Assembly (NCBI RefSeq): GCF_009833095.1
Contig: NZ_QRCB01000019.1
Location: 1-64,000, forward strand
Reading direction: 5' to 3'
Length of the DNA stretch: 64,000 nucleotides
Source: Nitrosomonas sp. JL21
GTDB lineage: Bacteria > Pseudomonadota > Gammaproteobacteria > Burkholderiales > Nitrosomonadaceae
Shown: piece after piece, positions 1-64,000 of the stretch
How positions within the stretch are numbered: the first letter of the stretch is position 1
How the letters are laid out: every line of letters starts with the position of its first letter
Translations under genes and position numbers: made by a program
The notes under the pieces: generated by a model
The model's input: only the letters and a program-made list of their open reading frames with translations
What the model was told of the DNA's origin: nothing
The model's database searches: none

Positions 1-21
1 GTCGCAAAAATTATTGAGTAA
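1..21 (+). CDS. tuf: Elongation factor Tu, last six codons (partial)
   Basis: The first 21 bases read V-A-K-I-I-E followed by a TAA stop. This matches the C-terminal end typical of EF-Tu (VxKIIE), and tuf commonly sits directly upstream of rpsJ in proteobacteria. Only the 3' tip is inside the window, so the call rests on six residues plus gene order. About 70 bases separate the stop from rpsJ. Confidence 0.7.
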   Translation, partial: VAKIIE

Positions 22-92
22 TCAATGAATTGATAAAGAAAAAAATCAAGTAAAAATGAATCAATTCTTTGAATATTAAACTGAGTGAATAT

Positions 93-401
93 ATGCAAAA
101 TCAAAAAATTAGAATTCGTCTTAAAGCATTCGATTATCGTTTGATCGATAAATCGGCACTTGAAATTGTTGAAACTGCAAAGAGAACCGGAGCGGTAGTT
201 AAGGGGCCGGTACCATTGCCAACACGAATTGAACGATTTGATGTGCTACGTTCACCTCATGTGAATAAAACCTCGCGAGATCAATTTGAAATTCGAACCC
301 ATTTGAGATTAATGGATATTATTGATCCCACTGATAAAACAGTCGATGCATTAATGAAATTGGATCTACCAGCCGGTGTGGATGTAGAGATTAAATTATA
401 A
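93..401 (+). CDS. rpsJ: 30S ribosomal protein S10
   Basis: S10 of the small subunit head, also the NusE partner of NusB in transcription antitermination. The 102-residue product starts [14 protein letters not shown] and carries the family's ETAKRTGA and PLPTR segments and the SPHVNK loop. The frame is open upstream to a TTG at 69, but the ATG at 93 matches the conserved family start. It is the first gene of the S10 operon, followed 47 bases later by rplC. Confidence 0.97.
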
Positions 402-448
402 GTTACAAGTATGCATAGCAACTTAAATAAACTTCCGGAAAAGAAAAT

Positions 449-1096
449 ATGAGTTTAGGATTAATAGGTCGGAAAATCGGTATGACGCGTATATTTACGG
501 AGAATGGCAATAGCCTTCCCGTGACTGTCATTGACGTATCAAATAATCGCGTAACTCAACTCAAAAGTATTGAAACTGATGGATATACAGCTGTTCAATT
601 GGCCTATGGTAAGAAAAAAACAAACCGCCTTACTAAATCCATTATCGGTCACTATACAAAAGCAAGTGCAGAAGCAGGCAGTGTTTTAAAGGAATTTAGA
701 GTTAATCCAGATGAAGGATTTAAGTCACTGTCCGTTGGAATGATCATTAAAGCTGATATTTTTCATGTGGGTCAGAAGGTTGACATCTCTGGAATCACAA
801 TAGGAAAAGGTTATGCCGGTACAATAAAACGGCATAATTTTGCTTCTAACAGAGGAAGTCATGGAAATTCAAAAGCACATAACAAACCAGGATCAATTGG
901 TATGGCTCAGGATCCCGGCCGTGTGTTTCCTGGGAAACGTATGTCGGGTCATATGGGTAATGTAAAAAGGACCACACAGAATCTCGAGGTTTTGAGAGTC
1001 GACAATGAAAGAAATTTTTTGATGATCAAGGGCTCGGTGCCAGGTTCAAAAGGTGGCAATATTACGGTATGTTCGAGTATTAAGTCAGGCATCTAA
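449..1096 (+). CDS. rplC: 50S ribosomal protein L3
   Basis: L3 of 215 residues, an early-assembling large-subunit protein whose long loop reaches the peptidyl transferase region. The loop is visible as the [16 protein letters not shown] segment followed by [16 protein letters not shown]. The glutamine in GMAQDPG is at the place methylated by PrmB in enterics. It is the second gene of the S10 operon, with a GGAAA-type ribosome binding site before the ATG. Confidence 0.97.
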
Positions 1097-1134
1097 TTTA
1101 TAAGCAGGATAAAATAGCAGGAAGGTGGGCAGTA

Positions 1135-1752
1135 ATGGAACTAAAGCTTGTCGGAAATGAAAATCAAACAGACCATGTCTCTGTATCTGATGCACTATTT
1201 AATAGAGACTACAATGAAGCACTTGTGCATCAGGTTGTTACTTCCTATTTATCAAATGCCCGCCGTGCCACAAGAGCGCAAAAAGGTCGATCAGATATAG
1301 CAAAATCTACCCGCAAGCCTTGGAGACAGAAAGGAACGGGAAGGGCTCGTGCAGGTATGGCATCAAGTCCATTATGGCGGGGTGGGGGTAAAATATTTCC
1401 TAATAGCCCCAATGAAAATTACAAGAAAAAACTAAATAAAAAAATGTATCGTGCTGGAATGAGTGTCATCCTATCGCAACTCATACGTGACGGACGCTTG
1501 CTAGTGCTTGATACATTTGCAGTCGATTCCTGTAAAACCAAAGCATTAGCAGAGAAATTAAAAGGTATTGGACTCAGTAATGTTCTCGTCGTGCTTGATG
1601 AGATGAATGAAAATTTATATCTGGCATCTCGTAATATTCCCCATGTATCTGTTGTAGAAGTAAAGAATGTTGATCCTGTCAGTTTATTGAGATTTGACAA
1701 TACATTGATCACTACAAACAGTCTTAGGAAATTCGAGGAGATTCTCTCGTGA
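1135..1752 (+). CDS. rplD: 50S ribosomal protein L4
   Basis: L4, 205 residues, binds 23S rRNA and lines the exit tunnel through its extended loop ([19 protein letters not shown] around residues 67-85). In enterics L4 also represses its own operon; no S10 leader can be judged here because the operon start lies at the window edge. Its stop overlaps the GTG start of rplW by four bases (GTGA), suggesting translational coupling. Confidence 0.97.
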
Positions 1753-2084
1753 AAAATATAAAAATTGAACAAGAGCGCTTACTTAAAGTGATATTAGCGC
1801 CTTATATTTCAGAGAAAGCAACTTTTATCGGCGAAAAAAATAATCAAACAGTATTTCGTGTAGCTACTGATGCAACTAAAACAGAAATTAAGGCGGCAAT
1901 AGAATTGTTGTGGCAAGAGCAAAAAATAGAAGTAACGAATGTTCGAACAATTAATGTTAGAGGCAAACAGAAGAGATTCGGGCGTTATGTTGGACGAAGA
2001 AGTGATTGGAAGAAGGCTATAGTAGATATTAAAGCAGGGCAAGAATTGAGCTATACCAATTTCTCAAGTGCAGAGGTTAAGTGA
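1749..2084 (+). CDS. rplW: 50S ribosomal protein L23
   Basis: L23, 111 residues, sits at the tunnel exit and docks trigger factor and SRP. Family segments seen are [10 protein letters not shown] near the N-terminus and [17 protein letters not shown]-like sequence in the middle. The start is GTG at 1749, overlapping the end of rplD. The stop is one base before the ATG of rplB. Confidence 0.95.
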
Positions 2085-2085
2085 T

Positions 2086-2919
2086 ATGTCATTAATAAAA
2101 TTAAGACCGACATCACCAGGACGCAGATCAGTAGTTAGACTTGTCAATAAAGAGCTATACAGCGGATCACCGTATAAAGGGCTAATTGAAAAGCAAGCAA
2201 ATACCGCGGGTCGTAATAATTCGGGAAGAATTACTACACGACATCGAGGAGGCGGACATAAACAGCATTATCGATTGATTGACTTTAAACGAAATAAATA
2301 TGATATTCCTGCAGTCGTAGAACGAATTGAATACGATCCTAATAGATCAGCTAATATCGCCTTAGTTTGTTATTTAGATGGCGAGAGAAGATACATTATT
2401 GCGCCTAAGGGTCTGAAAGCAGGAGATAAAATTTTAAGTGGAAAAAGTGCGCAAATTAAACCCGGTGATGCTTTACCTTTGCGAAATATTCCAATCGGCA
2501 CAGTATTGCACTGTCTAGAATTATTGCCTGGAAAAGGAGCTCAACTGGCTAGATCTGCTGGTGCATCAGTTCAATTGCAGGCTCGAGAAGGAAATTATGC
2601 GCAGATTAAACTTCGTTCGGGAGAGATAAGAAAAATTCATATTGATTGTTATGCAACCATAGGTGAAGTAGGAAATGCAGAGCATAATTTGAGATCTATC
2701 GGTAAAGCAGGCGCAGTTAGGTGGCGAGGGATTAGACCAACAGTACGCGGTGTAGCCATGAATCCGATTGATCATCCGCATGGGGGGGGTGAGGGAAGAA
2801 CATCGGCAGGAAGACATCCTGTGAGCCCGTGGGGAACGCCTTCAAAAGGATACAGAACTAGAAACAATAAAAGAACTGAAGCTATGATTATTCGACATAG
2901 ATATTCTAAAAAAGGATAA
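2086..2919 (+). CDS. rplB: 50S ribosomal protein L2
   Basis: L2, 277 residues, needed for subunit joining and peptidyl transfer. The C-terminal hallmark [21 protein letters not shown], which contains the conserved histidine near the active centre, is intact. The frame is open upstream to 2068, but the ATG at 2086 gives the family start ([17 protein letters not shown]) just after the rplW stop. Confidence 0.97.
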
Positions 2920-2924
2920 GCTTA

Positions 2925-3206
2925 ATGGCACGCTCAATTAAAAAAGGCCCTTTTGTCGATGCACATTTGATGGAAAAAATAGAAAAAGCAAAAGAAACAA
3001 ATGATAAGCGACCAATTAAGACATGGTCGAGAAGATCTACGATTCTTCCTGATTTTATTGGAATGACTGTCTCTGTGCATAATGGGAAACAGCATATACC
3101 TATTTTCGTTACAGAAAATATGGTTGGGCATAAATTTGGTGAATTTTCTTTAACACGGACTTTTAAAGGTCATGCCGGCGATAAGAAAGCTGTTACAAAA
3201 CGATAG
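2925..3206 (+). CDS. rpsS: 30S ribosomal protein S19
   Basis: S19, 93 residues, binds 16S rRNA in the subunit head near the A site. It begins [12 protein letters not shown] and contains the family's [11 protein letters not shown] and TRTFKGHAG segments. An AAGGA ribosome binding site lies ahead of the ATG. Five bases separate it from rplB. Confidence 0.97.
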
Positions 3207-3215
3207 GATTTATTG

Positions 3216-3575
3216 ATGGAGACTACCGCAATATTAAGAGGAGTTCGATTGTCAGCTCAAAAAGGTCGCTTAGTGGCTGATCAAATCAGAGGACTACCCG
3301 TAGAAAAAGCATTAAACATTCTGACATTTAGCCCTAAGAAAGCGGCAACTATTATGCGGAAATTGTTGGAATCAGCTATTGCGAATGCAGAACACAATGA
3401 TGGTGCCGATATTGATGAACTTAAAGTTTCTACCATTTATGTGGACAGAGGTACTTCATTGAAGCGTACAAGCCCTCGTGCGAAAGGTCGGGGAAATAGA
3501 ATTTCAAAACCTACATGTCATATATCATTGACTGTCGCTGATAAAATCAGCATTACCCAAAAAGGTATTAATTGA
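3216..3575 (+). CDS. rplV: 50S ribosomal protein L22
   Basis: L22, 119 residues, whose beta hairpin lines the nascent peptide tunnel. Typical sequence includes [18 protein letters not shown] and the basic hairpin around [10 protein letters not shown]. The frame opens at a TTG (3213), but the ATG at 3216 gives the normal METTAILRG start. rpsC begins one base after its stop. Confidence 0.96.
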
Positions 3576-3576
3576 T

Positions 3577-4419
3577 ATGGGTCAGAAAATTAATCCAACA
3601 GGATTTCGTCTTTCAGTACAGAGAAACTGGCTGTCAAAGTGGTATGCAAATAATAATTTTGCTACGATGCTTAATGAAGATATCAAAGTAAGAGAATTTC
3701 TCGATCGAAAGCTTAAAAATGCTTCTGTTGGTAAAATTTTAATCGAAAGACCATCAAAAAATGCAAGGATTACTATTTTTAGTTCTCGTCCGGGGATAGT
3801 GATTGGAAAGAAGGGTGAAGATATTGAAATATTGCGCTTCGAATTGCAAAAAAGAATGGGTGTACCGGTTCATGTCAATATCGAGGAAATTCGTAAACCG
3901 GAGCTAGATGCTCAGCTAATTGCAGATAATATTGCTCAGCAACTCGAAAAAAGGATCATGTTTCGAAGAGCTATGAAACGAGCAATGCAGAATGCAATGC
4001 GCTTAGGAGCACAAGGCATTAAGATTATGAGTTCTGGGCGATTAAATGGGATAGAAATTGCGAGAACAGAATGGTATCGCGAAGGAAGAGTTCCTTTACA
4101 TACCCTAAGAGCTGATCTGGATTATGGAACTTCCGAAGCCAAAACAACTTATGGAATTATCGGAATAAAAGTATGGATTTTCAAAGGAGAATTGTTGGGT
4201 AAGAATGAAGAAACCAACTCAACTTCTTTGAACGCATTTGCTGGTGATAGCGAAAAAAAGAAAAGTATAAGAAAAAGCTCAGGATCATATGCTAAACCTG
4301 CAAGTTTTATTTCTGAAAATTCAAGCAATGAACAGGCTATAGAAACTGAACATGCGAAAAAAGATAGCACTGTAGAAACTAATATCGATTCTGAGGATAA
4401 AAATGCTTCAGCCAGCTAG
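3577..4419 (+). CDS. rpsC: 30S ribosomal protein S3 with long C-terminal tail
   Basis: S3, mRNA entry-channel protein with helicase role. The KH domain shows the GxxG loop as GKKG at about residues 77-80, and the S3 C-terminal domain continues to about residue 212 ([16 protein letters not shown]). At 280 residues it is longer than the roughly 233 of E. coli. The extra 60-70 residues are low-complexity, rich in Ser, Glu, Lys and Asn, and look disordered. The end overlaps the start of rplP by 17 bases, so the tail occupies shared coding space. Confidence 0.95.
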
Positions 4420-4819
4420 AACTAAATATCGTAAACAGCAAAAAGGCCGAAATACTGGAATTGCAACTCGAGGCGCGAAGGTGAGCTTCGGTGAGTATGG
4501 TCTGAAAGCTACTGGTAGAGGTCGTTTAACTGCACGGCAAATCGAGGCTGCTCGTCGCGCAATGACAAGACATATTAAAAGAGGTGGGCGTATATGGATA
4601 CGTATTTTTCCTGATAAGCCCATTTCTCATAAACCTGCAGAAGTTCGAATGGGTAAAGGTAAAGGTAGTCCTGAATATTTTGTGGCTGAGATACAGCCTG
4701 GGAAAATATTATATGAAATGGATGGCGTGAATGAAGAATTGGCTCGAGAAGCATTTCGCCTAGCTGCAGCCAAGTTACCCATTAAAACGATATTTGCAAT
4801 TCGACAGATTGGTGGATAG
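4403..4819 (+). CDS. rplP: 50S ribosomal protein L16
   Basis: L16, 138 residues, organises the A-site region of the large subunit. It starts [17 protein letters not shown] and includes [14 protein letters not shown] and the [14 protein letters not shown] segment, which carries the arginine hydroxylated by RoxA/YcfD in some bacteria. The start lies inside the 3' end of rpsC, implying coupled translation. rpmC follows after two bases. Confidence 0.96.
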
Positions 4820-4821
4820 AA

Positions 4822-5022
4822 ATGAAAACCGCAGAACTAAGAAATAAACAATTGCATGAGTTGAATAGTGAGCTTATAAGTCTACTAAAAACGCAATTTA
4901 TCTTAAAAATGCAATTAGCAACTCAACAATTATCCAATACCAATCAATTGAGATTGATTAGAAAAGATATTGCTAGAGTGAAAACGATAATAACTCAAAA
5001 ATATAATGATCATGATCGCTAA
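4822..5022 (+). CDS. rpmC: 50S ribosomal protein L29
   Basis: L29, 66 residues, a small helical protein at the tunnel exit. The family pattern MKxxELRxKxxxEL is seen at the N-terminus, and the [11 protein letters not shown]-like helix at the C-terminus. It overlaps the start of rpsQ by 17 bases. Base composition here is among the most AT-rich of the window. Confidence 0.93.
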
Positions 5023-5278
5023 AAAGAATAACAGAACGCTAAGTGGAACAGTTACTAGCAATAAAACAGACAAAACTGTTACCGTACTGGTAGAACGAAG
5101 GATTAAACACCCTTTATATGGTAAGTTCATAACTTCGTCGAAAAAGTATCATGCCCATGATGAGGATAATCAATTTGTTGTAGGAGATATGGTGATGATT
5201 GAAGAGTCAAGACCAATCTCTAAAACTAAAAGCTGGAAGATTGTGAAATTATTAAAAAGAGAAACAGAGTTAAATTAA
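5006..5278 (+). CDS. rpsQ: 30S ribosomal protein S17
   Basis: S17, about 90 residues, an OB-fold 16S rRNA binder. Core segments are [28 protein letters not shown] and KKYHAHDE. Two in-frame ATGs lie close together (5006 and 5012); I give the longer form, but the second is equally plausible. It ends the S10 group. The 132-base gap that follows, before rplN, is the largest inside the ribosomal block. Confidence 0.94.
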
Positions 5279-5322
5279 AACTCTATGTTTCATTCTTGAT
5301 AGAAAAAAACAAAAAAGTACAA

Positions 5323-5380
5323 TGCAAAGCTTTGCAGCAGTCATGCTAACGACTCTAAATAACAAATATTAATTGTTATT
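5323..5380 (+). promoter_or_regulatory. Two inverted repeats between rpsQ and rplN
   Basis: The gap holds a perfect 14-base palindrome (TGCAAAGCTTTGCA, 5323-5336). A second inverted repeat has arms AATAACAA (5358-5365) and TTGTTATT (5373-5380). Neither is followed by a convincing T-tract, so they look more like operator or RNA-control elements than terminators. In E. coli the spc operon starts at rplN, so a promoter or S8-type control site here is plausible, but that is inference. Confidence 0.4.
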
Positions 5381-5410
5381 AATCATGAATCAACTTGGAT
5401 AAATTAAAAT

Positions 5411-5779
5411 ATGATTCAAATGCAATCTATCTTACGAGTGGCGGATAATACAGGTGCACGTTCAATTATGTGTATTAAAGTATTAGGTGGTTCTAAAAGA
5501 CAATACGCTCATATAGGTGATATTGTTAAAGTCAGTATTAAAGATGCTGCTCCACGAGGTCGAGTAAAAAAAGGTGAAGTGTACAATGCTGTGGTAGTAA
5601 GAACGGCAAAAGGTGTAAGAAGAATCGATGGTTCTTTAATAAAATTTGATGAGAATGCTGCGGTTTTGCTAAATAATAAATTAGAACCTATTGGAACTCG
5701 TATATTTGGGCCAGTTACAAGAGAATTACGTAATGCGCGTTTTATGAAAATAGTATCATTGGCTCCAGAAGTTTTATAA
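5411..5779 (+). CDS. rplN: 50S ribosomal protein L14
   Basis: L14, 122 residues, at the subunit interface. It starts [17 protein letters not shown] and has the VLGGSKR and [17 protein letters not shown] segments of the family. It is the first gene of the spc group. It has the widest upstream spacing in the ribosomal block, which fits a separate transcription start. Confidence 0.96.
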
Positions 5780-5797
5780 TCTACTTTTGAGAACAAC

Positions 5798-6115
5798 ATG
5801 CGTAAGTTAAAAAAAGGCGATGATGTAATTGTCATAACTGGAAAAGATAAAGGTAAAATTGGTACCGTAACTAATATCAAAGATTATAATTATCTTATAA
5901 TTCAAGGAATTAACTCTGTAAAGAAACATCAAAAGCCTAATCCAACGGTTGGCAACGCAGGCGGTATCATAGACAAAGAAATGTCAATTCACATCTCTAA
6001 TGTGGCTATATATAATTTTTCTTCTAAGAAAGCTGATAGAGTCGGTTTTAAATTGGATACTAATAACAATAAAGTTCGTATCTTTAAATCCACAAATGAT
6101 GTAATTGAACCATAA
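5798..6115 (+). CDS. rplX: 50S ribosomal protein L24
   Basis: L24, 105 residues, an assembly initiator that binds the 5' end of 23S rRNA. The KOW motif is visible as KKGDDVIVITGKDKGKIG at residues 4-21, followed by the GINSVKKHQKPN segment. It lies 18 bases after rplN and 15 before rplE. Confidence 0.95.
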   Translation: MRKLKKGDDVIVITGKDKGKIGTVTNIKDYNYLIIQGINSVKKHQKPNPTVGNAGGIIDKEMSIHISNVAIYNFSSKKADRVGFKLDTNNNKVRIFKSTNDVIEP

Positions 6116-6130
6116 TCATCAGGAAATATA

Positions 6131-6670
6131 ATGTCACGTTTGCAAGAATATTATCGTAGTAAAATTGTGAATCAATTGATGGAACAGTTTAAGTATCAGT
6201 CTGTTATGGAAGTTCCAAGAATAACGAAAATTACACTCAATATTGGTCTCGGAGAAGCTACTATCGATAAAAAAATAATTGAACATGCTTTATCCGATAT
6301 GAGGAAAATCTGTGGACAACAACCTGTAATTACAAAAGCCAAAAAATCAATTGCTTCGTTCAAAGTTCGAGAGTCTTATCCTATCGGTTGTATGGTCACA
6401 CTTAGAAAAGTGCGAATGTATGAATTTTTGGATAGATTGATAACAATTGCTATACCTAGAATACGTGATTTTAGAGGAATTTCTGGTAAATCTTTCGATG
6501 GCAAAGGTAATTACAATATGGGTATTAAAGAGCAAATTATTTTTCCAGAGATTGAATACGATAAAATCGATGCTTTAAGAGGAATGAATATATCCATTAC
6601 AACTACGGCAAAAAATGATGAAGAAGCAAAAGCTCTATTAAAAGCTTTTAGTTTTCCATTTAAGAATTGA
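6131..6670 (+). CDS. rplE: 50S ribosomal protein L5
   Basis: L5, 179 residues, part of the central protuberance and the 5S RNP. Family segments are [33 protein letters not shown], and [21 protein letters not shown]. An AGGAAATATA region precedes the ATG. Length matches the family. Confidence 0.96.
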
Positions 6671-6677
6671 GGTTGAA

Positions 6678-6983
6678 ATGGCTAAGATTTCCATAATTAA
6701 CAGAAATATTAAAAGACAAAAGCTGATAAATAAGTATTCTGAGAAACGAGCAAATTTACTTAAAACAATCAAAAATATGACTCTCAGTGATGATGAAAGA
6801 AATGCTGCTTCTATTAGATTACAGAAATTACCTAGAGATTCAAGTCCAGTAAGATTAAGAAATCGATGTTTTCTGACTGGTAGACCGCGAGGTATCTACT
6901 CTAAATTTGGTTTGGGAAGAAATAAATTAAGAGATATTGCCATGAGTGGCAAGATTCCAGGAGTGATTAAAGCAAGTTGGTAA
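6678..6983 (+). CDS. rpsN: 30S ribosomal protein S14 (zinc-free form)
   Basis: S14, 101 residues, small-subunit head. It is the long form without the CxxC zinc knuckles of short S14 proteins: only one cysteine (in [12 protein letters not shown]) is visible. The C-terminal signature [17 protein letters not shown] is intact. It follows rplE by seven bases. Confidence 0.95.
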
Positions 6984-7033
6984 TCAATATTTTTTGACAA
7001 TGGCAACGCTAATATTAATTGATAGGTATTGTT

Positions 7034-7429
7034 ATGAGCATGAGTGATCCAATTGCAGATATGTTAACTCGAATACGCAATGCACAATTGGCCAAAAAAG
7101 GATCTGTTGACATTCCGGATTCTCGTATCAAACAAGCAATAGCAAGTGTATTAAAAGATGAAGGGTATATCGAGGATTTTATTATAAAAAATCAAAATAA
7201 TAAGAATACTCTTGAGATCATACTAAAATATTATTCAGGAAATCCTGTCATTGAAAATATAAAACGCATCAGTAAACCAGGTCTTAGAATATACAAATCC
7301 AGTCAAACTCTACCAAATGTTATGAATGGCTTGGGTATTTCGATTGTAACTACTTCTAGAGGCGTAATGACTGGAAAGAATGCTCGCCTATTGGGTATAG
7401 GTGGTGAATTGTTGTGTATAGTAGTTTAA
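7034..7429 (+). CDS. rpsH: 30S ribosomal protein S8
   Basis: S8, 131 residues, central-domain 16S binder and, in E. coli, the repressor of the spc operon. It starts [18 protein letters not shown], the normal family start, so the upstream TTG at 7019 is not needed. The C-terminal signature [16 protein letters not shown] is present. Confidence 0.95.
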
Positions 7430-7440
7430 AGGATTTTTAT

Positions 7441-7977
7441 ATGTCCCGTGTAAGCAATAACCCTATAGCTATTCCTAACAATGTCGAAGTAAGCTTATCT
7501 TCGATTGAAATTTCTATCAAGGGACCTCTTGGTATTTTAAAACATGTGCTTAGGCCAGATATTACAATTGAAAAGCATGAAGATAATACCTTAAAAGTTA
7601 ATCTAAGCAAATTTAGCCAACAAGGTAACGCTATGGCCGGGACTACGCGAGCGTTGATAGCTAATATGATACATGGTGTTTCCGTTGGTTTTGAAAAAAA
7701 ACTAATTTTAGTGGGTGTGGGGTATCGTGCTCAAGTTAATTCTAATAAGTTAAATCTAGCATTAGGTTTTTCCCATCCGGTTGATCATTTAATTCCAGAA
7801 GGAATTGCTATCGAAACTCCAACTCAAACTGAAATAATGATTAAAGGTATTGATAAACAAAAGGTTGGACAGATAGCAGCTGAAATTCGAGCCTATAGAA
7901 AACCTGAGCCTTATAAAGGTAAAGGTATACGTTACGCTAACGAAGTTATTCTTCTCAAAGAAACCAAGAAAAAATAG
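7441..7977 (+). CDS. rplF: 50S ribosomal protein L6
   Basis: L6, 178 residues, two similar alpha/beta domains near the GTPase-associated region. The [12 protein letters not shown] start at 7441 is the family start; the frame is open a little further upstream over the end of rpsH. The C-terminal signature [16 protein letters not shown] is intact. An AAGGA ribosome binding site lies ahead of the ATG. Confidence 0.96.
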
Positions 7978-7985
7978 TTATTAAA

Positions 7986-8342
7986 ATGACGAACTTAAAA
8001 ACCAAGAGATTAAGACGCTCCAAAAAAACTCGTAAATTGATCGATAAACTGGGTGCAATAAGATTATCCGTTCATCGAACTAATTTACACATTTATGCTC
8101 AGCTTATTGATGGAAAAAATAATAAAGTTTTAACGAGCGCATCTACTCTTGAGCCGGAAGTTCGACAAAATTTAAAAACAGGAAGTAATATTTCTGCAGC
8201 TACTATTATTGGTAAAAGAATTGCCGAAAAAGGAAAAGAACACGGAATTACCACAATAGCTTTTGACAGAGCCGGTTATAAATATCATGGTCGAGTAAAA
8301 GCTTTGGCCGATGCTGCACGTGAAAATGGACTTAAATTCTAA
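7986..8342 (+). CDS. rplR: 50S ribosomal protein L18
   Basis: L18, 118 residues, binds 5S rRNA with L5. It has the basic N-terminus ([13 protein letters not shown]), the [14 protein letters not shown] segment and the C-terminal [20 protein letters not shown] signature. It lies eight bases after rplF. Confidence 0.96.
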
Positions 8343-8356
8343 CTGAAGGTTTAATC

Positions 8357-8893
8357 ATGGCCAAGGTAAATAAAGTAAATGAAAGATTAGTTAATAGCGA
8401 GGAAAGCGGTGATGATCTTCGTGAAAAAATGATTGCTATTAATCGTGTAACTAAAGTAGTCAAAGGTGGGCGTATACTTGGTTTCGCAGCTTTGACAGTT
8501 GTTGGTGACGGTGATGGCAGGGTCGGAATGGGAAAAGGAAAATCTCGAGAAGTACCTGTAGCAGTCCAAAAAGCGATGGATGAAGCTCGGAAAAAAATGA
8601 TAAAAGTTAAACTTAAAAATGGCACTATTTATCATCCTGTTATTGGTATACATGGAGCTGCAAAAGTATATATGCAACCAGCGCCAGATGGTACCGGAAT
8701 TATAGCTGGTGGACCAATGCGAGCTATTTTTGAAGTAATGGGAATGACCAACATTCTTGCAAAGTGTATAGGTTCTACTAATCCGTATAATGTCGTAAGA
8801 GCTACGTTAAATGCTTTAGATAATATGAATACTCCCGCTTATATCGCAGCTAAACGCGGTAAAGCTGTCAAGGAAATACTGGGGCACGAATAA
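8357..8893 (+). CDS. rpsE: 30S ribosomal protein S5
   Basis: S5, 178 residues, decoding-fidelity protein. The double-stranded-RNA-binding N-terminal domain shows [20 protein letters not shown] and [15 protein letters not shown]. The C-terminal domain has [19 protein letters not shown]-like sequence. Its stop overlaps the ATG of rpmD by one base (TAATG). Confidence 0.96.
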
Positions 8894-9081
8894 TGAGTAC
8901 TGGCAAAAATAATCTTATCAAAATTACCCTCGTGAAAAGTACCATTGGTACAAAAAAAGATCATCGCGCGACAATCCGCGGACTTGGTCTGAAACGATTA
9001 AATAGCACGTCTTCTCTTATTGATACCCCATCAATTCGTGGAATGATCCGTAAAGTTAATTATCTCTTGAAGTGCGAATAA
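8893..9081 (+). CDS. rpmD: 50S ribosomal protein L30
   Basis: L30, 62 residues. The pattern [27 protein letters not shown] is the family core, here split by normal variation, ending with [11 protein letters not shown]. Translation is probably coupled to rpsE through the TAATG overlap. rplO begins two bases after its stop. Confidence 0.95.
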
Positions 9082-9083
9082 AT

Positions 9084-9515
9084 ATGTATTTAAATTCGAT
9101 AAAGCCAGGACTCGGCGCAAAAAAAAATAAGCTCAGAGTCGGAAGAGGTATCGGTTCTGGATTGGGAAAAACATGTGGTCGCGGCCATAAAGGACAAAAA
9201 TCAAGAGCAGGCGGCTTTCATAAAACTGGATTTGAAGGTGGTCAAATGCCTATTCAACGTCGACTGCCTAAAAGAGGTTTTACCAATATTAATAAAATGA
9301 ATTACGCTCATTTAAGAACTTCTGACATAAATAAACTGAATGAAACAACTATTACTATTGCAATTCTTAAACAGCATAATTTGATATCACGAAATGTAAG
9401 CAAAGTAAAAATTTATAAATCTGGTGTTTGTGATAAAAAAATTAAAATACAGAATCTGCTATTAAGCAAAGGTGCAAAAGAATTAATTCAAATGGCTGGC
9501 GGTGAAATATCTTAA
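9084..9515 (+). CDS. rplO: 50S ribosomal protein L15
   Basis: L15, 143 residues, late assembly protein. The glycine-rich N-terminal part (RVGRGIGSGLGKTCGRGHKG) and GFEGGQMPIQRRLPKRGF are diagnostic. The ATG at 9084 gives the usual MxLNSIKPGxGAKK start. A GTG at 9072 in the same frame lies inside rpmD and is not preferred. Confidence 0.95.
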   Translation: MYLNSIKPGLGAKKNKLRVGRGIGSGLGKTCGRGHKGQKSRAGGFHKTGFEGGQMPIQRRLPKRGFTNINKMNYAHLRTSDINKLNETTITIAILKQHNLISRNVSKVKIYKSGVCDKKIKIQNLLLSKGAKELIQMAGGEIS

Positions 9516-9542
9516 TTTCCGAGATGGTCATAAGGTTTAAAA

Positions 9543-10859
9543 ATGCTGAATAAATCAACAGATAAATTTGCGGAATTAAAAAGAAGGTTGTGGTTTCTTC
9601 TGCTCGCGCTCATAGTTTATAGAATCGGTGCGCACGTCCCAGTACCTGGAATTGATCCGATAGTGCTGAAAGATTTATTTGAATCTCAAGAAAGTGGTGT
9701 TCTCGGAATGTTTAATATGTTTTCTGGAGGAGCGCTTTCACGATTTTCTATATTTGCGCTTGGCATTATGCCATACATCTCCGCTTCTATTATCATGCAG
9801 CTAGGGACTGTTGCTGTTCCTTATTTAGAAGCACTCAAAAAAGAAGGTGAAAGTGGACGAAGGAAAATTACACAATATACCCGCTATGGGACACTAGCTC
9901 TTGCACTTGTGCAAAGTTATGGCATTTCTATGGCGCTGCAATCTCAAGCAGGATTGGTAATTAATCCGGGTTCAATGTTTATACTCACCACTGTTGTAAC
10001 ACTAGTCACTGGGACTATTTTTTTAATGTGGCTGGGAGAGCAGATTACTGAGCGCGGTATTGGTAATGGAATTTCTTTAATTATTTTTGCAGGCATTGCT
10101 GCCGGTCTACCAAGTGCCATTGGCGGTACATTAGATTTGGTGAGTACCGGGTCTATGCACTTTTTAGTTGCACTTGGTATTTTTCTAGCTGCAGCAGTAA
10201 TAACAGGAATAGTGGTTTTTGTCGAAAAGGGTCAACGTCGGATTCTTGTCAATTATGCAAAACGGCAAGTTGGTCGTAAAATATATGGTGGTCAAAGTTC
10301 TCATTTGCCGCTGAAACTTAATATGGCAGGGGTGATACCACCAATCTTCGCTTCTAGTATAATACTTTTTCCCGCAACATTAGCTGGATGGTTTGCTAGC
10401 AGCGACTCATTACTATGGTTGAAGGACTTGAGTGCTGCTTTATCTCCTGGACAGCCAGTTTATGTCATATTGTATGCGATAATGATTATCTTCTTTTGTT
10501 TTTTTTATACTGCCCTTGTATTTAATCCTAAAGAAACATCTGACAATCTTAAGAAGAGTGGTGCATTTATTCCTGGTATCAGACCTGGAGATCAAACGAC
10601 GCGATATATTGAAAAAATAATGCTTCGTCTCACATTGACTGGTTCTATTTATGTCACACTTGTTTGTCTATTACCTGAATTCTTGATTCTTAAATGGAAT
10701 GTTCCATTTTATTTTGGCGGTACATCACTTCTTATTATTGTCATTGTTACAATGGATTTTATGTCTCAAATTCAGTCACATGTAATGTCATCACAATATG
10801 ATAGTCTTTTAAGAAAAGCTCAATTTAAGAATAATACCGGAAGATTACCTACGAGATAA
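9543..10859 (+). CDS. secY: Protein translocase channel subunit SecY
   Basis: SecY, 438 residues, the ten-helix pore of the Sec translocon in the inner membrane, working with SecE, SecG and SecA. Family hallmarks include [12 protein letters not shown] near residues 22-33, [14 protein letters not shown] in helix 2, and [18 protein letters not shown]. The cytoplasmic loop has [26 protein letters not shown]-like sequence. It sits in the usual place between rplO and infA, with an AAGG ribosome binding site. Confidence 0.97.
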
Positions 10860-10871
10860 TATTATTACTAA

Positions 10872-11090
10872 ATGGCAAAAGAAGAAACGATACAGATGCA
10901 AGGAGAAATTCTCGAAACTCTCCCGAATGCTACTTTTAAAGTTAAATTGGAGAACGGGCATATTGTACTAGGGCATATTTCTGGGAAAATGCGTATGCAT
11001 TACATAAGAATACTGCCCGGTGACAAAGTTACTGTAGATTTAACACCCTATGACTTAACCCGTGCGAGAATAACTTTTAGAGCTAAATAA
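10872..11090 (+). CDS. infA: Translation initiation factor IF-1
   Basis: IF-1, 72 residues, a single OB fold that blocks the A site during initiation. It starts [19 protein letters not shown], with [31 protein letters not shown] as the S1-like core (read as several family blocks). It lies 12 bases after secY and 21 before rpmJ. Confidence 0.96.
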
Positions 11091-11111
11091 CATTATTTAA
11101 ATAGGACGATT

Positions 11112-11225
11112 ATGAAAGTTAATGCTTCAGTCAAAAAAATGTGCAGAAATTGCAAAATCATTCGTAGGAATCGAATTGTTCGAGTTATCTGTAGTGATTC
11201 TCGTCACAAGCAACGCCAGGGCTGA
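11112..11225 (+). CDS. rpmJ: 50S ribosomal protein L36 (zinc form)
   Basis: A 37-residue frame starting [19 protein letters not shown] and ending HKQRQG. Cys11, Cys14, Cys27 and His32 form the L36 zinc ribbon (C-x2-C-x12-C-x4-H). An AGGA ribosome binding site (AGGACGATT) precedes the ATG. Position between infA and rpsM is canonical for the end of the spc group. It is so short that simple length filters would miss it. Confidence 0.96.
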
Positions 11226-11265
11226 GTTACTATAATTTAAAAGAACATTTTTGCGAGAATTTAAA

Positions 11266-11625
11266 ATGGCACGTATTGCTGGAGTAAATATTCCAAATAA
11301 TCAACATGTCGGTGTCGCTCTTACTGCAATATATGGAATTGGTTTATCAAGTTCTAAAAATATATGCAAAACAGTTGGAATAGAAACTAATATTAAAATA
11401 AAAGATTTGTCTGATGAGCAGATTGATCTTTTACGAAATCATATTGCAAAAATTACTACTGAAGGTGATTTGCGTCGTGAGATTTCTATGAACATTAAAA
11501 GACTGATGGATCTTGGTTGTTATCGTGGTTTACGTCATCGCCGAGGCCTTCCTGTACGAGGACAACGAACGCGGACTAATGCACGAACGCGAAAAGGTCC
11601 ACGGAAAGCCATTCGAGCCAGATAA
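11266..11625 (+). CDS. rpsM: 30S ribosomal protein S13
   Basis: S13, 119 residues, head protein contacting the P-site tRNA and the large subunit. It starts [15 protein letters not shown] and ends with the basic [19 protein letters not shown] tail. The ATG at 11266 is the family start; a TTG 15 bases upstream is in frame but not needed. It opens the alpha group. Confidence 0.96.
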
Positions 11626-11667
11626 ATTATATAATTTGAATCTTATTGACTAAGGGAATTCTCTTCA

Positions 11668-12057
11668 ATGGTTAAAGCTGTTTCTCGTACTAGAAAAAAA
11701 ATTAAAAAGAATGTTTCTGAAGGCATCGCCCATATTCACGCATCTTTTAATAACACTATCGTTACAATTACTGATAGGCAAGGTAATGCACTCTCTTGGG
11801 CAACTTCTGGTGGAGCGGGTTTCAAGGGATCACGAAAAAGTACTCCATTTGCAGCACAAGTTGCCGCCGAAAATGCAAGCAAAAATGCGATTGATTGCGG
11901 AGTTAAAAATCTTGAAGTTAGAATTAAAGGTCCCGGTCCTGGTAGAGATTCAGCGGTAAGAGCATTAAATGCTGCTGGTTTTAAGATTACCAGTATCTCA
12001 GATGTGACACCAGTTCCTCATAATGGCTGCCGACCCCCTAAAAAACGTCGTATTTGA
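11668..12057 (+). CDS. rpsK: 30S ribosomal protein S11
   Basis: S11, 129 residues, platform protein at the mRNA exit. Family segments are [35 protein letters not shown] and the C-terminal [17 protein letters not shown]. It lies about 40 bases after rpsM. Its 3' end also contains an in-frame-for-rpsD ATG that I do not use. Confidence 0.97.
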
Positions 12058-12067
12058 GGAGATAATT

Positions 12068-12694
12068 TTGGCTAGAAACCTTGAACCTAAATGTAAACAG
12101 TGTCGTCGAGAAGGTGAAAAACTCTTTCTGAAAGGAGAAAAATGTTTCACCGATAAATGTGCCATTGAGAGAAGAAATTATCCGCCTGGTCAACATGGTC
12201 AGAAAAAAGGTAGATTGTCTGATTATGGAGGACAATTGCGTGAGAAACAGAAAGTCAGACGGATTTATGGAATTTTAGAAAAACAATTCCGTAATGTTTA
12301 TAAACTCGCTGATCAGCGTAAAGGTATCACTGGCGATACCTTATTACAAATGCTCGAAAGCCGCTTAGATAATGTTGCATTCCTGATGGGCTTCGGTTCT
12401 TCCCGTGCTGAGGCTCGACAAGTTGTTCGTCATAATGCTGTACTTGTTAATGGAAAGCGAGTAAACATACCTTCCTATCAGATTAAAGCTGGTGATGTCA
12501 TCGAAATTTCTAATAAGGCCAAGAATCAATTACGTATTAAAGCGGCCGTTGATGCCGCAAATAATAGAAATTTCCCTATTTGGATCGAAATGAATGTCAA
12601 AGAGATGAAAGGCACTTTTAAAGCTAAACCGGATCGTGCAGATTTATCTACTACAATTAATGAATCTTTAGTTGTAGAACTGTACTCTAAATAG
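12068..12694 (+). CDS. rpsD: 30S ribosomal protein S4 (four-cysteine form, TTG start)
   Basis: S4, 208 residues, nucleates 16S assembly and in enterics represses the alpha operon. I place the start at TTG 12068, preceded by GAGGAGATAAT, because it gives the normal ARNLEPKC start; the frame is open back to an ATG at 12023 inside rpsK. Cys9, Cys12, Cys26 and Cys31 form a likely zinc site, unlike E. coli S4. The S4 RNA-binding domain ([24 protein letters not shown]) lies in the middle. Confidence 0.95.
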
Positions 12695-12734
12695 TGATAA
12701 CTTTTTTGGTTTGCTTAGTGCAAAGGACCTTACT

Positions 12735-13739
12735 ATGCAAGGTAATGAATTATTGACACCTCGTATTATTGATGTTCAGAACATTTCCCCTTTACATGCC
12801 AAAGTCGTCATGGAACCTTTTGAAAGAGGTTATGGCCACACATTGGGAAATGCTTTACGACGTATTTTATTATCTTCGATGGCTGGCTATGCTCCAACTG
12901 AGGTAAAAATTGTTGGTGTACTTCATGAATATTCAGCGCTTGATGGTGTACAGGAAGATGTCGTTGATATTTTGCTCAACATTAAGGGAATAGTCCTTAA
13001 ATTACATAATAGTAGTGAAGCTATTTTATCTTTGAGAAAGGCTGGAAAAGGCGTCGTGACAGCTGGCGATATTGAAGTTGGTCATGATGTTGAAATCATG
13101 AACCCAGAACATATCATTGCTCATCTTACAGCTGGCGGTAAAATCGATATTCAATTAAAAGTTGAAAAGGGGCGTGGATATGTTCCCGCAACTGTTAGAC
13201 GGAATAAGGATTCCGATAAAACCATTGGTACCATCCTCTTAGATGCTTCATTCAGTCCTATCAAGCGCGTCAGTTATACTGTCGAGAGCGCTCGTGTTGA
13301 GCAGCGGACAGATCTTGATAAGCTTGTTATGGATTTGGAAACGAATGGTATCGTTGATCCCGAGGAAGCTATTCGTTATGCAGCGCGAGTTCTTGTTCAG
13401 CAATTGTCTGTATTTGCTGATCTTGAGAGTACTCCATTAACTAAGGAGCAACCTCAAATTCCTCAAATCGATCCGATTTTGTTGAGACCTGTTGATGATT
13501 TAGAACTTACTGTAAGATCAGCTAATTGCCTCAAAGTAGAAAACATATATTATATTGGCGATTTAATACAGCGAACTGAAGCTGAATTATTGAGAACTCC
13601 TAATTTAGGCAGAAAATCCTTGAATGAAATTAAGGAAGTTCTAGCGGCAAGAGAACTTACTCTTGGTATGAAACTTGATAATTGGCCTCCCGCTAATCTT
13701 GAAAATATCTCAAAGGATTTAAATCATGCGCCACAATAA
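12735..13739 (+). CDS. rpoA: RNA polymerase alpha subunit
   Basis: RpoA, 334 residues. The N-terminal dimerisation domain shows [20 protein letters not shown] around residues 35-54. The C-terminal domain, which contacts UP elements and activators, shows the helix-hairpin-helix region [22 protein letters not shown] near residue 285 onward. The ATG at 12735, with an AAGGACC site ahead, gives the usual length; a TTG at 12711 is in frame but less likely. The 3' end overlaps rplQ by 14 bases. Confidence 0.97.
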
Positions 13740-14133
13740 CTCTCTAAGAAAACTGAATCGAACAAGTAGTCACCGTAAAGCCATGTTTCGTAACATGACC
13801 AATTCATTACTGCGGTACGAAATGATTAAAACTACATTACCAAAAGCCAAAGAGTTGAGAAGATATGTTGAACCCGTAATTACGCTCGGTAAAGATTCTA
13901 CTCTTTCTAATAAAAGATTAGCATTCAATAAGCTACGCGACAGAGATATCGTTGTGAAGCTTTTTTCTGAATTGGGTCCACGTTATATGTCTCGACCTGG
14001 CGGCTATATCAGAATTCTCAAGTATGGCTTTAGGAAAGGTGATAATGCTCCGATGGCTCTGGTCCAATTAGTGGAAAGTCCAGATATTAAAGTTGTTGAG
14101 TCCAAATCTGAATCTAATAACTCAGATGCGTGA
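13726..14133 (+). CDS. rplQ: 50S ribosomal protein L17
   Basis: L17, 135 residues, near the tunnel exit. It starts [24 protein letters not shown], the classic signature, and has [16 protein letters not shown] in the second half. It is the last gene of the alpha group. The 228 bases that follow are AT-rich with only short inverted repeats and no strong terminator. Confidence 0.96.
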
Positions 14134-14361
14134 ACTTATTTTAGATTTTTAGTTTTTTTCTCCTCGAATTGTGGTTCTATTATTAAGTGTAGGATTTATT
14201 TGGTGAAGACTGATTAGTGTAGTGAATGAGTTTAAGCGTTAAGAGTATGGAACGCATTAACTTACATCTATCAGAAAGATAAATGATAGATTAGTACAGT
14301 GTATAAAGAGTTTGATCGCACTATTCATTAGTCAGTTTTCTCTAAGCAATAATCTGCATTT

Positions 14362-15393
14362 ATGAACTCTCTTGCTTTTCAAATACTTCACTTGCTAAGT
14401 GATGGTCTAAGTCATTCTGTTGTATCTATTTCAAATCGATTCAAATGCTCCTGTTATGAAGTTTTCAAGGCATTTGATGAAATAGACTCCTTGAAAATCA
14501 GGTTGATATCAACCTGGAATCACAATTATTGTTGGAAAAAACCCGTGCAATGGTTAGATTCGGAACGCATTTTAAATGAAGCAAAACTTTCCAATGATTC
14601 TTACGAAATAACTATTATTGATGTCACCAAATCAACAAATAATTATCTCCTTGATCAATATAAAGAAAAATATATTGATAATCAGAGAAACCCTAAAAAT
14701 ACCTCTATTGTTGCCGCAGAACTGCAGACTAGTGGCCGGGGTCGCTTTGATCGCCGATGGTATAGCGGTCTCGGAGGTAGTCTAACTTTTTCAATTGGAC
14801 GCTGGTGCAAGCAGGAAGATATTTCAGCTTTTGCCGGTTTGAGCTTGGTAATTGGTTTGGCTATTCTTCGAACTCTGAATCATTATTCAATTTTTGATGT
14901 TTGTCTTAAATGGCCTAACGACATTGTATCCGATGCTCGTTATCAAAAACTCGCAGGTGTTTTGGTGGATTTTAAATCCCATGCTCACCGTTTATCATAT
15001 GCTGTGATTGGTATTGGAATTAATTTCAATCTTAATAATGAAGTTAAAGCTCATATTGAATATCCTGTTACAGATCTATACTCATTATCTGGAAGAATGA
15101 TAGATCGAAGTGTTTTTTGTGGAACATTACTGGCCAAATTACATCATATGCTGATCGATTTTGAAAAATATGGCTTCACATATTTCAAAGAAGAGTGGAT
15201 AAGTTCTCATGCTTTTGAAGAAAAAGTCATTAACCTGATATTACCCGATTGTTCTGTCATAGAAGGAATAGCTAGAGGGATAGGTGATGATGGGTCACTG
15301 CGTTTGGTTACCGAACAAGGCACAAAATCATTCCATGTAGGAGATGTTTCCCTACGCATCAAAAATGACGGCACTCAGTATATTAACGATTGA
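14362..15393 (+). CDS. birA: Biotin-protein ligase with N-terminal DNA-binding-type domain
   Basis: Attaches biotin to the biotin carrier protein of acetyl-CoA carboxylase through biotinyl-AMP. Of 343 residues, about 1-60 look like the winged-helix domain of BirA repressors. The catalytic domain has the SGRGRFDRRWYS loop (GRGRxGRxW type, residues about 118-129), the KWPNDIV motif and GIGINF. It may therefore also regulate the bio operon at 26.8-31.3 kb, but I found no convincing BirA operator. It overlaps coaX by 29 bases. Confidence 0.93.
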   Translation: MNSLAFQILHLLSDGLSHSVVSISNRFKCSCYEVFKAFDEIDSLKIRLISTWNHNYCWKKPVQWLDSERILNEAKLSNDSYEITIIDVTKSTNNYLLDQYKEKYIDNQRNPKNTSIVAAELQTSGRGRFDRRWYSGLGGSLTFSIGRWCKQEDISAFAGLSLVIGLAILRTLNHYSIFDVCLKWPNDIVSDARYQKLAGVLVDFKSHAHRLSYAVIGIGINFNLNNEVKAHIEYPVTDLYSLSGRMIDRSVFCGTLLAKLHHMLIDFEKYGFTYFKEEWISSHAFEEKVINLILPDCSVIEGIARGIGDDGSLRLVTEQGTKSFHVGDVSLRIKNDGTQYIND

Positions 15394-16120
15394 TTCAGGC
15401 AATTCATTTGTGAAATGGGGATTTTATGCTGGTGATGTATGGGTTAAGAAGGATAAAGTTCATAATAGTCAATTAGAATCCCTGAATGATGTTTTTTTGA
15501 ATTTACCCGAACCCAACATGATCGTGATCTCCCATGTGTCCGATGAGGCTATTCGAGATCAACTTACTTTTCTGACTTCGTGTTGGCCTGTCAAGCCCGA
15601 TTGGGTTTTGGCTCAATCATTTCAATGCGGAGTTACAAACGCATATTCAAGACCATCGCAATTGGGGAGTGATCGGTGGGCAGCCTTGATAGCCGCGCGA
15701 AAATTTCAAAAAGAGAATTGTCTTGTGGTCAACGTTGGAACAGCAATGACTGTTGATGCTCTCTCAGCTTCAGGGCACTTTTTGGGTGGCCTGATACTTC
15801 CCGGTTTTCATGCCATGATGGATGGATTGAAAGCAAAAACTCAGTTGATGAGCGTGGCCAAGGGCGATTATCAAGATTTTCCGATAAACACGGATGATGC
15901 AATTTATAGCGGTGTGATCCAAAGTTTGCTTGGCGCCATTGAACGAATGTATAGTTCGTTCTCACAGCAAAATCATCCGGTAGGAAATTGCATCCTGAGT
16001 GGAGGGGGTGCTTATCAGCTGATGCCCTTCATTAAACTTCCCATCGTCCATATCGAGAATTTGGTTTTGGAGGGATTGGTAATGATTGCTAACGACCTTG
16101 CTCAAAAAAGAATATTCTAG
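15365..16120 (+). CDS. coaX: Type III pantothenate kinase
   Basis: First step of coenzyme A synthesis, phosphorylating pantothenate. The 251-residue product has the ASKHA-fold motifs: LTIDSGNSFVKWG near the N-terminus, GSDRWAALIAAR near residue 100 and NVGTAMTVDAL near 122. The ATG at 15365 inside the end of birA fits the family start. The birA-coaX pairing is common in betaproteobacteria, where the two are sometimes fused. Confidence 0.92.
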   Translation: MTALSILTIDSGNSFVKWGFYAGDVWVKKDKVHNSQLESLNDVFLNLPEPNMIVISHVSDEAIRDQLTFLTSCWPVKPDWVLAQSFQCGVTNAYSRPSQLGSDRWAALIAARKFQKENCLVVNVGTAMTVDALSASGHFLGGLILPGFHAMMDGLKAKTQLMSVAKGDYQDFPINTDDAIYSGVIQSLLGAIERMYSSFSQQNHPVGNCILSGGGAYQLMPFIKLPIVHIENLVLEGLVMIANDLAQKRIF

Positions 16121-16132
16121 AATATTAATCTG

Positions 16133-16729
16133 ATGTCTCAATTGCATAACGCCACCTTCTTTACCTCTGTAAATCATTTAAACGATTTGCCAAAGCATGC
16201 GGGAATTGAAATTGCATTTGCGGGCAGATCTAACGCTGGAAAATCAAGTGCTATTAATACACTGTCTAACAGAAATCGCCTAGCTTTTGTCAGCAAAACA
16301 CCTGGACGTACTCAACAGATTAATTTTTTTAAATTGAAGGCCGAAAATTTCCTGGTTGATTTACCAGGATACGGATATGCCAATGTTCCTTATTCGATTC
16401 GGCAACATTGGCAAAATTTGTTAAGTAAATACTTACAAACTCGCCAATCTCTGAAAGGAATGGTACTCATAATGGATATTCGTCATCCTCTTCAAGTACT
16501 AGATGTTCAGATGCTTGATTGGTTTTCTCCAACTGGGAAAGCAGTTCATATATTATTGACTAAAGCTGATAAGCTGAGCAAACAACGAGCTCAGAATACT
16601 CTAAAAGAAGTTTCTCTATTTGTTAACAATACTTATCCTCAATGCAGTATCCAATTATTTTCAAGCTTGAATGCAACCGGCGTCGACGAAGCGAGTACGT
16701 TAATTAACCAGTGGTTCGAGCGCCAATGA
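16133..16729 (+). CDS. engB: Ribosome biogenesis GTPase EngB/YihA
   Basis: A 198-residue essential-type GTPase for 50S assembly. The G motifs are all present: GRSNAGKSS (G1, residues about 31-39), TPGRTQQ (G2), DLPGYG (G3), TKAD (G4) and a terminal SSLNATG region (G5). It starts 12 bases after coaX. The downstream gap holds the hairpin element that precedes hemB. Confidence 0.95.
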
Positions 16730-16793
16730 TGTATAGGGGAGAGTAAACATTTTTATGAAGAAAAAATATGTGGTTTTGATAGGCAATAAAAAA

Positions 16794-16873
16794 CCCCCGG
16801 TTAAAGGGGAGTAAAACCGGGGGGAGCTGCCTTAATATCACTTAAGGCCCTGTCTCAGGGAGGGAAGACAGGG
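16794..16873 (+). ncRNA. Three-hairpin structured RNA upstream of hemB
   Basis: Three consecutive perfect stems are visible. CCCCCGGTT pairs with AACCGGGGG (16794-16802 with 16815-16823). GCCTTAA pairs with TTAAGGC (16829-16835 with 16842-16848). CCCTGTCT pairs with AGACAGGG (16848-16855 with 16866-16873). Loop 1 and loop 3 expose GGA motifs (AAAGGGGAGTAA and CAGGGAGGGA), and GGA occurs seven times between 16808 and 16904. I recall that a conserved RNA structure upstream of hemB has been reported in betaproteobacteria; whether this is that element I cannot verify. It could be a 5' leader of hemB or a separate small RNA that binds CsrA/RsmA. Confidence 0.65.
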
Positions 16874-16942
16874 GACACGATCAAGATGTCCATGTATAGG
16901 AGGATATAGTGATTCAATAAGTTCCCTTGAGTTTTTTAATAA

Positions 16943-17977
<1,035 letters not shown>

Positions 17978-17979
17978 GA

Positions 17980-20307
17980 TTAGAATAATTGATCTCTCAA
18001 ATCTTTTGTCATTTTAGGTGAATTATCGATTACTGGTGGCGAAGGGTCTGATATAGGTGGAAGCTGTTCACTGAAGAAATATTCAGTGACTCCTCCGGAC
18101 GATTCCCTGAATCCTGTGGCCGAATTGATCCTGGCCGCGAGAACCCCATTCGGAGGCGTATACTCTGCTACCGGAATAGTTTTTAAAACCGGAGCCATAT
18201 AATCCATCCAAAGAGGTAATGCGACGCGACCGCCGGTTTCATTTTTGCCGAGCGATTTTGGCTCGTCATATCCCATCCATGCCACAGTGACGAGATCTTT
18301 CTGAAAACCGCAGAACCAAGCATCGACAAAATTATTAGTGGTACCGGTTTTCCCTGCGAGATCGGTTCTCCCCAACTGCTTTGCCTTTGTTGCGGTGCCA
18401 TAATTGATCACATCCTGCATCATGCTGGTCATGATGAAGGCATTGCGGGGATCGATCACGCGCTTTGCGCCATTTGAAATGGTTATCGGTGTAAACTGCT
18501 CGAGAATAGTACCTTTTTCATCTTCAATGCTTTTTATCAGATATGGAGCAATTCGATAGCCTCCATTGGCAAACACTGCGTATCCCACTGCCATTTGCAT
18601 CGGTGTAACCGAACCAGAGCCCAGCGCCATCGGCAAGTAAGGCGGGTGGCGGTTAGCGTCGAACCCAAATCGCGTAATGTAATCCTGGGCATATTGAATA
18701 CCGATAGCTTGCAGTATTCGAATGGAAACTAAGTTTTTTGATTTTGCCAAGGCTGTACGCATGCGCATAGGACCTTCGAATTTTCCATCAAAATTTTTGG
18801 GCTCCCATAATTGGCTACCCGTTTGAGTCGCGCTAAAGGAGAGCGGTGCATCATTGATGATGGTGGCGGGTGTAAATCCTTTTTCCAGAGCTGCTGAGTA
18901 AATAAACGGCTTGAAACTTGAACCAGGTTGCCGCCAAGCCTGAGTGACATGATTGAATTGATTTTTCTGAAAATCGAATCCGCCAATGAGGGCATGAATG
19001 GCACCATCATGAGGATCCAGCGAAACAAGTGCGGCTTCAATCTCGGGAAGTTGCACGATATGCCAAATGTTTTTCTTGTCTTTATGGATGCGGATAAGTG
19101 CGCCCGGACTGATGTATTTTCTTCCAGGTTCTTTTTTGACAGCCAGCGCTTTCTGTGCAAACTTTAAACCTTCTCCGGTAATTTCGATAATCTCACCACC
19201 CTTACGATAGGCTTGTACTGCATTGGATTTGGCAGAAAGTACGATGGCGGGATAAATATCGTCGATATCACTGATTTCATCCAGTGCATCATCCAGGGTT
19301 TTTTCCTGATTGACGCCATAGTTCGCGAGGTTGATATATGCTTCAGGACCGCGATAACCATTGCGCTTATCAAACTCCAGGACATTCTTTCGCAAGGATT
19401 GCAAAGCGGCTTCTTGATCGATCTGGCGGATGGTCGTGTGTACCTTGATTCCCTTGCTATAAGCTTCTTCCTGATAGCGGTCATAAATGACTTGACGGAT
19501 CATCTCGGCGACGTAATCCGCGGGAATCGCAAAGACTTTTGACTGTTTCTTAACCGGAATCGGTTGTTTTTCCAATTCATGCATTTCTTCACTGGAAATG
19601 TGATTGAGTTTATGCAGCCTTCCTAACACATAAAGTTGCCGACTTTTAGCGCGCTTGGGATTGCTGATCGGATTATAGCTCGAGGGCGCCTTGGGTAACC
19701 CAGCTAACAGGGCAGCTTCAGCGATATTAATGTCTTGCAGTGATTTCCCGAAATAAGTGTCGGCTGCGGCAGAAAATCCATAACTGCGCTGTCCAAGATA
19801 AATTTGATTGATGTAAAGTTCCAGAATCTTATCTTTGCTGAGGTTATGCTCGATCTTGAAGGCTAACAGCGCTTCGCTGAATTTTCGGGTAAGCGTTTTT
19901 TCTCGCGTCAGGAAAAAATTTCGGGCTACTTGCATGGTAATAGTGCTGGCGCCTTGCCGTACACTACCTGCCGAGAAATTGGAATAGGCGGCACGTAATA
20001 CACCCATATAATCAACCCCCCCATGTTCATAAAAACGATCATCTTCTGCCGCGAGAATTGCGTTTTTAAGGTGCTCGGGAACCTCAGAAATTTTTACTAC
20101 ATTGCGCCGTTCAGCACCGAATTCTCCGATCAGAAGCCCTTCGTCACTATATATCCGTAACGGTATTTTGGGCCGATAGTCGGTCAATGTATCCAAGGAA
20201 GGTAGATTTGAGTAGATGACCAGCGCAGCGAATCCAGCTAATAAAACGCCAATCAAACCTAATGCAGACAAAAAAACAAACAAATAATACAACCAGCGAG
20301 CTAACAT
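17980..20307 (-). CDS. mrcA: Penicillin-binding protein 1A
   Basis: Bifunctional class A PBP, 775 residues, making and cross-linking peptidoglycan at the inner membrane. A single N-terminal membrane helix is followed by the glycosyltransferase domain (EDDRFYEHGGVDYMG near residue 90) and an OB-like insert. The transpeptidase domain has the catalytic serine in PGSSFKPF, the SKN motif and the KTGTT motif. Divergent from pilM, the usual ponA/pilM arrangement in beta- and gammaproteobacteria. Confidence 0.95.
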   Translation of the reverse strand: MLARWLYYLFVFLSALGLIGVLLAGFAALVIYSNLPSLDTLTDYRPKIPLRIYSDEGLLIGEFGAERRNVVKISEVPEHLKNAILAAEDDRFYEHGGVDYMGVLRAAYSNFSAGSVRQGASTITMQVARNFFLTREKTLTRKFSEALLAFKIEHNLSKDKILELYINQIYLGQRSYGFSAAADTYFGKSLQDINIAEAALLAGLPKAPSSYNPISNPKRAKSRQLYVLGRLHKLNHISSEEMHELEKQPIPVKKQSKVFAIPADYVAEMIRQVIYDRYQEEAYSKGIKVHTTIRQIDQEAALQSLRKNVLEFDKRNGYRGPEAYINLANYGVNQEKTLDDALDEISDIDDIYPAIVLSAKSNAVQAYRKGGEIIEITGEGLKFAQKALAVKKEPGRKYISPGALIRIHKDKKNIWHIVQLPEIEAALVSLDPHDGAIHALIGGFDFQKNQFNHVTQAWRQPGSSFKPFIYSAALEKGFTPATIINDAPLSFSATQTGSQLWEPKNFDGKFEGPMRMRTALAKSKNLVSIRILQAIGIQYAQDYITRFGFDANRHPPYLPMALGSGSVTPMQMAVGYAVFANGGYRIAPYLIKSIEDEKGTILEQFTPITISNGAKRVIDPRNAFIMTSMMQDVINYGTATKAKQLGRTDLAGKTGTTNNFVDAWFCGFQKDLVTVAWMGYDEPKSLGKNETGGRVALPLWMDYMAPVLKTIPVAEYTPPNGVLAARINSATGFRESSGGVTEYFFSEQLPPISDPSPPVIDNSPKMTKDLRDQLF

Positions 20308-20524
20308 GAATGTGGGATCAATTTATGGATACAAGCGTTAATTCAGAGTTATAGGGGTAATAACGACCGTTTTTCTACGGATGAAATTTTTTTAATTCTG
20401 TCAGAATCTAGCCTGACTGTTTAATTCACTATTTTCATGAAATAAATGGCAGATAGTTTACCTAGGTTTGGCTTTAATTGGGTAATTTAACGTACATCTT
20501 ACGAGTATCGCTTCAAATAAACCA

Positions 20525-21628
20525 ATGTTCAAGGAAAAATTTGATCTCAATCTGGATTTCTTAAAGATGAAATCGCCTCATCTCATTGGGGTAGATATTA
20601 GTTCTTCATCGGTAAAAATGGTCGAATTGTCGATGTCAAACAAAGGAGATCAAACTTATCGCATCGAACGCTATGCGATTGAACCTTTGCCCGATGATGC
20701 CATGCTGGAAGGCGGTATTGTAAATTTAGAAGTGGTCAGTGAGTGCATGCAGCGCGGATGGAAGCGCATGAGTACTCGCCAGCGGAATGTTGCGCTAGCA
20801 TTGCCGGTAACCGATGTGATCACCAAGAAAATTATTGTTCCTGCCGGTCAACAAGAAGATGATCTGATTTTTCAGGTCGAGAATGAAGCCAGTCAATATA
20901 TTCCTTTTCCATTAAATGAAATCGACCTGGACTTCCAGATCGTCAAGCCGGTGTCGGATAGCGTGGACGAGGTAGAAGTACTCATTGCCGCGTCGCGCAA
21001 AGAAAAGGTCGAAGATCGAGTGGCCGCTGCATTATCTGCCGGGCTTAAAGCAATCGTAATGGATGTCGAATCCTATGCAGCCCAAGCCGCATTCGAACTG
21101 ACACTGAATCAGTTACCTGAAGGCGGTAAGAATCAAGTGATCGCGCTCGTGGATATTGGTTCCACTGTCATGAAAATCAATGTGTTTCATAATGGGGAAC
21201 AAGTTTATACCAGGGATCAGCCTTTTGGAGGTAATCAATTAACCCAGGAAATCAGCAATCAATTTAATCTTTCCTCAGAAGAATCAGAGGCCGCCAAAAA
21301 AAATGGAAAATTGCCCGACAGCTATAAAGCGGATGTTTTGCAGCCTTTTTGTGAAACCTTGGCAATTGAAGTGATGCGGGCTATCCAATTCTTTTATACC
21401 TCTACTCAATATACTGAGGTCAACTATATTTTTATTGCGGGCGGTTGTGCCGTTATTCCCGGTTTGAATGAAATTATTGCTTCTCGCACCCAAGTCAGTA
21501 CCTTCATTGTCAATCCATTTTCTAGTATGGAGCTATCGAACCGAGTCATGGCAAAGCAGCTCAATTTGGACGCGCCTGCACTATTGATCGCTTGTGGTCT
21601 CGCATTACGTAGCTTCGATCCATCATGA
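20525..21628 (+). CDS. pilM: Type IV pilus assembly protein PilM
   Basis: Cytoplasmic actin-like component of the pilus alignment complex, 367 residues. The ATPase-like fold shows LIGVDISSSSVKMVEL at about residue 20, DIGSTVMKINVF in the middle and FIAGGCAVIPGLNE near the C-terminus. It binds the short cytoplasmic tail of PilN. The stop overlaps the ATG of pilN (ATGA), so translation is coupled. Confidence 0.95.
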   Translation: MFKEKFDLNLDFLKMKSPHLIGVDISSSSVKMVELSMSNKGDQTYRIERYAIEPLPDDAMLEGGIVNLEVVSECMQRGWKRMSTRQRNVALALPVTDVITKKIIVPAGQQEDDLIFQVENEASQYIPFPLNEIDLDFQIVKPVSDSVDEVEVLIAASRKEKVEDRVAAALSAGLKAIVMDVESYAAQAAFELTLNQLPEGGKNQVIALVDIGSTVMKINVFHNGEQVYTRDQPFGGNQLTQEISNQFNLSSEESEAAKKNGKLPDSYKADVLQPFCETLAIEVMRAIQFFYTSTQYTEVNYIFIAGGCAVIPGLNEIIASRTQVSTFIVNPFSSMELSNRVMAKQLNLDAPALLIACGLALRSFDPS

Positions 21629-22182
21629 TACGCATTAATCTACTTCCACATCGTGAATTAAAGCGCAAGGCATTACAACAGCAAATTGCCGTTTTTGCAG
21701 GCATTGTCGGATTCTTGGGTATCGCTGTGGTATGGGGTATCTATACCTTCATCGACGGAGAGATTATTTATCAGAATGGGCGCAATCAATACATCAATGA
21801 TCAAATAGCTGCGCTCGATAAGGAAATTGCAGAGATACGCGAGATCAAGACGCGCACGCAGGAGCTGTTATCTCGTAAACAGATTGTCGAAACGCTACAA
21901 CACAGCCGCTCTGAGGTTGTTCATTTACTCGATCAACTGGTAAGGCTGCTGCCCGATGGTGTGCATTTGCGCAGCGTCAAGCAAGTGGACCGTGATATCA
22001 ATTTGGTAGGATATGCGCAATCGAACGCATGGGTTTCCACATTGATGCGTAATCTGGAATCGTCGCCTTATTTGCAATCCGCGCTCTTGATCGAAATCAA
22101 AGCAATCACGGTAAACAACGCTCGCCAGAATGAATTCAATATGCGGGTCAAACTGAAACAGGCAGCAATCGATGAATCATGA
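21625..22182 (+). CDS. pilN: Type IV pilus assembly protein PilN
   Basis: Inner-membrane alignment protein, 185 residues. The N-terminal PilM-binding motif INLLPHRE is at residues 4-11, followed by one membrane helix (about 22-45), a coiled-coil-like region and a periplasmic ferredoxin-like part. It pairs with PilO. A 49-base gap separates it from pilO. Confidence 0.94.
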   Translation: MIRINLLPHRELKRKALQQQIAVFAGIVGFLGIAVVWGIYTFIDGEIIYQNGRNQYINDQIAALDKEIAEIREIKTRTQELLSRKQIVETLQHSRSEVVHLLDQLVRLLPDGVHLRSVKQVDRDINLVGYAQSNAWVSTLMRNLESSPYLQSALLIEIKAITVNNARQNEFNMRVKLKQAAIDES

Positions 22183-22231
22183 AATTCTATTTAGGTTCAA
22201 CTGGATGAGCCCAATCTAAGATGATAATGCG

Positions 22232-22846
22232 ATGAATACATGGATTGAAGAATTACGCCAACTTGATATCAATAATATTGGCAACTGGCCACATGCGTTT
22301 AAAAGAGGCGCACTGGCGATTCTCTTTGTCGGCATCCTGTTCTCAGGCTATTTCTTCATATGGAAGGATCAGATCGTGGCCTTGGAAGGTGCGCAAGCTC
22401 AGGAAGAAACCTTGAAAACAACATATCTGGCAAAAAAGAGAAGTGCCGTCAATCTTCCCGCTTTGCGAGAACAGCTGAAGGAAATTGAACACTCGCTAAG
22501 TGCGCTTCTGAGGCAATTACCCGACAAATCCGAAATGGAAGCATTACTCGTCGATATCAATCAAGCGGGCTTGGGACGGGGATTGCAGTTCGAGCTATTC
22601 AAGCCGGCTGAACATGAGACTTTAAAAGCGTTTTATGCAGAATTACCGATCACCATACGCGTGATTGGCGAGTATCATGATATCGGCGCATTCGCGAGTG
22701 ATGTTGCACAATTACCACGGATTGTGACCTTGAATGACATCAATATTGCCCCTGGAAATGATGGAAAGCTAGTGCTGGAGGCGGTTGCGAAGACTTTTCG
22801 TTATTTGGACGAAGAAGAAATAACGAAGCAGGCTGGAGGAAAATGA
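22232..22846 (+). CDS. pilO: Type IV pilus assembly protein PilO
   Basis: PilN partner in the periplasm, 204 residues. There is a short cytoplasmic N-terminus, one membrane helix near residues 28-48, a coiled-coil segment (about 50-95) and a C-terminal globular domain with the family's SGxxxFE-like region replaced by GRGLQFELFKP. Order pilM-N-O-P-Q supports the call. Confidence 0.93.
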   Translation: MNTWIEELRQLDINNIGNWPHAFKRGALAILFVGILFSGYFFIWKDQIVALEGAQAQEETLKTTYLAKKRSAVNLPALREQLKEIEHSLSALLRQLPDKSEMEALLVDINQAGLGRGLQFELFKPAEHETLKAFYAELPITIRVIGEYHDIGAFASDVAQLPRIVTLNDINIAPGNDGKLVLEAVAKTFRYLDEEEITKQAGGK

Positions 22847-22849
22847 ATT

Positions 22850-23368
22850 ATGATACGACCGTTATTCCTACTAGTACTACTTATTATTTCTTCAATGATG
22901 ATAACGGCTTGTAGTCAGAATGATTATAGTGACCTGGAATCTTTCGTACATGATTCCGGAAATGGATTACAGGGAAAGATTGACCCATTGCCTGAAGTCA
23001 GGCCCTATAAGAATTTCACCTATCAAGCATTCGATATACCCACTCCGTTTCTGCCACGTAAAAATGATCAAGCACACAGCGCGATGAGTGGCATTCAACC
23101 TGATTTAAATCGCAGCAAGGAAGCACTGGAGTCTTATACACTGGAGAGCCTGTCAATGGTAGGTTCGCTTCAGCAGAATGACTTGATTTTTGCTTTGATT
23201 AAGTCTCCGGAAGGTACGCTTCATCGTGTTAAGAAAGGCAATTATTTAGGTCAGAACTTTGGGAAAATCGATCATATTTCAGAAGTCGAAGTGCAGCTAG
23301 TGGAAATAGTACAAGGGGGCGTGAATGAATGGACAGAACGTACTAGTGCACTCATGCTAAAGAACTAG
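22850..23368 (+). CDS. pilP: Type IV pilus lipoprotein PilP
   Basis: Inner-membrane-anchored lipoprotein linking PilNO to the secretin, 172 residues. The signal ends in a lipobox (ITAC, cysteine 21). The periplasmic domain contains SMVGSLQQNDLIFALIKSPEGTLHRVKKGNYLGQN-like blocks, typical of PilP HR domains. It begins three bases after pilO. Confidence 0.94.
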   Translation: MIRPLFLLVLLIISSMMITACSQNDYSDLESFVHDSGNGLQGKIDPLPEVRPYKNFTYQAFDIPTPFLPRKNDQAHSAMSGIQPDLNRSKEALESYTLESLSMVGSLQQNDLIFALIKSPEGTLHRVKKGNYLGQNFGKIDHISEVEVQLVEIVQGGVNEWTERTSALMLKN

Positions 23369-23393
23369 AAGTAAACCATGTTAGCTTTCGACA

Positions 23394-25502
23394 ATGAAAA
23401 AAAATATCCTAGGGTTGGGGAAGACAGCGCTGTTGATTTTTTTTGTTACCACGGTTTCTGCTGAAGAAATTCAGCCTTTAGAAGTTTCTCAAAATAGCAG
23501 TAATAGTATACGTTCGATCGAGATCTCCAATATCCAAAATGGGGAAGTCGTCGCAAAGCTGGCATTAGATCACCCTCTTCCGGTACTTCCGGTGGGTGTT
23601 TCATTAAGCAATCCTTTTCGCATTTATTTCGATTTTCATCAAGTCGCAAATGGCCTGGGCAAGAATCTTCAAGAAGCTGCAGAAGGAGAATTGCGCAGCA
23701 TCAATATCGTTCAAGTCGGGGATCGCACTCGGCTGGTGCTGAATCTGTCACGGTTGATGAGGCACGAGATTCGCGCTGTCGACAATATGATTTTCATCAG
23801 ACTGGTGGCAATCGCCGAGAATCAAGCGGTGGATACCGTCGTCCGCTTTGCTGAGGACACTCCCAAGAATCAGGTCAATACACTCCGCGACATTGATTTT
23901 CGCCGCGGCCCGAATGGTGAAGGCAGGATCATCGTCGATATGACGAAAGCCAATGCAGGCGTCGATGTTCAGCATCAAGGCGATGATATCTTTGTCGACT
24001 TCGTGGATACCTTCTTACCCAGCAGCTTAAAACGGCGCCTCGATGTTGTCGATTTTGCCACCCCCATCAATATCATCGAAACCTCGAAGAAGGGCGACAA
24101 TGTCCGCATGACGGTGAGATCCAATGGCCGGTGGGAGCATTCTGCCCGTCAATCGGGAAGTCAATTTGTTTTGGAAGTGCGCGCGGTGGTCGATGAGGAT
24201 GAAGAACTGGCCAAAAAGAAACGCATCAATGGCGGTTATACCGGTGAAAGACTGTCGCTCAATTTCCAGGATGTCGAAGTCAGGGCGATATTGCAAGTCA
24301 TTGCCGATTTTACCAATCTAAACATTATTGCCAGTGATTCCGTAACCGGAAACCTGACCATCCGATTGAAGGATGTGCCCTGGGACCAGGCATTGGATAT
24401 CGTGCTGCAAGTGCACGGCCTCGACAAACGTAAAACCGGCAACGTGATTTTTGTGGCGCCTCGCAAGGAAATGGCTGATCGAGAATTGCTAGACCTGGAA
24501 GCGCAATTGCAGATCGCGGATATGGAACCTGTGCGGTCGGAAATTTTTCATCTGAATCACCGTCGAGTCAACTCCATTTCGTTCGAAGGAATGCTCAGCA
24601 AACGCGGCACGATCAACCTGGATGAAATCAGCAACACGTTGACAGTCACCGACATTCCCGCACGCTTGAATGAAGTCAGAAAACGCATCCAGCGGCTCGA
24701 TGTGTATGAGCGGCAAGTCATGATTGAAGCGCGCATCGTCGAAGCGATTGATACTTTCAGCCGAAACCTCGGTGCGCGGTTTGGTATTCAGAATTCAACG
24801 GGCTTGGGTAGCGAGAGGCTCGGTATTTCGGGTAATCTGACCGATTCCAGTGCTCTTGCTGGAGGCAGTCCGGCTGGCAGTGGCGCAAACAACCTGAACG
24901 TCAACTTGCCGGCGGCAGCAGCGACAGGCTTGCTCGGAGGGCCGGCAGCATTGGGATTGAGCCTGATGAAAATAAACAATGGCCGGTTGATCAACCTGGA
25001 GCTGTCTGCGCTCGAAACCGATAGAAAAGGACGGGTCATCGCCAGTCCTCGCGTCGTGACTGCGCATGGTATCGAAGCGATCATCGAGCAGGGTGACCGA
25101 GTGCCCTATCAGCAAGCGACGAGCAGCGGCGCCACCAGTATCCGTTTCATGGACGCCACGTTGCGGCTGAAAGTCAAACCACTGATCACTTACAATGGGC
25201 AGATCGATATGGAATTGAATGTCAATCAAGACAAAATCGGCACGCCGATCAATCAGTTCCTGCCACCGCCGATCAATACCAAACAAGTGACTACTAAAGT
25301 ACTGGTCGAGAATGGGGGTACTGTCGTGATAGGCGGGATTTTTGATCGAACCGAGAATAATGTCGTCAATAAGGTACCCTTGCTTGGAGACATTCCAGTC
25401 ATTGGAAATGTGTTCCGTAATACCAGTAAGCAGGATGACAAACGCGAGTTGCTGATTTTCGTGACGCCGCGCATCCTAAGCGAAAATCTCAATCTGCAGT
25501 AA
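23394..25502 (+). CDS. pilQ: Type IV pilus secretin PilQ
   Basis: Outer-membrane pore for the pilus, 702 residues. After an N-terminal signal come two AMIN-like peptidoglycan-binding domains (about 45-250), an STN/N0 domain (RLSLNFQDVEVRAILQVIADFTNLN near 285) and N1. The secretin domain ends in VPLLGDIPVIGNVFRNTS and LLIFVTPRIL. A glycine/alanine/serine-rich stretch lies in the secretin domain near residues 490-525. In many relatives aroK and aroB follow; here a convergent trmL ends seven bases away. Confidence 0.96.
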   Translation: MKKNILGLGKTALLIFFVTTVSAEEIQPLEVSQNSSNSIRSIEISNIQNGEVVAKLALDHPLPVLPVGVSLSNPFRIYFDFHQVANGLGKNLQEAAEGELRSINIVQVGDRTRLVLNLSRLMRHEIRAVDNMIFIRLVAIAENQAVDTVVRFAEDTPKNQVNTLRDIDFRRGPNGEGRIIVDMTKANAGVDVQHQGDDIFVDFVDTFLPSSLKRRLDVVDFATPINIIETSKKGDNVRMTVRSNGRWEHSARQSGSQFVLEVRAVVDEDEELAKKKRINGGYTGERLSLNFQDVEVRAILQVIADFTNLNIIASDSVTGNLTIRLKDVPWDQALDIVLQVHGLDKRKTGNVIFVAPRKEMADRELLDLEAQLQIADMEPVRSEIFHLNHRRVNSISFEGMLSKRGTINLDEISNTLTVTDIPARLNEVRKRIQRLDVYERQVMIEARIVEAIDTFSRNLGARFGIQNSTGLGSERLGISGNLTDSSALAGGSPAGSGANNLNVNLPAAAATGLLGGPAALGLSLMKINNGRLINLELSALETDRKGRVIASPRVVTAHGIEAIIEQGDRVPYQQATSSGATSIRFMDATLRLKVKPLITYNGQIDMELNVNQDKIGTPINQFLPPPINTKQVTTKVLVENGGTVVIGGIFDRTENNVVNKVPLLGDIPVIGNVFRNTSKQDDKRELLIFVTPRILSENLNLQ

Positions 25503-25509
25503 ACAAAAG

Positions 25510-25974
25510 TCATTGGCCGGATGGAAATCCGGCCTGACGCCAAGCTTCATAAGCGATGATTGCGACGGCATTCGATAAATTCAAGCTGCGGCTGGTTGCT
25601 ACCATCGGAATTCGAATACGCCGGAGCTCCGGAAAAGTATTGAGCAGGTGCGACGGTAAGCCGCAACTTTCCGCGCCGAATAAAAACGCATCTCCAGTAA
25701 CGTACTGTACCGTGTCATAGCATTGCTTTCCTTTGGTAGTCACTGCAAAGATGCGATGTCCCTGCAAACTCTGACTGCACGCCATCCAACTGTCATGCAC
25801 CTTGATGCGTGCGAATTCATGATAATCCAGGCCAGCGCGCAGCAATTGCTTGTCTTGCAACGGGAATCCCAGCGGTTTGACCAGATGCAATTGAAAGCCG
25901 GTATTGGCGCACAAGCGGATGATATTACCCGTATTGGGAGGGATTTCTGGTTGATGGAGAATAATGTTAAACAT
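25510..25974 (-). CDS. trmL: tRNA (cytidine/uridine-34 2'-O)-methyltransferase TrmL
   Basis: Small SPOUT methyltransferase, 154 residues, methylating the wobble ribose of leucine tRNAs. It begins with MFNIILHQPEIPPNTGNIIRLCANT, the family hallmark. It has FGAESCGLP in the middle and the knot segment RSLNLSNAVAIIAYE at the end. Convergent with pilQ and 48 bases from comF on the same strand. Confidence 0.93.
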   Translation of the reverse strand: MFNIILHQPEIPPNTGNIIRLCANTGFQLHLVKPLGFPLQDKQLLRAGLDYHEFARIKVHDSWMACSQSLQGHRIFAVTTKGKQCYDTVQYVTGDAFLFGAESCGLPSHLLNTFPELRRIRIPMVATSRSLNLSNAVAIIAYEAWRQAGFPSGQ

Positions 25975-26022
25975 GTCGCAATGATGAAATATGCTCTGTC
26001 ATAAAGAAAAGAAAAAAGTATT

Positions 26023-26703
26023 TTAACCGGAGCCGGTTTCCGGCAACGTTCTGGCCACAACCCAGTTATTGATTTCAACGGCGCCCTGCCGACGGAGTAT
26101 TTTAGCCAATTCGTTCAAAGTTGCACCGGTTGTCATCACATCATCCACCACGGCGATGCGTTGTCCAGACAAATCCATTTCACAACTGAATGCGTTGCGA
26201 ATATTTTTGTGCCGATCTTTCCAAGGAAGTTCGGTCTGCGGTGGCGTATGCCGGATTCGATTGCAGCTATCAGGCAATAAAGGAATTTTCATGTGCCGCG
26301 CGAGATAGCGGCTCAGTTCGATGGCCTGATTATATCCGCGTTCCCGTAATCGGAGCGGATGCAGTGGCATCGGAATGATGACATCCGGCTTTTCGTCGAT
26401 GGTGTGCAATTTTGCGATGAGTAAACCGGCCAGAATCGGGGCGATGGCCAGATTCGCTTGATATTTCAGAGCATGAATCAGCGCATCGATGGGGAATGTA
26501 TAACGCACTGCTGCAATGGTGCGGGTAAATGCGGGCGGCTTGCTCAAGCATGCGCCGCATAATTCCGCCGTGGGTACCGGCCATAGGCAAGCCGGGCAAT
26601 GGTTGAGCGGCACTCGCGGCAAATGATCATAGCAAGGCTGGCAGAAATCCTGAATGGAGGATGCGCCACAGAGAATGCACGTTTTCTGAGTAAATATCTG
26701 CAC
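26023..26703 (-). CDS. comF: ComF family phosphoribosyltransferase-like protein
   Basis: ComF-type protein, 226 residues, linked to DNA uptake in competent bacteria. The N-terminus has zinc-ribbon cysteines (CILCGASS, CQPC, CPAC, CGAC) and the C-terminal half is a PRTase fold with the PRPP-binding loop VVDDVMTTGATL. Divergent from bioB across 124 bases. Competence ComF and the type IV pilus genes nearby would fit DNA uptake, but this is inference. Confidence 0.9.
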   Translation of the reverse strand: MQIFTQKTCILCGASSIQDFCQPCYDHLPRVPLNHCPACLWPVPTAELCGACLSKPPAFTRTIAAVRYTFPIDALIHALKYQANLAIAPILAGLLIAKLHTIDEKPDVIIPMPLHPLRLRERGYNQAIELSRYLARHMKIPLLPDSCNRIRHTPPQTELPWKDRHKNIRNAFSCEMDLSGQRIAVVDDVMTTGATLNELAKILRRQGAVEINNWVVARTLPETGSG

Positions 26704-26742
26704 AATAATTGGTCAGTCTTTGGTAAAGGGCTGGTGATAAAA

Positions 26743-26766
26743 TTGACAAGGAAGGTTCATTCCTTG
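26743..26766. promoter_or_regulatory. Inverted repeat over a consensus -35 box upstream of bioB
   Basis: A perfect TTGACA (26743-26748) overlaps an inverted repeat with arms CAAGGAA (26747-26753) and TTCCTTG (26760-26766). It lies between divergent comF and bioB, about 60 bases before bioB. No good -10 hexamer is seen at the expected distance. It could be an operator controlling biotin synthesis; it does not resemble the long E. coli BirA operator. Confidence 0.35.
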
Positions 26767-26827
26767 ATCATCCAGAATTATCGGCAATTGGCGCCAGTGA
26801 TGCAGTATTTGAATAGGTAGATTAGAT

Positions 26828-27835
26828 ATGAATTTGGATCCTTTGATCAATGACAAAGTGCTTACCGATATGAGCGATGCGGCAGGGCAGCCGCATCGCT
26901 CAACGCGTTGGACTGTGGCCGAAGTGGAAGCGTTATTGAATGCGCCGTTTAATGATCTGATGTACCGGGCGCAGAGTGTGCATCGCCAGCATCATGATGC
27001 GAATGGCGTGCAATTATCGACGTTGATTTCAGTCAAGACAGGCGGATGTCCGGAAGATTGCGGCTATTGTCCGCAAGCGGCGCGCTATCATACCGGTGTC
27101 GAGAATCAGAATATGCTGTCGCTGGATGAAGTGGTATCGGTAGCAATGGAAGCAAAGGAGAACGGCGCATCGCGTTTTTGCATGGGCGCCGCATGGCGTG
27201 GCCCCAAGCAGCGGGACATCGAAAAAATGACTGAGATGGTGCGTGCGGTCAAAGCATTGGGCATGGAAACCTGCGCTACGTTGGGATTGCTCAAGCCAGG
27301 CCAGGCCCAGCAATTGAGCGAGGCCGGTTTGGATTATTACAATCATAATCTCGACACTGCGCCGGAATATTATAAGGAAATCATCACCACGCGGCATTAT
27401 CAGGATCGTCTGGACACGTTGCAGGAAGTGCGCGACGCCGGTATCAACGTCTGCTGTGGCGGTATCGTGGGCATGGGCGAGAGTCGGCAATCGCGTGCCG
27501 GCTTGATCGCGCAATTGGCCAATCTGGATCCGTATCCGGAATCGGTGCCGATTAATCATCTGGTGCAAGTCGAAGGAACGCCATTGTATGGCACCGACGT
27601 ACTGGATCCGTTCGAGTTCGTCCGTACCATTGCCGCTGCGCGAATCACCATGCCCAAGGCCATGGTGCGTTTATCTGCCGGTCGCCGAGAAATGTCCGAG
27701 GCTGTTCAGGCGTTGTGTTTTCTGGCTGGCGCCAATTCCATTTTTTATGGCGATAAATTGCTGACCACTGGAAACCCCGAAACAGACCACGATCGGAAGT
27801 TGCTGGATAAGCTGGGATTGCACGCATTGTCATAG
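26828..27835 (+). CDS. bioB: Biotin synthase
   Basis: Radical SAM enzyme that inserts sulfur into dethiobiotin, 335 residues. The 4Fe-4S cluster motif is [10 protein letters not shown] (C-x3-C-x2-C, about residue 77-84), with a 2Fe-2S site formed by downstream cysteines (FCMGA, ETCAT, CCGG) and an arginine in RLSAGR. First gene of bioB-F-H-C-D; bioF begins directly after its stop codon. Confidence 0.97.
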
Positions 27836-28999
27836 ATGTTTCCCGATTTTGCTGAGCAACTACGCCTTCGCGAGCAGCAAGGATTGCGGCGTTTTCGGCA
27901 AATCGTCGAAGGGCCGCAAGCAACGCATATCACCATTGAGGGCCGTGAGTATCTGGCGTTCAGCAGTAATGATTATCTTGGGCTTGCGAATCATCCGGAC
28001 CTGATCAGATCGGTGTGCGATGGCGCGCAACGTTATGGGGTCGGTGCGGGCGCATCGCATCTCATTCATGGTCATTCTGCCGCGCACCATGCGCTGGAGA
28101 AGGCATTGGCGGAGTTTACCGGTTTTCCCAAAGCATTATTGTTCTCGACCGGTTATATGGCCAATATCGGCGTGGTGACGGCGCTGGTGGGGCGAGAAGA
28201 CGCCATTTTCGCAGATAAATTGAATCATGCTTCCCTGAATGATGCAGCTTTACTATCCCGCGCAAAGTTCATTCGTTATCCGCATCTCGACATGGCTGCG
28301 CTGGAACGACGGTTGGCGGAAAGCGATGCGCGGCGCAAACTGGTAATCAGCGATGCGGTATTCAGCATGGAAGGCGATATTGCGCCGGTTCAAGCGTTGG
28401 TTGCACTATGCAACAAGTATCAGGCGTTATTATTGCTGGATGATGCGCATGGCTTTGGTATTTTAGGACAACAGGGCAGGGGTAGCTTATCTGTGCCGGG
28501 CTGGCAGAAACACCGTCTTCCTAACCTCTTGTATATGGCGACGCTGGGCAAGGCTGCGGGTGTGTTCGGCGCCTTTGTCGCGGCGCAGGCAGACGTAATC
28601 GAAACGTTGATCCAATCGGCGCGCAGTTATATCTACACTACAGCCACGCCGCCATTGTTATCGCAAGCTTTGCTGACGAGCCTGAAATTGATTGAGCATG
28701 ACGAATGGCGACGGGAAGCGTTAGCAACTAACATTACGCAGCTCAAGCGAGAAGTGCAATCATTACGCTGGAAATTACTGCCTTCGATGACGCCGATCCA
28801 ACCCTTGCTGGTCGGCGATAGTCAGGAAGCGGTGCGGATCAGCCAGCAATTGCGCGAACGCGGATTGCTGGTGCCGGCGATCCGGCCGTCTACGGTGCCG
28901 CAAAACACAGCGCGGTTGCGTATTTCGTTGTCTGCTGCGCATCTGCCGCATGATATCCGGAGGTTGACGCAGGCCCTGCAGGAACTGGCTGCAGCATGA
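27836..28999 (+). CDS. bioF: 8-amino-7-oxononanoate synthase
   Basis: PLP enzyme joining pimeloyl-ACP and alanine, 387 residues. Family segments are AFSSNDYLGLANHP, GAGASHLIHGHS, LLLDDAHGFGILG and the PLP lysine in ATLGKAAGVFG. No gap to bioB and a four-base ATGA overlap with bioH indicate a coupled operon. Confidence 0.96.
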   Translation: MFPDFAEQLRLREQQGLRRFRQIVEGPQATHITIEGREYLAFSSNDYLGLANHPDLIRSVCDGAQRYGVGAGASHLIHGHSAAHHALEKALAEFTGFPKALLFSTGYMANIGVVTALVGREDAIFADKLNHASLNDAALLSRAKFIRYPHLDMAALERRLAESDARRKLVISDAVFSMEGDIAPVQALVALCNKYQALLLLDDAHGFGILGQQGRGSLSVPGWQKHRLPNLLYMATLGKAAGVFGAFVAAQADVIETLIQSARSYIYTTATPPLLSQALLTSLKLIEHDEWRREALATNITQLKREVQSLRWKLLPSMTPIQPLLVGDSQEAVRISQQLRERGLLVPAIRPSTVPQNTARLRISLSAAHLPHDIRRLTQALQELAAA

Positions 29000-29766
29000 C
29001 ACGATTGCATATCGATATCGTCGGTGAAGGGCCCGATTTAGTGCTGTTGCATGGCTGGGCAATGCATGGCGGCATTTGGGGCAGTGTCCGTGATCGATTA
29101 AGCCAGCAATTCCGCCTGCATCTGGTCGATTTGCCGGGCCATGGATTGAGTTCCGCTTGTGAACCGACAACATTGAGTCGTTTGGCTGAGATCATCACCG
29201 GTATTTTGCCGGAGCGTTGCATGGTCGGCGGGTGGTCGCTCGGAGGGCAGATTGCGATGGAATTGGCGTTGCGCGAATCCGAGCGGATCGAAAAATTGAT
29301 CCTGATTTCGACGACGCCGTGCTTTGCCAAGCGCGACGATTGGGAATCAGGCATGGATCCAAAATTGCTGCAACTGTTCTGGGAAAATTTGAAACTGAAT
29401 TACGCTACCACCATCAATCGTTTTCTGACATTGCAGATGAGCGGCGATCGTGACGCCAGCAAGGTGTTATTGCAACTGCGCCAGCATTTTTTTCAGCGCG
29501 CAGAACCCGAACCTGCAGCCTTGGAAAAAAGCCTGCAGATTTTGCAGCAGAGCGATTTGCGCGATCGTATTGCAGCGATTCGCCAGCCTGTGTTAATCAT
29601 GCACGGGGACAATGACGTGATTACTCATCCGGATGCGGCCGATTGGATGCACCGGCAATTGCCGCATGCACGGTTCGTGAGGTTTGCTCATTGCGGACAT
29701 GCGCCATTCTTATCGTATCCTGATCAATTTGTGACGTGCCTGAATGAGTTCAGAACAAGTTCTTGA
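28996..29766 (+). CDS. bioH: Pimeloyl-ACP methyl ester esterase
   Basis: Alpha/beta hydrolase, 256 residues, that removes the methyl group from pimeloyl-ACP methyl ester. The nucleophile elbow is GWSLGG (about residue 76-81), the oxyanion region LLHGWAMHGG, the acid in HGDND and the histidine in HCGHAPF. It overlaps bioF by four bases and bioC by 23. Confidence 0.94.
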   Translation: MTRLHIDIVGEGPDLVLLHGWAMHGGIWGSVRDRLSQQFRLHLVDLPGHGLSSACEPTTLSRLAEIITGILPERCMVGGWSLGGQIAMELALRESERIEKLILISTTPCFAKRDDWESGMDPKLLQLFWENLKLNYATTINRFLTLQMSGDRDASKVLLQLRQHFFQRAEPEPAALEKSLQILQQSDLRDRIAAIRQPVLIMHGDNDVITHPDAADWMHRQLPHARFVRFAHCGHAPFLSYPDQFVTCLNEFRTSS

Positions 29767-30625
29767 TAAAAAACAATTGCGTGCTGCATTCGAGCGTGCG
29801 GCAAGCAGCTATGACCAGGCGGCGGTGCTGCAGCGAGAGATCAGCAATCGCATGTTGTCGCGTCTGGAGTACATCAAGTACCGGCCCGAGGTCATCCTCG
29901 ATGCGGGCAGCGGCACCGGTTATGGTAGCCAGCAATTGGCCCGACGCTATCCATCTAGTCAATTGATCGCAGTCGATATCGCCTGCGCGATGCTGCAGCA
30001 GGCACGGCCGAATACCGCGTGGTGGCAACGCATATTGTCGTTGCAACAGCAGCATAGCCATTATGTATGTGCCGATATCGAGCAATTCCCGATCAAAAAT
30101 GACAGCGTCGGCCTGATCTGGTCGAATCTCGCGTTGCAATGGTGCAATGATCTGAATCGCACGTTTGCCGAAATGCACCGCATTTTACGCGCCGATGGCC
30201 TGCTGATGTTCAGCACTTTCGGTCCGGATACGCTGAAAGAATTGCGTCAATCGTTCGCAAAGTCGGATTCGCATCAGCACGTCAACCGCTTCGCCGACAT
30301 GCACGACATCGGCGATCTGTTAGTCAACAATCGTTTCTCAACCCCCGTCATGGATATGGAATATATCACCCTGACGTATGATGACGTGATCGGCGTGATG
30401 CGCGACCTCAAGGCAATCGGTGCGCATAACGTGATTCAGGGCCGGCAGGAGGGATTGATGGGCAAAAAGCGCTGGCAGCAAGCGATCGATGCGTATGAGA
30501 CGCTGCGCCACGACGGCAAATTGCCGGCTACGTTCGAAGTAGTCTACGGGCACGCCTGGAAACCCCATGATCCGCGCTCGATATTGACGCCCGAAACGCG
30601 CCGGCAATTAGGATTGCCGCCTTGA
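29744..30625 (+). CDS. bioC: Malonyl-ACP O-methyltransferase
   Basis: SAM-dependent methyltransferase starting pimeloyl synthesis, 293 residues. The SAM-binding motif is ILDAGSGTGYGS (about 46-57), with the N-terminal FERAASSYDQAAVLQREI segment typical of BioC. Overlaps bioH and ends one base before bioD. BioC plus BioH define the E. coli-type pimelate route. Confidence 0.95.
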   Translation: MSSEQVLDKKQLRAAFERAASSYDQAAVLQREISNRMLSRLEYIKYRPEVILDAGSGTGYGSQQLARRYPSSQLIAVDIACAMLQQARPNTAWWQRILSLQQQHSHYVCADIEQFPIKNDSVGLIWSNLALQWCNDLNRTFAEMHRILRADGLLMFSTFGPDTLKELRQSFAKSDSHQHVNRFADMHDIGDLLVNNRFSTPVMDMEYITLTYDDVIGVMRDLKAIGAHNVIQGRQEGLMGKKRWQQAIDAYETLRHDGKLPATFEVVYGHAWKPHDPRSILTPETRRQLGLPP

Positions 30626-30626
30626 C

Positions 30627-31301
30627 ATGGGCCGCGGTTTTTTCGTGACGGGCACCGATACCGGCGTCGGTAAAACCACCATCAGTTGTGTTTTGCTGCG
30701 CGCCTTTGCGGCACACGGTAAAACAGCCATCGGCATGAAACCAATCGCTGCGGGTAAGGAGGACGGACGATGGCCGGATGTCGAACAGTTGATCGCAGCC
30801 AGCACCATCAGCGCTGCCCGCAGGCATATCAATCCGTACGCCTTCGATCTCCCGGTTTCGCCGCATCTTGCCGCGCAACAGGCTAATCTGGATATCGACC
30901 TGACGGTGATCTGCGCAGCCTACCGCGAACTCAGCTCGGTGGCCGAGATCGTCATTGTCGAAGGCGCAGGCGGTTTTCTAGTGCCGCTCAACCGTACTCA
31001 GACCGGCGCCGATCTGGCGCGGGTGTTGAGTCTACCGGTGATCCTGGTCGTGGGGATGCGCCTCGGCTGTCTGAATCATGCCTTGCTGACTGCGCAAGCC
31101 ATACGTTCTGCCGGTTTGCCGTTGGCGGGCTGGGTGGCTAATTGCATCGATCCGCAAATGCTGATGCTGCAAGAAAATATTGCGACATTGGAGCAGCGGT
31201 TGGATTGCTCATTAATAGGGACAGTGCCATTTGATGGCGAAATAAACAACCCACGATGTCCTGAATCATTGAATGTCTCTGAATTGATAAAGTTTGGATG
31301 A
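30627..31301 (+). CDS. bioD: Dethiobiotin synthetase
   Basis: ATP-dependent closure of the ureido ring, 224 residues. The P-loop is GTDTGVGKTT at residues 8-17, followed by the VEGAGGFLVPL segment that binds substrate. It is the last gene of the bio operon. bioA, which makes the substrate's precursor, is not in this window. Confidence 0.96.
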   Translation: MGRGFFVTGTDTGVGKTTISCVLLRAFAAHGKTAIGMKPIAAGKEDGRWPDVEQLIAASTISAARRHINPYAFDLPVSPHLAAQQANLDIDLTVICAAYRELSSVAEIVIVEGAGGFLVPLNRTQTGADLARVLSLPVILVVGMRLGCLNHALLTAQAIRSAGLPLAGWVANCIDPQMLMLQENIATLEQRLDCSLIGTVPFDGEINNPRCPESLNVSELIKFG

Positions 31302-31355
31302 TTTGGAATACAATACTGCACAATCGTACCTTCCGAATTCATTGCATTTTCTGCC

Positions 31356-31652
31356 ATGCCAAATAGCAACTCCCATCTATGGTCACACCAAGTCACCGAC
31401 ACCAGCCATGCGCTTGATCTCGAGGCGGGAGTATTTACCTGGGATGATCCGCGCAGGATTGCCGTATCGCTGAAGCATTCTGCCGAGACCAGTCGGCAGC
31501 GAAAGACGGGGTCGTTTGCGTCGGCGATGGCGATGCTGAATTTTTATATCAACCGGGCCGGCAAGCATTTACCTGATCGGCAACGTGACGTTCTTGAGAA
31601 AGCCAAGAACGAATTGCGCGAATTATATGGCAGGCCACGCGTTGGCGGCTAA
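31356..31652 (+). CDS. Small conserved protein, DUF3175-like
   Basis: A 98-residue protein with no signal or membrane segment. The segments WSHQVTDTSHALDLEAGVFTWDDP, the SAETSRQRKTG block and AMAMLNFYINRAGKHLP resemble what I recall of DUF3175. Function unknown. Basic and helical in the C-terminal half. It follows bioD by 54 bases and could be co-transcribed. Confidence 0.7.
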   Translation: MPNSNSHLWSHQVTDTSHALDLEAGVFTWDDPRRIAVSLKHSAETSRQRKTGSFASAMAMLNFYINRAGKHLPDRQRDVLEKAKNELRELYGRPRVGG

Positions 31653-31693
31653 CCGGTTGGTTGTCAAGCATAATTACAGATACACTTAAATTC

Positions 31694-32332
31694 ATGAGCT
31701 ATATCTATTTATCCCATCATCAACTCAATCCCGAAGGCTATTGGCGTTTGCCGCTGGATCGGGCGTCTCCGCCCCTAGCCAGAGAACTGGCGCTGTTCGA
31801 TCAGAATGGTTATGACCTGACCGAACTGGAGCAAAGCTATGCCATGGCGAATTTAACGTCCGCGCATGCGCACCGGGCGCATCGGCATGCGCTGAAGGCA
31901 GCATGGTTTACGCAACCGGACCGAGTCGAAGGCGCGGTGCTGAATCATAGTCTGCTGTTTGAACGCAAAGGCTACAGCGGCAAAGCATTGGAGCAGCTCG
32001 AACGCTGGGCGCACGACAACCCCCTGGTTTATAAGATCATCCGAATGAGACCCAAGTGGGGGTTGGATTTCAGCATGGATTATGCCGATCGTGCCGGCAA
32101 TGTGTTCGAAGTGCTGCATTGGGAATACGACGGTTTCGATTTCGATGAGGTCGAAGAACGCAAACAGCAGCTCGAGCCTAAATTTGCCGCCACTGACTGG
32201 GACGATGCGGCTGTCAGCATTCTTAAGCGAAAAGACCAATGGCATCATCTGGATTTCTTCGCGCAGAGCGACTGGAAATGCGATTACTTTGGCATCGTCA
32301 AAGAGCGCTTCAAAATGGTGATTTGGGAATGA
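31694..32332 (+). CDS. Protein of unknown function, 212 residues
   Basis: I do not recognise the family. The ATG at 31694 is preferred over the TTG at 31661. The product is soluble, without signal or membrane helices, rich in Trp, Tyr, His and acidic residues. It ends with a compact acidic segment (HWEYDGFDFDEVEERKQQ) followed by a Trp-rich tail. It lies 42 bases after the DUF3175-like gene, on the same strand. Confidence 0.75.
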   Translation: MSYIYLSHHQLNPEGYWRLPLDRASPPLARELALFDQNGYDLTELEQSYAMANLTSAHAHRAHRHALKAAWFTQPDRVEGAVLNHSLLFERKGYSGKALEQLERWAHDNPLVYKIIRMRPKWGLDFSMDYADRAGNVFEVLHWEYDGFDFDEVEERKQQLEPKFAATDWDDAAVSILKRKDQWHHLDFFAQSDWKCDYFGIVKERFKMVIWE

Positions 32333-32514
32333 TGCGTTGAAGCATGATTGTTGCTGACTGTTCTTCTGAGGAAGTTTTAATCGGTACCGAGCTATGCTCA
32401 AGTAGCCGAAGTCAGGTAAAAAATACCAGTCTACGTGGCGTAAATAAACATCTTGAGCCTGGCGGTTCAAATGCCATGAGCACATCGCTGAACTACTACT
32501 TACAGGAGCAAAAA

Positions 32515-33204
32515 ATGGATAAAAAAATTCTTGTCGTTCTCACCAGCGTTGAAAAATATCCTAATTTGAAGCGCGCTACCGGTTTATGGCTTGGAGAAGC
32601 TGTTCACTTTGTTAAAAAGGTAGAGGAAGCCGGATATCAGGTGGATTATGTGAGTCCCGAAGGTGGTTATACGCCGATTGACCCGCATAGCCTTGCAATG
32701 GCCGATGAAACCGATTGGGATTGGTATCAGAATAAAGCATTCATGAACCGACTCGGAGCGACGCTCAATCCCAGAGAAGTGAATCCGGATAATTATATCG
32801 CCATCTATTTTGCCGGAGGACATGGCGTCGTATGGGACTTTCCCGACAATGAAGAGTTGCAGGTGATCAGCCGAAAAATTTATGAAAAGGGAGGGTATGT
32901 TTCTTCGGTGTGTCACGGAGCCGCGGGTTTATTGAATATTACTTTGTCTGATGGCAATCTGCTGGTGAAAGATAAGAAAGTGACCGGTTTTTCAAATGAA
33001 GAAGAAAAGCTTGCTGAGCTGGATCACTTTGTGCCTTTCATGACCGAGACCGAACTGATCAACCGGGGAGCCATCTATCAGAAAGCTGCAGAGCCGTGGG
33101 CCGTGTTTGTTGTCCAGGATGGGAGATTGATCAGCGGTCAGAATCCGGCTTCGGGAGGCGCAGTTGCCGAGTTATTGGTGAAAACCCTGCAGTCTATCCC
33201 TTGA
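32515..33204 (+). CDS. DJ-1/PfpI family type 1 glutamine amidotransferase-like protein
   Basis: A 229-residue protein of the Hsp31/PfpI group, members of which act as chaperones, glyoxalases or deglycase-like stress proteins. The nucleophile elbow is SSVCHGAAG (cysteine near residue 132), with the partner glutamate in LWLGEA and the GGHG segment. The frame is open upstream to 32344, but an AGGAG six bases before the ATG at 32515 fixes the start. Confidence 0.88.
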   Translation: MDKKILVVLTSVEKYPNLKRATGLWLGEAVHFVKKVEEAGYQVDYVSPEGGYTPIDPHSLAMADETDWDWYQNKAFMNRLGATLNPREVNPDNYIAIYFAGGHGVVWDFPDNEELQVISRKIYEKGGYVSSVCHGAAGLLNITLSDGNLLVKDKKVTGFSNEEEKLAELDHFVPFMTETELINRGAIYQKAAEPWAVFVVQDGRLISGQNPASGGAVAELLVKTLQSIP

Positions 33205-33386
33205 TAGGGGTGTTTCTGAAGCAAGTCAGTTTGGCTGGAGGAATGTAGGCGAATTAATGCTTGGTAAGGGGATATCTGAGATGGAATGTAAAGAATTAGC
33301 GTTTGATTTAATCAGGGCGGAGCAAATCACGTTGCAATAGGCTGAGTTTTTGACAAAGTTTCTATCAATCGATCTTAGGAGATGAA

Positions 33387-33602
33387 ATGATGGCTTACAA
33401 AGAATATAAAGTACTGCACGTGACAGAAGGCGGACTGGGCACCATTTTCCTCGGTGCGTCGGGGATTCCGATCAAGCGGCTGGAAGTCACACTGAATAAG
33501 GAAGCAGCGGAGGGTTGGACGCTGCTGTTTCAGTTTGTCGAGCAGAAGCGTTTCATGCTGTTCTGGAAACGTGAAGCAGTCATCATTACATTGGCGCGTT
33601 GA
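33387..33602 (+). CDS. Small DUF4177-like protein
   Basis: A 71-residue protein resembling DUF4177 (YKVLHVTEGG start, then LEVTLNKEAAEGWTLLFQF and a short beta end). Such proteins are common and of unknown role. An AGGAG lies just ahead of two adjacent ATGs (33387 and 33390). It precedes a TM2-like membrane protein by 37 bases. Confidence 0.75.
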   Translation: MMAYKEYKVLHVTEGGLGTIFLGASGIPIKRLEVTLNKEAAEGWTLLFQFVEQKRFMLFWKREAVIITLAR

Positions 33603-33639
33603 GCGAGTCTTGATCTGCCGGGTCATCTGAAGGATTGTC

Positions 33640-34038
33640 GTGAAAACCAAAGAAGCCCTATTGGAGGACGAAGAACGCATCCGTAGATTAGTGCGTGAAT
33701 TACCGGATGAGCAACGGCTGTGGTTTTTCAAGCAAACCGGGCAGAGGCTCAAAGATCCGGACACATATGCGACGCTCAACTATCTTTTCATCGCTGGCTT
33801 GCATCACTTTTATTTGCGAAAATGGGTTCGCGGTTCCATTAATTTGAGCATCTTTTTGTTCGGTGTGATGTTGTTATTCACGGGCTTAGCGGTGTTGGGC
33901 GTCATTGTGCTGATTGTCATCACGCTGGTTGAACTCAATGCCTTGTTCAAGTCCCAATGGGTGATTCTGGATTATAACAACCGCGTGATGGAATCGGTGT
34001 ACCGGGAAATCATCGAAGATCGGAATCGCAGCGTTTAG
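33640..34038 (+). CDS. TM2-domain-like membrane protein
   Basis: A 132-residue protein with a soluble, charged N-terminal 45 residues. It then has two membrane helices in a TM2-type arrangement: LNYLFIAGLHHFYLRKWVRG, where the GxHxFYL core is visible, then a second helix pair region to about 105. The start is GTG at 33640 with AAGGAT ahead. Function unknown; TM2 proteins are usually annotated only by topology. Confidence 0.75.
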   Translation: MKTKEALLEDEERIRRLVRELPDEQRLWFFKQTGQRLKDPDTYATLNYLFIAGLHHFYLRKWVRGSINLSIFLFGVMLLFTGLAVLGVIVLIVITLVELNALFKSQWVILDYNNRVMESVYREIIEDRNRSV

Positions 34039-34228
34039 AGAGATTGGGAGACTACTAAGCTCGGTCTGGGATCGAGATCAGTATCATCACACTCATTTAC
34101 CGATCGTAGACTGTGCTTTTCTCCTTCGCTTATCTGTGATCTTCGTTACCTATTTCAAAAAAAACTCCAAATACCTTAAAGCTCATTGAAGGAATATTCA
34201 CGGGCATCTGGCAAGAGAGATGCTGGTT

Positions 34229-35215
34229 CTAGGCGGCCTTTTGTGCAGCCAGCGGTATTGCCGTACTTCCTTTCCCTTGCGCCAAATGCTTGGCCAGGAG
34301 ATCGCTGATGGGCAACTGGCAGGCGTGTTCGACAAAAAGAAAATGACCATACGGATCGATCCCCAGAAAGACGTATTCGCCATCGGGCCGCAATCGCATA
34401 TCGATGACGCCGTATTCCAGACCGCTGCGGCGCATCATCAGCAGCAATTTATGCTGCATGTCGACAGGCAGTTCGTGGCGCTGATAGATGCGCCGGTTGG
34501 GTTGCGCGCACAGCAGATTGTCGGAGGGAAGTAGATCCAACGCCGCCGACAGGATTTCATTGCCGATGATGGTGATGCGCAAATCCGCGGTGCCCGGCAC
34601 CAGTTCTTGAAAAATGATCTGTGCGAGCTTTGAACTATCGATGTCTGTCAATTCTTTCCACTCCACTTTCCGGGATTCGTGCGTTTCAGCGCATGCTTGC
34701 TGCAATAGCTGACAGGTAATCTGGCCGTAGTGTTGTTGCCAGAATTGCTGAGCATGTTCGGGGATCGTGGTAATCAGGGTTTCTGGGATGGTCAGCCCGC
34801 ACTGCTTGGCGAGATCCAGTTGCCACGGCTTATGCCTGATTGCTGCAGCGCGGGCAATGTCATTGACCCAAAGACATGAGCCTGCCTGCCATATACCTTG
34901 AATAGTCATCAACGAATCTGTCCTGGCGCTGACATGTTCCGCTGAATTTCCATTTAATGCCTGATAACCCGAATTGATCGGCCGGCGCCACCAGATGGCA
35001 CGCACCGCTTCACGGTCGATGAACTTGTCCTGTGCAAGCCATATACGGTAATGACTGGAATCGCGCGCGGACAATGCGATGTCGAGATTTATCCGCGCAG
35101 GAAATTGTTCGTAGTCAAATAAATGGACATCAGATTGATCTCGCCGCTTAAGGGCGTTGAAAACCGCATAGGCATGCACATCATCAGGTTCGGAAATGAT
35201 AAGAATGGTCATCAA
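34229..35215 (-). CDS. ATP-grasp protein, MvdC/MvdD-like, with altered motifs
   Basis: A 328-residue protein with a pre-ATP-grasp N-terminus (TILIISEPDDVHAYAV) and the AIWWRRP signature seen in graspetide ligases of the microviridin type. These ligases form omega-ester or amide links in peptides. The usual nucleotide-binding lysine strand near residue 165-176 reads ITCQLLQQ. The metal motif near residue 285 reads FLGIDPYGH where family members have LExNPxGQ. So the Glu ligand and the Lys seem to be lost, and it may be inactive or altered. AGGAAG precedes the ATG. A tiny open frame lies just upstream. Confidence 0.75.
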   Translation of the reverse strand: MMTILIISEPDDVHAYAVFNALKRRDQSDVHLFDYEQFPARINLDIALSARDSSHYRIWLAQDKFIDREAVRAIWWRRPINSGYQALNGNSAEHVSARTDSLMTIQGIWQAGSCLWVNDIARAAAIRHKPWQLDLAKQCGLTIPETLITTIPEHAQQFWQQHYGQITCQLLQQACAETHESRKVEWKELTDIDSSKLAQIIFQELVPGTADLRITIIGNEILSAALDLLPSDNLLCAQPNRRIYQRHELPVDMQHKLLLMMRRSGLEYGVIDMRLRPDGEYVFLGIDPYGHFLFVEHACQLPISDLLAKHLAQGKGSTAIPLAAQKAA

Positions 35216-35226
35216 AAACTTCCTTC

Positions 35227-35283
35227 TTAAGCAGAACTGGGCGTCAGTGTGCCAGGCGGTGTTCTGAAGTACTGGTCTGGCAT
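35227..35283 (-). other. Very short open frame ahead of the ATP-grasp gene
   Basis: On the minus strand, 18 codons from an ATG read MPDQYFRTPPGTLTPSSA and stop 11 bases before the ATP-grasp ATG. The frame is open further upstream to about 35367 but without an ATG, GTG or TTG. There is no clear ribosome binding site. It could be a peptide substrate for the neighbouring ligase or chance. Confidence 0.2.
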
Positions 35284-35739
35284 CGATTGAATATCATCGC
35301 AGTCATCAGATTCGGGATGCGCTGTCTTTTTGGCTAGATATAGTAAACACGCTTTATACGAATATATTCAAGGGGAAACTATTCATCACCGGCGACTGAT
35401 AAGCAACTATTGAAGGTATTCGTTTTATCATATTGTCTATTAATCAGCTAATTTTTATCGGTCCGTAAATTCCGATCAATTTCAAGTGTTTCCGGCATGA
35501 AATCGAGGATTACGAGCGGTTCAGACGAATGACGCAACACATTTTTCAGAATGAATGTGTTGTTTTATGACCAACGATACTGTTTTTCGGAATTGAATGC
35601 TGTGATAAAAACCACACCGGGGTTGAGCCGGTTTTTCCAATGTGCGTTCTACGCTTAGGGGGTTGAGCAGAATTTTGCGAGCCGCCTGTGCCGGACGGGT
35701 AACGTGAATTCCATTACGGAGGGTAGTCTGGTTGAGGTG
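35284..35739. other. 456-base region without a recognised gene
   Basis: Apart from the upstream continuation of the short frame I see no gene. It has an inverted repeat with nine-base arms (CAACACATT 35535-35543, AATGTGTTG 35554-35562, followed by TTTTAT on the plus strand). It also has the terminator-like element at 35610-35637. The remainder shows no feature I can support. Confidence 0.6.
35610..35637. terminator. Terminator-like hairpin after the EAL-HDOD gene
   Basis: ACCGG (35616-35620) pairs with CCGGT (35628-35632) and is flanked by an A-run on the left and a T-run on the right. An alternative longer pairing joins AAAAACC and GGTTTTT. It can work in both directions and lies about 100 bases past the end of the minus-strand EAL-HDOD gene. 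Confidence 0.4.
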
Positions 35740-36978
35740 CTAATTCACAGTGTGACTTGTTTCCATCGCCCAGTCTGCAGCTTGCACCTTCAACTCTATC
35801 AATTCAACCGGGCTCAGGAAGCCCAGTTCATTCAAGATCGGTTCCAGGACGGAAGTTTCGTTTTGCTCATTCGCTTCAATTAATTTTAACGCGACGCCGA
35901 GACGACCTTCACGACTTATCAAAGCGTGGTGCATGTCGTCGGAGATGCCCAGTTTGTTGACGATTTGCCGCATTTCGATGCCCAATAATTCATCGAGCAA
36001 CGACAAGATACCGACAATGAATGCGCGTTCCTGGTGATTCTTATCATGCGGCCGCTCGACAGCGGCGATGAGTTCCATCAATTTGCCACGCTCCAATGCT
36101 GTTGGGATCAAACTATGGTCAGTGGCTTCTTCCGATTGATCAGAGGTATACAGCAGGAGTTGGATCCATTTCAGCAATTGTTCCCGCCCCATCAATGTAA
36201 TGGCATGGCGGATCGAGTTGATTTTTCTGGGCAGATCACTCGTGACGGAATTGACCATGCGTAATAGATTATAGCTGAGCGCGGGCTGGCGCTTGAATTC
36301 ACGCTCGATTTCATCGCTATCCCCCGTATCCGTGATCAATTCCAATAGCCTGAGCAGCGACAGTTTTCCAGGATCGGCGCGTTTTATCGCCATTACCTCG
36401 GGTTTGGCAAAATGGTAGCCTTGGAACATCTGGAAGCCCAATTGCTTGCAGTGAATTTCCTGTTCACGATTTTCCACCTTGAGCGCCAACAGCAGAACAG
36501 GCCAGCGCTTCAGGGCAGTGACCAGTTCTTCCAACGACTGGGTATTCAAAGAAAGCACATCGACTTTGACGATGCTCACGATCGATAATAATTGTTCAAT
36601 GTTGGCGTCGATAGCGGCTACGCTGTCTAATGCAAATTGATAGCCCCGTTGCTTCAATTCATGACATTGCTGAAGAAATTCGGCTGAAATCGATTCGGGG
36701 GCCCTGACTTCGAGGACGACATGCTTACTGGGTAGCAGGCTGATGATATCGCTCCTGATCAGATCGAGATCGGCATTGATGAAGCCCCGTTGTTGCCCGA
36801 CCACATTCTGAATGCCGAATCTGCCATACGCATTCGCAATGACGATCGCGGATGCCGATAAATCATCGGTGATTTTTACCGCATCTTCGCTGACCTCCTG
36901 CCTGAACAGCAACTCGTACGCGACCAAATTCTGGTTACGATCTACAATGGGTTGTCTACCCAGATAATAACTATCCAT
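35740..36978 (-). CDS. EAL-HDOD signalling protein (YuxH-like)
   Basis: A 412-residue cytoplasmic protein. Residues 1-200 are an EAL-type domain that still has YELLFR and GYHFAKP. The catalytic positions are degraded: VVLEVR, ALDSVA and LKVENREQ replace the usual E-T-E, DDFGTG and EGVE motifs. Residues about 200-410 form an HDOD domain. Such proteins usually bind partners rather than hydrolyse cyclic di-GMP, and some act in motility or pilus control. Divergent from the CPBP-like gene. Confidence 0.85.
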   Translation of the reverse strand: MDSYYLGRQPIVDRNQNLVAYELLFRQEVSEDAVKITDDLSASAIVIANAYGRFGIQNVVGQQRGFINADLDLIRSDIISLLPSKHVVLEVRAPESISAEFLQQCHELKQRGYQFALDSVAAIDANIEQLLSIVSIVKVDVLSLNTQSLEELVTALKRWPVLLLALKVENREQEIHCKQLGFQMFQGYHFAKPEVMAIKRADPGKLSLLRLLELITDTGDSDEIEREFKRQPALSYNLLRMVNSVTSDLPRKINSIRHAITLMGREQLLKWIQLLLYTSDQSEEATDHSLIPTALERGKLMELIAAVERPHDKNHQERAFIVGILSLLDELLGIEMRQIVNKLGISDDMHHALISREGRLGVALKLIEANEQNETSVLEPILNELGFLSPVELIELKVQAADWAMETSHTVN

Positions 36979-37194
36979 TCATACCTCCGCACCCCATCAA
37001 TGGGTATAAATACAGCATTCTCGTGTTATTGTTCCGAGAATTCACCAAGGTGTTCTAATTGCTTGAAGATTTGGGTGATAATCAATCGATGGGGCGAGTA
37101 TACCGTAAAGCAAAACAAAAGCTTAAGCGGGAAAAGACAGGGTTTTCCCTGTCAATGAACAATTTGAGATATCAATTTTTGCAATGAATTCTTG

Positions 37195-38112
37195 ATGAGC
37201 ATGATGCGTACTGATTGGCGCGAATATGGTTCGATGATCGATCAAAAAGTGCTTGTGGCCTGCCTGATGTGGATCAGTATTCTGATTACGTTGAACTACA
37301 CGCTGGGTATCGAACCGAAATGGATCCGCAATATGGCATCGCGACTTGATCAATTCGGCGCGCTGTATGTGATGTATTGCAGCGCATTCATCATTCCGTA
37401 CGGGTTTGTCATGCTGCTTCGCAAGCAGGTAATGGTGGTGACTCCGGGACTTTGGGGATTGCTGCTGATTACGCCGGCTATCTTTGCGCTTAAAGTATGC
37501 AGTGCGAATCCGTTGGAGTATGTAATTGACGGCGTTTGGGGACTATATTGGGTCATTGTCACCATGCTTCCCTTTAAGTTGTTGATTGTGATGATTCCAT
37601 TGATGATTCTTTATGCTGTCATCCCCCAGTCCAGCTTCTGGGGAATGACAGTGAACAATGTGCATTGGCAACCGTATAGCCTGATGCTGCTGTTGATGCT
37701 GCCGCTGATCTTGTTTGCCAGTACTCAGCCGGATTTCCTCGAAACTTATCCGCGGGTCAGGCAGATCGATTTCATTGCGCCTTATACCGACTGTCTGTTG
37801 TGCCACCGATTACTGTATGAATTCAGCTATGGCATTGATTTCATCACCATCGAACTTTTCTTCCGGGGATTTTTGATCTTTGGTTTCATCCGTTATGCCG
37901 GTGCGGCGGTGATCGTTCCGATGGCCACGTTCTATTGCAGCATTCATTTCGGCAAGCCGCTGTTTGAGTGCATTTCATCGTTTTTCGGTGGGTTGATACT
38001 GGGTGTCATTGCTTATAGAACCCGCTCCATTGTCGGTGGTCTGGCCGTTCATGTCGGCATAGCCTGGATGATGGAAGTGGGCGGCTTTCTGGGAAATATA
38101 TGGAGTAAATGA
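37195..38112 (+). CDS. CPBP-type intramembrane protease-like protein
   Basis: An inner-membrane protein of about 305 residues with roughly eight hydrophobic helices. The CPBP motifs lie in the last third: IELFFRGF (family EExxxR), FYCSIHFG (FxxxH) and HVGIAWM (HxxxN/B). The first of the paired glutamates is isoleucine here, so catalysis may differ. Several in-frame ATGs (37195, 37201, 37204) compete and none has a good ribosome binding site, so the start is uncertain. Confidence 0.8.
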   Translation: MSMMRTDWREYGSMIDQKVLVACLMWISILITLNYTLGIEPKWIRNMASRLDQFGALYVMYCSAFIIPYGFVMLLRKQVMVVTPGLWGLLLITPAIFALKVCSANPLEYVIDGVWGLYWVIVTMLPFKLLIVMIPLMILYAVIPQSSFWGMTVNNVHWQPYSLMLLLMLPLILFASTQPDFLETYPRVRQIDFIAPYTDCLLCHRLLYEFSYGIDFITIELFFRGFLIFGFIRYAGAAVIVPMATFYCSIHFGKPLFECISSFFGGLILGVIAYRTRSIVGGLAVHVGIAWMMEVGGFLGNIWSK

Positions 38113-38241
38113 ATCCAGGATGAAAAACGCATGTAAATCAGATTCAGAAGTGTAGCGGAATGAGCCACCCTTAGACAGGTAGCCCATTTTTGCTTGCCAG
38201 TATTGGGGTAACTGGGCGGGGAAAGTAGGGCAGTCGCTCTT

Positions 38242-38757
38242 TTATTTATGAGAGAGTCTGACTGTTCCGGCACTATTTAAATAAGCACCGAGACGTTTCG
38301 CAACGTAAACTTCTTCCGAGCCCGTTGATGTGCTTGTTTTGGTCTCCAGGCCGACACCGCAATCATAGAGTTGTGCGTCTAAAATGGCGACGCGCGTATT
38401 ATGATTCTCGTTGATGACCTTGTCCTGGAAGTTTTGATAGGTATTGGCTGCACCTTTGGAGGTATCCACGACCACGGTGCCATCGGGCAATGTAACTACG
38501 ACACGACCGTCAGCAATTAATGCAGCGGTTGCATTCGCTTCAGTACGCAAGGCGTTGTAAGTGGCTACATTGGCCACCGCATTGAGTTTAGTGGTGAAGC
38601 TGTTGATTTTAGCAGGGGTAAGAATTGCATTCAAAGAAGCATATGGTGCGGCGGTCAGCTTGGTTTGCACTTGTGGCGCACAGGCTGACATTGCATTGAA
38701 GCTGATCAGGAACAATGAAGTGATTGCCAGGATAAACTGCAATTTTTGCATTTTCAT
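38242..38757 (-). CDS. Exported protein of unknown function, 171 residues
   Basis: I do not recognise the family. A clear Sec signal (KLQFILAITSLFLISFNAMS) with probable cleavage after AMSA leaves a mature protein of about 145 residues rich in Ala, Thr, Asn and Val. It has two cysteines (CAPQ at the mature start, YDCG near residue 135) that could form a disulfide. GGAGG before the ATG at 38757 fixes the start; the longer upstream frame is not used. A strong inverted repeat sits in its upstream region. Confidence 0.7.
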   Translation of the reverse strand: MKMQKLQFILAITSLFLISFNAMSACAPQVQTKLTAAPYASLNAILTPAKINSFTTKLNAVANVATYNALRTEANATAALIADGRVVVTLPDGTVVVDTSKGAANTYQNFQDKVINENHNTRVAILDAQLYDCGVGLETKTSTSTGSEEVYVAKRLGAYLNSAGTVRLSHK

Positions 38758-38844
38758 ATAAAACCTCCAGTCATATTGATTGAACGATCTATCCCGAGAC
38801 ACAGTACAATCACGCTGTGTGGTCGCACTGCCTCGGTTGTTTGA

Positions 38845-38880
38845 CGCAGTGACCACATTAAAATGTATGTGGTCACTGCG
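38845..38880. repeat. Perfect 14-base inverted repeat upstream of cysH
   Basis: CGCAGTGACCACAT (38845-38858) and ATGTGGTCACTGCG (38867-38880) are exact reverse complements with an eight-base spacer. A related, imperfect copy (TGTGTGGTCGCACTGC) lies at 38816-38831. It sits between the divergent exported-protein gene and cysH, with no T-tract, so an operator or RNA structure is more likely than a terminator. Confidence 0.6.
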
Positions 38881-39001
38881 AATGAAATGCTAGCAATTGA
38901 TCATGACAAAGGAATGTCAGTCGTATTACAGTATGCTTAGGATGTTAAGGATCGATGTAAGAATCCGAAGATAAACTTTATTTAATGTATGAGTAATTGT
39001 T

Positions 39002-39712
39002 ATGACGAACGGAGCACCCATCGTGCAGCATTCCGGCAATAGCGCCGATTTGAGTGCGCAAGCCATCAGCGAATTGAATGAGCGCTATCGGCCGCTCGAT
39101 TTCGAGGAGCGCTTGCGTACGCTGTATTCCGATTTCCAACCTGAAAAAGTCATGGTGACATCGTCATTTGCGGCGACGTCTGCGTATTTTCTGCACATCA
39201 TTTCGCGCATTCGGCCTGAACAGGTGATTCTTTTCATCGATACCGGTTTTCATTTTCCGGAGACCTTACTCTACCGTGACTACCTGATCGGGTTGTTTCA
39301 TCTGAAAGTTCAGGATCTGAAAGCCGACAGTTACCAGCACTGGTACAGCGAGCGCGAAAAACTCTATCAGGTGGATCCGGATTTCTGCTGTACCATCAAC
39401 AAGATAAATCCGCTGGAAGAAATCAAGCCGAATTATCATATCTGGGTGTCGAGCTTGATGAACTGGCAAACGGATCATCGCGCCGGCCTGAATATATTCG
39501 AGGAACGGCGCGGCATCATCAAGTTCAATCCGATGATCGATGTGACTCGAGAGGAACGCGATGCATATATTCTCGAGCATAAGCTACCGTTTCATCCGCT
39601 GGTTGCCGAAGGTTATTCCTCGATTGGATGCACCCATTGCACCGTGAAAGGCGAAGGACGCAGCGGACGCTGGGTTGGTAAGCCCAAGACCGAATGTGGT
39701 TTGCATCTTTAA
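39002..39712 (+). CDS. cysH: Adenylyl-sulfate (APS) reductase, assimilatory CysH type
   Basis: Reduces activated sulfate to sulfite, 236 residues. The PAPS-reductase fold shows TSSFAATSAYFLH (P-loop-like) and FIDTGFHFPETL. The C-terminus has the catalytic ECGLH. Two extra cysteine pairs, CC (in DFCCTIN) and CTHC, indicate the 4Fe-4S enzyme that prefers APS over PAPS. No other sulfate-assimilation gene is adjacent. Confidence 0.92.
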   Translation: MTNGAPIVQHSGNSADLSAQAISELNERYRPLDFEERLRTLYSDFQPEKVMVTSSFAATSAYFLHIISRIRPEQVILFIDTGFHFPETLLYRDYLIGLFHLKVQDLKADSYQHWYSEREKLYQVDPDFCCTINKINPLEEIKPNYHIWVSSLMNWQTDHRAGLNIFEERRGIIKFNPMIDVTREERDAYILEHKLPFHPLVAEGYSSIGCTHCTVKGEGRSGRWVGKPKTECGLHL

Positions 39713-39837
39713 GAGCTGAAATATTACTGCATTCGCTCATTCAGCGTTGAAATCAGGTTCAAATGCTCATCCATTCTTTATAAAATGCATGTGTTGAAGC
39801 TGATTTCGCCTTGCTTGATTTCTTGCTCAATTGTAAG

Positions 39838-40797
39838 TCATCGACGTGTTTTGAATCGATCGGTCGCTCTAATGAGCGCGGCCTGGATTCCGGGTTCCCA
39901 GACCGAATGGCCAGCGTCGTCGATGACGATGTATTCGGCCTGAGGCCAGGCATGATGCAGATCGTCAGCGCTGACGATGGGACAGACGGCATCATAGCGC
40001 CCTTGAACGATGACAGCCGGAATGTGGTGCAGTCTATGCACATTATTCAGCAGGGAATTCTCCGGTAAGAAAATTTGGTGGCTGAAATAATGCGCTTCCA
40101 TCCGGGCCAATCCCAGCGCAACGGTGTCGCTGCCAAAATAGTTGACTGTGGCCGGGTTCGGCAATAGCGTCGAACAGGAACCTTCATAAGTACTCCAAGT
40201 ACGGGCGGCGGGCATATGAATGGCCGGATCCGGATGCATGAGCCGTTGATGATAGGCAGCGAGAATATCCTTCCGCTCCGTGGCCGACAGCGGAGCAACC
40301 AGTTTATTCCAGGCTTCAGGAAAGAAATTGCGTAAACCATATAGGAACCAATCGATTTCTTCGTTGCGGCACAGAAAAATTCCCCGCAGGATGAATCCAA
40401 GGCAGCGCTCAGGGTGCGCTTCGCCGTATGCAAGCGCTAGCGTGCTTCCCCATGATCCGCCGAACACGTACCATTGATCGATGGCCAAATGCTGGCGTAG
40501 CAATTCCAGGTCATTGATCAGGTGCGGTGTGGTATTGTCGCGGATTTCGCCGAGTGGTGTTGAACGGCCCGCGCCTCTTTGATCGTAAATGACAATGCGA
40601 TAATATGTCGGATCGAAAAAACGGCGGTGGGCTGGGGTTGCTCCCGCGCCGGGGCCGCCGTGTAGAAAAACCACAGGAACGCCGGCAGGGTTGCCTGACT
40701 CTTCCCAATACATAGTGTGCAATGAATCGAGCGATAAGGTTTCTTGGCGATGGGGTTCTATATCAGGATAGAGAGTGGCTGGTAAATGAGTGTTCAT
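39838..40797 (-). CDS. pip: Proline iminopeptidase
   Basis: Alpha/beta hydrolase (peptidase family S33), 319 residues, releasing N-terminal proline. HGGPGAGATP forms the oxyanion hole, DQRGAGRSTP follows, the nucleophile is in GGSWGS (about residue 112-117), and the acid and histidine lie in GRYDAVCP and GHSVWEP. No signal peptide, so cytoplasmic. Convergent with cysH. Confidence 0.93.
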   Translation of the reverse strand: MNTHLPATLYPDIEPHRQETLSLDSLHTMYWEESGNPAGVPVVFLHGGPGAGATPAHRRFFDPTYYRIVIYDQRGAGRSTPLGEIRDNTTPHLINDLELLRQHLAIDQWYVFGGSWGSTLALAYGEAHPERCLGFILRGIFLCRNEEIDWFLYGLRNFFPEAWNKLVAPLSATERKDILAAYHQRLMHPDPAIHMPAARTWSTYEGSCSTLLPNPATVNYFGSDTVALGLARMEAHYFSHQIFLPENSLLNNVHRLHHIPAVIVQGRYDAVCPIVSADDLHHAWPQAEYIVIDDAGHSVWEPGIQAALIRATDRFKTRR

Positions 40798-40952
40798 GAT
40801 GTAAGGATTGATGCCGATAAATAAGGGGTTTGTATCTGGAATTAATCGAAAAAGATGACAAACAGCACAGAGCTCAGGAATTAGATGAATTATAGTTCTG
40901 ATATATTGCCTGGCTGGTTGTACACTGTTTCACAGCGATAAGGAATTGACCC

Positions 40953-41210
40953 ATGCCGAATACTATACTGAGAGAACAAGAGATTTCCATGTTGAGAGAA
41001 GAAGTCGAAATATTGATGAATGAACGTCAAAGCCTGTTGAATGCCACAGGCGCCGCCGCCGTTTTTGTCGCCAAGCTGGACAGCTCATTGCTGCCGGATT
41101 GTGCTTGCCAGGCAGCTCAGGTGTTGTCGAGCTTGCTGAATAGTTTACCTGAAGAAACCCTGCGGGATGCACTCGAGAATGTAAAAGCAGAGTTTTTGGG
41201 TCGTGCCTGA
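40953..41210 (+). CDS. Small helical protein of unknown function
   Basis: An 85-residue protein, almost entirely predicted helix, with a coiled-coil-like N-terminal half (REEVEILMNERQSLL) and a CAC pair in the middle. I do not recognise it. It overlaps the patatin gene by eight bases in another frame, so the two are probably co-translated and may work together. Confidence 0.65.
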   Translation: MPNTILREQEISMLREEVEILMNERQSLLNATGAAAVFVAKLDSSLLPDCACQAAQVLSSLLNSLPEETLRDALENVKAEFLGRA

Positions 41211-42372
41211 ACAGCGAGTGCCTTTACCGAAACCCAAGGTTGGACTGGTTCTGACTGGTGGAGGTGCTCGTGCAGCCTATCAAGTCGGCGTGCTTCGCGC
41301 CATTGCAGAAGTACTGCCCGACAAAACCCGCAATCCTTTCCCCGTCATCTGTGGGACATCGGCAGGTGCCATCAATGCAGCGAGCATTGCCGTTGCAGCC
41401 AATAATTTTGCCCAAGGGATTAAAGAGCTGGAAGCGGTATGGTCGAACTTTCATGTTGATCACATTTATCGATCTGATTTCCTGGGAGTATTCCATAATA
41501 CGCTGCGCTGTTTGTTGTCGTTGGTGTCGAGTGAATTTGGTAAGCACAATCCCATCTCCCTGCTCGATAATTCGCCGTTGGAAGCGCTGTTGAGGGATCG
41601 CTTTCCGTTTCGTTCCATTCAGTACTGTATCCGTTCCGGGGCTTTGCATGCGCTGGGATTGACCGCATGGGGCTATACCTCGGGTCAATCGGTGACTTTT
41701 TATCAGGCTGCCAGAACGGTCCTGCCGTGGAAAAGGGCGCAACGGCTGGGAATTCCAGTCGATATCGGCGCTGAGCATTTGATGGCTTCGTCATCGATAC
41801 CATTTATTTTTCCGGCGGTGCGGCTGAACCGGGAATTTTTCGGCGACGGCTCAATGCGTCAGCTTGCACCGATCAGTCCTGCGCTGCATCTCGGCGCCGA
41901 CAAAGTGCTGATTATCGGTGTGCGCAAACCGGTGACGGATGAGCCTAAGCGGGTGCATGCATCGACTTATCCACCTTTTGCGCAGATCGCCGGGCACGCG
42001 CTGAACAGTATTTTTGTAGATAGCCTCGATGTCGATCTTGAACGTTTGCTGCGGATCAACGAGACCTTGAAGCTTATTCCCCACGATACGTTGAAAGAAA
42101 AAAATATCCCCTTGCGTCCGGTTGAAGCGATGATGATCGCACCGAGTGAAGGCATCAATGAAATTGCACAGAAATATGCCTACACGCTGCCGTGGATCAT
42201 GCGAAATCTCTACCGCGCAATCGGCGCCATGGGGCCTAATGGCTCGACTTTATTGAGTTATGTGTTATTCGAAGCACCGTTCTGCCGGGATTTAATTGAA
42301 TTGGGCTATAACGATACGTTGCAACAAAAAGAAGAGCTTTTGAAGTTCATCGGGGTTCAAGGCGATGCATAG
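41203..42372 (+). CDS. Patatin-like phospholipase
   Basis: A 389-residue serine lipid hydrolase. LVLTGGGARAAYQVGVLRA gives the oxyanion loop (about 15-33), the catalytic serine is in GTSAG (about 50-54), and the dyad aspartate in FGDGSM (about 210). The start is GTG at 41203, inside the end of the small upstream gene. No signal peptide; acts on phospholipids or acyl esters, exact substrate unknown. Confidence 0.9.
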   Translation: MPEQRVPLPKPKVGLVLTGGGARAAYQVGVLRAIAEVLPDKTRNPFPVICGTSAGAINAASIAVAANNFAQGIKELEAVWSNFHVDHIYRSDFLGVFHNTLRCLLSLVSSEFGKHNPISLLDNSPLEALLRDRFPFRSIQYCIRSGALHALGLTAWGYTSGQSVTFYQAARTVLPWKRAQRLGIPVDIGAEHLMASSSIPFIFPAVRLNREFFGDGSMRQLAPISPALHLGADKVLIIGVRKPVTDEPKRVHASTYPPFAQIAGHALNSIFVDSLDVDLERLLRINETLKLIPHDTLKEKNIPLRPVEAMMIAPSEGINEIAQKYAYTLPWIMRNLYRAIGAMGPNGSTLLSYVLFEAPFCRDLIELGYNDTLQQKEELLKFIGVQGDA

Positions 42373-42424
42373 AAACAGTTTGAATGTCAGGGTGTTGATG
42401 TGAAATTTTGCTGGGGAAAAATAA

Positions 42425-43150
42425 ATGGCTTTTGATGATCCGCAATTCTGGATTGCAGTACTACAAATCATCGCGATTGATATCGTATTGGGCGGCGACA
42501 ATGCCGTGGTGATCGCATTGGCGTGTCGGCGGTTGCCCGAGCAACAACGGAAGCTGGGCATATTTTGGGGAGTGTTCGGTGCGATCATGCTGCGGGTCGT
42601 GTTGATCTTTTTTGCTTTGAGCTTGCTGGCGATTCCCTACCTCAAAATTGCCGGTGCGGCATTGCTGATCTGGATCGGTATCAAACTGCTGCAGCCCGAG
42701 TCATCGGAAGGCGGACATGAAATCGATGCGAGCACGACCTTGCTCGGCGCCATCAAGACCATCATTGTGGCCGATGCCGTGATGAGCCTGGATAACGTCA
42801 TTGCGATTGCAGGCGCTGCGAAGGATGACCTCGCGCTGGTGATTTTCGGCCTTGTGATCAGCGTGCCGATCATCGTATGGGGCAGTCAGCTGGTAATGAA
42901 AATCATGGATCGTTTCCCCGTCACGATTGCCATTGGCGCTGGATTGCTGGGATGGATTGCCGGCGACATGGTAATCACCGATGTGGTCACCAAAGCCTGG
43001 GTCGATTCTCAAGCGCAATATTTGCATTGGATTGCGCCGGCCGTTGCTGCGTTGGTGGTGGTTTCTGCCGGCAAGGCGCTGGCAGCTCGCCAGAAAGTCA
43101 TCCCCAAACCGTTGGTCGATCTGGTTGACGATACTACGCCGAAGCAATAA
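42425..43150 (+). CDS. TerC family integral membrane protein
   Basis: A 241-residue inner-membrane protein of the TerC/YjbE type, several members of which export manganese. The paired acidic helices are visible as IVLGGDNAVVIALA (near 22-35) and MSLDNVIAIAG (near 120-130), with about seven helices in all. Only 52 bases separate it from the patatin gene, leaving no room for a manganese riboswitch. Confidence 0.9.
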   Translation: MAFDDPQFWIAVLQIIAIDIVLGGDNAVVIALACRRLPEQQRKLGIFWGVFGAIMLRVVLIFFALSLLAIPYLKIAGAALLIWIGIKLLQPESSEGGHEIDASTTLLGAIKTIIVADAVMSLDNVIAIAGAAKDDLALVIFGLVISVPIIVWGSQLVMKIMDRFPVTIAIGAGLLGWIAGDMVITDVVTKAWVDSQAQYLHWIAPAVAALVVVSAGKALAARQKVIPKPLVDLVDDTTPKQ

Positions 43151-43190
43151 GGGTCATTTTCATCTACAACGTTACAGTGAGAAATTGTTC

Positions 43191-43616
43191 ATGCTAAAAG
43201 TTCTTTTACCGGTGGATGGTTCGGAGAATTCTAAAAAAGCAGTAGCCACTTTTGCCGCCATGCTCGATTGGTATAAGGAAAAACCCGAGCTTCATTTGTT
43301 GAGTGTTCAGTATCCTCTGGATGGGAATGTGTCATCGTTCATCAACCAGGCTGATATTAAACAGTATCATCAGGACGAAGGCTTGAAATGCCTGCAAAAC
43401 ACCCGTGATTTCCTCGATCAGAGCGGCATTCCTTACCAGTATCATATTACCGTTGGTGATCCGGCTGAGATGATCGTGCGCTTCGCTGCCGAAAAGCATT
43501 ACGATCAGATCGTGATGGGCCCCCGCGGCAAGGGGGGCATCCAGGGTTTGCTGCTGGGATCGGTGACGAACAAGGTGATGCAGTTATCAAGCATTCCGGT
43601 GTTATTGATCAAATGA
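43191..43616 (+). CDS. Universal stress protein, UspA family
   Basis: A 141-residue Usp with the ATP-binding pattern G-x2-G-x9-G-S (MGPRGKGGIQGLLLGSV, near residue 107-123) and the N-terminal LLPVDGSENSKKAV. The ATG at 43191 is the family start, although the same frame is open far upstream across the terC-like gene. Role in stress survival is by family only. Confidence 0.92.
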   Translation: MLKVLLPVDGSENSKKAVATFAAMLDWYKEKPELHLLSVQYPLDGNVSSFINQADIKQYHQDEGLKCLQNTRDFLDQSGIPYQYHITVGDPAEMIVRFAAEKHYDQIVMGPRGKGGIQGLLLGSVTNKVMQLSSIPVLLIK

Positions 43617-43634
43617 ACGGAGAGGTAATCCCCA

Positions 43635-44399
43635 TTGAAACTCAGGATTCTGGGATGTAGCGGAGGAATAGGAAGTGACGCTCAGACCACAGCCATGCTG
43701 CTGGATGAGGATGTTCTGATTGATGCTGGAACCGGCGTCGGCAACCTGAACCTGGATGAGTTGATCAAGATTGATCATGTTTTTGTCACGCATGCGCATC
43801 TGGATCATGTCGCGTGCATTCCCTTCCTGATCGACACCGTCGGTTCGCTGCGCACCCGGCCGATCACTGTGCATGCCATTCAGGCGACCTTGACGACATT
43901 GCAGAGCCATTTATTCAACTGGCAGCTCTGGCCTGATTTCGCCAGAATCCCGACGCCATCTTCACCTTACCTGCAGTATCAGCCGTTAGCACTAGGCGAT
44001 GTCATCGATCTGGAGGGTCGTAAGATCATTCCCTTACCTGCCAACCATGTCGTGCCCGCAGTGGGTTATCAGTTGGATTCCGGTCGGGCCAGTCTGATAT
44101 TCACCGGCGATACCACCAGCAATCCAGCGCTATGGTCCATCGCCAATCAGATCGAGAATCTGAAGTACCTGATCATCGAATCCGCCTTTTGCAATCAGAA
44201 GCGTGATATTGCGGTCAGATCCAAGCATCTCTGTCCGAGCCTGCTTGCCGAAGAATTGGAAAAATTTGAACGCGATGCGGAGATATTCATTTCCCATTTG
44301 AAACCGGGCGAAGCTGATGTAACGATGGCTGAAATTCAGCATTGCATCGCGAAATTCAATCCGCGCCGGCTTGAAAATAATCAATTATTTGAGTTTTAG
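43635..44399 (+). CDS. Class II cyclic nucleotide phosphodiesterase-like metallo-hydrolase
   Basis: A 254-residue metallo-beta-lactamase-fold protein of the PDEase II type (cpdP/PDE1-like). Metal ligands are in THAHLDH (about 51-57), in the LPANHVVPAVGY region and in FTGDTT. A TTG start at 43635 with GAGAGG ahead gives the natural MKLRILGCSGGIG start. The gene just downstream has a GAF domain; a link through cyclic nucleotides is possible but only inference. Confidence 0.85.
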   Translation: MKLRILGCSGGIGSDAQTTAMLLDEDVLIDAGTGVGNLNLDELIKIDHVFVTHAHLDHVACIPFLIDTVGSLRTRPITVHAIQATLTTLQSHLFNWQLWPDFARIPTPSSPYLQYQPLALGDVIDLEGRKIIPLPANHVVPAVGYQLDSGRASLIFTGDTTSNPALWSIANQIENLKYLIIESAFCNQKRDIAVRSKHLCPSLLAEELEKFERDAEIFISHLKPGEADVTMAEIQHCIAKFNPRRLENNQLFEF

Positions 44400-44421
44400 T
44401 GCATTCGGGAGAACTGATGTC

Positions 44422-46803
44422 ATGAGTACAGCGCCTATGTCTCTGATCCGAAAAGATGGATCCAGCATTGGGAATGAATTGGATTTTTCCAATAACCTGC
44501 AAGCCGCGCTTGGAAAAATCCAATCTTCCGGCAATATGGATGAGGTCATGCTGGAATTGACCAAGGAACTGCGCGCCGTGTTCAATGCCGACCGGCTCAT
44601 CATTTATACGCTCAGCGAGGATCGATCGGTATTGATAACCCGCGTCAGAGCCGGACTCAATGCTGTTCAGGATCTCAAATTGCCGATGCTTGAAAGCACC
44701 GTTACCGGTCATGTCAGTGCCAAGAAAAAGCTCGTCAATATTGAGGATGTCTACAATAAAAGTGAATTGAAAGCCATCGATGCGCAACTGACGTTTTCGC
44801 ATGAAATCGATAAGCGTACCGGCTACCGTACCAAACAGATGATCGTAGCGCCGATAATGACGGCCGATGCGCAGGAATTGCTCGGTTTGGTGCAGGTAAT
44901 CAATCATAAGAATAACCAACCGTTCGAGACCATCGCAGTGGAAGGCGTGCTGGAACTCTGCCGGACGCTGGCAACGATTCTGAAACAGCCTCAGAAGCTT
45001 GTGCAGGGGCCGCAGTCAAAATATGACGCGCTGGTCGCTGAAGGCGCGATCTCCGCCGCGGAGCTTGAACTGGCGATACGGTCGGCAAAAAAGAAAGGGT
45101 GTGATCTGGAGGAAGTGCTGCTTGATGATTTGCGCATCGATACATCGCTGATCGGCAAGGCTTTGTCGGCATTCTTCGGTTGCCGCTACGAGCCTTTCAA
45201 GAAAGACCGCATCAAGCCCATGGAACTGCTGAAGCATTTGAAAAAGGATTATGTCGAAAGCAATGCCTGGTTGCCGATCGATGAAACCAAGGATGGCATC
45301 GTCGTGCTGACGCTGGATCCGGAAAGAATTCAATCTCAGCGCGTTGCCAGCACGATTTTTCCGAAGCATAAAATCGTCTATGCGGTCACGACGCGGCGCG
45401 AGTTTGACGCCACCATCGAACAGTTCTATGGCAGTGGGCCGGGCGAGATCAGCACGGGTGACATCAATGAGATGCTGTTCAATCTGGAAGGCGGAGATCC
45501 GCTCGAAGATACCGGCAGCGATAAAGAGGATACCTCGGCAGCTTCGGATAACGAGCTGGTCAAATTGGTCAATAAAATCATCATCGATGCCTACAAGATG
45601 GGGGTGTCGGATATTCATATCGAACCCTATTCCGGCAAGGAAAAGACCAAGATCCGTTTCCGCAAGGATGGATCGTTGATGCCGTACATCGAGATTCCGG
45701 CCAGTTACCGCAATCCGTTGGTGACGCGGATCAAGATCATGTGCGATATGGATATTTCTGAAAAGCGCAAACCGCAGGACGGCAAAATCAAATTCCGCAA
45801 ATTCGCGCCGTTGGATATCGAGCTCCGGGTCGCGACCATTCCTTCCGCCGGTGGCGTGGAAGACGTAGTGATGCGGATTTTGGCCGCCGGCGAGCCGATT
45901 CCTCTGGAGAAAATGGGATTTACCGAGCATAACCTGGAGGCGTTGAAAAAAATCATCAGCAAGCCGTATGGATTGTTTTTTGTCTGCGGCCCGACCGGTT
46001 CCGGTAAAACCACTACCCTGCACTCAGTGCTGAAATACCTCAATCGCGACGACACCAAGATCTGGACTGCGGAAGATCCGGTCGAGATCACGCAGAAAGG
46101 ACTGCGGCAGGTTCAGATCAATGTCAAGGCGGGTTTGACCTTCCCGGCGATCATGCGATCCTTCCTGCGCGCCGATCCGGACATCATCATGGTGGGCGAG
46201 ATGCGCGACAAGGAAACCACCAGCATCGGCATCGAAGCGTCGCTGACCGGTCACTTGGTGCTGGCGACATTACATACCAATAGCGCGCCTGAATCGGTGA
46301 TTCGTCTGCTCGACATGGGCATGGATCCATTCAACTTCTCCGATGCGTTGCTGGGCGTGCTGGCGCAACGGCTGGCCAAGCGCTTGTGCAAATGCAAGGA
46401 AGCTTACCATCCGAGCGAACCGGAAATTCGCATGCTGCTAACGGAGTATTGCGAAGAACTCACCAACATTGATCATTTCAAGGTCGATCCGGAAGCGGCC
46501 ACTCAAGAAATTCTTGCTCACTGGATCAAGCAATACGGCAACGAAGCCAGTCAGCTTACGTTATATAAACCGGTCGGATGCGAGCATTGCAATGGCAGCG
46601 GCTTTGCCGGACGGGTAGGCTTGCATGAACTGATGACCGCCACCGACGCCTTGAAAAAGAACATCCAGGAACGCGCGCGCGTCGCCGACATGCTGGTCAC
46701 GGCATTGAGCGAAGGCATGCGGACATTGAAGCAGGATGGCATCGAAAAAGTGCTGCAAGGCATTACCGATATTCATCAGGTCAGGGTCGTGTGCATCAAG
46801 TAA
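44422..46803 (+). CDS. GAF-domain GspE/PilB-type secretion ATPase
   Basis: A 793-residue hexameric motor ATPase of the type II secretion/type IV pilus family. Residues about 25-185 are a GAF domain, then an N-terminal GspE/MshEN domain (about 200-330). The ATPase core has the Walker A GPTGSGKTTT (near 523) and Walker B DPDIIMVGEMRD. Zinc cysteines are CKC and CEHC. The ATG at 44422 with GGGAGA ahead is preferred over an earlier start inside the previous gene. It might power the pilus assembled by pilMNOPQ or sense a ligand through GAF; it is not next to pilC or pilD. Confidence 0.9.
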   Translation: MSTAPMSLIRKDGSSIGNELDFSNNLQAALGKIQSSGNMDEVMLELTKELRAVFNADRLIIYTLSEDRSVLITRVRAGLNAVQDLKLPMLESTVTGHVSAKKKLVNIEDVYNKSELKAIDAQLTFSHEIDKRTGYRTKQMIVAPIMTADAQELLGLVQVINHKNNQPFETIAVEGVLELCRTLATILKQPQKLVQGPQSKYDALVAEGAISAAELELAIRSAKKKGCDLEEVLLDDLRIDTSLIGKALSAFFGCRYEPFKKDRIKPMELLKHLKKDYVESNAWLPIDETKDGIVVLTLDPERIQSQRVASTIFPKHKIVYAVTTRREFDATIEQFYGSGPGEISTGDINEMLFNLEGGDPLEDTGSDKEDTSAASDNELVKLVNKIIIDAYKMGVSDIHIEPYSGKEKTKIRFRKDGSLMPYIEIPASYRNPLVTRIKIMCDMDISEKRKPQDGKIKFRKFAPLDIELRVATIPSAGGVEDVVMRILAAGEPIPLEKMGFTEHNLEALKKIISKPYGLFFVCGPTGSGKTTTLHSVLKYLNRDDTKIWTAEDPVEITQKGLRQVQINVKAGLTFPAIMRSFLRADPDIIMVGEMRDKETTSIGIEASLTGHLVLATLHTNSAPESVIRLLDMGMDPFNFSDALLGVLAQRLAKRLCKCKEAYHPSEPEIRMLLTEYCEELTNIDHFKVDPEAATQEILAHWIKQYGNEASQLTLYKPVGCEHCNGSGFAGRVGLHELMTATDALKKNIQERARVADMLVTALSEGMRTLKQDGIEKVLQGITDIHQVRVVCIK

Positions 46804-46828
46804 ACCTGCGCTGAAAATACTCTTTGAA

Positions 46829-46882
46829 ATCAGGTACAGCATGCTCATTTCACGAGGTGAAAGTGAGCATGCTGTACCTGAT
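46829..46882 (+). terminator. Long near-perfect hairpin after the GspE-type gene
   Basis: ATCAGGTACAGCATGCTCA (46829-46847) pairs exactly with TGAGCATGCTGTACCTGAT (46864-46882). Inside it TTTCAC pairs with GTGAAA around a three-base loop with one bulged G. That gives about 25 base pairs, followed by CTTTTCTT. It starts 25 bases after the stop codon and would act as a terminator or 3' stabiliser. Confidence 0.7.
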
Positions 46883-46959
46883 CTTTTCTTGCTTAGCCGT
46901 CGCTCGACTACCTTTTTCCGAGCTTCCTTAGAGAATTCCTCTGAATTTGGCTTATCGGC

Positions 46960-46965
46960 TATACT
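46960..46965 (+). promoter_or_regulatory. Possible -10 box upstream of the antitoxin gene
   Basis: TATACT lies about 45 bases before the antitoxin ATG. The -35 region is poor, but a short symmetric element (AGAG-AATTC-CTCT) sits around 46932-46944 and could be the site where the antitoxin represses its own promoter. Weak evidence. Confidence 0.25.
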
Positions 46966-47009
46966 GAATGTTTAAGTAATACCTCTTCAACGATAGCTAA
47001 GGAGTCTTC

Positions 47010-47240
47010 ATGTCTGCAGTTTTTAATCAAGTTATTGAAGATATTAAGCAATTATCTGCTGATGAAAGAGCGCTGATTGTGCATTGTTTGATTTCATCTT
47101 TGGAGTCAAAACAAGATGAAGGTGTTGATGACGCGTGGGCAGAGTTGGCCGAGAGAAGATATCTAGAGCTTCAATCCGGAATGGCAAAGGGTCTGTCGTG
47201 GAGCGAAATCAAAAAGTCAGTGAAAAACAGGGATGCATGA
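47010..47240 (+). CDS. Antitoxin, addiction module component type
   Basis: A 76-residue protein of the putative addiction-module (Unstab_antitox) family: DIKQLSADERALIVHCLISSLE followed by a VDDAWAELAERRYLELQSG helix and the GLSWSEIKKSV end. Family members neutralise a ParE/RelE-type toxin encoded just downstream. TAAGGAG precedes the ATG at 47010. Its last codons overlap the toxin start in another frame. Confidence 0.85.
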   Translation: MSAVFNQVIEDIKQLSADERALIVHCLISSLESKQDEGVDDAWAELAERRYLELQSGMAKGLSWSEIKKSVKNRDA

Positions 47241-47531
47241 CATCATTTTTCATCCGGATGTTATCAGCGAAGTAAAATCTCCTATGAATGGTACCAGAAT
47301 CAGGCAGAAGGACTGGGTGATGACTTTCTGCATGAGTTGGAATTGGCTTATCAGACGCTGACTGAATTTCCTGAGACCTGGCCCAAATTTCGAAAAAATT
47401 ATCGCAGGTTCCTGTTAAGAAAATTTCCTTTTTCTGTTTTATACCGTCTCCAGGCAGGCACTATTTTTGTTGTTGCAGTAATGCACAATAGTCGGAAACC
47501 AGGTTATTGGAAAGATCGAGTAATTGATTGA
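47233..47531 (+). pseudogene. RelE/ParE-family toxin gene, frameshifted
   Basis: From the ATG at 47233 the frame reads MHDIIFHPDVISEVK and then loses homology at about 47278. The continuation (SYEWYQNQAEGLGDDF, then the LEFPETWPK-like and RRFLLRKFPFSVLYR segments and VMHNSRKPGYW) is in the -1 frame to 47531. Between AAA at 47275-47277 and TCC at 47280 there are two bases where a codon is expected, so one base seems lost. The joined protein would be about 98 residues, normal for the family. No classic slippery heptamer is seen. Confidence 0.8.
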
Positions 47532-47561
47532 TTATTAAATATTTATTAGTTTATTGTGCAG

Positions 47562-47586
47562 AAAGTGACGAAAATGGTCACTTTTT
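47562..47586 (+). terminator. Rho-independent terminator after the toxin-antitoxin genes
   Basis: AAAGTGAC (47562-47569) and GTCACTTT (47577-47584) form an eight-base stem with a seven-base loop, ending in a run of five T. It lies 31 bases after the toxin stop. Confidence 0.7.
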
Positions 47587-47856
47587 GTCTAATTGCGTCA
47601 AAGAGGTAATTATTCAAGAGGTTGATTATTATAGGTATATTTATGGTGAGTTTTCTCAGAAATACTGAGATACCGTGGAAAAATATATAAAGGCAATTGT
47701 CCATGATTGATAAAAGGACAGTACAGGGTTTGAGCAATTGCTAAATCCAGTGGAAGAGAATCAGAAATGAAGCGCGTTTTAAGTAAGCAAAGATAGATGC
47801 CAGCTTATGGATAAATTTGAGTATCTAAATCCATGAGTATGGCAAAAATACCCAAT
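47587..47856. other. AT-rich region without a recognised gene
   Basis: About 270 bases (407 counting the flanking terminators and pilA tail) between the toxin gene and pilA. I see no gene, RNA or repeat here that I can support. Frames are short and composition is AT-rich. Confidence 0.6.
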
Positions 47857-47884
47857 AAAAAGCCGCCTTTAAAGGCGGCTTTTT
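47857..47884. terminator. Bidirectional terminator downstream of pilA
   Basis: A perfect 28-base inverted repeat, AAAAAGCCGCCTTT joined to AAAGGCGGCTTTTT. The GC-rich stem flanked by A and T runs ends transcription from either side. It lies 54 bases past the pilA stop on the minus strand. Confidence 0.9.
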
Positions 47885-47938
47885 ATTTCTAAGCTTCAAA
47901 GAATAAAATCGTCAGAATTTATCCCTGGTAAATCTAGA

Positions 47939-48361
47939 TTAGCAAAGTCCTTTATTCACGCAACCACCAGTTTTTGCCCATTGAATAGTGCCATTGACGA
48001 TATTTGCTGTAAGAATGTAATCATCAGCGGTTGCTATTCCATTTGAATTGACAGGTACCATTGTGATTACTGCTGTAGCAGCGCCATTGCCGGAAATAGC
48101 ACCTGAGGCTACTTGACCTGATGTAGCAATTTGTCCAGGAACACCATTTGCACCATGAGTGCAGTTGAGTAAAGACGCCGTTGCTTGGAAACATTGCTCT
48201 ACAGCGAGTTTAAGTGGGGCTACAGCCGATACTACTTCAGTATATCGAGCTTTTTGGGTGTAGGTTTGATAAGCAGGTACAGCCACGGCGGCCAGAATAC
48301 CGATAATGGCGACAACGATCATTAACTCAATCAGCGTAAAACCTTTTTGTGCATGTTGCAT
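47939..48361 (-). CDS. pilA: Type IV major pilin
   Basis: A 140-residue prepilin. The leader is seven residues (MQHAQKG) cut before [20 protein letters not shown], the N-methylphenylalanine helix with Glu5. The globular part has four cysteines, two near the middle (CFQ, NCTHG) and two at the end (GGCVNKGLC), so a C-terminal disulfide loop is likely. A good AGGAG and a sigma-54 promoter lie upstream, and a strong terminator downstream, so it is monocistronic. Confidence 0.95.
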
Positions 48362-48413
48362 TTGTTGTTCTCCTGTAGGTTAGTAGGCACACCGTGGTGT
48401 GTGCGAAAGTTAT

Positions 48414-48429
48414 AGCAGAAATCGTGCCA
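48414..48429 (-). promoter_or_regulatory. Sigma-54 promoter of pilA
   Basis: On the minus strand the sequence is TGGCACGATTTCTGCT. It fits the RpoN consensus TGGCACG-N4-TTGCW with one mismatch, with GG at -24 and GC at -12 in correct spacing. Transcription would start about 40 bases before the pilA ATG. PilS/PilR-RpoN control of pilA is established in Pseudomonas and related bacteria. Confidence 0.8.
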
Positions 48430-48532
48430 GATTTTTATTGCAGCATATATTTCATAATTATTAATGATCAGATCGGGCTATGTTGTGAGCTGGATCATAC
48501 ATTGGGGTTTTTTCATGTGCGGAACTTGTATT

Positions 48533-51355
48533 TCAATGACCAAACACTTCTTCCCATAACGCCAGCACTGCCATGCGGTCGTCCTTCAAATGACTGCCTT
48601 CGATGCGGATGAATCGAGGGGTTAGGCCATCGATCGGGATGTTTCCGGTCATGTCGGCGTCGCCGCTCAGGCGCTGGCGATGCTGGATGCGGCGGAATTC
48701 GCGGTAGGCGGAGCGCACCTGGTCGGCGGTGTCGATCGAGATCAGATGAAGCTGGCCAGCCAGTTTGAGCAGCGCAATATTGCCGATATTGCCGGTCAGT
48801 TCCGGAAACTGGTGGGCATAACCGAGCACCAGGTATTGCACGATGAATTCGACATCGATGATGCCGCCGCGGTCGTGCTTGATGTCGAACAATGCAGTGG
48901 GGTTGGGATGGACATCGCGCATCTTCTCGCGCATTTTCAGGATGTCCTGCTTGAGTTCGCTCAAGTTGCGCGACTTGCACAGAATGTCCTTGCGGGTTTT
49001 TTCGAAGGTTTCTCCAACCATGTTGTCGCCCACGACGAACCGCGCCCGCGTCAATGCTTGATGCTCCCACACCCAGGCGTGTTCGCGTTGGTACTGCGCA
49101 AACGCTTCCATCGAGTTGACCAGCAGGCCGGTGGCACCATTCGGGCGCAGGCGCAAATCGGTTTCATACAGCAATCCCGCCGACGTGTGCCGGGTCAGCC
49201 AGGCATTGATGCTTTGGCCGAGTTTGGTATAAATCTCCGCCGCGTCGGGGTGATCGTCATCGTACAGAAAAATCAGATCGAGGTCGGACACATAGCCGAG
49301 TTCTTTTCCACCCAGTTTGCCATAACCAATCACAGCGAATGCCGGCTTGTCGCGATGGCGCTTTTTCAAGCCATTCCAGGCTAAATTCAGCACCGTGCCG
49401 AGAATCAGATCCGCCAGCGCGGTCAGGTGATCGCTCAATGTTTCGAGCAATAGTGAGCCTTCCAGATCGGTTACCAGCAGGCGGAACACCTGAGCGTGCT
49501 GGAAATGCCGCAATACATCCATTTGCCATTCGATGATGTCACTCTTGGGGCTGTTGTCATGATTCAGTTGATAGGCCAGGTCATTGGCGAGCATCTGCCA
49601 GTTTGGTGCCGGGTGCGGGGCATCGTGACCGAGCAATTCATCGAGCAGGATGGGGTGCCGGCTGAGATAGTCGCTCGCCCATTGACTGATGCTGACCAGT
49701 TCGGCGACGCGCTGCAAAGTTTGTGGATGTTCCAGTAAAAGTGCCAGATACGAAGTTTGTGAACTGATGTTTTCCAGCAATCGCAGCATGCGGGCGAGCG
49801 TCACTTCAACCGGCGGCAGCTCCGCCACTGCTTCAATGATCAGCGGCACCAGCGTGTTGATGTGCTGACGGCTGGATTCGGGCAATTGCTGATAGCATAA
49901 ACCCTGATAGAAAGCGCGCAGCCGCTCGGAAATCTTCGCGGGCTCGGTGAATCCCATGGTCGTGAGTTGCGTGGTTGCAGCTTCCGATTGAGAGCCATCC
50001 TGCGTTTCGGTTTGCCATAAATAGGCCAGCATGTCATGCGTGGGAGATTTGCGCGGCGTGGCGAAGATCAATTCGAATTGGCGCGTGACATTTTTGCGGT
50101 GAATGTCCAATTGCTGCATGAATTGGCGGTAATCGGAAAATCCCATAGCCGTCGCGACGAGGTTCTGATCGCCTGCATTGAGCGGAAGGGTCTGGGTTTG
50201 CTGATCATCCAGATATTGCAAGCGATGCTCGAGCTTGCGCAGGAAATGATAGGCCTGGGTCAGTTCGGTCACGGCCTGTTCCGGCAGTTGCTGCTTTTTC
50301 TGTATGCGTTGCAGGACATTCAGCGTGGGCCGGATGCACAGATCGGCATCGCGGCCGCCGCGAATCAACTGGAAGACTTGGGTGATGAATTCGATTTCGC
50401 GGATTCCTCCCGGGCCCAGCTTGATATTGTCGTGCATTTCGCGGCGCTCGACTTCCTTGCGCAGTTGCGCATGCAATCGCCGCATCGATTCATACGCGCC
50501 GAAGTCGAGGTATTTACGGAATACGAATGGGCGCACGATTTTCTCCATCAGCATGGATTGCGTGTCGGCATCGGCATGCCCGGCAATGATGCGGCCCTTG
50601 ATCCAGGCGTACCGCTCCCATTCCCGTCCTTGCTTAAGAAAATATTCTTCCAGCATCGGGAAACTGATCGCTAGCGGACTGTTTTCTCCGTGAGGCCGCA
50701 AGCGCATATCGACGCGGAACACATAGCCATCGACGGAATAGTCGTTGAGGCTGGCAATGAGCTTGCGTCCCAGGCGGGCAAAAAACTCGTGGTTCGAAAT
50801 GCATTTTCTGCCATTGGTTTCGCCATCTTCCGGATAAACAAACACCAGATCGACGTCCGACGACACATTCAATTCGCCGCCGCCCAGCTTGCCCATCGCG
50901 ACCACCAGCAGATGCTGAGGGGCATTGCTGTGCTCACCGATGGGTTGCCCAAAATGATTGGGTTGCGTCATCCAGTGTTCATGATGATCGAGCGCGAACT
51001 GAATGGTAGTTTCCGCCAGGTCGGTCATGGTAGACATGATTTCGGACAGATCCGCCTGGCCGCCGATGTCCCGCGCGGTCAATCGCAGCATGACCTGTTT
51101 GCGCAAATCGCGCAGCACGCTGTCCAGTGTCGTTTCATCGGCGATTTGATGGGATTCGGAATTGAGATAGGCCTGCATTTCCTTTTTTTGGAAAGGCAGA
51201 TGCACGGATTGCAATAGCGCAGTTTTTCGCTCGGGCTCGCTGGTCAGGATGCGCTCCACATAACGGCTGAACGAGAGCGCTTGGGTGATAATCGCATTCG
51301 GTGATTGGCTGGTGGTGACCATCATCATGCTGGGTAAAAAATGTGCATACGTCAT
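48533..51355 (-). CDS. glnE: Bifunctional glutamine synthetase adenylyltransferase/adenylyl-removing enzyme
   Basis: Controls GlnA by adding or removing AMP in response to PII and glutamine, 940 residues. Two nucleotidyltransferase domains are visible: the first with MGKLGGGELNVSSDVDLVFVY (near 150), the second with GYGKLGGKELGYVSDLDLIFLY (near 677). Each is followed by its GlnE-specific helical domain. The exact start is uncertain, since MTYAHFL and later Met codons are possible. Confidence 0.95.
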   Translation of the reverse strand: MTYAHFLPSMMMVTTSQSPNAIITQALSFSRYVERILTSEPERKTALLQSVHLPFQKKEMQAYLNSESHQIADETTLDSVLRDLRKQVMLRLTARDIGGQADLSEIMSTMTDLAETTIQFALDHHEHWMTQPNHFGQPIGEHSNAPQHLLVVAMGKLGGGELNVSSDVDLVFVYPEDGETNGRKCISNHEFFARLGRKLIASLNDYSVDGYVFRVDMRLRPHGENSPLAISFPMLEEYFLKQGREWERYAWIKGRIIAGHADADTQSMLMEKIVRPFVFRKYLDFGAYESMRRLHAQLRKEVERREMHDNIKLGPGGIREIEFITQVFQLIRGGRDADLCIRPTLNVLQRIQKKQQLPEQAVTELTQAYHFLRKLEHRLQYLDDQQTQTLPLNAGDQNLVATAMGFSDYRQFMQQLDIHRKNVTRQFELIFATPRKSPTHDMLAYLWQTETQDGSQSEAATTQLTTMGFTEPAKISERLRAFYQGLCYQQLPESSRQHINTLVPLIIEAVAELPPVEVTLARMLRLLENISSQTSYLALLLEHPQTLQRVAELVSISQWASDYLSRHPILLDELLGHDAPHPAPNWQMLANDLAYQLNHDNSPKSDIIEWQMDVLRHFQHAQVFRLLVTDLEGSLLLETLSDHLTALADLILGTVLNLAWNGLKKRHRDKPAFAVIGYGKLGGKELGYVSDLDLIFLYDDDHPDAAEIYTKLGQSINAWLTRHTSAGLLYETDLRLRPNGATGLLVNSMEAFAQYQREHAWVWEHQALTRARFVVGDNMVGETFEKTRKDILCKSRNLSELKQDILKMREKMRDVHPNPTALFDIKHDRGGIIDVEFIVQYLVLGYAHQFPELTGNIGNIALLKLAGQLHLISIDTADQVRSAYREFRRIQHRQRLSGDADMTGNIPIDGLTPRFIRIEGSHLKDDRMAVLALWEEVFGH

Positions 51356-51627
51356 AGAATAGCAAAGACCGCAAGCACTGACATCAGATTCTACGTAAAT
51401 CGAAATAGTACGTTGTCAGTGTAGATGCTAAAATCCCGGTTGACTGTCATGGCATTGGCAGTCGGAGGCTGGGCATTCACTCCGGAAAGCTCTGAAAAAT
51501 TACCGTGCTGTACTTTTGCTCGAAACTTTTCTCAAAGTTTTTCAGGTCAGTGAGCCTATGAATAATTATAAAATGAACATGAAAATATTCTCATGCTTGT
51601 CAGAATAAAATTTGAAGCAGTAAGAAC

Positions 51628-52503
51628 ATGATAAACCAATTGACGAATCAACAAGGGGGCTCACCGGTTGTTACAGAAAAACGCTCGTGCTTCCGTGTTG
51701 CAGCCATACAGATGGCATCGGGGCCGAGTGTTTCCGCAAATCTCGAGGAAGCAGCGCGGCTGATCGAAGAAGCGGTGGCTCAGGAAGCCAAGCTGGTCGT
51801 ATTGCCCGAATATTTCTGTATCATGGGCATGAAGGATACGGACAAGCTGGCAGTTCGGGAGCAACCCGGCTCCGGGCAGATCCAGGAGTTTCTCAGCGAG
51901 ACTGCCAGACGGTTGGGGATATGGCTGGTGGGTGGTTCAGTGCCGTTGGCGTCGCCGGAAGCGGATAAAGTTTATAACAGTTGCTTAGTGTATGCGGAGA
52001 ATGGCGAGCAAGTGGCACGGTACGACAAAATCCATTTGTTCGGCTTGCAACTGGGGCAGGAGAAATATGCCGAAGAAAAAACCATCAAGGCAGGAAACCA
52101 GGTGGTTACGATCGATTCCCCCTTTGGCCGTATCGGGCTGTCGATATGCTACGATCTGCGCTTCCCGGAGTTATTCCGGATGATGAATAATGTGGATATT
52201 ATTCTAGCGCCTGCGGCATTTACCTCGATCACAGGAAAAGCGCATTGGGAAGTTTTGGTGCGGGCTCGAGCCGTTGAAAATATGGCCTATGTGATTGCGC
52301 CGGGGCAAGGCGGGTATCATGTCAGCGGGCGTGAAACGAATGGCGACAGCATGATCGTCGATCCGTGGGGTGTCGTCATGGAACGCTTGCCGCGGGGTTC
52401 CGGGGCGGTCGTTGCAACCCTGGATCCCGAGTACCAGGCCAGCTTGCGCACGAATCTGCCTGCATTGGATCACCGCATATTGCAGCACAGCATCGCTAGC
52501 TAG
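51628..52503 (+). CDS. Nitrilase-superfamily amidohydrolase (Nit1/deaminated glutathione amidase type)
   Basis: A 291-residue carbon-nitrogen hydrolase with the E-K-C triad: glutamate in VVLPEYF, lysine in RYDKIHLF, cysteine in ICYDLRFPE. The close similarity to the Nit group suggests repair of deaminated glutathione, but omega-amidase activity is possible. In many betaproteobacteria yhdP lies between glnE and this gene; here only 272 bases separate the two divergent genes. Confidence 0.9.
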   Translation: MINQLTNQQGGSPVVTEKRSCFRVAAIQMASGPSVSANLEEAARLIEEAVAQEAKLVVLPEYFCIMGMKDTDKLAVREQPGSGQIQEFLSETARRLGIWLVGGSVPLASPEADKVYNSCLVYAENGEQVARYDKIHLFGLQLGQEKYAEEKTIKAGNQVVTIDSPFGRIGLSICYDLRFPELFRMMNNVDIILAPAAFTSITGKAHWEVLVRARAVENMAYVIAPGQGGYHVSGRETNGDSMIVDPWGVVMERLPRGSGAVVATLDPEYQASLRTNLPALDHRILQHSIAS

Positions 52504-52720
52504 TGGATCATCATGATGAGTACCCGCATACAAAATGCTATGCTTTTGTATTTGCAAGTAATAGAATGGGCGCCGGCATTTGTCTTCGCGAGGCTCTGAG
52601 TACGCCTTTCATCAGGATTGAGTGTGAACGGGTGGCATTGATGTTGTCAGGCTGTTGCGAACCAAAATGCGCTGAACCGATACTAACGCTGATTCAGTAT
52701 GAAAACACCAGTGAACAACT

Positions 52721-54190
52721 ATGACGATTGATTTGGTAACACAAAAAAACGATTTTTACTCGATTGCTGATCGTTGCCTATTGGCGCCGTACGAACTCGA
52801 CTCGACCGGCCTGCAGCGCGTCTTGGATCAGATGTTGGCGCATAACATCGACTACGCAGATCTGTATTTTCAATACAATCGATCGGAAGGATGGATGCTG
52901 GAAGAGGGCATTGTCAAATCAGGCAGCTTCAACATCGAACAGGGTGTCGGCGTTCGTGCCATCAGCGGCGAGAAGACCGGGTTTGCGTATTCGGATGACA
53001 TCAGCATGCCGGCGCTGGTATCGGCTGCTCAGGCAACGCGGGCGATTGCCCATCAAGGTGGCGCGAGTGCCATGCAAGGCATGAAGCAGCACGCGCTGCA
53101 ACGCAGTCAACTGTATTTGCCGGATGATCCGATTGCAAGTCTTGAGGCTGCCGAGAAAGTTGCGTTGTTGGAGCGATTGGAGCGCATTACCCGGCAGCTC
53201 GATCGGCGCATCACTCAGGTCGTGGCCTCATTGGCCGGTGAATATGAAGTAATGTTGGTCGTGCGCAGCGATGGTATGCTGGCGGCGGATGTGAGACCAT
53301 TGGTGCGGTTGTCGCTGCAAGTCATCGCCGAAGAGAATGGCCGCCGCGAACAAGGCATGGCCGGCGGAGGCGGTCGTTTCAGTTATGCCTATTTTACGGA
53401 TGAGATTTTGCTGGATTACGCCAAGAAGGCCGTGCATCAAGCTGTCGTCAATTTGGATGCGCGTCCGGCGCCGGCCGGTACGATGACCGTCGTTCTCGGC
53501 AGCGGCTGGCCGGGAATTCTATTGCATGAAGCCATTGGTCATGGGTTGGAAGGCGATTTCAACCGCAAGGGCAGTTCCGCATTTTCTGGCCGCATCGGCG
53601 AACGGGTTGCAGCGCCGGGTGTGACCGTCGTTGACGATGGGACCATTCCACAGCGGCGTGGATCTTTGAATATCGACGACGAAGGCAATCCGACGCAATG
53701 CACTGCATTGATCGAGGATGGCATACTGCGGGGCTATTTGCAGGATAGTCTGAATGCCCGGCTGATGGGCGTCGCAGTGACGGGCAACGGACGCCGGGAA
53801 TCGTTCGCGCATATTCCGATGCCGCGTATGACCAATACGTATATGTTGAATGGCGACAAGGATCCGGCAGAAATCATTGCATCCGTCAAACATGGTTTGT
53901 ATGCGGCCAATTTTGGCGGTGGGCAGGTTGATATCACCAGCGGAAAGTTTGTTTTTTCGGCGGCAGAAGCATATATGATCGAGGATGGGAAAATCACGTA
54001 TCCCGTCAAAGGGGCGACACTGATCGGAAACGGACCGGATGTGCTGACGCGGGTGTCGATGATTGGTAACGATATGGCGCTGGATCCCGGGGTTGGAACA
54101 TGCGGAAAGGATGGCCAGAGCGTACCCGTTGGCGTAGGGCAACCTACCTTGCGGGTCGATGGATTGACGGTGGGCGGTACGGGAAGTTAA
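52721..54190 (+). CDS. tldD: Metalloprotease TldD
   Basis: A 489-residue zinc protease that works as a TldD/TldE heterodimer, e.g. in microcin maturation and CcdA turnover in E. coli. The metal motif is [11 protein letters not shown] (about residue 268-278, HExxxH), and the C-terminal part has [16 protein letters not shown] and GTCGKDGQ. tldE/pmbA is not in the window. Confidence 0.95.
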
Positions 54191-54399
54191 GCAGGTTTGG
54201 AAAAGGTAACGATGAGCAATCGGGAGCGAGAACCACAGGTTCAATACGCGCAGTTTACGGGGTGTAAGTAGCTAGTGAATCTGAGGTCAACGCAGCGTGG
54301 TCAAGCGCGTTTTCAAATTTACTGACTTAGTATGATGTGTTGATAGGTATCATCGTTAGATTTTTTAATGGTTGAAATTGATATTGGGATGCAGAAAGC

Positions 54400-56103
54400 A
54401 TGAGTGTGGAATTGACCGGCGCTGAAATTACGATACGCTGTTTGCAGGAAGAAGGGGTGCAGTGTATTTTTGGCTATCCTGGAGGGGCGGTACTTTTTAT
54501 TTATGATGAGTTATTCAAGCAGGACAAAGTCCGGCACATTCTAGTGCGCCATGAACAAGCGGCTATCCACGCTGCGGATGGGTATGCGCGATCGAGCAAC
54601 CATGTCGGCGTGGCGCTCGTCACTTCGGGGCCCGGGGTGACCAATGCGGTGACAGGAATTGCGACCGCGTATATGGATTCGATTCCGATGGTCGTGATCA
54701 GCGGCCAGGTGCCGACCAATGCGATCGGCTTGGATGCCTTTCAGGAAGTCGATACCGTCGGTATCACCCGTCCTTGCGTCAAGCACAATTTTTTGGTGAA
54801 GGATATCAGCGAGTTGGCGGTGACGATCAAGAAAGCGTTCTATATCGCCTCGACCGGCCGGCCTGGGCCGGTGTTGGTGGATATTCCTAAGGACGTTACT
54901 CAGCAGAAGGCCAAATTCGAGTATCCTAATAAAGTGTCGATGCGCTCTTATAATCCGGTCACGAAAGGGCATACCCGGCAAATTCGCAAAGCTGCGGAAC
55001 TGATACTGAGCGCCAAACGCCCGATGATTTACGCCGGTGGCGGGGTAATCCTGAGCAATGCCGCCTCGCAACTGACTGAATTGACGCAGTTGTTGAATTT
55101 CCCGTGCACCAATACGCTGATGGGATTGGGTGGATATCCTGCGACCGACAAGCAATCGCTGGGCATGCTGGGAATGCATGGCACCTATGAAGCGAATATG
55201 GCGATGCAGTATTGTGATGTGCTCGTGGCCGTGGGGGCTCGTTTTGACGACCGGGTGATCGGGAATCCCAAACATTTCTTCAATGAAAATAGAAAGATCG
55301 TTCATATCGACATCGATCCTTCATCCATTTCCAAGCGTGTCAAAGTCGACATCCCGATCGTGGGCGATGTGCTGGACGTGCTGAAGGAGCTGACCAAATT
55401 GCTCAAGGAGAGCAAGGAAAAACCGGATCATACGGCTCTGAAGGAATGGTGGAAGCAAATCGATCTGTGGCGTGAGCGGGATTGTCTCAAGTTTGATCGC
55501 GACAGCAAGATCATCAAGCCACAGAAAGTGATCGAGACGCTCTTCGATGTCACTAAAGGGGATGCCTTTATCACGTCCGATGTGGGGCAGCACCAAATGT
55601 GGGCGGCGCAATTCTATAAATTTGACAAACCGCGGCGTTGGATCAATTCGGGTGGGCTGGGCACGATGGGTTTTGGTATGCCGGCAGCGATGGGGGTGCA
55701 ACTTGCCAACCCGAAGGGTAAAGTGGCGTGCATCACCGGCGAGGCCAGCATCCAGATGTGCATACAAGAGTTGTCGACTTGCAAGCAATATAAATTGCCA
55801 TTGAAGATCATCAATTTGAATAATCGTTACATGGGCATGGTCAGACAGTGGCAGGAATTCTTCCACGGGAACCGGTATGCCGAATCGTACATGAATGCCT
55901 TGCCTGATTTTGTCAAACTGGCTGAGAGTTATGGGCATGTCGGCATTAAAATTGAACAGCCCGGCGACGTCGAGGGCGCCTTGAAAGAAGCGTTCAAACG
56001 GAAAGATCAGTTGGTTTTCATGGATTTCATTACCGACCAGACTGAGAATGTTTTCCCTATGGTGCCCGGCGGTAAAGGTCTTTCTGAAATGATTCTGGTG
56101 TAA
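54400..56103 (+). CDS. ilvB: Acetolactate synthase large subunit
   Basis: TPP and FAD enzyme of valine, leucine and isoleucine synthesis, 567 residues. The proton-relay glutamate is in [15 protein letters not shown] (about 48-62). The central and C-terminal TPP domains are normal except that the GDG motif reads TGEASIQM (about 446-453), ending with LNN. It lies four bases before ilvN (often called ilvH). No leader peptide with a run of Val/Leu/Ile codons was seen in the 209 bases upstream. Confidence 0.96.
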
Positions 56104-56107
56104 ATAC

Positions 56108-56602
56108 ATGCGACATATTATTTCTTTATTGATGGAAAATGAGGCAGGCGCGCTGTCTCGTGTGGCTGGCCTGTTTTCGGCGCGCGGCTATAATATCGAG
56201 TCTCTTTCGGTGGCACCCACCGAAGATCCGACCTTGTCGAGAATGACGATCGTTACGGTAGGGTCTGACGAAGTGGTTGAGCAAGTGACCAAGCAATTGA
56301 ACAAATTGATTGAAGTGGTCAAGATCATCGATTTGAATGATGGCAGCCATATCGAGCGCGAATTGATGCTGGTGAAGGTGCGCGCAGCAGGCTCTTCGGA
56401 TCGGGAAGAAATCAAGCGCCTGACAGAAATTTTTCGCGGCTGCATCATCGATGTCACCGATAAGTCCTATACGATTGAATTGACGGGAACCAGTTCAAAA
56501 TTGGATGCCTTTCTTGAAGCCGTTGAGCGTAGCGCGGTGCTGGAGACGGTGCGGACGGGTGCTTCCGGCATAGGGCGCGGAGAATGGACTTTAAAGGTAT
56601 AA
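56108..56602 (+). CDS. ilvN: Acetolactate synthase small (regulatory) subunit
   Basis: A 164-residue regulatory subunit (IlvH/IlvN type) that confers valine feedback inhibition. The ACT domain opens with MRHIISLLMENEAGALSRVAGLFSARGYNIESLSV-like blocks, followed by the C-terminal ALS_ss domain. The start is four bases after ilvB. Confidence 0.96.
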   Translation: MRHIISLLMENEAGALSRVAGLFSARGYNIESLSVAPTEDPTLSRMTIVTVGSDEVVEQVTKQLNKLIEVVKIIDLNDGSHIERELMLVKVRAAGSSDREEIKRLTEIFRGCIIDVTDKSYTIELTGTSSKLDAFLEAVERSAVLETVRTGASGIGRGEWTLKV

Positions 56603-56649
56603 TCCCGGTTCGCTGTTAAAACTCAATTGTGAACTGGTCATTCGAGTAA

Positions 56650-57732
<1,083 letters not shown>

Positions 57733-57799
57733 TATTTGACGGGCTTTCGTGGATTTGAATTTCGTCGCATCATTTATTTTGGTTTAGTTTTAATTTTTT

Positions 57800-58444
57800 A
57801 TGGCTCATTATCCTCATCCCATTATCGCCCGTGAGGGTTGGTTGCACATTATCATAGCGTTTTCAGCGGCGATTGCTGCTACGGTATTGATGGATTGGCC
57901 CTGGGCAATACCTTTCTGGATCATTGCAATTTTTGTTCTGCAGTTTTTCCGTGATCCTCCGCGAGAGGTGCCATCTGATCCCAAGGCGATACTGGCACCG
58001 GCTGATGGAAGAATCGTGGCCGTTGAAAAAATTCAGGACCCATTTCTTGATAGGGAAGCCATCAAGATCAGTGTATTCATGAATGTATTCAATGTTCACT
58101 CCAACCGTAGCCCGGTGGATGGAGAGGTGCGCGACAAATGGTATTTCCCCGGAAAATTCATTAACGCGGATTTGCCCAAAGCTTCACTTGAGAACGAGCG
58201 CAATGCGCTCTGGATCAAGGCTGATAATGGCGCCGATGTGACCTGCGTGCAGGTGGCTGGATTGATTGCTAAACGGATAATCTGCCATGTGGCGACCGGT
58301 GAACATCTAAATCGCGGTCAGCGGTTCGGTTTTATCCGCTTTGGTTCTCGTGTGGACGTTTATTTACCGCTGGATACCAAGGTCAACGTCAATATCGGTG
58401 ACAAAGTATCGGCCACGCTGACAGTATTAGCTGAATTTCGGTGA
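57800..58444 (+). CDS. psd: Phosphatidylserine decarboxylase proenzyme (short form)
   Basis: Makes phosphatidylethanolamine at the inner membrane, 214 residues. The proenzyme self-cleaves at Gly-Ser in [12 protein letters not shown] (about residue 182) to form the pyruvoyl group. An N-terminal hydrophobic segment (about 15-50) anchors it, and [11 protein letters not shown] is a family block. Followed by pssA, the preceding enzyme of the pathway. Confidence 0.94.
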
Positions 58445-58656
58445 TCAAACGGATATCGATCGAAGAACGTTCTTTTCTCCGGATTTATCGCTGTTTCAAA
58501 AGTTATTCAGATAACAAAAGCGTGAACAGTTTAAGAAGCTGGTAAGGGAATTCTGAAAAATGGAGCGTTCGATGGTTCCCGAGCTTCCTGAATTGATCAT
58601 GTATGGCCGGAGTCAGCAGGCTATATTTTTATGTATTAACATTTTTCATCGATGCC

Positions 58657-59430
58657 ATGCCTGACTCTCTGCCTGAACGTACCATCTTGAAATCCCGACT
58701 GCGGCGTCGCGGTATCTATTTGTTGCCGAATTTATTTACCACTGCTGCACTGTTTGCAGGGTTCTATGCCATCGTTCAGGCCATGAATGGAAATTTTGAA
58801 TATTCCGCAATTGCTGTGTTCATTGCGATGGTGCTCGATGGTTTGGATGGTCGGGTCGCGCGGCTTACCGGAACTCAGAGTGAGTTTGGCGCGGAATACG
58901 ACAGCATGTCGGATATGGTGTCTTTTGGAATTGCGCCGGCATTGATCGTTTATGAGTGGGCTCTGAAGGAAATGAATCAGTGGGGATGGATCATTGCATT
59001 CATTTACTGTGCCTGCGCCGCATTGCGCTTGGCGCGCTTCAACACCAATATCGAAGTGGTCGACAAGCGTTTTTTCCAAGGACTTCCAAGTCCAGCGGCG
59101 GCAGCATTGATTGCAGGATTGGTGTGGGTGACCATTAATTTCCAGGGACAGGGCAGTGATGTCAAATGGTTGGCGTGCGTGGTGACGTTGTTTGCTGCCT
59201 TGACGATGGTCAGTAACATTCCCTATTACAGCGGCAAGGAATTCAATCTGCGACGGCGTGTTCCTTTTTTCACGATCTTGCTGTTGGTATTGTTTTTCTT
59301 CGTATTAATCCCGAGTCATCCGCCGGTAGTATTGTTTTGTTTGTTTGCAGCCTATGCTTTCTCAGGCATCGTCATAAAATTATGGCGGTATGGCAGGAAT
59401 AAGAAGTCCAGCGACGTGACGGATTCTTAA
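58657..59430 (+). CDS. pssA: CDP-diacylglycerol-serine O-phosphatidyltransferase
   Basis: Makes phosphatidylserine, about 257 residues, integral membrane. The CDP-alcohol phosphatidyltransferase motif D-x2-DG-x2-AR-x8-G-x3-D-x3-D is seen in LDGLDGRVARLTG and GAEYDSMSDMVSFG (about 60-90). I use the ATG at 58657 (MPDSLPERT), since family members start near the RRRGIYLLPN block; an earlier ATG at 58603 is possible. Confidence 0.93.
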   Translation: MPDSLPERTILKSRLRRRGIYLLPNLFTTAALFAGFYAIVQAMNGNFEYSAIAVFIAMVLDGLDGRVARLTGTQSEFGAEYDSMSDMVSFGIAPALIVYEWALKEMNQWGWIIAFIYCACAALRLARFNTNIEVVDKRFFQGLPSPAAAALIAGLVWVTINFQGQGSDVKWLACVVTLFAALTMVSNIPYYSGKEFNLRRRVPFFTILLLVLFFFVLIPSHPPVVLFCLFAAYAFSGIVIKLWRYGRNKKSSDVTDS

Positions 59431-59487
59431 AAATCCATGAAAAACTATCACTCAAGCATGCGATGTGAGACGAATTCAAAATCTTAA

Positions 59488-59514
59488 TCTTTAGTCTTTA
59501 GTCTTTAGTCTTTA
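59488..59514 (+). repeat. Tandem heptamer TCTTTAG
   Basis: Three perfect TCTTTAG units plus TCTTTA. The copy number could vary by replication slippage. Too short and simple for CRISPR or a known element. Confidence 0.7.
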
Positions 59515-59764
59515 TTTGTCTCATTAATATTATCCATCAATTGCGCTTTCATTGAACCCAACCTCGCCTCGCTGCCGCTACCAACTTTTCATGGTTTTTG
59601 TAAGGGACGCTATTGCGTAATAAAGGAAAACTATTTATATTCCGCCATTATGTTTTACCTTGCTCATACACAACGCGTAATTTCAGTTCCATCACTTCGA
59701 CGGATGGCGCTGCTGTTGCGCCCTGCGCGCTAAATATCCTTCCTTATCCTCACTTCTATTCTGT

Positions 59765-59785
59765 AAAATTCGTATAACGAATTTT
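59765..59785. promoter_or_regulatory. 21-base palindrome upstream of leuA, probable operator
   Basis: AAAATTCGT-ATA-ACGAATTTT is a perfect inverted repeat with a three-base centre, 37 bases before the leuA ATG. The core TTCGTATAACGAA has the T-N11-A form typical of LysR-type regulator sites. The regulator is unknown. Confidence 0.5.
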
Positions 59786-59822
59786 CCCTTATTGTTGGTT
59801 TCTTCATGACGCGGAGAGTGTA

Positions 59823-61355
59823 ATGCAAGAGCATTTAATTATATTTGATACGACCTTACGAGATGGCGAGCAAAGTCCTGGCGCATCCATGACCAAAGAG
59901 GAAAAAGTTCGTATTGCGTGGCAGTTGGAACGCATGGGCGTCGATGTCATCGAGGCAGGATTTCCTGCGGCCTCGAATGGAGATTTTGAAGCTGTCAAAG
60001 CGGTTGCTGATTTAGTCAAGGAGAGTGTGGTCTGTGGTCTGGCACGTGCCATCGAAGCCGATATTCAGCGTACGGGCGAAGCTTTGAAAGGCGCACAATC
60101 AGCACGTATTCATACCTTCATCGCCACGTCGCCGATTCACATGAAGAACAAGCTGAGAATGTCACCCGATCAAGTGATTGCCCAGGCGGTGAAAGCGGTG
60201 AAATGGGCGAGCCAATACACGGATAATATTGAGTTCTCCCCGGAAGATGCAGGTCGATCGGAAATCGATTTTTTATGCCGTATTCTTGAGGCCGTCATCG
60301 AAGCTGGTGCCACGACATTAAATATCCCGGACACGGTGGGTTACACGATGCCTGATCAATTTGGCCAGTTGATCAAAACCCTGCGCGAACGTATTCCGAA
60401 TTCCGATAAGGCCGTGTTTTCAGTGCATTGTCATAATGATCTGGGGTTGGCGGTGGCCAATTCATTGGCGGCCGTGATGAATGGGGCACGGCAGGTTGAG
60501 TGCACCATCAACGGCCTCGGAGAAAGAGCTGGTAATGCGGCATTGGAGGAGATTGTGATGGCTGTGCGAACGCGCAAAGACTATTTTCCTTGCGATACCC
60601 GGATCGATACCACGCATATCGTGACTGCGAGCAAACTGGTTTCCGGAATTACCGGTTTTCCCGTGCAACCGAACAAAGCCATCGTAGGGGCCAATGCCTT
60701 CGCGCATGAATCGGGCATTCATCAGGATGGTGTACTGAAGCACCGGGAAACTTATGAAATCATGCGGGCGGAAGATGTCGGTTGGGGCGCAAATAAGCTG
60801 TTGCTGGGAAAACACTCCGGCCGGAATGCGTTTCGAAATCGGCTGATGGAATTAGGCATCGAACTGGAATCAGAAGAAATGCTGAATAATATTTTCATGC
60901 GCTTCAAGGAATTGGCAGATAAGAAACACGAGATTTTTGACGAAGATCTGCAGGCCTTGGTTTCCGATGAAGTGGTAATACTGCAAGAGTGTTTTCGATT
61001 GATATCACTGACCGTGCACTGTGAAACGGGTGAAATTCCTTATGCCCGCGTGGTGATTTCCGATAATGGCAATGAAATTTGCGCTGAATCACAAGGTAGC
61101 GGGCCGGTTGATGCCACGTTCCGAGCGATTGAAACGCTGTTATCAAGCGGCGCCGAGCTTCAGTTGTTTTCAGTGAATAACATTACCAGCGGAACCGATG
61201 CTCAAGGTGAAGTAACCGTTCGGTTACGCAAATCCGACCGTATCGTCAATGGACACGGTGCAGATACCGATATCGTGGTGGCCTCGGCCAAGGCATATCT
61301 GAGTGCATTGAATAAATTATGCAGTAAACTCGAACGAGCGCATCCGCAAGTTTGA
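59823..61355 (+). CDS. leuA: 2-Isopropylmalate synthase
   Basis: First committed step of leucine synthesis, 510 residues. The catalytic HMGL-like domain shows [14 protein letters not shown] (about 9-22) and the metal-binding [14 protein letters not shown] (HxH). The last 120 residues are the LeuA allosteric domain for leucine inhibition. GGAGAG precedes the ATG. The stop overlaps the next frame. Confidence 0.97.
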
Positions 61356-61387
61356 TGGGCTCAATTTCGAAAATAGTGGGCAATGGA

Positions 61388-61870
61388 ATGATGAGGCAAG
61401 TTTTGATAGGTTTGATTTCTTCGGCAGTTTTATTGCTGAGTGTCCACGCGCAGGCGTTCCAATTCCGGGATACCACCGGTAAATTGCAGCAACTTGACGA
61501 TTATAAAGGCCGGTGGGTGCTGGTTAACTTTTGGGCAACTTGGTGTCCGCCGTGTCTTAAAGAAATTCCGGATTTGATTGCATTATATGAGAGCCGCAAA
61601 GATATCATGATCATTGGCGTGTCGATGGATGCCGATGACCCGAAAATAGTGCTCGATTTTGTTCAAAAGATGGGAATCACCTATCCGACAGTGCTGGGCA
61701 ATCGAAAGATTGCTTCACAACTGGATGAGATTTCGTTGCTGCCGAGTACTTATTTCTTTGATCCGGAGGGAAATCCGGCTGCGCGCCAGTTAGGGATAAT
61801 TTCCCGGGAAGAAATCGAACAATTCATTCAATCCAAGTCTGTTCCTAAAGTTAAGGATAAGCATCCTTAG
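61388..61870 (+). CDS. TlpA/ResA-like exported thioredoxin
   Basis: A periplasmic thioredoxin-fold protein of about 160 residues. It has an N-terminal signal (VLIGLISSAVLLLSVHAQA) and the active-site motif WCPPC in NFWATWCPPCLKE. Such proteins reduce disulfides, often in cytochrome c maturation. The frame opens at TTG 61352, overlapping leuA, but the ATG at 61388 places the signal at the N-terminus. Confidence 0.88.
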   Translation: MMRQVLIGLISSAVLLLSVHAQAFQFRDTTGKLQQLDDYKGRWVLVNFWATWCPPCLKEIPDLIALYESRKDIMIIGVSMDADDPKIVLDFVQKMGITYPTVLGNRKIASQLDEISLLPSTYFFDPEGNPAARQLGIISREEIEQFIQSKSVPKVKDKHP

Positions 61871-62004
61871 AGCATGAAGAATGCTCTGAGCAACTGCTCT
61901 GGTTTAGTCAGGCAATGTTGAAATCAGACGCAACATATTCATTCGGCATTCTTGAGCTGGATTGTCATTCCCATGGGTCATGCTGGTTGGAACTTTCTAG
62001 CTGT

Positions 62005-62607
62005 CTAGCTGGTTGGGGAAGATGGGTTATAGCGCCACGTCGTATGCCATTTATTGAATACCAATTGGGGATAGGTCGATTCACCAAGACTGCCGTTGTA
62101 ACGCCCCAGTGCACGAAAATAATTTCCCCCTTCCATATCAAGATAATGGCGCAAAATGGTGCATCCATAGCGCAGGTTCATGCGTAAATGAAAAAGATTG
62201 TGATCGTCCTGACCGATCGCCTCGATCCAGAACGGCATGATTTGCATATAGCCGCGCGCTCCTGCATGTGAAATGGCGTATTTCTTAAAACCGCTTTCGA
62301 CTTGGATGATGCTCAATACGAGCTGCGGGTCTAATCCTGCACGTCTGGCTTCATAGAATACTGTTCTCAGGAATTCTTCCCGTTCGAGCAGATCGGGTAT
62401 GAATTTTTCCAATCGACGGCCCATGACGACAAGCCAGGTAACGTTATCAGCCATTTGAGCATATTCTGAATAAGAGACTCCCTGATCGCTGGTTTCATGG
62501 GTAATAATCGTTCGAGTATGGGCTGCCAGTTGCTCGTAAGATAGGCTATTGGCGTATATCGAATGACTACACAGCAGCAGTATGATCGTGGAAATTAATT
62601 TGAACAT
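62005..62607 (-). CDS. Lytic transglycosylase, SLT domain
   Basis: A 200-residue periplasmic peptidoglycan lyase with a signal ([16 protein letters not shown]) and a C-terminal SLT domain. The catalytic glutamate is in [10 protein letters not shown] (about residue 113), followed by [12 protein letters not shown] and the [12 protein letters not shown] block. It overlaps the end of proS by 13 bases on the same strand, so they are probably co-transcribed. Confidence 0.9.
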
Positions 62608-64000
62608 AATCGCTCGGTTATAAATGAAAAAATTTTATCAATGGGAACATTCTGCGAGTCTTGATCGGTGCGACCTTGGTACTCGGCAATGGATTGCTTC
62701 AATCCTCGTTCTCCGATCACGATTCGATGTGGAATGCCGATCAGCTCCATATCCGCAAACATTACCCCCGGCCGTTCGTCCCGATCGTCCAGTAATACAT
62801 CGACATGAGCATCCAGGAATTGCTGATACAGTTTGTCCACCGTTTCTTTTACCGAATTACTTTTGTGTAAACCAATCGGTACGATCGCCAGTTCAAAAGG
62901 TGCCATTGTGGCTGGAAAAATAATGCCACGCTCGTCATGACTCTGTTCGATGGCGGCAGCTGCAATCCTTGAAATGCCTATGCCGTAGCACCCCATTTCC
63001 ATGTAGCGCATCTGCCCTGATTCATCCAAATAAGTGGCTTTCATTTGCTCAGAATATTTCGTCCGAAGCTGGAAAATATGGCCTACTTCAATGCCGCGGC
63101 AAATTTCCAACTTTCCCTTTCCATCGGGAGAAAGATCCTCAGCGACGACGTTGCGAATATCAAACACATGCTCGGGTGTTTTCAGATCCCGGTCAAAATT
63201 GACATTGGTGAAATGAAATCCCTCGTCATTGGCACCGCAGACGAAATTGCTCATATTGATCACTGCCTGATCGGCAATGATGCAGGTGTTCGCACCCACG
63301 GGGCCGATATATCCGGGCACTGTCCCAATTTCTCGTAGGATATCTCCTTCGCTGGCCATTTGAAATTCCGATAAGAAGGGTATTTTCCTGACTTTCAGCT
63401 CATTGAGCTGATGATCACCGCGCAGCAATAACAAGTACACAGTCTCGTTTGCTTTTACCGCCAGCGTTTTTACCGTTTTATGCAGTGGAATTTTTAAGAA
63501 TTCGGCAACCTCGGTACAGGTTTTCTGTTCTGGCGTCGAAATTTTTTGCATGTCACCCTCAGGTACTTCACGCTGCCGAGGTAATAACAATGAGCTGGCC
63601 AGTTCGATATTGGCGGCATAGTCGGAGTCAGGGCAAAAGGCGATGGCATCTTCGCCGGAATCTGCCAGAACATGGAATTCATGCGAGCCGCTTCCACCAA
63701 TTGCTCCGGTATCAGCCGCAACCGCCCGGAATTTCAGCCCCAATCGAGTGAAAATACGGCTATACGTCTCAAACATGCGTTGATAGGTTTGCAATAAGCT
63801 ATTTTCATCGGTATGAAAGGAATACGCATCTTTCATTAAAAATTCTCGTGCCCGCATAACGCCAAAACGAGGCCGTATTTCATCGCGGAATTTTGTCTGA
63901 ATTTGATAAAAGTTGAGCGGTAGTTGGCGGTAGCTCTTGATTTCTCGTCGTGCGATATCGGTGATTATTTCTTCATGAGTCGGGCCAAAACAGAAATCGT
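62595..64000 (-). CDS. proS: Prolyl-tRNA synthetase, 5' end outside the window
   Basis: Class II aminoacyl-tRNA synthetase. The frame continues to the window edge, reading [19 protein letters not shown] at the right side, which is near residue 100 of the normal protein of about 570. The editing (INS) domain lies in the middle of the visible part. Motif 3-like [17 protein letters not shown] and the anticodon-binding domain complete the C-terminus. The Met at 63857 is internal and not the start. Confidence 0.95.

Follow-up and report, generated by a model that had tools for sequence, protein, structure and literature searches.

The 64,000-nucleotide stretch of Nitrosomonas sp. JL21 DNA analyzed here (the window) contains a cluster of strong stems in front of hemB, which raises the question to which RNA these stems belong, from which strand it is transcribed and whether it acts on hemB. 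The original prediction read the cluster on the plus strand as a three-stem RNA with GGA-rich loops of the kind bound by CsrA/RsmA, which could control hemB as a leader or be a separate small RNA. Several of the underlying observations were confirmed. The three strong tandem stems are present in the sequence, the hemB start (16970) has no visible Shine-Dalgarno sequence, and the plus strand carries seven GGA motifs (16808, 16823, 16859, 16863, 16873, 16899 and 16902), a number reached or exceeded in 2 of 547 window tiles, the mean being 1.85 per 117 bases.

The element is a minus-strand small RNA gene of the anti-hemB family

The covariance-model search proposed with the original prediction gave a single match above the cut-off in the window. 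This is RF02837 (anti-hemB), which covers positions 16875-16786 of the minus strand with 63.2 bits at a gathering cut-off of 49.5 bits and is also the only RF02837 match above the cut-off in the whole genome. The element lies upstream of hemB in antisense orientation to this gene. The original prediction also mentioned an RNA conserved in front of hemB in betaproteobacteria and predicted by comparative genomics, which indeed exists as this family; the RNA itself is thus already known, and its homologue ncS04 of Burkholderia cenocepacia is expressed with a length of 105 nt and a 3' end mapped by RACE (PMC5688073). The Nitrosomonas RNA resembles anti-hemB/ncS04 in sequence, in the succession SL1-SL2-terminator, in strand, in the gene order hemB<- RNA-> <-engB and in its predicted length of about 105 nt; the differences are the 5' hairpin SL0, which the Rfam model does not include, the published promoter analysis of B. 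cenocepacia, which reports no sigma-specific motifs, and the genus.

16786..16891, minus strand: small RNA gene (anti-hemB family), about 106 nt; RF02837, model R1, four-hairpin fold
16873..16891, minus strand: SL0, 5' hairpin GGACAU...GUGUCC; fold and covariation, outside the Rfam model
16849..16872, minus strand: SL1, C-rich loop CCCUCCCU (loop at about 16864-16857); fold, loop conservation
16829..16848, minus strand: SL2, GCCUUAA...UUAAGGC; fold, covariation of 6/7 pairs in betaproteobacteria
16794..16823, minus strand: SL3, terminator CCCCCGGUU...AACCGGGGG with loop UUACUCCCCUUU, followed by U6; terminator scan, fold, covariation

When both strands were scanned, only the minus strand showed an intrinsic terminator, followed by a run of T, for the element. 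The sequence 16891-16786 of this strand folds into four hairpins with -44.1 kcal/mol and z = -5.8, whereas the plus-strand fold is weaker (z = -2.6). In the paired columns G-U is far more frequent than A-C, with 41 versus 6 cells in the alignment of betaproteobacteria and 95 versus 24 in that of gammaproteobacteria, a bias that argues for the minus strand being the transcribed one. The element is therefore a minus-strand gene, and its product represents the anti-hemB family of small RNAs in Nitrosomonas. Its predicted 5' end, placed from the promoter, is 16891 and its 3' end is at about 16788; a model built from other betaproteobacteria (R1, see below) matches positions 16891-16789 of the minus strand with 73.1 bits (E 6e-16).

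Since the RF02837 match is on the minus strand, the original prediction had read the complement: a structured RNA is present, but on the opposite strand, and to the three stems a fourth, the 5' hairpin at 16891-16873, has to be added. The possibility of a separate small RNA, which the original prediction also raised, is supported by the RF02837 match. In contrast, a plus-strand hemB leader or small RNA with CsrA/RsmA-binding GGA loops is very improbable. Two groups of the seven GGA motifs do fall within hairpin loops, but the plus-strand GGA are the complement of C-rich loops, and the GGAGGA in the 3' flank corresponds, on the other strand, to the -10 region of the promoter. On the transcribed strand there is one GGA, at the predicted 5' end, and none of the repeated GGA in loops that characterizes RNAs sequestering CsrA/RsmA. 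The Rfam match, the terminator, the conserved promoter and the G-U bias are all on the minus strand, the plus strand folds less well, and in gammaproteobacteria the RNA occurs without an adjacent hemB. This reading was dropped on the strand evidence.

Covariation supports the hairpins

In a first consensus fold of all 56 betaproteobacterial sequences SL0 did not appear, since SL1 of Nitrosomonas is out of register in that alignment; the model was therefore built from the betaproteobacteria excluding Nitrosomonas (R1). A second model was built from the gammaproteobacterial members (R2). In 36 betaproteobacterial sequences from outside Nitrosomonas pairing is found in 93.8% of the cells and drops to 33-55% when the partners are slid by 1-3 columns. 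Seventeen of 28 pairs are changed on both sides (mean of shuffled alignments 7.9; 0 of 500 shuffles as high), with a covariation score of 0.208 versus 0.116 after shuffling. Among 84 matches at gammaproteobacterial loci all 27 pairs, including those of SL1, are changed on both sides (598 cells versus 165 shuffled; covariation score 0.652 versus 0.161) in an alignment that was fitted to the model and is thereby favoured. For SL0 the pairs changed on both sides number 6/7 in betaproteobacteria and 6/6 in gammaproteobacteria. SL1 is invariant in betaproteobacteria and so carries no covariation information there. Covariation thus backs SL0, SL2 and SL3 in betaproteobacteria and all four hairpins in gammaproteobacteria; the compensatory changes on which the original prediction had made its structured RNA depend are abundant in relatives.

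The loops are the conserved sequence of the family. CUCC is found within the SL1 loop in 100% of the betaproteobacteria and 95% of the gammaproteobacteria, and other loops often contain CCCC; the loop of the terminator SL3 contains CUCCCC. As judged from sequence, the C-rich loops CCCUCCCU and CUCCCC resemble the anti-Shine-Dalgarno sequence of 16S rRNA.

A conserved sigma-E type promoter precedes the RNA

16919..16925, minus strand: -35 element GGAACTT, sigma-E (RpoE/AlgU) type; GGAACT in 19/19 congeners
16897..16901, minus strand: -10 element TCCTA after a 17-nt spacer; TCTTA in most congeners

RpoE/AlgU promoters have the form GGAACTT-N16/17-TCnnA. GGAACT is located 49-54 nt upstream of SL1 in all 19 congeners, and an alignment of 18 of them shows a TCTTA-like box after a further 16-17 nt. 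Under a strict definition (GGAACTT allowing one mismatch, a spacer of 14-18 nt, TCnnA) the promoter motif is present in 16/19 congeners, 10/13 other betaproteobacteria and 62/107 gammaproteobacterial loci, compared with about 1% of shuffled upstream regions. The motif is located at -45 to -66 from SL1, mostly at 45-60 nt, and this distance is similar across the groups. The other 45 of the 107 gammaproteobacterial loci, many of them with near matches such as TCTAT, count against an RpoE-driven RNA. A scan for sigma-70 promoters gave no minus-strand candidate for the element. RpoE is encoded in the genome (315.5 bits, cut-off 236), and upstream of its own gene lies TGAACTAACTCTGTAAGCGGATTGTCTTTAG, i.e. 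TGAACTAA...TCTTTAG, which is similar in form to the RNA promoter.

When the named genomes were searched without any RNA model for a GGAACTT-type motif combined with CTCCCTGAG, at least 80 loci were obtained, at least 66 of them at hemB, engB or polA. The matches listed include Nitrosomonas, Nitrosospira, Thiobacillus, Dechloromonas, Aromatoleum, Thioalkalivibrio, Steroidobacteraceae and others.

From the motif we infer that the RNA of Nitrosomonas sp. JL21 may be under sigma-E control. Alternatively, it could be a trans-acting RNA with C-rich loops that is transcribed by a housekeeping sigma factor, GGAACTT not being used by RpoE in this genus. In B. cenocepacia qPCR revealed no significant change of ncS04 in biofilm, stationary phase, starvation, glucose, osmotic stress, low pH or low iron (PMC5688073), a finding that is in line with the housekeeping alternative and counts against envelope stress as the explanation; the motif is also missing at the sX13 and Spot 42 loci. 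Against this stand the conservation of GGAACT in 19/19 congeners, the similar distance of the motif across both groups and the experimentally shown dependence of ErsA on sigma22/AlgU (PMC5819304). We consider transcription by a housekeeping sigma factor unlikely and prefer control by RpoE.

hemB is a neighbour in betaproteobacteria only

16133..16729, plus strand: engB (yihA/ysxC), convergent with the RNA; neighbour kept in beta- and gammaproteobacteria
16970..17977, plus strand: hemB, divergent from the RNA; neighbour in betaproteobacteria only

The search with RF02837 covered 61 genomes, JL21 and its relatives, of which 54 had a match, and 369 genomes of the class. Most class-wide matches were below the Rfam cut-off, and their genomic context was therefore examined; betaproteobacteria were separated from the rest by kinship and gene context. 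The named congeners are Nitrosomonas with HemB 80-85% identical. Each of four other, complete congeners carries the ammonia monooxygenase gene in three copies, and subunit A gave no match in our draft genome or in one congener draft (G377), probably because identical copies collapsed in the assembly.

engB is found near 104 of 139 RF02837 loci. hemB lies beside the RNA in 19/19 congeners, all of which have both genes, and in 10/13 other betaproteobacteria, but at none of the 107 remaining loci. These 107 loci have engB in 74 cases, polA in 66 and at least one of both in 89 (within about 1.5 kb). The gene order is hemB<- RNA-> <-engB in betaproteobacteria, matching the <- -> <- arrangement reported for ncS04 (PMC4603805), and polA-> RNA-> <-engB in gammaproteobacteria, where polA stands in the place of hemB. 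A search of 299 genomes of the phylum with R2 under strict filters gave no match outside the class.

The name anti-hemB suggests a cis-antisense RNA or a transcriptional-interference device that controls hemB. The divergent layout is kept in betaproteobacteria and 79 bp separate the predicted RNA start (16891) from that of hemB, but the RNA is directed away from hemB, and an overlap with the hemB mRNA requires hemB transcription from beyond 16891. The hemB start ranked 66 of 67 ORF starts of the window in a crude duplex energy scan, which favours GC-rich regions, ignores opening costs and is no target prediction, so that the low rank of hemB alone was used. The RNA also occurs without hemB in gammaproteobacteria. 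Cis control of hemB is disfavoured by geometry and by these loci, and we regard it as improbable; the proposed role as a hemB leader is disfavoured for the same reasons. The best explanation is that hemB is a mere neighbour in betaproteobacteria, and that the RNA is not its leader and need not regulate it. No result argues for a direct effect on hemB.

Some loci deviate in arrangement or copy number. At five of them (L082, L089, L093, L105, L118) the RNA is inverted, lying on the engB strand and convergent with polA. Some gammaproteobacteria have two to five tandem copies per polA/engB intergenic region (L098, L103, L108, L104), which recall multi-copy sibling sRNAs, and genome G639, of the same order, has four copies, two of them in tandem. 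Genome G021 has one RNA beside engB (L122) and a relocated pair, two R2 matches of about 43.6 bits with no engB or polA nearby (L173:1495-1618 and 1734-1869). In our own genome two weak RF02837 matches of 20-21 bits (C59:8347-8436 and C18:79853-79941), far below the cut-off, are either chance or distant paralogues.

Relation to ErsA, sX13 and Spot 42

ErsA is located between polA and engB (PMC8575079). The RNA shares with ErsA/Pseudomon-1 (RF01719) the polA-engB slot at the level of the family, the C-rich stem-loops and, at motif level, the promoter: sigma22/AlgU dependence of ErsA has its counterpart in GGAACTT-N17-TCCTA here, and the ErsA promoter TGAACTT-N17-TCATA at L148 matches the anti-hemB motif. 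In the window engB is present, but hemB takes the place of polA. sX13 of Xanthomonas (RF02232) lies downstream of polA, and its C-rich loops repress mRNAs that carry G-rich motifs close to the start codon (PMC3771888); a multi-hairpin RNA with C-rich loops is also predicted here. sX13 differs in having no sigma-E motif upstream, in its reported independence of Hfq and in that engB is not adjacent within 1.5 kb at three loci; its Hfq independence and missing motif indicate that control differs between branches of the family.

R2 scored 62.2 bits (1e-11) in the window, 31.9 bits (5e-5) at sX13 loci and 20.9 bits (0.014) at ErsA, compared with 19.2 bits for the unrelated PrrF locus, so that sX13 is supported and ErsA marginal. 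R1 reached gammaproteobacterial loci at up to 71 bits; these sequences were first retrieved with RF02837, and their likeness to it is partly selection, which leaves neighbourhood and promoter unaffected. Sub-threshold matches to the ErsA model fell at polA/engB loci in 11 of 12 cases, several coinciding with RF02837 matches, and those to the sX13 model in 6 of 12; at L098 four tandem copies matched the anti-hemB, sX13 and ErsA models, all below the cut-off. The ErsA model gave no match in the window or in our genome at E <= 0.001, nor did the sX13 model in the genome.

Spot 42 (RF00021) occupies the corresponding slot of E. coli, polA-spf-yihA(engB), in the same orientation (L065), but has neither C-rich loops nor a sigma-E motif. 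Neither R1 nor R2 matched the spf locus, RF00021 was absent from the window matches, and homology with Spot 42 was dropped, the slot alone being common. The Betaproteobacteria toxic sRNA double hairpins (RF02278) have similar C-rich anti-Shine-Dalgarno loops and differ in having two hairpins; weak matches (26.8-30.3 bits) were found in a few tandem copies of the anti-hemB family.

Start signal and neighbourhood suggest that the RNA is a branch of a widespread engB-adjacent family of envelope-stress sRNAs, which probably also includes sX13 and ErsA. We lean towards the broader reading that anti-hemB, ErsA and sX13 form one ancient beta-/gammaproteobacterial family at the engB locus, mostly controlled by RpoE/AlgU and with C-rich loops mimicking the anti-Shine-Dalgarno sequence, Spot 42 being a replacement or far-diverged relative. 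No literature treating ErsA and sX13 together was found in a search that covered few subscription journals and in which three papers named anti-hemB.

Proposed function

Family membership, strand, covarying structure, conservation of the promoter motif and conserved neighbourhood are established by this analysis. We think it quite likely that the RNA is an RpoE-driven, envelope-stress-induced sRNA that acts in trans and blocks G-rich ribosome-binding sites. Envelope stress would free RpoE, which would transcribe the RNA from the sigma-E type promoter (16925-16897, minus strand), and the RNA of about 106 nt would end at its own terminator. It would then act in trans, perhaps with Hfq, to which ncS04 of B. 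cenocepacia binds (PMC5688073). The C-rich loops, CCCUCCCU in SL1 and CUCCCC in the terminator, could base-pair with ribosome-binding sites rich in G and thereby reduce the translation of matching mRNAs, those with strong Shine-Dalgarno sequences. The anti-Shine-Dalgarno mode of action, the need for Hfq and all targets are proposals, as is sigma-E control in this organism.

New are the conserved sigma-E type promoter, the engB-convergent slot in common with Spot 42, ErsA and sX13, and the model links to sX13 and ErsA. Promoter and locus weaken the link to hemB implied by the name anti-hemB and provide a testable function for this family, that of an RpoE-driven envelope-stress sRNA. Homologues of sX13 were reported only in Xanthomonadaceae, and its authors asked about sRNAs at the polA locus elsewhere (PMC3771888). 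Our analysis bears on this question: related sRNAs appear to be encoded at polA in many gammaproteobacteria and beside hemB in betaproteobacteria.
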